DNA from: a virus
Strand: one strand, 5' to 3'
IMG/VR virus record: IMGVR_UViG_3300048589_001616
Location: 1 to 29,512 of that record
Length of the DNA stretch: 29,512 bases
Both the position numbers and the translations under genes were made by a program. The notes below the pieces were generated by a model. That model was given only the letters and a program-made list of their open reading frames with translations, had not been told where the DNA came from and did not search any database. Position 1 is the first letter of the stretch. Each line of letters opens with the position of its first letter. This document shows, in pieces, positions 1 through 29,512 of the stretch.

Positions 1-351
1 TTCCATGCCCTTCTGCTTGAACTCTACCTCGGCATTGACCACGAAACCATCCAGGCCGAACTGCTTGACGCGTTGGATGGCCATCGCCGCTTCGGCGGCC
101 GGGTTGCGGCCGTAGATGTACTGCCAGCCCCACGCCTGGATGCCGCGGGTGCGCAACGCATCGACCACGGCCGGCACATTATCCTTGCCGGTCTTAGGGT
201 CGATGTTGTAGGCGTACTGCCCATCCGCCACTTTGATGAGCACATGCGTCAAGCCGGCCTCGGCGGCCACCTGGGCGATACGCTCCGGGTCGCCACCCTC
301 TACCCGGCTGTTGATCCATAGATACATCCCCTTACCATTCACAATATCCAT
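1..351 (-). CDS. Glycoside-hydrolase-like TIM-barrel protein, possible lysin (3' end missing)
   Basis: The frame opens at an ATG at 351, with AAGGAGAG about 10 bases upstream, and runs off the left edge after 117 codons. Only the N-terminal part is visible. It reads as alternating beta strands and helices: GLTHVLIKVADG, then GIQAWGWQYIYG, then GLDGFVVNAEVEFK. This pattern, with an acidic residue at the end of a strand (VNAEVE), resembles the first half of the TIM barrels of GH25-like and related glycosidases. Its place after the tail-fibre genes fits an endolysin or a tail-associated wall-degrading enzyme. The C-terminal half, including any cell-wall-binding domain, is outside the window. The family call is by fold resemblance only. 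Confidence 0.6.
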   Translation of the reverse strand, partial: MDIVNGKGMYLWINSRVEGGDPERIAQVAAEAGLTHVLIKVADGQYAYNIDPKTGKDNVPAVVDALRTRGIQAWGWQYIYGRNPAAEAAMAIQRVKQFGLDGFVVNAEVEFKQKGME

Positions 352-369
352 ATCCTTGCTCTCCTTAAT

Positions 370-1062
370 TTAGGCGACGCGCACTACGTCGAGATAGCTG
401 CCGACCAGCACGCTGCTAGGGGTGCCATTGCTGGCATTCTGCGCAAATTCAACCTTGAGATCGCCGGCATTGGCGACCACCAAGGTGCCGCGCATTACGC
501 AGATGCCGCTCGTGGCACTGGTCACGCCGGCGGCGGTGCTGCCCAAGTCCTGGATGCGCGTGCCGATGGTGGGCGCCGCGGTGCCTGACTGGGCTTGTAC
601 GTAGTAATTGATGGCGCTGGCGGTCAGGCCGCCGCCGCCGGCCATGCGATATTTGTGGCCGCCACTGGCACCAGCCGTCACGTGCAGCACAGCCTCAAAC
701 ACGTACACTCCACCCGCGGCCAGCGCAAACTCCAAGCCGCCGATCGCGGCCAGCGTGGTATTGCTGGCCATATCTAGCTGACTGGCCAGGTATTTACGAT
801 GGCGCGAGCCGAGCTTCCATGCCGGCGCACGATAGCCCTTGCTGCCGGCCACCACCAAAAGCTCATCGGCCTCGGCCAGCTCGTCGCCGGGGTTGGGTGT
901 GCGGCTGTCGAGATTGCCTACCCCGCCCAGCAACACCTCTAACTCCCATCCACGCATCCACCCCATCACGGTAGCAGGGTCATCTATGTCCCGGCCGGCG
1001 AAGACATCGCCCTTAGCAGGGGGCACGCTCATGGTGCCTAAGTCACTATACTTATTCGGCAT
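370..1062 (-). CDS. Putative tail fibre or other virion surface protein
   Basis: The protein is 230 residues. The chosen start is the ATG at 1062, with GAGGA five bases before it; an adjacent TTG at 1065 is possible. The gene overlaps the end of the previous one by 11 bases. The last 130 residues are rich in Gly, Ala, Thr and Val, with short strand-like stretches (GGVYVFEAVLHV, GTLVVANAGDLKVEFAQNA, SSVLVGSYLDVVRVA). This looks like the beta-sandwich tip domains found at the ends of phage fibres and appendages. No enzyme motif is visible. Position between other tail-tip genes and the lysin-like gene supports a virion role, but I do not recognise a family. Confidence 0.5.
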   Translation of the reverse strand: MPNKYSDLGTMSVPPAKGDVFAGRDIDDPATVMGWMRGWELEVLLGGVGNLDSRTPNPGDELAEADELLVVAGSKGYRAPAWKLGSRHRKYLASQLDMASNTTLAAIGGLEFALAAGGVYVFEAVLHVTAGASGGHKYRMAGGGGLTASAINYYVQAQSGTAAPTIGTRIQDLGSTAAGVTSATSGICVMRGTLVVANAGDLKVEFAQNASNGTPSSVLVGSYLDVVRVA

Positions 1063-1486
1063 CAAAGTCCTCCGCGCTAACCCCCGCCACGGGGTGCAAC
1101 TCCAAATACTGCGCCGGCGCCATGCTCAGCGCCGCGGCGGCTTGCCGCACCAGCTCAACGCGCTGCTGCCGGCGCACTTCCTCTTCGGCCAGCGCCGCCG
1201 CCACGACTGCCTGGTCTGCCTCGCGCTGCGCCAGCTCCTCGGCGGTGAGCTCGCGGTAGGTGGTGACCCATTCCGCGATGCGCCCGGCCGCCACCTCGCG
1301 CTCCAGGCTCTGACGGTTAAGCTCCCACTTAGCCAGCTCGCCAGCCCGCGCATCCGGGTCCGACATGGCATTGATGCGCGTCTGCCAGGCATCCATCCCG
1401 TTGCGCTGCCACAGATAGGCGCGGCGCTCCTCGCGCTCTTGCGGGGTAGGCTCGCGCAGCACCAGGCTGCTGGTGGCCAGCATCAT
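1052..1486 (-). CDS. Helical tail-region protein of unknown function
   Basis: The protein is 144 residues if translation starts at the ATG at 1486, which overlaps the preceding stop as ATGA. A longer open frame reaching 1588 would run deep into the previous gene and is less likely. The middle is strongly helical and charged (AEELAQREADQAVVAAALAEEEVRRQQR), probably a coiled coil. It lies between two fibre-like genes, a place where many phages keep a fibre assembly chaperone. That role is inferred from position and composition only, because I see no recognisable chaperone motif. Confidence 0.5.
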   Translation of the reverse strand: MMLATSSLVLREPTPQEREERRAYLWQRNGMDAWQTRINAMSDPDARAGELAKWELNRQSLEREVAAGRIAEWVTTYRELTAEELAQREADQAVVAAALAEEEVRRQQRVELVRQAAAALSMAPAQYLELHPVAGVSAEDFDAE

Positions 1487-2130
1487 GAGATGTGCTGCCC
1501 CGCAAACACAGCGCAATAGCTGCCCACATCCCACAACCCCCCATTGGCGTTGATCTCTATGCGATCGATAGCCGCCTGCTGGTGCCATACGGCATGGCCA
1601 GAGACGTTGTAGTGCGAGCTGCCACCTGCGCCCTTGTAGTGCCCGCTCTGCATAATTACGCTCTTGTAGTAATCAGGATTGCTGTAGCGCGGGATGGTCA
1701 GCTGCAGCACGCCGTAACCCAGCGCCCCGGGGGTTGCATGGCTGCTTTGCACTTCGAGGCCCGCCCCAAACAGCGATGTCTGCGTGCTGCCACCTGTGCC
1801 CGATACGGTGGTGGTGGTAGCGCGAATGAGGTTGTACGAATAGTTGGATCCAGTATCGCTGTTGAAGCGGATGATGCCAAAATCTTGCACCGCTCCGGTG
1901 TAGGTGGAGCGCAGATAGGCAACCACGTGCAGGCTTTCGTATCCTTGCGGGATATTGGGGAGATTAAAGTTGGAGGGCGTCACCAGCGGCGCAATGTAGC
2001 CAGCCTTGGCATCCCAAACGCCCAGGTTGTCGTACAAAAATTGCGGGTTATCCACCATCAACTGATTAGCCAGCACCAGCGTGAGCGGATCACCATTGTT
2101 AAATGCACTCGGGTTTACCCAAATTGCCAT
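1483..2130 (-). CDS. Beta-rich tail fibre or receptor-binding candidate
   Basis: The protein is 215 residues and starts at an ATG directly after the TAG of the upstream tail gene, with GAGGTG six bases before it. It is rich in Ser, Thr, Gly, Asn and Tyr, with many short strand-like segments and almost no charged helices (NYSYNLIRATTTTVSGTGG, GVLQLTIPRYSNPDYYKSV). That composition is typical of trimeric fibre heads and lectin-like receptor-binding domains. It follows the large tail-tip gene, the usual place for a host-recognition protein. No specific family is recognised, so the receptor-binding role is an inference. Confidence 0.5.
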   Translation of the reverse strand: MAIWVNPSAFNNGDPLTLVLANQLMVDNPQFLYDNLGVWDAKAGYIAPLVTPSNFNLPNIPQGYESLHVVAYLRSTYTGAVQDFGIIRFNSDTGSNYSYNLIRATTTTVSGTGGSTQTSLFGAGLEVQSSHATPGALGYGVLQLTIPRYSNPDYYKSVIMQSGHYKGAGGSSHYNVSGHAVWHQQAAIDRIEINANGGLWDVGSYCAVFAGQHIS

Positions 2131-3717
2131 CTATACACCTCGCACCACATGGGTGCCATCGATCTCGCAGCGGTCAGGCACGCCGATCAGTAACACATCT
2201 TGCGGGGGCAACGGCAGCAATGTCCAGGTGACATTGACCAGACCACGCGCGCCGAGATCACCTTGCTCGCCCACGATGATGCCAAGCCAGTTGCTCACGC
2301 CGGTCTGCCACTCGCTAACCCTGACGACTGCGCCAGGCTCCAGCAAAGCGGCTTGCATGTGCAACGCGTTCCGATTGGCGTTAAAGCTCACGCGATAGCC
2401 GCGGCGGTCGCTGACCACATCATCCCGCAGCACCTTGGCCAGGCTGCCGCCAAACACCGCATTACCTTGGTAAGGTAGATCCACGCGCAGCTCTGCATCA
2501 GCTCCAGGCTGAGCCGAGATGTCCTCTGGCAAGGTGACGTCGTTGTAGGCGCGCACCAGTTTGCCGCGCAAGAAATAGTTGTTCAAGTGCCCGTTGCGCT
2601 GAGGGGTGAAGCGCAGCACAGTCTGCGTGGCGCCTGCCTCAACCTGCACTTCCAAAAAATTGCTGAGTGCCCCCGCTAGGTTGACCTCTTTGCTGTCAAA
2701 GTAGTAATCTACGCCCGGCTCGGGGTCAGTGGCGATTTCCAAAGCGGCTGCAGCGCCACCGGCGGCGTCTCTGTACGAGACCACCTTCTCGACAGTAATG
2801 CCCTCGCGCAAATACTCAGGCTTGTCGAGCTGCCACAAAATCGTTTGATCGTCTTCTGCTTTGCGGGGATGGATCAGCACGGCCACCCGCGAATACATCG
2901 GCTCGTCTTCTTCTGTCTCTAAGCCCTGCACGCCATCAGCCAGCTCAGCCTGCACCGTCTGTTGGCGCAGGAAATCAGCATAGGTGTAGCTGCGCACGCG
3001 CCCGCCATGCTGGGCATTGCCCTGCTCCAACACCAGATCCCACGTCGAGCTGGCCACCTTATTGAGCTCGCTGGCGGCCGTGGGCTTTTGAGCCAAGGCA
3101 GCCGCAAACGCAAAGCTCAGCACACGTGGGTTGGTGCTCCACTCCCATGACGGCGGCCGGCGCTCAAGCCCCCGCGTAAGCTGTTCGTACACCTGGTCGG
3201 AGCGCACCTCTACCTGCAACTCTTGCAGGCTTTGGCGCTGTGCGCCGTGATATACGATCATCATGCTTTGCGCCTCAACAGTTGTACGGCGCTGCCCAAA
3301 AATGCCCGGCACCGGCTTGATGCGGGATACATAGCCTTGCCACTTGTACACGCGTACACCGCCATACTCCAAATAAAAGCGGATACCGCGATTGCGAGCA
3401 AATCCCGGGCGACAGTTGGCATGACCCTCTGAGTAATAGCCGGCCAGCCCGGCCGCATTCGAAACCGAGTTATTCAGCTCGAATTGCAGCGCACCGATGC
3501 CCGCTACCCGGCCCGTTTGACGAGTATCCAACTTGCCCTTGCTCCAAGTAAGGCTCGGTACGATCACGTCAGCGGTGATGTCGACAAAGCCAAAGCCATC
3601 CATGACCAGACGGCTGCCGTCCTCCTGGGTGAGCTCCGTGCCATCCTCCTGGCACAGCACGGCACCCTCCAGCTGCATTTCTACGCCCCACGCGTCGGGG
3701 AATACCGGGCCAGCCAT
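2131..3717 (-). CDS. Large tail-tip protein (distal tail / baseplate-like)
   Basis: The protein is 528 residues from an ATG at 3717 that overlaps the tape measure stop as TGATG; a TTG one codon earlier is possible. Near the N-terminus is a duplicated EDG motif (CQEDGTELTQEDGSRLVMDG), a short repeat seen in several siphophage tail proteins. The rest has beta-rich segments around conserved-looking Trp and Tyr residues (GGVRVYKWQGYVSRIKP, NWLGIIVGEQGD). A large protein placed immediately after the tape measure normally belongs to the tail tip, joining tail tube to fibres. I cannot separate a Dit-type from a Tal-type assignment. Confidence 0.65.
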   Translation of the reverse strand: MAGPVFPDAWGVEMQLEGAVLCQEDGTELTQEDGSRLVMDGFGFVDITADVIVPSLTWSKGKLDTRQTGRVAGIGALQFELNNSVSNAAGLAGYYSEGHANCRPGFARNRGIRFYLEYGGVRVYKWQGYVSRIKPVPGIFGQRRTTVEAQSMMIVYHGAQRQSLQELQVEVRSDQVYEQLTRGLERRPPSWEWSTNPRVLSFAFAAALAQKPTAASELNKVASSTWDLVLEQGNAQHGGRVRSYTYADFLRQQTVQAELADGVQGLETEEDEPMYSRVAVLIHPRKAEDDQTILWQLDKPEYLREGITVEKVVSYRDAAGGAAAALEIATDPEPGVDYYFDSKEVNLAGALSNFLEVQVEAGATQTVLRFTPQRNGHLNNYFLRGKLVRAYNDVTLPEDISAQPGADAELRVDLPYQGNAVFGGSLAKVLRDDVVSDRRGYRVSFNANRNALHMQAALLEPGAVVRVSEWQTGVSNWLGIIVGEQGDLGARGLVNVTWTLLPLPPQDVLLIGVPDRCEIDGTHVVRGV

Positions 3718-6092
3718 CAACGCACCTCGGCAATAACTTCGAGCATCGCGTTTTTGATGTGCCCCGGGCGCGCCAACTGCTGGAGCTGGGCAACCACTCG
3801 CCCAAAGCCCTCACGTAATTCAGCGTTGAGTTGCGCGCTTGCACGCAGATTTTGCTGGGCCATCTCCTCCACAATTTGCGCGGCAAACGCCTGGCCCTGT
3901 CCACCCACAGCGGCGCCCACGCCCACCGCGCTGGCAGTGGCTGCCCGCACGGCGGCATCTGCGGCAACTGATGCTATATTGGCAGCAGCCCCTACCGAGT
4001 TCGCCTTGGCAGCAGCCCCTACCGAGTTCGCCTTGGCCGCAGCCCCTACCGAGTTCGCCTTGGCCGCAGCCCCTACTCGCGATTGCCGCGCGCCTTCGGG
4101 CGGGTGCCATGTATCAAAGAGTAGGCCGCCCGCCATCATGCCGGCCTGTGCGCCGTAGCCGTCGCGCTCCATCGCCACTGATTTCTCGTGCGGGATGATC
4201 TCCCACGCACCTTTACGGGCGTCATAGCGCCCATACTCCCAACCACGCTCCCCCAGCTTGACCAGTGGCCCGCGCTCACCCAGGTAGCCCCCGGTGGCGT
4301 GACCTTGAGCGGTGTAACGCAAGGCGTCTGCAGTCTGCCCACGCGTCAGCCCAAGCAGACTCTGTAACAACCCGAAGGGTATATTCGTCTTCACATCAAG
4401 ATAAACTGACGCCTTTTTCCCGTCTTCGGCATTCATCAAGGCAATAAAATCATTCAGTTTTGCTCGCGCGTCATCAATGGGTACCGGAAGCTTGTTTAGC
4501 TCTGCCATAGCTTGAGATACATTTATTTCGCCAAGAGCAACCTGGAAGGCGGCAGCCTGCAAACTAGCAGTTTCAAATGGTTGCGCTAGCACTCCGCCAA
4601 TGTCCCCGCCCGCATTAGCGATTTGCGTGCGCACACCCTCAACATAAGCGGCCACATAATCCCCACCTAGTCGATAAAACTCACTGGCGTCTGCCGCGCC
4701 GAGAATGTCGTTTAGAGGGTTGCCCTGCGCGGCTGAATAGAAGTCGCGTATACGCTGCTCGGCTTCTTCGATGGACTCAGCCAGTTCGCCGTACTCGTTC
4801 GCGGTGTCTTTAATCTCTGGATTTAGCTGGGCGTGCAGGAATACAGCGCGCTCCAGCTCAAAGTTGTTGAGGCGCTCCACCTCCATTGCCCGCTTTATCA
4901 ACTCCTCATAATCCAATAACTCGCCGCCCATTGTCCGGTACATCTGCACCATCCCCTTGCCCTGAACCTGAACGAGGGTAAATGTTGCGCCCAGTATGTC
5001 CACTGCATAATTCAATCGGTTTGTCTTCTCGAGATCGTCAGCCAGGGCGTCTGCGATAGGCGCCAATGCCTTACCAGCCGCAATCTTTAGGCGATCCCAC
5101 GCGTTCGCCCCTTGGGCCGAAAGGCGCATGAACGAGCCTAGCGTAGTGTCAGCCGCATGCCCTACCTTCTCAATCTGTGCCTCGGCCTGCTGCAAGAACG
5201 CCTCGCTAAACGCCTCTTCTGCGCTCAGCCCAGCTTCTTTCAATTCATCCACACGCTCCTTGAAGCCGTCCACGGAAACGCCCAACGCATCAAAGCGCAT
5301 GGTGGTTTGGTTCGTCAGCGTCAGAACAAGCTGATTCATATTCATGTTCAGCGCACCCGACACCGCCGCCAAACGAACCGCCTCATCGTGTGTCTTGGCC
5401 AGGCCCAGCGCCATGAAGTCACCCGCACTGCCCATCAACTCCGCGTCGGAGTACAGGCCTCGCGTCGCCGTTCGCAAATCACCGAGCAGTACGCTACTCA
5501 AGCTGCCAGCGTTCTCGGCCAGGCGCTCAAACTTGACGCTGGCGTAGTCAAGCTCCGCGCCCTGACGGGCAAAATCGAATACCGCATTGACCGCCATCGC
5601 AGCTACGCCGATAACGGCGGCTGCCGCGGCAAACTTTGCTGCCATCTGGTTGATATTGACTCCGCCAGACTGGGCATTTGCGGCCAATTTTCCAAACTGC
5701 TCGCCAGCCTGCGCTGCCGTGATCTCGCCGTTCTGCATCTGGTGGATGAGGCGGTCAGTCTCAATCGCTAAATCAGCAGACGATTTTGCTGCCGCCATCT
5801 GGGTGCGCGAGAAAACGCCCATCGAGCCAGCGGCCGATTCAATCTGCGCTCCGCCAATGCCCGCATTGCGCGCCGTCTGCAGGAAATCAACGCCAAGCTC
5901 TCGCACTGACTTCTGCCCGTTTTGCAACGTGCGCACAAAGTCGCCGCCCATTTTGCGCTGAAAATCAGCCTCCAGCTTGGCAACTTCCTTCGCGGTTTGG
6001 GATAGGCCAGACTTGACCTCGCCCATTCCGCGCGTGAATCCCGAAACCTCAGCACCAATGCTCGCAAAAAGCGATGCGATTTGAGTTGCTAT
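3717..6092 (-). CDS. Tail tape measure protein, probable ATA start
   Basis: From 6092 the protein is 791 residues. The first ordinary start is ATG 6026, but the frame stays open upstream and the 22 extra residues (ATQIASLFASIGAEVSGFTR) closely resemble a standard tape measure N-terminus. The only fitting initiator is ATA at 6092, overlapping the upstream TAG as ATAG, with AGGAAG about nine bases before it. Helical N-terminal region, a hydrophobic segment at about 150-174 (AAKFAAAAAVIGVAAMAVNA) and long heptad-rich helices are typical. The protein is scaffold and ruler for the tail tube and is usually ejected with DNA. At the usual rule of about 0.15 nm per residue the tail would be near 120 nm. 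A nine-residue tandem repeat lies in the C-terminal part. Confidence 0.85.
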   Translation of the reverse strand: MATQIASLFASIGAEVSGFTRGMGEVKSGLSQTAKEVAKLEADFQRKMGGDFVRTLQNGQKSVRELGVDFLQTARNAGIGGAQIESAAGSMGVFSRTQMAAAKSSADLAIETDRLIHQMQNGEITAAQAGEQFGKLAANAQSGGVNINQMAAKFAAAAAVIGVAAMAVNAVFDFARQGAELDYASVKFERLAENAGSLSSVLLGDLRTATRGLYSDAELMGSAGDFMALGLAKTHDEAVRLAAVSGALNMNMNQLVLTLTNQTTMRFDALGVSVDGFKERVDELKEAGLSAEEAFSEAFLQQAEAQIEKVGHAADTTLGSFMRLSAQGANAWDRLKIAAGKALAPIADALADDLEKTNRLNYAVDILGATFTLVQVQGKGMVQMYRTMGGELLDYEELIKRAMEVERLNNFELERAVFLHAQLNPEIKDTANEYGELAESIEEAEQRIRDFYSAAQGNPLNDILGAADASEFYRLGGDYVAAYVEGVRTQIANAGGDIGGVLAQPFETASLQAAAFQVALGEINVSQAMAELNKLPVPIDDARAKLNDFIALMNAEDGKKASVYLDVKTNIPFGLLQSLLGLTRGQTADALRYTAQGHATGGYLGERGPLVKLGERGWEYGRYDARKGAWEIIPHEKSVAMERDGYGAQAGMMAGGLLFDTWHPPEGARQSRVGAAAKANSVGAAAKANSVGAAAKANSVGAAANIASVAADAAVRAATASAVGVGAAVGGQGQAFAAQIVEEMAQQNLRASAQLNAELREGFGRVVAQLQQLARPGHIKNAMLEVIAEVR
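3984..4077 (-). repeat. 27-bp tandem repeat inside the tape measure gene, about 3.5 copies
   Basis: Units start at 3984, 4011 and 4038, with a partial unit at 4065. They are almost identical at base level and encode SVGAAAKAN three times plus a variant. The period is a multiple of three, so copy number can change without breaking the frame. It lies after the long helical part of the tape measure, where a flexible Ala-rich linker is likely. Confidence 0.85.
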
Positions 6093-6534
6093 GTGTAAAT
6101 ACTTCCTTTGACCTTCGCTAGCCCGTCTTGTACAGAGCGGTATTCACGCAGATCGCCCAAGCTCAGGTTATCCACCTGCTCCAGGCTCCAGCCAAATTTT
6201 TCAACAAAGTGCCAGCGCCAAAATTCTTCTGGCACTACGTCGCCTACGGCGTCGCTTCCTGGCTCGTGCTGTCCGTGTTTGAAGCCCCAGTAGATTCGCT
6301 TACTGAGGCTTTCGTCAAAGGGGCGTAGGCGCCATCCCAAAACGCAGTTGCCACCTCGCGCCACTCCTGCCACGAAAGTTCCTCAAACACATGGACATCA
6401 ACGCCGGTCACCTTCGCCATCACCGCAAAGAGCTTGTCGTCTTTCAGTTTTTTGTCCTCTGTCAGAGCGACAAACTCCTTGCGGGTGATTTTGTAAAAGT
6501 CGAACGTGATCTCAGTACCGTTCTGCAGCTTCAT
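6089..6534 (-). CDS. Tail assembly chaperone GT fusion, made by -1 frameshift
   Basis: Reading starts with the G frame at 6534, slips back one base at the heptamer at 6322-6316, and continues in the second frame to the TAG at 6089. This gives about 148 residues, with 73 codons before the slip and 75 after. The T part reads DESLSKRIYWGFKHGQ and then EEFWRWHFVEKFGWSLEQVDNL. The second frame has its own ATG at 6373, but that lies inside the G frame and gives an N-terminus with no family resemblance. The pair sits between tail tube and tape measure, exactly where lambda-type G and GT chaperones coat the tape measure during assembly. Confidence 0.8.
6244..6534 (-). CDS. Tail assembly chaperone G
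   Basis: The protein is 96 residues from an ATG placed just after the stop of the tail tube gene. Its N-terminus (MKLQNGTEITFDFYKITRKE) and the segment SWQEWREVATAFWDGAYAPL resemble small phage tail assembly chaperones. The unshifted product ends in a Ser/Thr-rich tail. Most ribosomes should make this form, and a minority make the longer GT form. It is a non-virion assembly factor in the families known. Confidence 0.8.
   Translation of the reverse strand: MKLQNGTEITFDFYKITRKEFVALTEDKKLKDDKLFAVMAKVTGVDVHVFEELSWQEWREVATAFWDGAYAPLTKASVSESTGASNTDSTSQEATP
6316..6322 (-). promoter_or_regulatory. -1 ribosomal frameshift site C CCT TTG
   Basis: Read on the minus strand, the heptamer CCCTTTG is in phase with the G frame as C CCT TTG. 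This matches the X XXY YYZ pattern, in which both tRNAs can re-pair after slipping back one base (CCC and TTT). The downstream frame after the slip is exactly the open T frame. Position at the C-terminal end of G matches known G/GT shifts. I did not define a downstream stimulatory structure. Confidence 0.85.
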
Positions 6535-6537
6535 GGC

Positions 6538-6951
6538 TTACCAGGTACCGTAGACCAATTCGCCGTTGCCCTGGAAGTCGTCGTTCAACTCGACCACATC
6601 GGCGTAAGGCATGTTCACCACACCGCCGCCCGAAATAGCCGCGCCGCTGTACTTGCGCTTGCCGCTGGCCGTGCCTTCGGGGCCAATAACCAGCGTGCCT
6701 TGCGTGCCAGCCTTCAGCGCGTCTTCCAGGGCCGTGCCGCCCACGGGCTGCAGCAGCGAAATGCTGGCATTCCAGCTTTTCAGGCCGGGCAGAAACGTAC
6801 TCCACTCATCCGAGCCAGCCGAGGTGTCCACCGTGTTATTGGTGGGCGTGATGGTCACGGTGCGCTGGTTGCCCGTCAGAGTCACCGTGCCACCGCTGTA
6901 AATCCATTGGGCGAACGTGTTGTTGCCCTTGAACGTCAAAGTGCTTGCCAT
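6538..6951 (-). CDS. Major tail tube protein
   Basis: The protein is 137 residues, with AAAGG just before its ATG. It is beta-rich (GGTVTLTGNQRTVTITPTNN, GTLVIGPEGTASGKRKYSGA, GNGELVYGTW) and has the size of small siphophage tail tube proteins. The segment SWNASISLLQPVGGTALEDAL is typical of the family: a strand pair followed by a short helix. Many copies form the hexameric rings of the tail tube. It is placed between the tail terminator and the chaperones, the standard order. Confidence 0.8.
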   Translation of the reverse strand: MASTLTFKGNNTFAQWIYSGGTVTLTGNQRTVTITPTNNTVDTSAGSDEWSTFLPGLKSWNASISLLQPVGGTALEDALKAGTQGTLVIGPEGTASGKRKYSGAAISGGGVVNMPYADVVELNDDFQGNGELVYGTW

Positions 6952-6966
6952 ATCCTTTCTTGCTCC

Positions 6967-7368
6967 TTATTTGTCGTACTGCAGGCGGTACATCCCGCCC
7001 ACATGCCAAAATTTCTGTCCTGCTTCGTCTACTTCAACAGTTTCAAAATCCGTCTCTCGCGCCAACCAGAACGTGTCGTTCCAGCCGTTCACGCTCAACG
7101 GCGCGCTCAGTAACAAACTTTCTGCATACGCATCTGCACTCCCCGCGTCGGCCTTCGATACATTCGATACAGCCTTGACGCGCACTACCTGATTTTTTCT
7201 GCGCACAGGGGTGATGTGTTCATCCCCGCCGCCCTGAATTCCAAATTCCACAAAGCGTTTCACGCCATCCTTCGCCAGCAGCGTGTAGATGTGCGTGCCA
7301 CCGAGGAACGCAGTTAATGCCGTCCCCCCAGCCAGCCGCGAATACACCGCAGCATCCAAGGCGTTCAC
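6967..7368 (-). CDS. Tail completion / tail terminator protein (DUF3168-like)
   Basis: The protein is 133 residues. It opens with MNALDAAVYSRLAGGTALTAFL and later has HVGGMYRLQYDK, a layout typical of DUF3168 proteins, which cap the tail tube and join it to the head connector. The start ATG overlaps the previous stop by four bases. Neighbours on both sides are connector and tail tube genes, which supports the call. Confidence 0.75.
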   Translation of the reverse strand: MNALDAAVYSRLAGGTALTAFLGGTHIYTLLAKDGVKRFVEFGIQGGGDEHITPVRRKNQVVRVKAVSNVSKADAGSADAYAESLLLSAPLSVNGWNDTFWLARETDFETVEVDEAGQKFWHVGGMYRLQYDK

Positions 7369-7712
7369 GGCTTCGCCACCTTCGCCAAGCGCTGAATGTG
7401 TGCCTGGCGCTCACTTTCCACCGCCGGCACCATGAACGGGTGCGCCGCCATCTTGTAGGTGCCTGTTTCGTTATAGATGCCGTAGTTCACGCTATCTCGC
7501 GCCACCCACGCGCCCGGCGTTGCGCCAGTAGCCAAAAACACTTCTTCTGGCTCTGCGGTAATGCCCGCGCTCAGCGCGCCAGTCAGATAAGGCGCGTTCA
7601 TTGCCGCTTTTCCGGCAATCGCAAACGCCGTCTGGCTATTGGCCTGCTCCGCAGTCATATCCGCATTGGATACCAGCGCATCCAGCACTTTCGTGTCCAG
7701 CTTGACGCTCAC
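7365..7712 (-). CDS. HK97 gp10-like head-tail connector protein
   Basis: I start this at the GTG at 7712, giving 115 residues. It overlaps the upstream stop as GTGA and has GGAGGCG about eight bases before it. A longer open frame to 7853 runs through the upstream gene and has no such site. The protein has the order of gp10-type proteins: N-terminal helices, then a GxxxxGTYKMAAHPFMVPAVE-like end (here NETGTYKMAAHPFMVPAVE), the hallmark of the family. These proteins sit at the head-tail joint. Confidence 0.75.
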   Translation of the reverse strand: MSVKLDTKVLDALVSNADMTAEQANSQTAFAIAGKAAMNAPYLTGALSAGITAEPEEVFLATGATPGAWVARDSVNYGIYNETGTYKMAAHPFMVPAVESERQAHIQRLAKVAKP

Positions 7713-8065
7713 TTCACCGCCTCCACTGTTGCCCGCACGCAGTCTTTCCACGATTTGTCGCTGTTCACTTCGGTCACGTTGTAGGTGAGGCCGTTGTGCT
7801 CCACTTGGCTCTCGGTCGTCAGCGCGGTGTTGTACGGCACAGTAAGCACCCATTCGGCATAAGCACGGATCGCTCCACCAGCCATGCGCTCACCACCAGA
7901 ACGGCGGTCAAGGCGGCAGTTCGCCGTTCCCGACGCGCTCCACGTCTCCGTCTGCCCACCCATGCCATCCGGCACAGTCGTTAGCGTTTTGATGACGCAA
8001 GTGTCTGGCAGCAACTCGCCAATCGTGGCGCGCATGTCTGCCAATTCAGCAAGGGTCAGCGTCAT
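7709..8065 (-). CDS. Head closure / head-tail joining protein (gp16-like)
   Basis: The protein is 118 residues. It contains DTCVIKTLTTVPDGMGGQTE, then a strand-rich core (EWVLTVPYNTALTTESQVEH) and NGLTYNVTEVN. This is the usual layout of SPP1 gp16-like head closure proteins, with a disordered DGMGG loop and a small beta barrel. It starts with an ATG that overlaps the previous stop as ATGA. Such proteins form the ring that plugs the portal exit and accepts the tail. Confidence 0.75.
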   Translation of the reverse strand: MTLTLAELADMRATIGELLPDTCVIKTLTTVPDGMGGQTETWSASGTANCRLDRRSGGERMAGGAIRAYAEWVLTVPYNTALTTESQVEHNGLTYNVTEVNSDKSWKDCVRATVEAVK

Positions 8066-8604
8066 ACGTACACCTCCACCGTCTGGCCGCCGGTCTGCTG
8101 CTCATAATGTTCGGCCATCTTCAACGCCATCTCCACCAGCTGGCTGCGCTTCACGCTGTGCCCATCGGTGGCGAAATCAAACTTGCTTGAAGCATGAGCG
8201 GCCTTCATGCGCCACACATCCGCGGCGGCCGCGTTCAGGTTGAACGCCCGGCCAGTCAAATAGCGCGCCGAGCCGCCCTGGTCAGTCGCAAACGTCACCA
8301 TACCTTTGGCGTAGTCCACGCTGTACAGAGCTGTGCCAATCTCGGCACCTTGCCCGTCTTTGATGGTTACATCCGCTTCCAGCGGGGCGAGGTTGGACAC
8401 GTATTCTTTGTATTCGTAGCCGCCGGGGATCTGCACCTGCACCGGCTCCAACTCCACGCTACGCACATCCACGCGGTGGCGGTCAAGTGCAGCCTGCATG
8501 TGGTCATCTGACCAGTACGAAACCGATGCCACTTGATAATCTGCCGTGCCAGCGTCGGTCATGCCGCGCAACTCCAGCACAAGATCGCTCATGCCCGGCC
8601 TCAC
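8062..8604 (-). CDS. Head-tail adaptor-like protein
   Basis: The protein is 180 residues from a GTG at 8604 (GTGA overlap, GGAGG seven bases upstream); an ATG at 8592 is an alternative. It has an N-terminal helix with HMQAALDRHRVDV, a beta-rich centre with VSNLAPLEADVTIKDGQGAE, and a C-terminal helix LVEMALKMAEHYEQQTGG. It is the first gene of the connector block, where an adaptor binding the portal is expected. The adaptor role is by order and shape, because I do not recognise the exact family. Confidence 0.55.
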   Translation of the reverse strand: MRPGMSDLVLELRGMTDAGTADYQVASVSYWSDDHMQAALDRHRVDVRSVELEPVQVQIPGGYEYKEYVSNLAPLEADVTIKDGQGAEIGTALYSVDYAKGMVTFATDQGGSARYLTGRAFNLNAAAADVWRMKAAHASSKFDFATDGHSVKRSQLVEMALKMAEHYEQQTGGQTVEVYV

Positions 8605-9266
8605 TCCTGCACCTCCAGCACCTCAAACGCATCTTCCGGCAAGTTGAACGGCAGCCAATGCCCTGTGCCCGCCCCCTCGCGCAGGGAGTCGTAGTGCGCC
8701 GCAATCTCTTTACGCTTTGCGTAGCTCTTGACCAGAAACTTGTGATGCAGGATGTGGACATTCGCCACGCGCCCCGCCCCAAACGGCGAGCCGTCATGCA
8801 CCCGTTTGCGCCCGCCCGCCTTCTCTTTGGTGGTCAGGCGGGTCTGTATATCGGGATACAGCGGCGGGTTGCTCAAGTAGCCACCTCCCCATAAATGCTT
8901 GCGCGGAAAGCTCCACACATCCGATTGCGTGTATTCGCCGGACTGCAACCAAACCATCATCTCGGTGCTGACTTCCTCGTCATCGTCAATCCGCAAGACG
9001 TAGTCACCAGAACATAAGGCAACCGCCTCGTCCAGCACGCCCTCGATAGAGCCATCGCTTTTGACCAGGTACTGCTTTGCCTTCATGCCAAACTTCGGAA
9101 TTGCCGAAAAACGCAGCGCAATCTCGTCATCCGTACCGGTGAGGAAATCGCCATCGTGTGCAATCACAAATTCGGCGCCCAATGCGTCTGCATTCCCGGC
9201 CATGTAGCGCAGGAATTTCTCGGCGTGCGGCTCGCCCTTAGTTACGCAAAGCAAGGACAGCGTCAT
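8601..9266 (-). CDS. Family 2-like glycosyltransferase
   Basis: The protein is 221 residues from an ATG at 9266 with GGGAGG about ten bases before it, so it overlaps the previous gene by 29 bases. A longer frame to 9299 lacks a good site. It begins MTLSLLCVTKGEPHAEKFL, has the strand FVIAHDG, and then GDYVLRIDDDEEVSTEMM, the acidic DDD motif that binds metal and nucleotide-sugar in GT-A enzymes. The later part carries HDGSPFGAGRVANVHILHHKF. It most likely transfers a sugar to a glycan or protein. Donor and acceptor are unknown. Confidence 0.75.
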   Translation of the reverse strand: MTLSLLCVTKGEPHAEKFLRYMAGNADALGAEFVIAHDGDFLTGTDDEIALRFSAIPKFGMKAKQYLVKSDGSIEGVLDEAVALCSGDYVLRIDDDEEVSTEMMVWLQSGEYTQSDVWSFPRKHLWGGGYLSNPPLYPDIQTRLTTKEKAGGRKRVHDGSPFGAGRVANVHILHHKFLVKSYAKRKEIAAHYDSLREGAGTGHWLPFNLPEDAFEVLEVQE

Positions 9267-9972
9267 AGCTGGTCGCCTCCCGTAGCAGCGGCCACTCACG
9301 CGGCCATTTCTCGCTCAGCACGGCTTCCATCTCAGCCCGCGCTGCGCGGTGGTATTCATCCACGCTCATGCCGTGCACTCCGGCTTTGTAGCCGTGGTTC
9401 TCACTCACTTCCATCACCACGTCATCCACCACCAGGCCGTGCTTGCCCTGCTCGATCGCTTTCAAGCTGGTGTCATAGTCCGTTCCCCAGTTGTGGGTCA
9501 GGCGCGGGTCAAAGCGGCCGTTGGCGTCAAACCACTCCGCCAGGTACATGCCTACCCCGCCCAAATGCCGCGTTACGCCCGCCTTTGCCAATGCGGTGTG
9601 CGGCCAGCGCGTCGCCCCTTCGTAGCGCGGGGAGACGTACACACAATCCCCGCCCAGCTTCTCGGCCATCCGCTCTACGCCATCCATCACCTTGAATTGC
9701 AATGACGTGGTGAGAAACCAGTAAGCGTGATACTTTTCGCCACTCACCGCCGCCAGCCCATCCGCATAGGCCAGTCCGGCCAAATACGCGTGCGTCAGGC
9801 GCACGTTCTGGCGCAGCTTCACCGCCGTATTCACCGGTTGGAAAGCACGCGAGCCGTTGTCCACCACGATCACGTCAATACCTTCAATCGCAGACAAGGC
9901 CCGCGAAAGAGTATTGGCGCGCTCCGGTAGGTTGTAGTTAGCGATAATCGCGGCCACCTTACTTACGGGCAT
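9238..9972 (-). CDS. Family 2-like glycosyltransferase
   Basis: The protein is 244 residues from an ATG at 9972 with GGAG eight bases upstream. Near the N-terminus it has the GT-A pattern VAAIIANYNLPERANTL followed by IDVIVVDNGS, the nucleotide-binding strand of GT2 enzymes. Later come FDANGRFDPRLTHNWGTDYD, an acceptor-side motif common in rhamnosyl- and related transferases, and ENHGYKAG. It overlaps the methyltransferase gene upstream by 14 bases and the next glycosyltransferase downstream, so the three are probably translated together. Confidence 0.75.
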   Translation of the reverse strand: MPVSKVAAIIANYNLPERANTLSRALSAIEGIDVIVVDNGSRAFQPVNTAVKLRQNVRLTHAYLAGLAYADGLAAVSGEKYHAYWFLTTSLQFKVMDGVERMAEKLGGDCVYVSPRYEGATRWPHTALAKAGVTRHLGGVGMYLAEWFDANGRFDPRLTHNWGTDYDTSLKAIEQGKHGLVVDDVVMEVSENHGYKAGVHGMSVDEYHRAARAEMEAVLSEKWPREWPLLREATSYDAVLALRN

Positions 9973-10624
9973 AAATCTCCATCATCGAGCCGGGCCAGGC
10001 GAACTTCGTCTTTACGCCAAACAGCCGCAGCACAAACTTCACCAAATCCATCACGGGGTTCGCGTAGGGCGTTCCCCAGTAGGGCTTGACCACCTCAATA
10101 TCTTTCAAGCCGAGGTTCTTCAAGATATTCACCAGCATCGCGTCGCTGGGCACTACCCAGTTGCGCGGCGCATCCAGTGCCGGCAAATCACCAAACAGCT
10201 TGTAGACCAGGTTGTTCGTGTTCGGTGTGGCGAGGATGGCGATCGTCGCTCCGCGCTTCATTCTCGCCACACACGCGCGCAACTCGCCAACTGGGTCAGG
10301 CACATGCTGGAGCGTGCCGCGCCAGATGACCAAATCCCAAATTCGGTCATCAAAACCCCACGCGGTATCGCGCACATCCACGCCGTGCCGCGCGGCCTCT
10401 TTGGTCGCATATGTGCTGACCTCTGTGCCACACTTTTTCCATTCCGCAAAATGCTCCGCCAGAAAATCGCCAATGCCGCAGCCCACATCCAACACGCGGC
10501 CGGATGCCACAGACAGCCGCGCCTTGATGCGGGCGGCTTCCTGCGCCTTCATCGCCTTGCGTTTCGGGTCATCCGCATACGCATGGCCGATGAAGTAACT
10601 AGCGGGATACAGGCTGGCTGTCAT
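9959..10624 (-). CDS. Class I SAM-dependent methyltransferase
   Basis: The protein is 221 residues. Motif I is clear at about 44-55 (VLDVGCGIGDFL). GTEVSTYATKEA follows as the acidic end of strand 2, and IWDLVIWRGTLQHVPDP is motif II/III with the typical LQHVPDP loop. The rest resembles small-molecule or glycan methyltransferases (Methyltransf_23 type) rather than DNA methyltransferases, because no NPPY or ENV motif is seen. Its place between glycosyltransferases suggests that it methylates a sugar or a sugar precursor. Substrate is inferred from context only. Confidence 0.8.
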   Translation of the reverse strand: MTASLYPASYFIGHAYADDPKRKAMKAQEAARIKARLSVASGRVLDVGCGIGDFLAEHFAEWKKCGTEVSTYATKEAARHGVDVRDTAWGFDDRIWDLVIWRGTLQHVPDPVGELRACVARMKRGATIAILATPNTNNLVYKLFGDLPALDAPRNWVVPSDAMLVNILKNLGLKDIEVVKPYWGTPYANPVMDLVKFVLRLFGVKTKFAWPGSMMEIYARK

Positions 10625-10787
10625 CCTCCGCCTTTACTCGGCGCCCCTTCGGGCTTTCTGCAACTAGCGGCTCAGTCTTGGACTGGCCGCGCAATTTGAG
10701 GATTTCGTTGCGTGCCGCTTCCTCTCGCGGGGTGCGCACTACGTTGCCGTAGAGCAGTTCTTCAATAAGCTGTTCGTGTAATGTCAT
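10599..10787 (-). CDS. Small hypothetical protein
   Basis: The protein is 62 residues, highly charged, with no membrane segment or metal motif. It starts MTLHEQLIEELLYGNVVRTP, probably one amphipathic helix, and ends in a basic, disordered-looking tail. It overlaps both neighbours: a four-base overlap at its start and 26 bases over the methyltransferase start. The overlaps argue that it is translated, but no function can be given. Confidence 0.45.
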   Translation of the reverse strand: MTLHEQLIEELLYGNVVRTPREEAARNEILKLRGQSKTEPLVAESPKGRRVKAEDDSQPVSR

Positions 10788-11056
10788 TCCGCCTCCGACA
10801 TTGCATCAGAGATAGCCTTTTCCAGTCGCTCAACAAGCAATTCGAGCCGAGCGACAAGCATGTCGCCATCAAGTTTGATAGTCACATCAGGTAGCTTCGC
10901 GGACTTCTTGGCGCGCTCGTTCAGGCAGCACTCGCGAATAATTCGAATAGCGCAATCCACCGCGCCTTCGCTCTCGCGAGGCTCGCCGGGGACTTCGTTC
11001 ATAATGAAATTCGCCAGCTTGTCGATCTGTCCTGATAAATCAGTAGCACTGTTCAT
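10784..11056 (-). CDS. Small hypothetical protein
   Basis: The protein is 90 residues from an ATG at 11056 with GGAGG seven bases before it. A longer open frame to 11104 overlaps the glycosyltransferase end and lacks this site. It is mostly helical and charged (QIDKLANFIMNEVPGEPRES, DMLVARLELLVERLEKAISD), ending in a probable coiled coil. It contains two cysteines in a CAIRIIRECC stretch but no paired metal motif. Function unknown. Confidence 0.5.
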   Translation of the reverse strand: MNSATDLSGQIDKLANFIMNEVPGEPRESEGAVDCAIRIIRECCLNERAKKSAKLPDVTIKLDGDMLVARLELLVERLEKAISDAMSEAE

Positions 11057-11060
11057 CGCC

Positions 11061-12242
11061 TTACCTCCGTCGCTTCTTCTTGCTTTTCTTGCTCTCGCGC
11101 TCAATGCGTGCTTCCAGCGCGCTCAGCACCGGCTTCCAATAGTTCTCTGTCACCACGTCTGCGTCATACGCCAGCGCACCTTCACGGGCTTGCTTACCCA
11201 TGCCCGCCGCTTTCTCATAGGCCTCGCCCAGTGCGTCCGCAATGGCTTCGGGGCGAGCGGCGTACTGCATTGCGCCCAGCACAGTCCAAACTTTGTGCGC
11301 CTCGCCTTTGGGGATCTTCCATCCCTCAAAACACAGCTCGCCCATTGATGTCCAGTCACCAACGATCACCGGCGTTCCACAGGCTTGCGCCTCCAAAATC
11401 GGGATGCCAAAGCCCTCGCCCATGCTCACCAGCAAATGCACATCCATCGCGTTGTAGGCGGCCACCATGTAGTCACTGGGAAAGCCGATGAGCAGGTTGT
11501 ATTGGTTGGGGAAGCCGTAATCCTTGCCTTCCTTCAGCCCCAAGTGCGCCAGGTACTCCGGCAGGTTCACGCCCTCGTACTCGCCGTTCTCGCTGCGGGC
11601 GGTGTGCAGGTACAGCCACGCGTCTTTGCGCTTCTGCTTCAGCATGGCAAAGGCTTCCAGGTTCTCGATAAACGCCTTGCGACTCGGATTACCCTTGTTG
11701 GCCGCCACCATGCCGACAATGAACTTGTCTTTCGGCCAGCCCAGCCGCTGCAGCAACTCAGCTTTGGGAGTGTCCAGCGGCTTGAACACATCACTCTCGA
11801 CACCATGCGGAACGTAGTAGCAATCCAGCCCGGCCTCATGCGTCATCTGCTCGCCAAACTTGCTGTAGACAATGCGGGCGTAGGCTTGCTCTACCTTCTG
11901 CTTCAGCAGCGGAGGCAGCGGCTGTTGGTCCACCGGATACCAGGGCGCCCAGCGCACCTTACCGTATAGCTGCGGCTCACACACCCACGCATCCATCAGC
12001 GAGATCATCAAGTCCGCGCCGCTTTGCGCGGCATTGGCGGCCATCATGTCTTGTCCATACGGGTGATGCCCGCGCGGGAATACTTGCATGCCCTGCCAAT
12101 TCAGCATGCCGCCATCCAACCCCCAGAACGAGGTCAGCGACACCTCATGCCCCAGCGCCTTGATGCGCGGAGCGAATATCTTCGTTTGGTTGGCGTAGCC
12201 CGTGGAAGCCCAGGGGGCGTTGCTCACGATGTGCAGCTTCAT
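11061..12242 (-). CDS. Family 4-like (GT-B) glycosyltransferase
   Basis: The protein is 393 residues, the usual length of GT4 enzymes. The N-terminal domain begins MKLHIVSNAPWASTGYANQT, where the Gly-Tyr loop contacts the acceptor. The C-terminal donor domain has IVGMVAANKGNPSRK and the signature EGFGIPILEAQACGTPVI at about 276-293. That signature contains the E-x7-E pair that binds the nucleotide-sugar. A Lys/Arg-rich tail (SKKSKKKRRR) follows. It is the first and largest enzyme of the cassette and overlaps the gene upstream by four bases. Confidence 0.85.
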   Translation of the reverse strand: MKLHIVSNAPWASTGYANQTKIFAPRIKALGHEVSLTSFWGLDGGMLNWQGMQVFPRGHHPYGQDMMAANAAQSGADLMISLMDAWVCEPQLYGKVRWAPWYPVDQQPLPPLLKQKVEQAYARIVYSKFGEQMTHEAGLDCYYVPHGVESDVFKPLDTPKAELLQRLGWPKDKFIVGMVAANKGNPSRKAFIENLEAFAMLKQKRKDAWLYLHTARSENGEYEGVNLPEYLAHLGLKEGKDYGFPNQYNLLIGFPSDYMVAAYNAMDVHLLVSMGEGFGIPILEAQACGTPVIVGDWTSMGELCFEGWKIPKGEAHKVWTVLGAMQYAARPEAIADALGEAYEKAAGMGKQAREGALAYDADVVTENYWKPVLSALEARIERESKKSKKKRRR

Positions 12243-12538
12243 TTGCCGCCCACGATCTGCGGATTGTCTTGCAGCACCTGCACGATGCCATTTGCGATTG
12301 CCTCAACCACGGCCTCTTCGTTCTCAATCTTGAGCGCGGCGGTATCAATAATGGCGTGCAAAATCTCGTGCCATAGGGTCTGGTATTTCATCTGCGGCGG
12401 CAGGGCTTCGCGAATTTCGATTTGTAAAGTGCTGCGGCTGTGCGATCCATCACACAATTCGCCACTGACAATCGGGGACTCCTTGAACGCCACCGAATAA
12501 TCAAAGCCGCAAATGCGAAGCGTCTTGATTGCTTTCAA
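12239..12538 (-). CDS. Small HExxH putative zinc metalloprotein
   Basis: The protein is 99 residues with a TTG start at 12538 and AAAGG about nine bases before it; no better start was seen. Residues 57-61 read HEILH in the setting YQTLWHEILHAIIDTAA, the zinc-binding helix of metallopeptidases. A second helix has NEEAVVEAIANGI, whose glutamates could supply the third ligand, as in compact phage and ImmA-like zincins. It lies between the decoration gene and the glycosyltransferase cassette. Whether it cleaves a virion protein or something in the host cannot be told. Confidence 0.6.
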   Translation of the reverse strand: MKAIKTLRICGFDYSVAFKESPIVSGELCDGSHSRSTLQIEIREALPPQMKYQTLWHEILHAIIDTAALKIENEEAVVEAIANGIVQVLQDNPQIVGGK

Positions 12539-12573
12539 AACAAACGCCTTTCTCTCTCGCCGTAATTCTTTGA

Positions 12574-12610
12574 CTGGCCGGGGCGGGCGAGAGACACCAA
12601 CCCCGGCCAG
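12574..12610 (-). other. Strong hairpin after the capsid genes
   Basis: Ten perfect GC-rich pairs (CTGGCCGGGG with CCCCGGCCAG) close a 17-base loop, starting about 10 bases after the decoration protein stop. No T-run follows on the minus strand, so a classical intrinsic terminator is not supported. It could protect the 3' end of capsid mRNA or slow transcription. Confidence 0.55.
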
Positions 12611-12620
12611 CTTTCAGTTC

Positions 12621-13022
12621 CTAGTTGCCAGGCTCCCAGCCAATGACCACCGAGCCGCGCACGGGGTTCGTGGTGGAACCCTGCTCGACGTAGGCGATCT
12701 TGACCGTCTCGCCCGCTTTGACGAACGCTTGCTCGTCGTCAATGGCAAACGCCTGCTTGACACCAGCCACCAGCGGGGAGGCCGTGCCACCCACATTGGG
12801 GGCGATAGTCCCAGCCAGCGTGCCGCCGGAGTCGTACTTCAGCAGCGACAGGGCGTAGGCCGTGCCAGCCCCCTGCCCAGAAGCTTCCTCAACCGCGTAG
12901 CCGTACTTGATGCGCAGACCACCGCCCAAAGCGGCAGACGGCGCAACCAGGGCGACGACGTTCTCGGAGTCACCCAGCGACTGCGGGAGGACTACAGTAG
13001 AGATGTTGAAATTTCCAGCCAT
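12621..13022 (-). CDS. Probable capsid decoration / head stabilisation protein
   Basis: The protein is 133 residues with a strong AAAGGAGG site. It is rich in Gly, Ala, Val and Thr with alternating strands (LRIKYGYAVEEASGQGAGTA, GETVKIAYVEQGSTTNPVRG, SVVIGWEPGN), like small beta-barrel cement proteins. It sits directly after the major capsid gene, where decoration proteins are commonly encoded. No sequence motif fixes the family, so the role rests on position, size and composition. Confidence 0.6.
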   Translation of the reverse strand: MAGNFNISTVVLPQSLGDSENVVALVAPSAALGGGLRIKYGYAVEEASGQGAGTAYALSLLKYDSGGTLAGTIAPNVGGTASPLVAGVKQAFAIDDEQAFVKAGETVKIAYVEQGSTTNPVRGSVVIGWEPGN

Positions 13023-13033
13023 GTCATCCTCCT

Positions 13034-13909
13034 TTAGCTGACGGGCAGCGAAGCGTCAAAGATCATCTTCACGCCGCGGTCGGGACGCCACACACCGTTG
13101 GCGTAGATGGCGCTCATATTGAGCTCCAGGCCACGGTGGGATTCGTCGCGCTGCGGGCGCACGCGAATAGCGCGACGCCAGTCAATAGCAATCGCCTCAC
13201 GCGGGAACACGCCACCGGTGAAATCGCCGTTGCTATCAACGTCGCCAAACACCTGGTACACGGGTACATCCATGAAGTAGGCCACCAACGCTTTGCCACC
13301 ACCGCTACGGGTGATCTGATCCTGGAAGTTAGGGGCGTTCACAACCTGGGCACCGGCCACCGAGGCGGTCTTGGCAAGACCAGCCCACTGAAAGCCATGC
13401 ACCACAGCAGCCAGCGGCTTGCTGGCATTCTTGTTCACGCCGCGCGCCTGTGCAATACCAGCACCCAGATAGCCCCAGGTGAGGGTCGTGCCAGCCGCAC
13501 CCACAGTGCCACCAGTCAGGTCGGCCAGGTTAGCGATGAGGTCAGACTCCACGCGGTCGGCCGCGGCAAAGCCCAGCTCGCGAGCAGCGTCAGTCAAAAT
13601 CTGCTCAGGTGCTTCAGACTCGGCGCGCGCGTCGCTGATGAAGAACTGCAAACCGATCTCGTGCGGGGTCAGCACCTGGTCCAGCTCCGGCGCGAACTTC
13701 TTGCTGTTCATGTCATCGCCGTCGGTCAAGTCCAGCGCTGCACCAGCGTTGTACTTGTAGCCCTTGCGGAGATTCATCCCCGACATGTCGTTAAACTCCA
13801 GCACCAGGCCGGAGACTACAGCGGACTTGCGAACAACATGAATTGCGTCTTCCTGCACAACATGGGCAATAGACGCAACATCACTCCAAACATTGTTTCC
13901 GTCAGTCAT
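13034..13909 (-). CDS. Major capsid protein, HK97-type fold
   Basis: The protein is 291 residues, preceded by a strong AAGGAAAGGA site, as expected for the most abundant product. The N-terminal half has a helix with LTPHEIGLQFFISDARAESE and the spine-like AARELGFAAADRVESDLIAN. The C-terminal half has PLAAVVHGFQWAGL, AYFMDVPVYQVFGDVD, and the closing strands ELNMSAIYANGVWRPDRGVK. These match the P-domain and A-domain layout of short HK97-type capsid proteins. It follows the scaffold gene by eight bases, which fixes the assignment in context. Confidence 0.85.
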   Translation of the reverse strand: MTDGNNVWSDVASIAHVVQEDAIHVVRKSAVVSGLVLEFNDMSGMNLRKGYKYNAGAALDLTDGDDMNSKKFAPELDQVLTPHEIGLQFFISDARAESEAPEQILTDAARELGFAAADRVESDLIANLADLTGGTVGAAGTTLTWGYLGAGIAQARGVNKNASKPLAAVVHGFQWAGLAKTASVAGAQVVNAPNFQDQITRSGGGKALVAYFMDVPVYQVFGDVDSNGDFTGGVFPREAIAIDWRRAIRVRPQRDESHRGLELNMSAIYANGVWRPDRGVKMIFDASLPVS

Positions 13910-13917
13910 TCCTTTCC

Positions 13918-14469
13918 TTAGCCGAACAGGCGCTGATCTCGCTGCGCTTCTGTTTCTGTTGCGCTTTCCGTCTCACGCGAGAAGGGCAGCCTGGGCGGCA
14001 CTTTCTTGTTGATGAGATGAGGCTTTGCCTCGGCCAACTCTTTCACCGCTTTCGCCACATCCTCCACTTCGCCCAGCAAGGCGATCGCCTCTTTGGGGTC
14101 GTGGAAGTTCAGCTTGGCGGCTTCGGCAATCACGTCAGCCTCGTACTTCGCCTTTTTTGCCTGTTCCTCTGCCGCTTTCTTGTCGGCTTCGGCTTTGGCC
14201 TGCAAGTCTTTGAGTTCGGCCTCGCGCTTCTCGGCCAGCTCTTTGTATTGCTGCTGGTCAGCCAGGCGCTTTTCCTCGGCTTCCTTCTCGGCCTGCTTGC
14301 GAGCTTCCAATTCGGCCTCGGCCTTCTTGGCGCGCTCGTTTACTTCGTCAAAGCGGCTCTTGGGAATCATGTTCTCGGTATTTTTCGGCTCCGCAGCCGG
14401 ATTCCCTTTCTCCTCTTTGTTTGCGGCTTCCTCTGCCGCCTTCTTCTGTTCCTCGTTTTGTTCAGTCAT
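13918..14469 (-). CDS. Capsid scaffolding protein
   Basis: The protein is 183 residues, with almost continuous Lys/Glu/Ala-rich coiled coil from about residue 40 to 110, a Met- and Pro-poor charged N-terminus, and a short C-terminal tail rich in basic residues and Thr (PPRLPFSRETESATET). A segment MIPKSRFDEVNERAKKAEAE is typical of GP20/DUF4355-type phage scaffolds. The protein should line the inside of the procapsid and leave before packaging. It directly precedes the capsid gene and follows a terminator and an unusual folded RNA, so its expression may be specially controlled. Confidence 0.85.
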   Translation of the reverse strand: MTEQNEEQKKAAEEAANKEEKGNPAAEPKNTENMIPKSRFDEVNERAKKAEAELEARKQAEKEAEEKRLADQQQYKELAEKREAELKDLQAKAEADKKAAEEQAKKAKYEADVIAEAAKLNFHDPKEAIALLGEVEDVAKAVKELAEAKPHLINKKVPPRLPFSRETESATETEAQRDQRLFG

Positions 14470-14514
14470 CCTTCAATTTCCCTTTTCGTTTTTTACGCGC
14501 AACGCCCGCGGTAG

Positions 14515-14545
14515 AAAATAAAAAAGCCGCTTCGCCAGCGGCTCT
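14515..14545 (-). terminator. Intrinsic terminator before the scaffold gene
   Basis: On the minus strand the stem AGCCGCT with AGCGGCT closes a five-base loop and is followed by TTTTTTATTTT. This is a textbook rho-independent terminator in the direction of the genes. It lies about 45 bases upstream of the scaffold start, so it should limit read-through into the capsid genes or be used conditionally. Confidence 0.85.
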
Positions 14546-14601
14546 CCATTACGGACTGCCACCGGTGAAACGGCTCTCTGAAACCAGACTGCCTGTATGC
14601 G

Positions 14602-14683
14602 GTTGTCGGGTGCTCGGCTGTAGCCAGCCTTACGCCGATTTGCGGGCGCTGGCTCTTGAAGCCCGCACACACCCGCTTACAAC
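14602..14683 (-). ncRNA. Compact two-hairpin RNA with complementary loops (riboswitch-like, unassigned)
   Basis: A closing stem of eleven pairs (14602-14612 with 14670-14683, with a three-base bulge) encloses two hairpins at 14614-14638 and 14642-14666. Their loops contain AGCCAGC and GCTGGCT, a perfect seven-base loop-to-loop match. This is the same topology as purine-type riboswitches, but the sequence does not match that family. The element ends about 57 bases before the terminator stem upstream of the scaffold gene. All pairs are Watson-Crick, so strand is inferred from gene direction and the terminator. Confidence 0.6.
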
Positions 14684-14695
14684 GTAATTACAGTA

Positions 14696-14866
14696 TCAGA
14701 TTTGGGAGGGCTTCGCTACTCCGCCCCTCTGTACCACGCGCCCTTCTTTGTTCGCTTTGCGTATCTCTGCTGTGGTGGGGCTTATACCTAGGCGGCGCTC
14801 GATAGCGTCCACCTGATCGAGCAACGACTTGCGTAATGCTTCCCAAAACTCACGCTCGGTGGTCAT
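14696..14866 (-). CDS. Small hypothetical protein
   Basis: The protein is 56 residues (MTTEREFWEALRKSLLDQVD at the start). It begins at an ATG that overlaps the upstream stop as ATGA, and it ends 13 bases before the folded RNA. It looks like a helix pair with a small segment LGISPTTAEIRKANKEGRVV, which could be a helix-turn-helix-like unit. Charged and soluble, with no metal or membrane motif. The overlap and a clean frame support it, but its function is unknown. Confidence 0.5.
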   Translation of the reverse strand: MTTEREFWEALRKSLLDQVDAIERRLGISPTTAEIRKANKEGRVVQRGGVAKPSQI

Positions 14867-15138
14867 TGGGCTCCACGGGTAACTTCTCTAAGCAAAACCT
14901 GCCCGTACATTTCAACCAGACATTTTTCGCAATATCCTGGAAGCTTGAGATACTGAGGAAGGTCGTCCGCTGGGTCAAAGACCATAAAAACTGTCCCGGC
15001 CGCCGGTAATTCACAATCAAAATCCTCGCCGCCGTTACACTCCTGGTCAACAACATCGCCGAACACCGAATCGCCCACAGGAATAAAGTCTTCGCGACTC
15101 TTTATCATCTCAAGAACGGCTAGTTCATTTTTTGTCAT
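14863..15138 (-). CDS. Small hypothetical protein with CxxC motif
   Basis: The protein is 91 residues. It is acidic at first, then has AAGTVFMVFDPADDLPQYL and GYCEKCLVEMYGQVLLREV. The CEKC pair, with a single upstream cysteine pair far apart (C34, C42), could bind a metal. Overlaps of four bases on both sides tie it to the MuF-like head gene and the next small gene. It may be a head-associated accessory protein, but nothing in the sequence proves this. Confidence 0.5.
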   Translation of the reverse strand: MTKNELAVLEMIKSREDFIPVGDSVFGDVVDQECNGGEDFDCELPAAGTVFMVFDPADDLPQYLKLPGYCEKCLVEMYGQVLLREVTRGAQ

Positions 15139-16097
15139 TTCACCACTCCCTTCAACGGCGCAACAATCCGCATATCACCATACACCTCATCATGGTGCGT
15201 TGTACTCAATTCCCCAAAGCGCAACGCCCCGTCTTTCCACGCCTGAAACCTGCCCGGCCCCATCATCTGCAACTGCGTGCTGTCTGATTGCTTGCCAAAC
15301 CACACCTCGCCGTTCTCGCCCACTAAGTTCGCGCCGGCCACATTGGGGATGGCCAGGCACAGCCCGTTGTGGTGATCGTTCAACGTCTCCGTGGCCGGGT
15401 GGACTGAGCCGTGCATTTGCACACAAGACATACACGTTCTGCCAGGGTCAAGCCGCGAGAACCACGTCCACGACTCAATGCCGTTCGCCATGTAGCTGGC
15501 GTGGTTGGCGTATCTGTACGAATACACCTGCACCGTGCGCGTCATACGCAGACTATCCGTCAACCCCAGCCCGAAGGCGCGGTCAATCGCCGCCGCTATC
15601 GTGCGCGGGTTTTGCCCCATAGCCACGCCATCCGATATTGCGTCAGCGATGCGCTGCACCGTGTAGGGCGCCAGATTACGGATGCGGGCGTACAGCGGGC
15701 CAGACGGGTCAAGGAATGCGGCAAGCTGCTCGACGGCATCTGCGCTGACCACGTTCGCCCGCAGTCCGTACGCCGCCAGCATGGCCGCCCCATTCTCCGC
15801 GCCAACCACAAAGCCCTGATGACTCGCCCCGCGCATCACCACCATCAGCAACAGCGAAAATTGCACCAGCTTCTCGCCCAGCTCATCCATCAGCCGCTTG
15901 TATCGGTCGCTGCGCTGGACGCGGGAAACCGAGGGATTGCCCATCAGTTCAATTTCCATCAGCAGCGCGTCAATGCTGGCGTTCAGTTCATTGCGTATCG
16001 GCGCGTAGGCAGAGAGCAGCTGCTGGCCTTGCAGAACATCAATCTGCGCAAGCTGGCTGCGGAAACGCTGGGCGAGGGTGAGCGGGTTAGTTGGCAT
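15135..16097 (-). CDS. MuF-like phage head morphogenesis protein (SPP1 gp7-like)
   Basis: The protein is 320 residues from ATG 16097; a TTG two codons earlier is an alternative. The long helical N-terminal part is followed by the MuF-type C-terminal signature: TVQVYSYRYANHASYMAN, then DPGRTCMSCVQMHGSVHP, then DHHNGLCLAIPN. Cys and His residues at about 222, 225, 229, 242 and 247 likely form the conserved metal site. Such proteins are minor head components near the portal, packaged in small copy number, and are encoded just after the portal gene, as here. The fold alone does not reveal any toxin domain. Confidence 0.8.
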   Translation of the reverse strand: MPTNPLTLAQRFRSQLAQIDVLQGQQLLSAYAPIRNELNASIDALLMEIELMGNPSVSRVQRSDRYKRLMDELGEKLVQFSLLLMVVMRGASHQGFVVGAENGAAMLAAYGLRANVVSADAVEQLAAFLDPSGPLYARIRNLAPYTVQRIADAISDGVAMGQNPRTIAAAIDRAFGLGLTDSLRMTRTVQVYSYRYANHASYMANGIESWTWFSRLDPGRTCMSCVQMHGSVHPATETLNDHHNGLCLAIPNVAGANLVGENGEVWFGKQSDSTQLQMMGPGRFQAWKDGALRFGELSTTHHDEVYGDMRIVAPLKGVVK

Positions 16098-16260
16098 ACC
16101 CAAGCAGCCGCGCGATTATTTTGTAGCTTTCTTTGTCTACCACAAAAGAAAGCAAGTGCGCCTCGCTCCTCTCTCGAATTGTCAGCCAAGGCCAAAATAA
16201 CCTGCGCCACAACGGCAGAGATTTACGATACATCCCATACAATTCACGGTTATCGGCCAT
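16087..16260 (-). CDS. Small hypothetical protein, Trp-rich
   Basis: The protein is 57 residues from an ATG at 16260 with AAAGGA about nine bases before it. It overlaps the MuF-like gene start by 11 bases. The middle, PLWRRLFWPWLTIRERSE, is unusually rich in Trp and Arg, and the second half, AHLLSFVVDKESYKIIARLL, is amphipathic. It sits between portal and MuF genes, so a head-related role is possible. I do not recognise it. Confidence 0.5.
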   Translation of the reverse strand: MADNRELYGMYRKSLPLWRRLFWPWLTIRERSEAHLLSFVVDKESYKIIARLLGYAN

Positions 16261-16275
16261 CACTCTGTCCTTTCT

Positions 16276-17700
16276 CTACGCTCCCTGGTTGAACGCGGCT
16301 ATCAGCCGCGCCCCCAGCTCGCCTTGCTGCTCAGTCGCTTCTTCTTGCATACGCACCTGCTCCTGCTCCCAGTCGTAGCCGCGCAAGCCTGCGGCCGTCT
16401 GCTTGCTCACAAAGCCGGCATCCACATCCGAGCGCAGCTCCTCGGCCAACTCCTTAGAGTTGGTGGGCACTACGTCATTCGGCCATACCACAATGCCGCC
16501 GCCAAACTCTGCCCACGCTTCGTCTTTCAGCACCAGCAAGCGGCGATTTATCTCAGTCAGCAATTCGCCATACAGCGTGCGCTTGTCGTCCAGCTTCTCC
16601 AGCGCATCTTGATACAGCACCCGGATAGCGAAGTTGGTAAGCTGCCCCAACTTATCCTTGACGTTAGCTGTATTCACCGTCTGGCCGAGGTCGTACACCG
16701 TCTGGATGAGGAATTGCAGATAATTCATACTGGAGGCGAGGTCGCTCTGCATCTCCAGGTTGTAGACCTTCACGTTGGGGTCAGGGTGTGTCCACATCTG
16801 GTCGCCGCTCATTTCGGCAACTGGGGCAGCCTCATCACCCTCGCCGCTCACCAGCCGCTTGACGGCACGCGATATACCCGTGCCTATCGTCTTGGGATGC
16901 GCGTGGTAGCGAATAATCTTGCTGATGTTACCGGCCACGAAATTGACGCGGTTCTGCAGGCCAATCAAGCCCTCGATGTCACTCGCGCCATACGGGGAGA
17001 AGTCCCTGGGAAGGTTCTGGCAATGGGCGATTGGCGGGAAGTCGTAGTCCCAGTCCACCGCCTCAATCTGCTCCCAGCGCTTGCCCTGCTCTTGCTCCAC
17101 CACGACGCGCCACTTCTCGGTTACCACGCCGTCCTTTTGTGTTCGCTCGATAAATGTGCGTTCGCGGCGAACCTTCTCTTTGCGGTCAACCATTACCACC
17201 CAATATTGGTGGTACTCCTCTACAGTTTCGGGATCCCCTTCGGCCGTGATGACTCGCATGTTTGCGGGGGGCAGGGACACTATCCGCGTGTCTCCTTCGC
17301 CATCCGGCACTAGCTTGACGTACACCGTGCCGTAACCCCCGCCGGTGCGCCCAAGGTTCTTCAAGAAGATGCCTTTACGGTTCGCCTCCCACACCTCATT
17401 CAGATACGCTTCGGCTTCGTCGTACTCTTCGCCTTCACCGAGGTCAAAGCTGACCCCTTGCCCGAACAACATGGCCGCGCTTTTTCTGACCACTTTGTCG
17501 AGAATGTTGATAACGATGTTGTCGTTGGCCTTGCCCGCCTTTACCTGAATTTGCTGCGGCTGGTTGCCATCCAAGTACTGCTTGTGCTCCTTCATGCGCT
17601 CTACGCGCTGACGCTCCTCGCCAACCAAGCCCATGCGCTCATACATGGGTTGCCACATCCACTCACGAACCGAATCCGCTACGTTGTTCCAAAATCCCAT
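16276..17700 (-). CDS. Portal protein (SPP1 gp6-like)
   Basis: The protein is 474 residues, the normal size for this family. It has the N-terminal NDNIVINILDKVVRKSAAML segment, then DTRIVSLPPANMRVITAEGD and PIAHCQNLPRDFSPYGASDI, the wing and clip region, and NYLQFLIQTVYDLGQTVNTA leading into the long C-terminal stem helices. Twelve copies form the channel in one capsid vertex through which DNA passes. It follows the large terminase by 16 bases, with AAAGGA before its ATG. Confidence 0.85.
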   Translation of the reverse strand: MGFWNNVADSVREWMWQPMYERMGLVGEERQRVERMKEHKQYLDGNQPQQIQVKAGKANDNIVINILDKVVRKSAAMLFGQGVSFDLGEGEEYDEAEAYLNEVWEANRKGIFLKNLGRTGGGYGTVYVKLVPDGEGDTRIVSLPPANMRVITAEGDPETVEEYHQYWVVMVDRKEKVRRERTFIERTQKDGVVTEKWRVVVEQEQGKRWEQIEAVDWDYDFPPIAHCQNLPRDFSPYGASDIEGLIGLQNRVNFVAGNISKIIRYHAHPKTIGTGISRAVKRLVSGEGDEAAPVAEMSGDQMWTHPDPNVKVYNLEMQSDLASSMNYLQFLIQTVYDLGQTVNTANVKDKLGQLTNFAIRVLYQDALEKLDDKRTLYGELLTEINRRLLVLKDEAWAEFGGGIVVWPNDVVPTNSKELAEELRSDVDAGFVSKQTAAGLRGYDWEQEQVRMQEEATEQQGELGARLIAAFNQGA

Positions 17701-17716
17701 ACTGTTCCTTTACCCG

Positions 17717-19234
17717 TCAATCGTAGAACGGGTTTTCAATACTCACTGGGCCACCATGCCCGCCGCACAAATCTTCCCACGACCAGAACGCTGCGTCAGC
17801 CAAATCCAGCGGCTTGTTGGGAAAGCGGCGCAATGAACGCTCCAAAACTCCATGCGTCCCACGAACATGCGTTATCTCGCCGCGCTCATACGCTGCCAGC
17901 ATACGCTGACCACGCTCTACCTTCGATCCATAGCCAGCGCCGGCCTTGTTCTGCTCAAACGCTGGCCAGTAGCGCGTGTCCTTGTGCTTCTCCTCGGCAC
18001 GCAGCCCCTCCAGCGCTCTCTCGTACACACTGCGCCAGGTATCGCCACCCTGGTCTGTCTCCACACCCACAGTCTCAAATCCCAGCTCCACCGCCTTCTC
18101 GATAGCGCGGCGCAAAGCATCCTCAGGCGAGGTGACGGCCTCCCACGAGTACAAGCGATACAGGTGGCCGCGAGAATCAACGCCATCTGCCTGAATGCCC
18201 ATGCTGTCGGACTGGTCTGTGCTGGTTACGGCAGGGTCAACCCACACGGATCCTCGCTCAAAACGGGGCAACTCTGACCAATCGCAATACTGAAAGTCGA
18301 TGTGGTCATACATGCCGCCAGTTTTCTCAACGTCGTGCTGCGACTCCCGCAGGAACGAGGTGAGGCCGGACTTGTTGATTTTGTCCTGAATGACTTCTAG
18401 CCCATATCCCTCCGGCCAGGTTGGCTCACCGCCTGTCACCACGAACCGCCCCTCGCGCTGCTCATAGGCCAGATTGTGCGCTGCAGGGTGCGGACCCGAA
18501 ACAATGCGCTCCAGCAGGAAGTCAGCGCGACCGTCAGCCAGCTGCGCCATCACGCCGTCAGGAATGATAAGGTTCTGAATAAACAGCACCACTACGTCCG
18601 GCGAACCGGCGGGGATAATGCTGTCGGTAATCGTCTGTATCTTCTTCGACGTGGTGGCCGGGCTGTCGTGGCGGCTATCAATGTCATCAATAATGATCAG
18701 GTCGGGGCGTTGCTCCACATCCTTCACACCGCGGATAGCTTTGTCCAGCCCAGCCCCGTCTATGGTGAACCCGCTGGCTGTGGTCAGCCGCTCTCTGCGC
18801 CACGCCTTTGGTTTGCCGTACTTACTTACCGCACGCTCCGCCATATCAGGATAGCAGCGAGCCACCTCCGGTGTTTCGAGAATTCCGTTGATGTTCGCAA
18901 CCGACTTGTCGGCCTGGTCTTGCGTTTCGCGAACATACCAGGCGTAGCGCCGCCTACCTCGTGCCCCCAACTCCACGGCGGCAACCTCTGCACCCGTAGA
19001 CTTACCACCACCACGCGGCCAAATCCCCAGGAACGACGGTGCGCTCTCACCTCGCTCGATACTGTCCACCCACTCCCACATCTCGGCATGGTAAGGCGCG
19101 AACGGGCGAGAGAACAGCGCTGGGTACACCAAGGGCAAACGCTCGCGCCAGCCTTCGGGTAGCTCTGCGCCGCTACTCTTCTTCGTCCGGCTCAGTATCT
19201 CCAGCTTGTCCTTCTCCGGCCACAGATGTAGCAT
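17717..19234 (-). CDS. Terminase large subunit
   Basis: From the ATG at 19234 the protein is 505 residues. The open frame extends to ATG 19288, neither start has a clear ribosome site, and it overlaps the small terminase by about 60 bases. ATPase Walker A is RGGGKST at about 74-80 and Walker B is DLIIIDD at about 178-184. Nuclease-domain acidic residues are in VWVDPA (about 330), VETDQGG (about 391) and DLADAAFW (about 477). Together they give the complete packaging motor and cutting enzyme. No truncation is seen, and it probably acts on the concatemer with the preceding small subunit. Confidence 0.9.
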   Translation of the reverse strand: MLHLWPEKDKLEILSRTKKSSGAELPEGWRERLPLVYPALFSRPFAPYHAEMWEWVDSIERGESAPSFLGIWPRGGGKSTGAEVAAVELGARGRRRYAWYVRETQDQADKSVANINGILETPEVARCYPDMAERAVSKYGKPKAWRRERLTTASGFTIDGAGLDKAIRGVKDVEQRPDLIIIDDIDSRHDSPATTSKKIQTITDSIIPAGSPDVVVLFIQNLIIPDGVMAQLADGRADFLLERIVSGPHPAAHNLAYEQREGRFVVTGGEPTWPEGYGLEVIQDKINKSGLTSFLRESQHDVEKTGGMYDHIDFQYCDWSELPRFERGSVWVDPAVTSTDQSDSMGIQADGVDSRGHLYRLYSWEAVTSPEDALRRAIEKAVELGFETVGVETDQGGDTWRSVYERALEGLRAEEKHKDTRYWPAFEQNKAGAGYGSKVERGQRMLAAYERGEITHVRGTHGVLERSLRRFPNKPLDLADAAFWSWEDLCGGHGGPVSIENPFYD

Positions 19235-19556
19235 CGTCAAAGAGGGAGGCAAGGTCAAGCTTGACCCCGTCTGTTTCACTCTGCGCATACTTCAACCAGT
19301 CCAACAAATCGCGCTTCGTCTCGACACCAATCTGCCGTATCATGCGCTTGGCGAGGCGCAACCTCTCCCCCTTTGAGGCAATGTCCGTCATCAGTGAAAG
19401 GCGATCCACCTCCTCGCCAAACACAGGGTCGTTTTTCCACCGGTAGAGAGTGCGCTCGGCAACCCCTGTTTCTTTCGCGGTCTGCTCTACTGTGTATCCC
19501 TGCGATAGCAGGATAGCGGCCTGGTTGCGAGACGAATTCCACTTAAATTCTGCCAT
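19173..19556 (-). CDS. Terminase small subunit
   Basis: The protein is 127 residues from ATG 19556 with AGGA close upstream; a longer frame to 19589 lacks a better site. It has a clear N-terminal helix-turn-helix (AAILLSQGYTVEQTAKETGV and then AERTLYRWKNDPVFGEEV), a central helical region and an acidic end (GDTEPDEEE). This is the phBC6A51/Terminase_2-like layout that recognises the pac or cos site and activates the large subunit. Its location right before the large terminase confirms the role. Confidence 0.85.
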   Translation of the reverse strand: MAEFKWNSSRNQAAILLSQGYTVEQTAKETGVAERTLYRWKNDPVFGEEVDRLSLMTDIASKGERLRLAKRMIRQIGVETKRDLLDWLKYAQSETDGVKLDLASLFDDATSVAGEGQAGDTEPDEEE

Positions 19557-19636
19557 TTTCCTGACAAGTGAGATTGTGCGCGATTTCACTCACGGGGCGG
19601 CTCCGGATCCTCGTATGGCATCTGCCCCTCGCTATC

Positions 19637-19783
19637 TCACGGCGTCTCGCCATATTCCCCGCTGTCTGGCATGAGCGCCCTCTCCCCACAATGGCGACAC
19701 ACCCACAAAAGCACAAGGCCAAACACTGGCTCGCGCTCACCCGTCAAATCCCACAAATGATTGCAACTCATGTTGTCCATCAT
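19637..19783 (-). CDS. Tiny zinc-ribbon-like protein
   Basis: The protein is 47-48 residues, with two adjacent ATG codons (19783 and 19780) and AGGGG about ten bases upstream. It contains SCNHLWDLTGE and later WVCRHCGERALMP, a Cx2H-like and Cx2C pair separated by about 20 residues. This is the pattern of small phage zinc-ribbon proteins. It lies just before the small terminase, separated by 80 bases holding only an 11-codon frame. Function unknown. Confidence 0.6.
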   Translation of the reverse strand: MMDNMSCNHLWDLTGEREPVFGLVLLWVCRHCGERALMPDSGEYGETP

Positions 19784-19805
19784 ACAAAATTACCCCTATC
19801 CTTCG

Positions 19806-20051
19806 CTACTCCACCAAATACAACCCGCCAGCATCATCCTCCCAGAACAACACCCCCGCTTCTTCGGCGAACAATAACGTGCTGCGGACAGTGCTTCTAG
19901 GCCAGCACAATAGCTTGTCTATGGCAGTCGCTGTCTTGCCCGGAAAGCGCCTTACAGCGGCGGACAGAACCTCTAGCCGCTTTTGACGCTCGTCTGCGGG
20001 GATCACTGGAAAGGCTATTTTGGCTCCTCTGCGGTCATGCGCTGCACCCAA
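19806..20051 (-). CDS. Winged helix-turn-helix protein
   Basis: From ATG 20051 the protein is 81 residues and overlaps the previous gene by 37 bases. A GTG at 20006 or an ATA at 20018 are possible starts. The ATA overlaps the upstream TAG and has GAGGAG five bases before it. The core is a winged helix: RLEVLSAAVRRFPGKTATAI, then DKLLCWPRSTVRSTLLFAEE (recognition helix), then GVLFWEDDAGGLYLVE (wing). It probably binds DNA as a small regulator near the boundary between early and packaging genes. Confidence 0.6.
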   Translation of the reverse strand: MGAAHDRRGAKIAFPVIPADERQKRLEVLSAAVRRFPGKTATAIDKLLCWPRSTVRSTLLFAEEAGVLFWEDDAGGLYLVE

Positions 20052-20236
20052 ACATAGGCGCCCTTACCCATGTCCGCAACGCAGTCGTACAGAAAACCAT
20101 CGTCGGGCGGATTACCGGCGTTTTTGAGGCCGCGCACATACACCTTCTTTCCATCAGCCGCATCGCCCCATGTCGTTACTTCTATCCACTCGTATTCATC
20201 CCACTCTTGCTGGGTTATAGGACGCAAATTGCTCAC
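20015..20236 (-). CDS. Small hypothetical acidic protein
   Basis: The protein is 73 residues. It opens with MSNLRPITQQEWDEYEWIEV and contains GKKVYVRGLKNAGNPPDDGF and GKGAYVWVQRMTAEE, suggesting a small beta-rich domain with many Trp and Tyr. It starts by overlapping the previous stop as ATGA. No motif for catalysis or metal binding. It belongs to a run of accessory genes between replication and packaging modules. Confidence 0.55.
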   Translation of the reverse strand: MSNLRPITQQEWDEYEWIEVTTWGDAADGKKVYVRGLKNAGNPPDDGFLYDCVADMGKGAYVWVQRMTAEEPK

Positions 20237-20583
20237 TTTGGCTCCTTCAGATCTTGGATGCGGGCGCGGATACGCCTAGCGTGGCGCATATAGTGAGATG
20301 CCGTGGCCCCGTGAACCTCTGGTTCTTCTGCGCCACCAGGGTTAGCCACTAGGCCGCGTTCCAAAAGCCAACGCCTGATATTGAGAAAGCTCACTCTCGT
20401 TACAGACGTGGTGGCTCCTGGCTTATTTTCGGTGACGGTTTTTACGTCAACATAAATACGGCCAAACACAAGAACCTTTAGGCGTTCGAGAAGCCCGATA
20501 TGAATTTCAATGTCTGTGTAAATAGCATCGGAGAAGCCATCTGGCAGCTCAGACCAATAAGTTAGTTTGTTCAGGTCAGTCAT
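20233..20583 (-). CDS. Hypothetical protein
   Basis: The protein is 116 residues from an ATG that overlaps the previous stop. The segment LLERLKVLVFGRIYVDVKTV and then TRVSFLNIRRWLLERGLVAN suggests two helix-strand units. Its end is basic (HYMRHARRIRARIQDLKEPK). I cannot assign a function. The upstream and downstream overlaps make it a likely member of the same operon. Confidence 0.6.
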   Translation of the reverse strand: MTDLNKLTYWSELPDGFSDAIYTDIEIHIGLLERLKVLVFGRIYVDVKTVTENKPGATTSVTRVSFLNIRRWLLERGLVANPGGAEEPEVHGATASHYMRHARRIRARIQDLKEPK

Positions 20584-20858
20584 GGTTGCTCCTCGTATTT
20601 CTCAGGGGCATCGTATTCAAGGATTTTTAGAACCTTGTGCCCATTTGGGTATATGTCCTGAGTGCCCAATATTTCATCGGCGCATTGGCCCGCCCCATCC
20701 TTGTTAGGCGCAGATACAAAAAAATAGTCTGCCGTGCCTACAATTAGGGACTTATAATCTTCTCCCGCGGCAATTTCCCACGTCTTGTTTGGACAGCCGC
20801 GGTTGTGCTCCATTTCTTCTAGAAAAACTCCACATATATTGCAGTGGCTTTCACCCAT
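20580..20858 (-). CDS. Small hypothetical protein with CxxC cysteines
   Basis: The protein is 92 residues from ATG 20858, which overlaps the previous stop as TGATG; a GTG one codon earlier is possible. The N-terminus has HCNICGVFLEEMEHNRGCP, a Cx2C pair with a third cysteine, plausibly a small zinc knuckle. The middle has KSLIVGTADYFFVSAPNKDG. The function is unknown. Confidence 0.55.
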   Translation of the reverse strand: MGESHCNICGVFLEEMEHNRGCPNKTWEIAAGEDYKSLIVGTADYFFVSAPNKDGAGQCADEILGTQDIYPNGHKVLKILEYDAPEKYEEQP

Positions 20859-21046
20859 CACTCACCACCTTTCTCGGATTGCCACTCATGCACGCCCCAT
20901 AGGGCTTCGTAGATGCTCTCGGCTTTGTTCATATCGCCATCCGCAAGCTCCAGAGCGAGGTCGTAGAAACCACCCGCATGCTTTTCATCGTTCTCGCGGG
21001 TAATTTCGCCCGACAGAACTCGCTTCATTACTTCCTGAATATCCAT
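20858..21046 (-). CDS. Small hypothetical protein
   Basis: The protein is 62 residues and begins MDIQEVMKRVLSGEITREND. It is acidic and mostly helical, with DLALELADGDMNKAESIYEA and LWGVHEWQSEK. It has no metal or membrane motif. It starts two bases after the previous stop codon and overlaps the next gene by three bases. Unassigned. Confidence 0.55.
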   Translation of the reverse strand: MDIQEVMKRVLSGEITRENDEKHAGGFYDLALELADGDMNKAESIYEALWGVHEWQSEKGGE

Positions 21047-21048
21047 AG

Positions 21049-21405
21049 CTATGCGCCTTTCTTGGATTGGAGCAGGGCGGCAGCTTCTTTGAGCACCGCG
21101 TCAATTGCATCAGCGCGCCCGTGTGCGCCTCTGCGTCCAGCTAGGCTGCCAACCTCTGCCACCTGGCGTAACAGGTTTCGCCCTTGTTCTGCCGCATCGA
21201 TAAGCTTCGTAATCACCTCGTCCTTGCGCTTGTTCTCGGCGCGGGCGGCGATGAGGCGAGTAACCCATCGTTCAACGCTTTCCAGGTGCACTTTGTGGAA
21301 TTCTCTGGTGAGTTGCGCTGCGTCATTCTCAAGAGCATTACGCAATGAATCAAGGTCTACGCGCTCCTCATCCGTCAGCAGGGATAGGTCTTGTGTGTTG
21401 GTCAT
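21049..21405 (-). CDS. Coiled-coil hypothetical protein
   Basis: The protein is 118 residues with AGGAG seven bases before its ATG and a four-base overlap with the gene upstream. It is helical throughout, with VERWVTRLIAARAENKRKDE and ITKLIDAAEQGRNLLRQVAE forming a probable coiled coil, and a basic Gly-containing turn at LAGRRGAHGRADAIDAV. No known domain is recognised. Confidence 0.55.
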   Translation of the reverse strand: MTNTQDLSLLTDEERVDLDSLRNALENDAAQLTREFHKVHLESVERWVTRLIAARAENKRKDEVITKLIDAAEQGRNLLRQVAEVGSLAGRRGAHGRADAIDAVLKEAAALLQSKKGA

Positions 21406-21623
21406 TTCGACTCCTGCGGTGGCTCAGGCAGTGGCATCCAATGAGTGACGCCATGAACAATCGCGCCATACTTGTAAAACCCAGGCTTGTCCATCCCCCT
21501 GTTGCCGTAGAACAGTGTGCCGCCCATGCCATCCTGTAGCTCGCGAGGCCACACAAGAACCTCTACCGCAGAGCCGTTCGGGAATTTGGGCCGCCTATCC
21601 TTGACGCTAATCCATTCGCTCAT
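21402..21623 (-). CDS. DUF551-like protein
   Basis: The protein is 73 residues from ATG 21623, with AAGGTGATGG upstream; the longer open frame to 21662 overlaps the previous gene. It has the DUF551 frame: MSEWISVKDRRPKFPNG at the start, then VEVLVWPRE, and VTHWMPLPEPP near the end. DUF551 proteins are common in phages and prophages but have no known function. Confidence 0.8.
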   Translation of the reverse strand: MSEWISVKDRRPKFPNGSAVEVLVWPRELQDGMGGTLFYGNRGMDKPGFYKYGAIVHGVTHWMPLPEPPQESK

Positions 21624-21994
21624 ACCATCACCTTTCCTAACTCTCTCATGTAGTATTTCCAACGATCATCCAGCTTCAACTTCGCCGGCGCTGCATCCAA
21701 CCACTCCCGCAGCTTCTCGCCGTACCCAGCTTCCACCAGGCTCTCAAAATGCTTAACCGCATTCGCCCAGTTGTCCGCCACCTTTGTGGCTGCGTTGCAA
21801 TTGGCGCAGGCTGGCTGGGCGTTCAGTGGATGGTTTAGCCACTTCTCGAACCTCACATCCCGCGAGAACAAAACGTGATGCGCCTGGCTAGCTACCAGTA
21901 GGCAACGTTTATCTGGCCCCCCGTCTGCTGTGATGACAAGGCAGGGCTGGGGAGTCTCGCGGATGGATTGGCTGATAGCGTTCCAGGACTTCAC
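21620..21994 (-). CDS. HNH-type endonuclease
   Basis: The protein is 124 residues with a GTG start that overlaps the previous stop as GTGA. The core reads ASQAHHVLFSRDVRFEKWLN, then HPLNAQPACANCNAATKVAD. It has the paired histidines, the central Asn and the final CxxC-type pair of HNH nucleases. The first zinc pair usual in many HNH proteins is not complete, with cysteines only at 18 and 31. It could act in recombination, packaging or homing. Context among accessory genes does not choose between these. Confidence 0.65.
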   Translation of the reverse strand: MKSWNAISQSIRETPQPCLVITADGGPDKRCLLVASQAHHVLFSRDVRFEKWLNHPLNAQPACANCNAATKVADNWANAVKHFESLVEAGYGEKLREWLDAAPAKLKLDDRWKYYMRELGKVMV

Positions 21995-22134
21995 GTCAGC
22001 GCCAATTTCAGGACCCAGTACAAGCCCAGAAAACTACTAAGAACCAGCCAAAAGTAGCTGCGCCTCTTTATGGCATCGCTCGCAATCCACGCATTCACCA
22101 AAACAGCCATCAGCTGCCACACGGGCTCACCCAT
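21991..22134 (-). CDS. Small membrane protein
   Basis: The protein is 47 residues from ATG 22134, overlapping the nuclease gene upstream by eight bases. It has two hydrophobic stretches (VWQLMAVLVNAWIASDA and SYFWLVLSSFLGLYWVLKLA) with a basic turn (IKRRS) between them. This is a two-helix hairpin layout seen in small phage membrane proteins, including some holins. Its position in the early/accessory block rather than beside the lysin makes a lysis role uncertain. Confidence 0.5.
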   Translation of the reverse strand: MGEPVWQLMAVLVNAWIASDAIKRRSYFWLVLSSFLGLYWVLKLALT

Positions 22135-22459
22135 TCCCCAGCACCCTTTCCAGCTGCACCACAGCCGAACCATCCTCAATCATTTTGCGCGTGTAGCGCA
22201 GCACCTTGATACCCAGCTCCGCGGCCAGGTTGTACTTTTCACAGTCCTTCTCAAACCCACTCCCGCGAACATGCCTACCTCCCGCCCAATGCCCACCCTC
22301 GCACTCCACCGCTACACACTGGGCAGGCCAGTAAAAATCAAAGCGAAACCGCCTGCCTGGCGCAAAGGCGTATTCACAGATAGGCTCCGGCAGGGCAAAG
22401 GCGCGGATCTGCATTGCCAGCTCGCGCTCCAAGGGGCTTTCGTTCTTAGGGATTGGCAT
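22127..22459 (-). CDS. PD-(D/E)XK-like endonuclease (Vsr/DUF559-like)
   Basis: The protein is 110 residues. The motif set is FRFDFYWP (Asp), then VAVECEGG (Glu-x-Glu), then GFEKDCEKYNLAAELGIKVL with a conserved Lys. This matches compact PD-(D/E)XK nucleases related to Vsr and DUF559. In phages these often act as Holliday-junction or repair nucleases. It overlaps the upstream coiled-coil gene by 14 bases. The exact substrate is not visible. Confidence 0.7.
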   Translation of the reverse strand: MPIPKNESPLERELAMQIRAFALPEPICEYAFAPGRRFRFDFYWPAQCVAVECEGGHWAGGRHVRGSGFEKDCEKYNLAAELGIKVLRYTRKMIEDGSAVVQLERVLGNG

Positions 22460-22817
22460 CTTGCCCCGCGCGGTACGACTCCTGCTCTGACTTCAACAGG
22501 TTTGATACGGTCTGCACATAAGACAACTGCTGGCGCAGATTGCGAATTTGCTCTTTGGTGGCCTCCAGCAAGCCCTCTGCAATGTCGCGCGCCATGCGCT
22601 CGTCGGCACTTTGAGCATTGACCCACGCTTCGCGGTCTGCCGCCTGCTTGAATTCGTCTTTGGCGCGCGCTTCCACAAACTTTAGAGACAAGTGCTTGCG
22701 GTAGTCGCGCTCGGCTTCTGCGGCAGTCTTTACCTGCCCCAAATACACGCTCCAGGCCTTACTCAGTTCTTGCGACAGGCGATTGCCTTCGCCAATGGCT
22801 TCGCGCAAATCACTCAT
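22446..22817 (-). CDS. Coiled-coil hypothetical protein
   Basis: The protein is 123 residues from ATG 22817, which overlaps the preceding small gene by eight bases. A longer open frame to 22889 would run through that gene. It is charged and helical almost end to end (LSQELSKAWSVYLGQVKTAA, GLLEATKEQIRNLRQQLSYV) and contains repeated Glu/Lys heptads. Similar coiled-coil proteins often sit beside the Vsr-like gene in phages, so a recombination or replication accessory role is a guess. Confidence 0.55.
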   Translation of the reverse strand: MSDLREAIGEGNRLSQELSKAWSVYLGQVKTAAEAERDYRKHLSLKFVEARAKDEFKQAADREAWVNAQSADERMARDIAEGLLEATKEQIRNLRQQLSYVQTVSNLLKSEQESYRAGQDANP

Positions 22818-22956
22818 CCATTCCCTCCACATCCTCATATCGCCGCATAGTGCGGATAACAGAAACAATCTTTGCCCATGCTTCGGCAAACGCGGCTATA
22901 ACCAACAAAAGCAACAGAGCTAACACCAGCTTCCACTCGCTTAGTAAGCGTTCCAA
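22810..22956 (-). CDS. Small single-pass membrane protein, TTG start
   Basis: The protein is 48 residues with one very hydrophobic helix (WKLVLALLLLLVIAAFAEAW) and a basic, then acidic tail (TMRRYEDVEGMDE). The only upstream initiator in frame is a TTG at 22956, inside the preceding small membrane gene. The frame overlaps genes on both sides and keeps a membrane helix, which is unlikely by chance. Start codon and expression are unproven. Confidence 0.45.
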   Translation of the reverse strand: MERLLSEWKLVLALLLLLVIAAFAEAWAKIVSVIRTMRRYEDVEGMDE

Positions 22957-23024
22957 AACAGTACCGCCACAAAGAAACCAATAAGCCCTATGACGAATAG
23001 AATGTCTTTGACGCGTTCGCTCAT
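22941..23024 (-). CDS. Very small membrane peptide
   Basis: The protein is 27 residues from ATG 23024, overlapping the upstream stop as ATGA; an ATG four codons earlier is an alternative. It is essentially one membrane helix (ILFVIGLIGFFVAVLFW) after a short basic-acidic start (MSERVKD). GGAGG lies about 12 bases upstream. It overlaps the next small membrane gene in another frame, giving a pair of nested membrane proteins. Confidence 0.5.
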   Translation of the reverse strand: MSERVKDILFVIGLIGFFVAVLFWNAY

Positions 23025-23716
23025 TTCTTTTTCCATCCTCCGCGACCAGGCGTTACAGGATCGGCAATGGCAACAGATTTGCGTATCCACCAGTTGCCCC
23101 ACTTCACAGCCTTCACTTGCCCGCGCGCAATTCTCTGATGCAGAAGTCCATCGCAAACGCGGTGATGCCTGGCGTACATACCGCCAGACCACCACTCATC
23201 ACCCCAACGGTCATGCACCAAATCGATCAGGCGGGCATATCCGGCGTGGGGAATTAGCCTGCGTTTTTTGTGTACGTCAAAAAGAAAGTAAATAAAGTTT
23301 TCGGGGTTGATGACCCAGCGTCTAAACTGGCTGGAGTGGATTCGCCGTTTGTCGTTACCGCGCCCCACGCGCAAACCAGGCACGCGCTCAAACTTCAGAA
23401 CACCCTCGCGCTCCAAGCGCATGATGGCGTGAACGTCTACGCCAAGAATGTCAGCCACTTCGTTACGCGAGTAGTAGTCCTTGTGCTTGCCCGGTGCAGT
23501 CAAACCTCGGCGCACCCAACGAACTTTGATTGCATTCTCGCTGCGCCCCAGCGCCACGGCAATTTCAGAAACGGGCTTTACGCCCAGGTTTGCTCTCAGG
23601 TATTCGGTTTCCTCGGTAGTCCACCGGCGCCGCCCAGCACCCAGCCCAAACAGCAGCTTTCCGCGCTGCGAGGTTGCCTGTTCCACCGACTGGGCGACAA
23701 GAGTATCCAGGCTCAC
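23021..23716 (-). CDS. DNA-binding protein with Myb-like and MerR-like motifs
   Basis: I start at GTG 23716, which overlaps the ParB stop as GTGA and has a G-rich site before it; this gives 231 residues. The region RRRWTTEETEYLRANLGVKP and then VSEIAVALGRSENAIKVRWV is a SANT/Myb-type helix-turn-helix with a Trp. SRNEVADILGVDVHAIMRLE is a second, MerR/excisionase-like helix-turn-helix. The rest is basic and rich in Trp and His. It is likely a regulator or recombination directionality factor, and partner genes in the window do not decide which. Confidence 0.6.
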   Translation of the reverse strand: MSLDTLVAQSVEQATSQRGKLLFGLGAGRRRWTTEETEYLRANLGVKPVSEIAVALGRSENAIKVRWVRRGLTAPGKHKDYYSRNEVADILGVDVHAIMRLEREGVLKFERVPGLRVGRGNDKRRIHSSQFRRWVINPENFIYFLFDVHKKRRLIPHAGYARLIDLVHDRWGDEWWSGGMYARHHRVCDGLLHQRIARGQVKAVKWGNWWIRKSVAIADPVTPGRGGWKKK

Positions 23717-24561
23717 TTCGCCCCCACCATATTGACGATAAGCTGCACAGCCGGACACGCCCCGCAAATCTGATCTGATGGGTTTTCGCTCCAATCACAT
23801 GCGGCGCAGGTGGCCTTCGCGCCGGTCTTGACGGCATCCCAAGAAGGCAACTTGCCAGCCCTTCGCAGTTGCTCCCACGCCGGAACATTGCGCGGCCCCT
23901 TCTTGCGCTCGGCATAATGAATTGCAGGGGTTTCGCCTTTCGGGGGCTTTTCCCCTTCAAGCTTCGCAACCAGCGTTTTGCAAGCCGCCTGGATAGCAGG
24001 GATGCTGGCTTTGCGCTGCACAAGGGCAATCGCAATCTTCACCCTGGCGGCAGAATCAGGAACGGATAGCAGTGCATCGATCACGCGCTCGTCTTTTTGA
24101 AGCATCCTGGCAGCAAACAATTCGAGAATTTCTGGCTCTAAATTCAGCATCTTCAGACGCGCGCTCACACGCGGCAACGAAGCTCCAGTCTCAATTTGAA
24201 TTCGGTTCACCGACCACCCGAATTCATCCCGCAAACGAGCAAAGGCTCGCGCTTCGTCTACAACATTCATGTCTTCACGCTGAATGTTGGCCACCAACGC
24301 ATCGGCAAGGCGAGTTTCCTTGCCGGCCTTCTGACGAACAACGGCTTCAATTTGCCTTAGCCCGGCCAACTTGGCAGCCCGCCACCTGCGCTCACCATCA
24401 ACCAGGCAATACTCGCCAGCCTTGACCTCTTCGACAATCACGGGCTGGATGAGTCCGCGCTTCTTGATAGAAGCGGCCAATTCAGCCAGGCCAGCCTCGT
24501 CAAAGGATTTGCGCGGTTGCTCGGGATTTGGCTTTATCTGCCCAATGTCAATTAGCGTCAT
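23713..24561 (-). CDS. ParB-like protein with C-terminal zinc-finger-like tail
   Basis: The protein is 282 residues from ATG 24561, overlapping the loader stop as ATGA. The ParB/Spo0J N-terminal CTPase-type domain is clear: KPNPEQPRKSFDEAGLAELA, then YCLVDGERRWRAAKLAGL (about 51-68), then NIQREDMNVVDEARAFARL. A helix-turn-helix follows (FGWSVNRIQIETGASLPRVS). The last 60 residues carry CAACDWSENPSDQICGACP, two Cx2C-type pairs. No ParA is present nearby, so partition of a plasmid-like prophage is possible but unproven. A regulatory role on phage DNA is equally possible. Confidence 0.8.
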   Translation of the reverse strand: MTLIDIGQIKPNPEQPRKSFDEAGLAELAASIKKRGLIQPVIVEEVKAGEYCLVDGERRWRAAKLAGLRQIEAVVRQKAGKETRLADALVANIQREDMNVVDEARAFARLRDEFGWSVNRIQIETGASLPRVSARLKMLNLEPEILELFAARMLQKDERVIDALLSVPDSAARVKIAIALVQRKASIPAIQAACKTLVAKLEGEKPPKGETPAIHYAERKKGPRNVPAWEQLRRAGKLPSWDAVKTGAKATCAACDWSENPSDQICGACPAVQLIVNMVGAK

Positions 24562-25247
24562 TTCCACTCCATCGCCGGGCGCATATCCACCCCGTCCAGC
24601 TTCACAACAAGGCACCGGCCATCAAATATCCGCGAGGCCAGATAAGCGTCAATCTCTTGCGGGTCGCGGTTGCTGGCAAAAACAGTCATCCCTAGCTTGC
24701 GCTCAATGTTCATGCTGTAGCGCGCGTCGATCAGCGCAAAACGTTTCTCTGCGGTGAACTCGGTGTCGCGCGCCTTCTCAAACTCGTCAATTGCCAGGAA
24801 CGGGGCGTTCTGCCACCGCTCCATGCGCGTTTCGGCGGTTTCGCGCTTGTCCACATACTCCCCATACACCGCGCGCAGGTTCTCCAATATCTTTGACATG
24901 CTGGTGTAGGTGGCGTCAAACTTCGCCTCCAAAAGCTGGCGCACGATGATCTTCAACGCCACAGATTTCGCTTGACCAGGCCCACCCCAAAAGAACGCCC
25001 AGCCATACCCGCGAGAAACCAGCTCGTCTGCGGCAGCTTTCATGCGCTGCACACCAGGCACAGCTTTCAAGTCATCCCACGTTACGCGGTCTTCGGGGTA
25101 GATGCCGCGCCGCTCAAAGTCGTACAGCTTTGTGGCTTCAATCTCAGGGCAGGGGAACAGCTTCCCAAAGTCAGCGTGTCCAATGGGGACTTCGCGACGG
25201 ATGAAGCCGGCGCCGGAGCAGGTGGGGCAATTCGGGGCGCAGGTCAT
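24558..25247 (-). CDS. DnaC-like AAA+ helicase loader
   Basis: The protein is 229 residues. Cysteines at 3, 7, 10 and 33 (NCPTC near the start) look like an N-terminal zinc site. Walker A is GGPGQAKS at about 88-95, a normal variant for DnaC/DnaI loaders. Walker B is FLAIDEF at about 150-156. SNRDPQEIDAYLASRIFDGR carries the sensor region with an Arg finger. It should place the replicative helicase at the origin. It lies between the initiator (upstream) and ParB (downstream) with four-base overlaps. Confidence 0.85.
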   Translation of the reverse strand: MTCAPNCPTCSGAGFIRREVPIGHADFGKLFPCPEIEATKLYDFERRGIYPEDRVTWDDLKAVPGVQRMKAAADELVSRGYGWAFFWGGPGQAKSVALKIIVRQLLEAKFDATYTSMSKILENLRAVYGEYVDKRETAETRMERWQNAPFLAIDEFEKARDTEFTAEKRFALIDARYSMNIERKLGMTVFASNRDPQEIDAYLASRIFDGRCLVVKLDGVDMRPAMEWK

Positions 25248-26104
25248 CCCGCCCCCATAACTTCTAACGCTTTGCGCTTGGCTTCTTCCGCGTTGTATTT
25301 GATACCGCCTGTGTTCTTCGCGCCACGCCCGCCAATGCCTCCCGCCTTGAACGCATCAAGCATTCCGACAATGTTTCCGGGCTTCCAGCCGTGGCCATTC
25401 CACGCGCGCAGCAATTCATCCCACCTGGCTAAATTCTCAGGGGTGTCTCCGACCACGCGGATCAGCTCGTCAACCCAATCTCGGTTGACGTACAGGTGCA
25501 TCCGCTGCCGGTAAAGCTTGGCCGCGGGGTGAACTTGACGCTCGTCTTTCTTGCGCTTGGGGGACTCAAATTCCTGGCCTACAGGCACCCGGATGGGCTC
25601 AGGTTTCTCCGGACTGAATTCCTGTTCCCAGGGATCGGGGGCGGCTTCGCCGCTATCTTTAACTGATGGTTTAACTGATGGGTTAACTGATGGTTTGAGT
25701 CCACTGGCTGGACTTTTCTTTTCCACTGGCTGGACTTTCGCGTGTGCACTGGCTGGACTTTCCTCTTTTTGGGAAAGTCCACTGGCTGGACTGTTGAGTG
25801 CACCCATATGCAGGGTGTAATTGGCGGTGTTGTATTCACTACGCCCAGCGTAGGATATGTAACCCGCCTCTTGCAAGGCATCGAGGCAGTCCACCAGAGT
25901 AGTGCGCGAGCGGATCGCCGTCTTTTTTGCCAGCGTGCCGATACTCGGATACGCACCCTTGCCCTCATCGTTGGCACAGTCGGCCAAAGCCAGCAGCACC
26001 AGCTTGACGGTAGAGGCTTTGATGGTCTTGCTTGCCCCGTCTTTCTCGACGGACAAGTCGGGCATAGGGTGATCAAAAACGGCGGTCATCAGGCGAACGC
26101 TCAT
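25244..26104 (-). CDS. Replication initiator (replisome organiser) carrying the origin in its frame
   Basis: The protein is 286 residues. The N-terminal half is a winged helix-turn-helix (TVKLVLLALADCANDEGKGA, then YPSIGTLAKKTAIRSRTTLV, then DALQEAGYISYAGRSEYN) like the DNA-binding domain of phage initiators. A disordered, repeat-rich centre (SPASGL and PSVNPSVKPSVKDS) corresponds to the iterons at 25659-25792. The C-terminal part (WNGHGWKPGNIVGMLDAFKA) likely contacts the loader, as in lambda O and related organisers. It is followed by the DnaC-like gene with a four-base overlap, the classic initiator-loader pair. Confidence 0.75.
   Translation of the reverse strand: MSVRLMTAVFDHPMPDLSVEKDGASKTIKASTVKLVLLALADCANDEGKGAYPSIGTLAKKTAIRSRTTLVDCLDALQEAGYISYAGRSEYNTANYTLHMGALNSPASGLSQKEESPASAHAKVQPVEKKSPASGLKPSVNPSVKPSVKDSGEAAPDPWEQEFSPEKPEPIRVPVGQEFESPKRKKDERQVHPAAKLYRQRMHLYVNRDWVDELIRVVGDTPENLARWDELLRAWNGHGWKPGNIVGMLDAFKAGGIGGRGAKNTGGIKYNAEEAKRKALEVMGAG
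25659..25694. repeat. Three 12-bp direct repeats at the origin
   Basis: The units TTAACTGATGGT, TTAACTGATGGG and TTAACTGATGGT lie head to tail with no spacer at 25659, 25671 and 25683. They are AT-richer than their surroundings. They encode the PSVN/PSVK repeats of the initiator. Beside the iterons they could be initiator binding sites or the region where strands open. Confidence 0.8.
25701..25792. repeat. Four iterons inside the initiator gene, candidate replication origin
   Basis: Four copies of CCACTGGCTGGACT (third copy with G at base 1) start at 25701, 25723, 25746 and 25779, spaced 22, 23 and 33 bases, about two or three helical turns. The best copies extend to AGTCCACTGGCTGGACT, an inverted repeat with a five-base centre. 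Copy two is read in a different frame of the gene (VQPVE rather than SPAS), so the DNA sequence rather than the protein is conserved. This is the layout of the lambda origin inside gene O. Confidence 0.75.
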
Positions 26105-26106
26105 AT

Positions 26107-27591
26107 TTAGGCCCCCATCACGTGCACATCAAAGCTGAGCGCATCCAGGGCGCTCAGCCGCTTCGAGCTGTCGTTGTACTCGCCGCGGGTCACAAGGATA
26201 TGAAACTCGCCGCGCTCATCGGCATGCTGGGTGCGCAGGGCGCGCTGCCCAATCTCGGCCCGGCCGCCCAACCAATCCACCTCAATGACCCGGGTAGCGT
26301 TGATGCTGACGCCGGCATCACCAACCTTGCTGATCACGAAGATGTCATTATCCTGGATGACCTTATATTGCTTGGCTGTAGCGCCGTGCACAAACGGCAC
26401 GCCCAGGCGCTTAGCGATGGCGTGCCCCACATCCAGCCGGTAGACAAAAATCATTGTCTTACCAGGAGTGGGTTCACTGACCAATTGCTCTACCATGTCC
26501 AGCTTTTCTTTGGGCCCATCCACAATCCAAACCTTCGTGTCTGCCGGCTCACCGGAGGGCCAGTCTGCCCCCACAGGCAGACCGCACAGGGCCGGGATGA
26601 TGTCCTCATTGCCATCTTCGCGCCAGGGTGTAGCGCTCAAGCCAATCCGGGTATCCGTGTTCATCTGGCTGGCTTTGATGCCCATGTTGGCCGGCATGTG
26701 CTGGATTTCGTCATAGATGACCAGGCTGTACTTGCGGGTTGGCACGCGCTTGTGCATGGCCTGGTAAGTCAGGAAATCCCATTCGTGAGCCATCTTGGGC
26801 GCCAGCAGCTTGATGCGCGCTTCCCATTGCTGGGCGATGGCGCGGCGCGGCACCACCACGGCCTTGTAGCCTGTCAGCGAGGCGCCGGCGTAGATGCCGA
26901 AAAATGTCTTTCCACCGCCGCCGGTGGCGAAGGCACTCACGGCGCTATATTCCTGCCAGGTGGCAAAATCACGCGCCTGCTTCTCGCGCAGCGCAATGCT
27001 GGTATAGCCAGCAGGGTCACGGCGCAGTTCAGCAGGAATGGGCTGGGGCCGGTAAGGCAGAACGCCTTTGCGCAGCAAGTCACGAATGACCTGCAGACGC
27101 TGGTTCTCCGGCATTTTGAGCCGCTTACCTTCGCGCTTGCTGAAGCGCTTACCACCGCCGAGGCCGGCCCACACATCGTTGGGCTTGCCTTTATCCACCA
27201 CCAGCCAATCGCCCTCAATGTGGGCCTGGAACTCAGGCGCCGCCAAGTTGATTTCTGCGCGCAGCCAATCTGGCATGGGTGTGATGAGGTCAATCATGCG
27301 GTTGATTGCGTAGACGGTGTACTCGCCTTCAACCCGCACGGGCCAGCCAGCCTTGAAGTCTACGAAGCGCGGCAAGACCAGCTCCCAGCGGTCACCGCGC
27401 AAGGGGCGTAGCAAGTATGGTTTGTCCATGAAGCGGTCAAATGCTTCCGGGTCCAGCTTGGACAGGTCGTATTTGCGACTGATGGCGTGGTAGTCGCTGC
27501 GGCGCTGAGCAGTCAACTCTTCAAGAGAGCGCAGGTCGGCACTCAGGCCTTCGAAGCTCTCCTTGATGCGCCGCGTTACATCCATCGTCAT
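26107..27591 (-). CDS. DEAD/DEAH-box superfamily 2 helicase
   Basis: The protein is 494 residues from ATG 27591, which overlaps the previous stop as ATGA; longer frames up to 27627 are less likely. Motif I is GGGGKT at about 224-229, motif II is DEIQ (YDEIQHM at about 294), motif III is SATP at about 319, and motif VI is EIGQRALRT at about 446. The N-terminal 200 residues hold a conserved-looking region with ENQRLQVIRDLLRKGVL. This is the XPB/phage UvsW-like layout. It probably unwinds branched replication or recombination DNA. Confidence 0.85.
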   Translation of the reverse strand: MTMDVTRRIKESFEGLSADLRSLEELTAQRRSDYHAISRKYDLSKLDPEAFDRFMDKPYLLRPLRGDRWELVLPRFVDFKAGWPVRVEGEYTVYAINRMIDLITPMPDWLRAEINLAAPEFQAHIEGDWLVVDKGKPNDVWAGLGGGKRFSKREGKRLKMPENQRLQVIRDLLRKGVLPYRPQPIPAELRRDPAGYTSIALREKQARDFATWQEYSAVSAFATGGGGKTFFGIYAGASLTGYKAVVVPRRAIAQQWEARIKLLAPKMAHEWDFLTYQAMHKRVPTRKYSLVIYDEIQHMPANMGIKASQMNTDTRIGLSATPWREDGNEDIIPALCGLPVGADWPSGEPADTKVWIVDGPKEKLDMVEQLVSEPTPGKTMIFVYRLDVGHAIAKRLGVPFVHGATAKQYKVIQDNDIFVISKVGDAGVSINATRVIEVDWLGGRAEIGQRALRTQHADERGEFHILVTRGEYNDSSKRLSALDALSFDVHVMGA

Positions 27592-27959
27592 ATCGCCATC
27601 TCCATCTGCTTCGTCTCCTGCACCCATTGAGGGGCTTCGTTGCGTTCCATCAAGGCATCTTGGGCGCGCAATCGTTGGCTCAATTTGCTCACCCGCGACC
27701 AGTCCGGGGCCATGTACTCTTTTGCCTCTGCTCGACTGCGCGCCACGAACATCCCGCCGTCTAAGCTGCTCACGATGTAGCAGCCTTGCGGGTGGTTGGC
27801 TCTCAGCCAGTTCACCGCCTCGCGGATCGGTTTGTCATCGCGCATATCCATGCGCAAGGCTTCGTTCACCTGCGCCAGCATGACCTTGCGAGAGACGCGC
27901 GTCTCCGGTGAGCGGTACTGCAGCACAATGTCCAGCACGACTTGCGTCAGGGAATCCAT
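27588..27959 (-). CDS. Winged-helix-like hypothetical protein
   Basis: The protein is 123 residues. VSRKVMLAQVNEALRMDMRD and PIREAVNWLRANHPQGCYIV followed by SSLDGGMFVARSRAEAKEYM suggest a winged-helix domain with a beta hairpin at the end. It has the features of small early-operon DNA-binding proteins. It is directly before the helicase gene with a four-base overlap. No family is fixed. Confidence 0.6.
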   Translation of the reverse strand: MDSLTQVVLDIVLQYRSPETRVSRKVMLAQVNEALRMDMRDDKPIREAVNWLRANHPQGCYIVSSLDGGMFVARSRAEAKEYMAPDWSRVSKLSQRLRAQDALMERNEAPQWVQETKQMEMAI

Positions 27960-28141
27960 ACCCGCACCCTCTTGGACTTTCCGTTGATACGCGCGTTGGT
28001 GTAAATCACGCGGCCGAGAGCCGCCAACAAGTCTGTTCGCTTATTGCCACCCAAAATATCCGGGCGTTGCCGATGGCCGCGCGTGCTGCGATAAAACTTG
28101 GTGCGCATTTCGTCAAACCAGGAAGTTGTTTTGTCTGTCAC
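27947..28141 (-). CDS. Small basic hypothetical protein
   Basis: The protein is 64 residues, very basic (RTKFYRSTRGHRQRPDILGG, INGKSKRVRVWIP). It could bind nucleic acid, but there is no defined motif. It overlaps the next gene by 13 bases and the previous one by four. Its position in the early region fits a nucleic-acid-binding accessory protein. Confidence 0.5.
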   Translation of the reverse strand: MTDKTTSWFDEMRTKFYRSTRGHRQRPDILGGNKRTDLLAALGRVIYTNARINGKSKRVRVWIP

Positions 28142-28365
28142 GCCGGCACCCCCGCAGGCTTAGACTTGAACAAATCCAGCACACTTACTCCCGTGTGATG
28201 TTTGGGGCAGTATTCGTAACGCGCGTTGTGCTTGCCCAGCATCACCGCCCAGCCTTTGGAGCGCAGCCAGTTATCCAGCTTGGCTGGGTTGCCAGAGTCG
28301 GCGGCGATCAACGTGGCCGGGCAGCCTGGCTCATCGCAACTGATGTGCACTTGTGGGATACGCAT
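28138..28365 (-). CDS. Small zinc-ribbon-like protein
   Basis: The protein is 75 residues. It has HISCDEPGCPATLIAADSGN at the start and RYEYCPKHHTGVS later, giving a Cx4C and a Cx2H-type pair suited to zinc. The middle (KLDNWLRSKGWAVMLGKHN) reads as helix-strand. Such small phage zinc proteins are frequent in early regions but rarely characterised. Confidence 0.6.
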   Translation of the reverse strand: MRIPQVHISCDEPGCPATLIAADSGNPAKLDNWLRSKGWAVMLGKHNARYEYCPKHHTGVSVLDLFKSKPAGVPA

Positions 28366-28367
28366 CC

Positions 28368-28580
28368 CTAAATACCTGCAATCAGAAACGCCGCAAAGCA
28401 GCCTTGGGAGCAGAACTGATAAGTACGGATACGGCGGCGAGAATGCTTATCAACCTGCCACTTCGGAGGAGCGACCCACCCCAAGCGAGTGGCGCTCTCA
28501 ATCAAAATATGGCGCCTGTCCGAGACTTCCTCGTTACAGTTATCACAGAAGTACCGATTGATCACTTGTTGCCTACGCAT
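28368..28580 (-). CDS. Small zinc-ribbon-like protein
   Basis: The protein is 70 residues from ATG 28580, with AAAGGAG four bases before it; a longer open frame to 28640 runs into the folded RNA. It begins MRRQQVINRYFCDNCNEEVS, and later YQFCSQGCFAAFL. Two Cx2C/Cx3C pairs make a zinc ribbon likely. It is the first gene after the large structured RNA, so the RNA may influence its expression. Confidence 0.65.
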   Translation of the reverse strand: MRRQQVINRYFCDNCNEEVSDRRHILIESATRLGWVAPPKWQVDKHSRRRIRTYQFCSQGCFAAFLIAGI

Positions 28581-28603
28581 TGCTGCTCCTTTCTTTTTGC
28601 CGC

Positions 28604-29003
28604 ATTGGTGAGTTGTGGAGTTGGCGGCCAGGTCGCTCACGGAATCCTCAACGCCATTGCTTTGGCGGCCATGCCCTCACTGCGCCAACTCCACAACTCA
28701 CCATGTAAAAGTTCCGAATGACTGGCCCAGAGAAAGCCCCGATTACAGCCAGCACCACACGGGACGGGCCAAATGGATTTAGGCCAAAAGCCAGTGACGC
28801 ACCTTCCCGAACGCCCCACCGGTTTCCCGTCCTCTGAGCCAGTCATTCGGGCAGGAGCGCGATGCAGGACTGCTGCCACCGCGCTCCTGCCACTCAGAAG
28901 GAGAAGTTCTGCGTTTACCAGACGCAGAGTTCGCTGGACTAGCCCAGGTGAGGGGGGCACCCGTGCTAATCCGGCGAGGTCTGCGCCCGGACTCCTTCTG
29001 ATG
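28604..29003 (-). ncRNA. Large structured RNA of about 400 bases (unassigned)
   Basis: No supported gene lies between 28581 and 29014. Instead four consecutive domains fold: A 28894-29001 (ten pairs closing three hairpins), B 28850-28891 (eleven to twelve GC-rich pairs with a small inner hairpin), C 28714-28850 (nineteen to twenty-one pairs with inner helices), and D 28606-28703 (twenty-one perfect pairs over a 56-base loop). Inside the helices five non-Watson-Crick positions are G.U on the minus strand and would be A.C on the plus strand. That supports an RNA read in the gene direction. It resembles no RNA family I can name. Confidence 0.7.
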
Positions 29004-29014
29004 ATGTAAAGGTG

Positions 29015-29311
29015 CTACTCGTGCTTTTCGAGACGTTTTTCCAGAGCATCCATGCGCAGCCAGAGTGCCTTCAAGTCATCTTGCAGGGCTTCTCGCACTC
29101 CCTCGACAACGCTCTCAAACCCCTCGGCCAGGGTGCGAACTGCAACCTCAGACAACCCCGTGGCCTTTGCAGCCTTGGCGACGTCCTCGTCAAAGTCCTC
29201 GGTACCAGGAGACAGCCAAATGTAAACATCGCTGCCCTCCTCCTCGGGGATGCCCCAGTGGGTGGTGCCGATTGAATCCAAGCTCATTTCCACTTCAATA
29301 ACTGTTTTCAC
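29015..29311 (-). CDS. Acidic hypothetical protein
   Basis: The protein is 98 residues with a GTG start (AGGA about eight bases before it), placed one codon after the previous stop. It is acidic, with DVYIWLSPGTEDFDEDVAKA, then GLSEVAVRTLAEGFESVVEG, and ends in a helix LWLRMDALEKRLEKHE that may be a coiled coil. It is the last gene before the large structured RNA. Function unknown. Confidence 0.55.
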   Translation of the reverse strand: MKTVIEVEMSLDSIGTTHWGIPEEEGSDVYIWLSPGTEDFDEDVAKAAKATGLSEVAVRTLAEGFESVVEGVREALQDDLKALWLRMDALEKRLEKHE

Positions 29312-29512
29312 TTACTTTCCTTTCTTTCCCTTTGCTTCTTCGGGAAACAAGAGTTTCCGAATATGCTCGTTTGTCGTTTCCATGTGATCGGCAATCTCAA
29401 CCACGGTGAACCCGCACTTGTGCAACAAAGTGGCTTGGGTCTTAGGCGACGCCGCCCGGTTAAGCGTGAGCAAAATCTGAGCCAACAAATCTTCCTGACG
29501 ACTACCGTTCAT
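29312..29512 (-). CDS. Small helix-turn-helix protein
   Basis: The protein is 66 residues, with an ATG exactly at the window edge, so an earlier start cannot be excluded. It has LLTLNRAASPKTQATLLHKC and then GFTVVEIADHMETTNEHIRK, a helix-turn-helix like sigma region 4 or a small terminase/transposase domain, and a Lys-rich end (KGKKGK). A small DNA-binding regulator is the likeliest reading. Neighbours in the early region fit that. Confidence 0.55.
   Translation of the reverse strand: MNGSRQEDLLAQILLTLNRAASPKTQATLLHKCGFTVVEIADHMETTNEHIRKLLFPEEAKGKKGK

Follow-up and report, generated by a model that had tools for sequence, protein, structure and literature searches.

A conserved pseudoknotted RNA found between the genes of scattered bacterial viruses

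The window analyzed here is the whole 29,512-nucleotide stretch of DNA at positions 1 to 29,512 of IMG/VR virus record IMGVR_UViG_3300048589_001616. Between two small genes lie about 400 bases in which four adjacent hairpin domains, A to D, can be drawn (Table 1). The location of this stretch in an early region is plausible, judged solely from its position beside replication-type genes. The three open reading frames 28637-28960(-), 28773-29009(+) and 28353-28721(+) have no match in Pfam or PHROGs, in keeping with the original prediction that no credible gene lies here. Elsewhere in the window, the phage also encodes a ParB-domain protein (23713-24615, Pfam 8e-28) and a group 1 glycosyltransferase (11061-12242, 1.8e-10).

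Table 1. Positions of the RNA features and flanking genes in the window.
Feature	Position	Strand	Evidence or remark
Upstream gene, 98 aa	29015-29311	(-), same direction as RNA	ends 14 bases before domain A
Domain A, stable branched hairpin	28894-29001	(-)	z -7.2; window only
Domain B, stable hairpin	28850-28891	(-)	inverted repeat, z -6.6; window only
Domain C, conserved RNA, compact form with 40-nt variable insert	28714-28850	(-)	BLAST, motif scans, alignment
P1 5′ strand, closing stem, 21 pairs	28830-28850	(-)	21 nt uninterrupted; sequence different in every member
P2 5′ strand CGGG	28826-28829	(-)	CGGG:CCCG in some members, AGGG:CCCU in others
Conserved AAA after P2 5′ strand	28823-28825	(-)	
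P3 5′ strand CCGGU (pseudoknot)	28818-28822	(-)	CCAGU or CCAGC in other members
Variable insert between P3 and P2′	28778-28817	(-)	40 nt here, 45-134 nt in other members
P2 3′ strand CCCG	28765-28768	(-)	alignment, covariation
Near-invariant 26-nt block	28738-28763	(-)	P4 5′ strand, UGNGGU, P3 3′ strand, CYGUAAU, P4 3′ strand
P4 5′ strand CCCG	28760-28763	(-)	
UGNGGU	28754-28759	(-)	
P3 3′ strand GCUGG, within P4 hairpin loop	28749-28753	(-)	100% of cells paired
CYGUAAU	28742-28748	(-)	
P4 3′ strand CGGG	28738-28741	(-)	
P1 3′ strand, closing stem	28714-28734	(-)	inverted repeat
Domain D, hairpin with perfect 21-bp stem	28606-28703	(-)	inverted repeat, z -6.0; window only
Downstream gene, 70 aa, start 28580	28368-28580	(-), same direction as RNA	sub-threshold zinc-finger match; AAAGGAG before ATG

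The predicted minimum free energy of the minus strand over 28580-29020 is -230.2 kcal/mol, as compared with -173.8 ± 6.9 for 100 dinucleotide shuffles (z -8.15), none of which is as stable as the native sequence. All four domains of the original prediction are recovered in this fold at the coordinates proposed for them. Each domain folded alone on the minus strand is also more stable than its shuffles (Table 1; z -4.8 for C). Domains D, C and B have stems that form adjacent inverted repeats, at 28606-28626/28683-28703 (21 nt, 100%), 28714-28732/28832-28850 (19 nt, 95%) and 28850-28864/28877-28891 (15 nt, 93%); in the list of inverted repeats for the whole 29.5 kb window, these three come first. 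The plus strand of 28580-29020 reaches -201.0 kcal/mol (z -6.46), 29 kcal/mol weaker than the minus strand, and its best fold has 6 G.U pairs, as compared with 17 in the minus-strand fold. The latter include the wobble pairs that had been named as signs of strand: 28727/28837, 28733/28831, 28793/28820, 28939/28969 and 28946/28962.

A search with the full stretch against 50,697 phage records gave a single match, 38 nt inside domain C, to Moorella phage MTATph1 (BLAST, 89.5% identity, E 7e-4). The match falls between genes, and has its own long closing stem. The annotation of MTATph1 places a 47-aa hypothetical protein, CDS0146 (L005:1487-1630), across the RNA core; this open reading frame is probably spurious. 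Weak BLAST matches in Aeromonas, Staphylococcus, Gordonia and Microbacterium phages were rejected, since they lie inside annotated genes and have E-values of 2 to 8. No relative of the full 400-base stretch was found among plasmids or in 50 terminase-related records.

Motif scans of IMG/VR with the shared 3′ motif extended the family to 12 members: domain C, the MTATph1 locus (L005) and ten loci in IMG/VR contigs (L089-L095, L097, L123 and L124; L096 is a repeat of L092). The members share the motif CNCGTGNGGTRCTGGCYGTAATCGNG, and the upstream block is usually GGGAAACCAGT. Relaxing the pattern by one base in P3, or at P3 plus one P4 pair, yielded no further true members. A wider relaxation of P4 yielded exactly two, L123 and L124, and both have compensated P4 pairs. 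Other pattern matches were judged to be due to chance: L098-L102 in genome contigs, L103-L108 in IMG/VR, and L120-L122, L125 and L126. One of these chance matches, L102 (around 1653-1673, minus strand), lies in a Cytophagales MAG, in an apparently hairpin-rich noncoding stretch.

The carriers are a dozen otherwise unrelated bacterial viruses with a scattered distribution, and each has one copy of the RNA. Among 31 phage records related by terminase, no credible family member was found, and hence the RNA is dispensable. The terminase route, which covered 80 loci, likewise yielded no credible RNA; the sole match with two mismatches, G045, is in an apparently coding stretch and lacks the 5′ block. 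Protein-based searches for relatives of the 70-aa neighbor and of the helicase found nothing. When 84,980 bacterial and archaeal genomes were scanned, the motif was matched five times; none of these matches continues as the motif requires, and they are regarded as due to chance.

The elements follow one another in this order: P1, an optional small hairpin, the P2 strand NGGG, AAA, the P3 strand CCAGY, an insert of 40-134 nt, P2′ (CCCN), the P4 strand CNCG, UGNGGU, P3′ (RCUGG), CYGUAAU, P4′ (CGNG) and P1′. The conserved unit is ~130-230 nt long. The core is a pseudoknot, because P3 crosses both P2 and P4. The nested fold drawn within domain C in the original prediction is not the conserved one; the pseudoknot of the family is beyond the reach of nested folding programs. 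The unpaired core bases AAA, UGNGGU and CYGUAAU hardly vary between unrelated phages, with the qualification that all 12 sequences were recovered via the same 3′ motif, so that the search itself accounts for part of this motif's invariance. L091 is a poorer fit, with GGAGAACCAGT as its 5′ block and P2 unpaired as aligned. An additional helix directly after P3, P5, can be read by eye in most members; we rejected it since its per-sequence support is no better than chance. The long members L005, L089, L092, L094, L097 and L123 have in common a hairpin loop of approximately GAUGAGAGG; in L093 and L095, the loop is shorter and reads GGAGG.

Base changes between members support the stems P1, P2 and P4. 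We aligned 58 columns of stem and core segments, leaving out the variable insert and choosing the P1 window of each member by hand. In this alignment, 95.2% of the cells are paired, as compared with 74.7% in shuffles and 34-48% with the partners slid. There are 56 cells with two-sided changes, as compared with 17.9 in shuffles (0 of 500), and the covariation score is 0.580, as compared with 0.158. Two-sided changes occur at all eight P1 pairs of the alignment. P2 is compensated from CGGG:CCCG to AGGG:CCCU, and P4 from CCCG:CGGG to CGCG:CGCG in L123 and to CUCG:CGAG in L124. Because the P1 windows were hand-chosen, P1 was also tested separately by swapping flanks: the longest flank helix has a mean length of 12.0 in the true members and 6.7 with flanks swapped, and none of 20,000 permutations was as good.

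P3, which covariance models leave unscored as they do all pseudoknots, is paired in all 12 members. Its last pair is U-G, U-A or C-G, and changes from the commonest pair are one-sided only; the occurrence of U-A in some members and C-G in others is suggestive. The pair is U.G in 9 of the 12 members, and the opposite strand would give A.C. Hence, the strand of the RNA is fixed. With compensatory changes in the stems and no conserved reading frame, the original proposal of a functional RNA transcribed in the same direction as the genes is borne out for domain C.

The same cannot be said of a single 400-base, four-domain RNA, since only domain C recurs in other phages. Domains A, B and D have no counterparts in the 11 other family members, which leaves their membership in one molecule with C putative.

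Rfam contains nothing similar. There is no gathering-level match in the window to any of 4227 families, and at E-values up to 5, the region 28500-29120 matches only microRNA families and one lncRNA. No match was found at relaxed E-values for the loci of the other members, or at gathering level for the Moorella locus. The models of GOLLD and ROOL are unmatched, consistent with the original prediction, in which neither class was recognized, and so are those of OLE, HEARO, HDV-like ribozymes, and group I and group II introns. The RNase P models are unmatched even at E up to 5. In the papers that we found in an open-access library, there is no description of anything similar to the domain C RNA and no mention of MTATph1. 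We consider it almost certain that the conserved RNAs form a real class. This class of structured phage RNAs has not been described before, and domain C represents it in the window phage.

Where the direction of the neighboring genes is clear, the RNA has the same orientation as those genes. Based on mechanical ORF calls, members sit between ORFs or tRNAs, and the types of neighbor vary: an SbcD-like nuclease, structural-type genes, HNH genes and a small zinc-finger-like protein. L124 lies in a tRNA cluster, flanked by tRNA-Met and tRNA-Asn, both of which have its orientation. In L093, a tRNA begins ~50 nt after the core. ARAGORN calls it tRNA-Stop (L139:12460-12549, IMGVR_UViG_3300031754_000005), a possible suppressor tRNA. 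The core of L097 is ~670 nt after tRNA-Cys. In L092 and L094, P1 runs into a T tract, resembling an intrinsic terminator. All-against-all BLASTP of the ORFs in the carrier contigs found no protein family common to all 12 carriers; the most widely shared, whose motif suggests a DNA methyltransferase, is present in five. Hence, the RNA needs no phage protein shared by all carriers.

In three phages, the RNA is directly adjoined by a gene for an HNH endonuclease of 101-160 aa (contigs L110, L115 and L117, which carry L089, L094 and L097). Two of these proteins match Pfam, HNH at 2.8e-10 and HNH_5 at 9.4e-10, and the third matches PHROGs HNH at 1.8e-7. No IscB-type neighbor with RuvC and HNH parts was found; the matches are of HNH type only. 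In each of the three contigs, which are 47-79 kb long, the neighbor is the sole HNH protein with a Cys-Cys-DH-Cys-Cys (Cys4-type) pattern. With 61-149 called genes per contig, the chance of three of four such HNH genes adjoining the RNA is ~2.6e-5, a figure to be read with the knowledge that the adjacency was noticed post hoc and concerns three phages only. The HNH gene is downstream of the RNA in two of the phages and upstream in the third. The window has no HNH-type pattern. Searches for an empty site in two members did not find relatives of the flanks.

How might these features be explained? The near-unchanging core, the scattered phages that carry it, the homing neighbors and the place in a tRNA cluster together indicate selection for a specific function in infection. 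We propose a new class of accessory phage RNA that acts in trans and is spread by HNH homing, and we give this reading as a whole a probability of about 0.5. The RNA is considered independent because of the T tracts that follow P1 in L092 and L094, and because L124 and L093 are located beside tRNAs. It would be a small RNA transcribed as part of an operon or tRNA cluster, with P1 holding its two ends together, as is seen in other stable RNAs. During lytic infection, it would act in trans by presenting its invariant pocket to some host component that is conserved widely, and would most likely block or divert a host process or defense. We suggest tentatively, at slightly less than even odds, that the RNA acts in trans by binding a host component and is neither a ribozyme nor a switch. 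We lean a little more towards than away from its mobilization by HNH homing. By analogy, it may be a passenger gene, moved between phages by HNH homing endonucleases inserted alongside, like those that accompany phage tRNA genes. A more sweeping picture, of an anti-defense or takeover RNA gene that is a protein-free pseudoknot, catalytic or host-targeting, passed on by HNH endonucleases and absent from the sampled cellular genomes, seems to us doubtful.

The idea of host mimicry was dropped: E. coli genomes contain no match to the core, and its likeness to the 530 loop of 16S rRNA scored 7, as compared with 15.8 ± 3.1 for shuffles.

The best-surviving alternative is that the RNA represents a new ribozyme class. 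By self-cleavage or some other catalysis, it would process its own transcript, for example to free neighboring tRNAs, and the invariant unpaired bases would be its active site. Such bases around a compact pseudoknot, with covarying short stems and freely variable outer parts, are what known ribozymes look like. The scattered distribution fits, as do the tRNA neighbors of L124 and L093, given that HDV-like theta ribozymes sit beside phage tRNAs (PMC10879173). However, most members have no adjoining tRNA, the Rfam ribozyme families are unmatched, the topology is unlike the HDV double pseudoknot, and there is no conserved base at a fixed distance outside the core that could mark a cleavage site. 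We consider catalysis rather unlikely.

It is less likely again that the RNA is a structural part of a mobile element, such that RNA and HNH gene form an intron-like or bypass-like homing unit with no role for the phage. Nine of the 12 members have no HNH neighbor, the HNH gene changes sides, and there are no conserved element ends beyond P1. Moreover, the element lies between genes rather than within one in the contexts that we read, and the group I and group II intron models are unmatched. In favor of a homing unit are the HNH genes that directly adjoin the RNA in three phages, whose contigs have none elsewhere, and the scattered distribution with no credible member among the terminase relatives.

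A cis-acting regulator of the downstream gene, such as a riboswitch, leader or terminator-type element, is improbable. The RNA often follows closely on a stop codon and precedes the next gene, and P1 followed by a T tract in L092 and L094 could terminate transcription, but the downstream genes are unrelated (an SbcD-like nuclease, a 70-aa protein, a structural-type gene, an HNH gene and a tRNA), and a switch in a tRNA cluster makes no sense.

Lastly, a conserved short peptide or DNA site in place of an RNA is largely refuted. A single frame is open through the core; its translation in most members is PSR-x-VLAVI, and two of the variable bases fall at third codon positions. In L092, L093 and L124, however, this frame is stopped 3-5 codons upstream, with no intervening start. 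The spacing of the two conserved blocks can be 0, 1 or 2 modulo 3, such that their relative frame is not kept, and the two-sided changes in P1, P2 and P4 and the U.G pairs in P3 fit RNA. The conserved core is untranslated.

We return to the proposed accessory RNA acting in trans. If it binds a host factor or defense protein, it would be an addition to the few RNA-based weapons of phages. If it is catalytic instead, it would be a new ribozyme. MTATph1, which carries one member (region 131,179-131,369, minus strand), has been isolated and sequenced, and its host is named (Moorella thermoacetica), so the question can be addressed experimentally.

Several known systems resemble this RNA in part. 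In the catalytic domain of RNase P RNA, the ends are paired by P1 and another helix forms a pseudoknot by crossing P2, with a consensus ACAGAA-type block before the crossing helix. The domain C RNA has the paired ends and the crossing helix, a likeness that we regard only as a lead, and differs in having an extra P4 helix and no ACAGAA-type block. The HEARO RNA, or omega RNA of IscB, is a structured RNA that adjoins an HNH nuclease gene and also occurs without the nuclease. The domain C RNA can likewise be found beside an HNH nuclease gene, whereas its neighbors are proteins of 101-160 aa with matches of HNH or endonuclease VII type only, and no guide is apparent. Theta ribozymes are also pseudoknotted phage RNAs with tRNA neighbors (PMC10879173); in contrast to their double pseudoknot, P4 of the domain C RNA encloses the 3′ strand of P3, and no cleavage site was identified.

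The homing endonuclease SegB co-localizes with phage tRNAs and amplifies anti-defense loci (PMC13096335). Here, too, a homing endonuclease is inserted alongside an accessory RNA gene, but the endonuclease is HNH instead of SegB, the RNA is no tRNA, and it has no known link to a defense system. GOLLD and ROOL are large, ornate phage RNAs of unknown function that are often near tRNA genes (PMC12286853). The ROOL RNA studied in that work is 659 nt long, and many GOLLD RNAs are longer than 800 nt. The domain C RNA, at ~130-230 nt, is far smaller, has another core, and was not found here in bacterial genomes; like GOLLD and ROOL, it is an accessory phage RNA near tRNAs. Thus, the RNA class is new, and the wider sort to which it belongs, accessory phage RNAs near tRNAs such as GOLLD and ROOL, is known.
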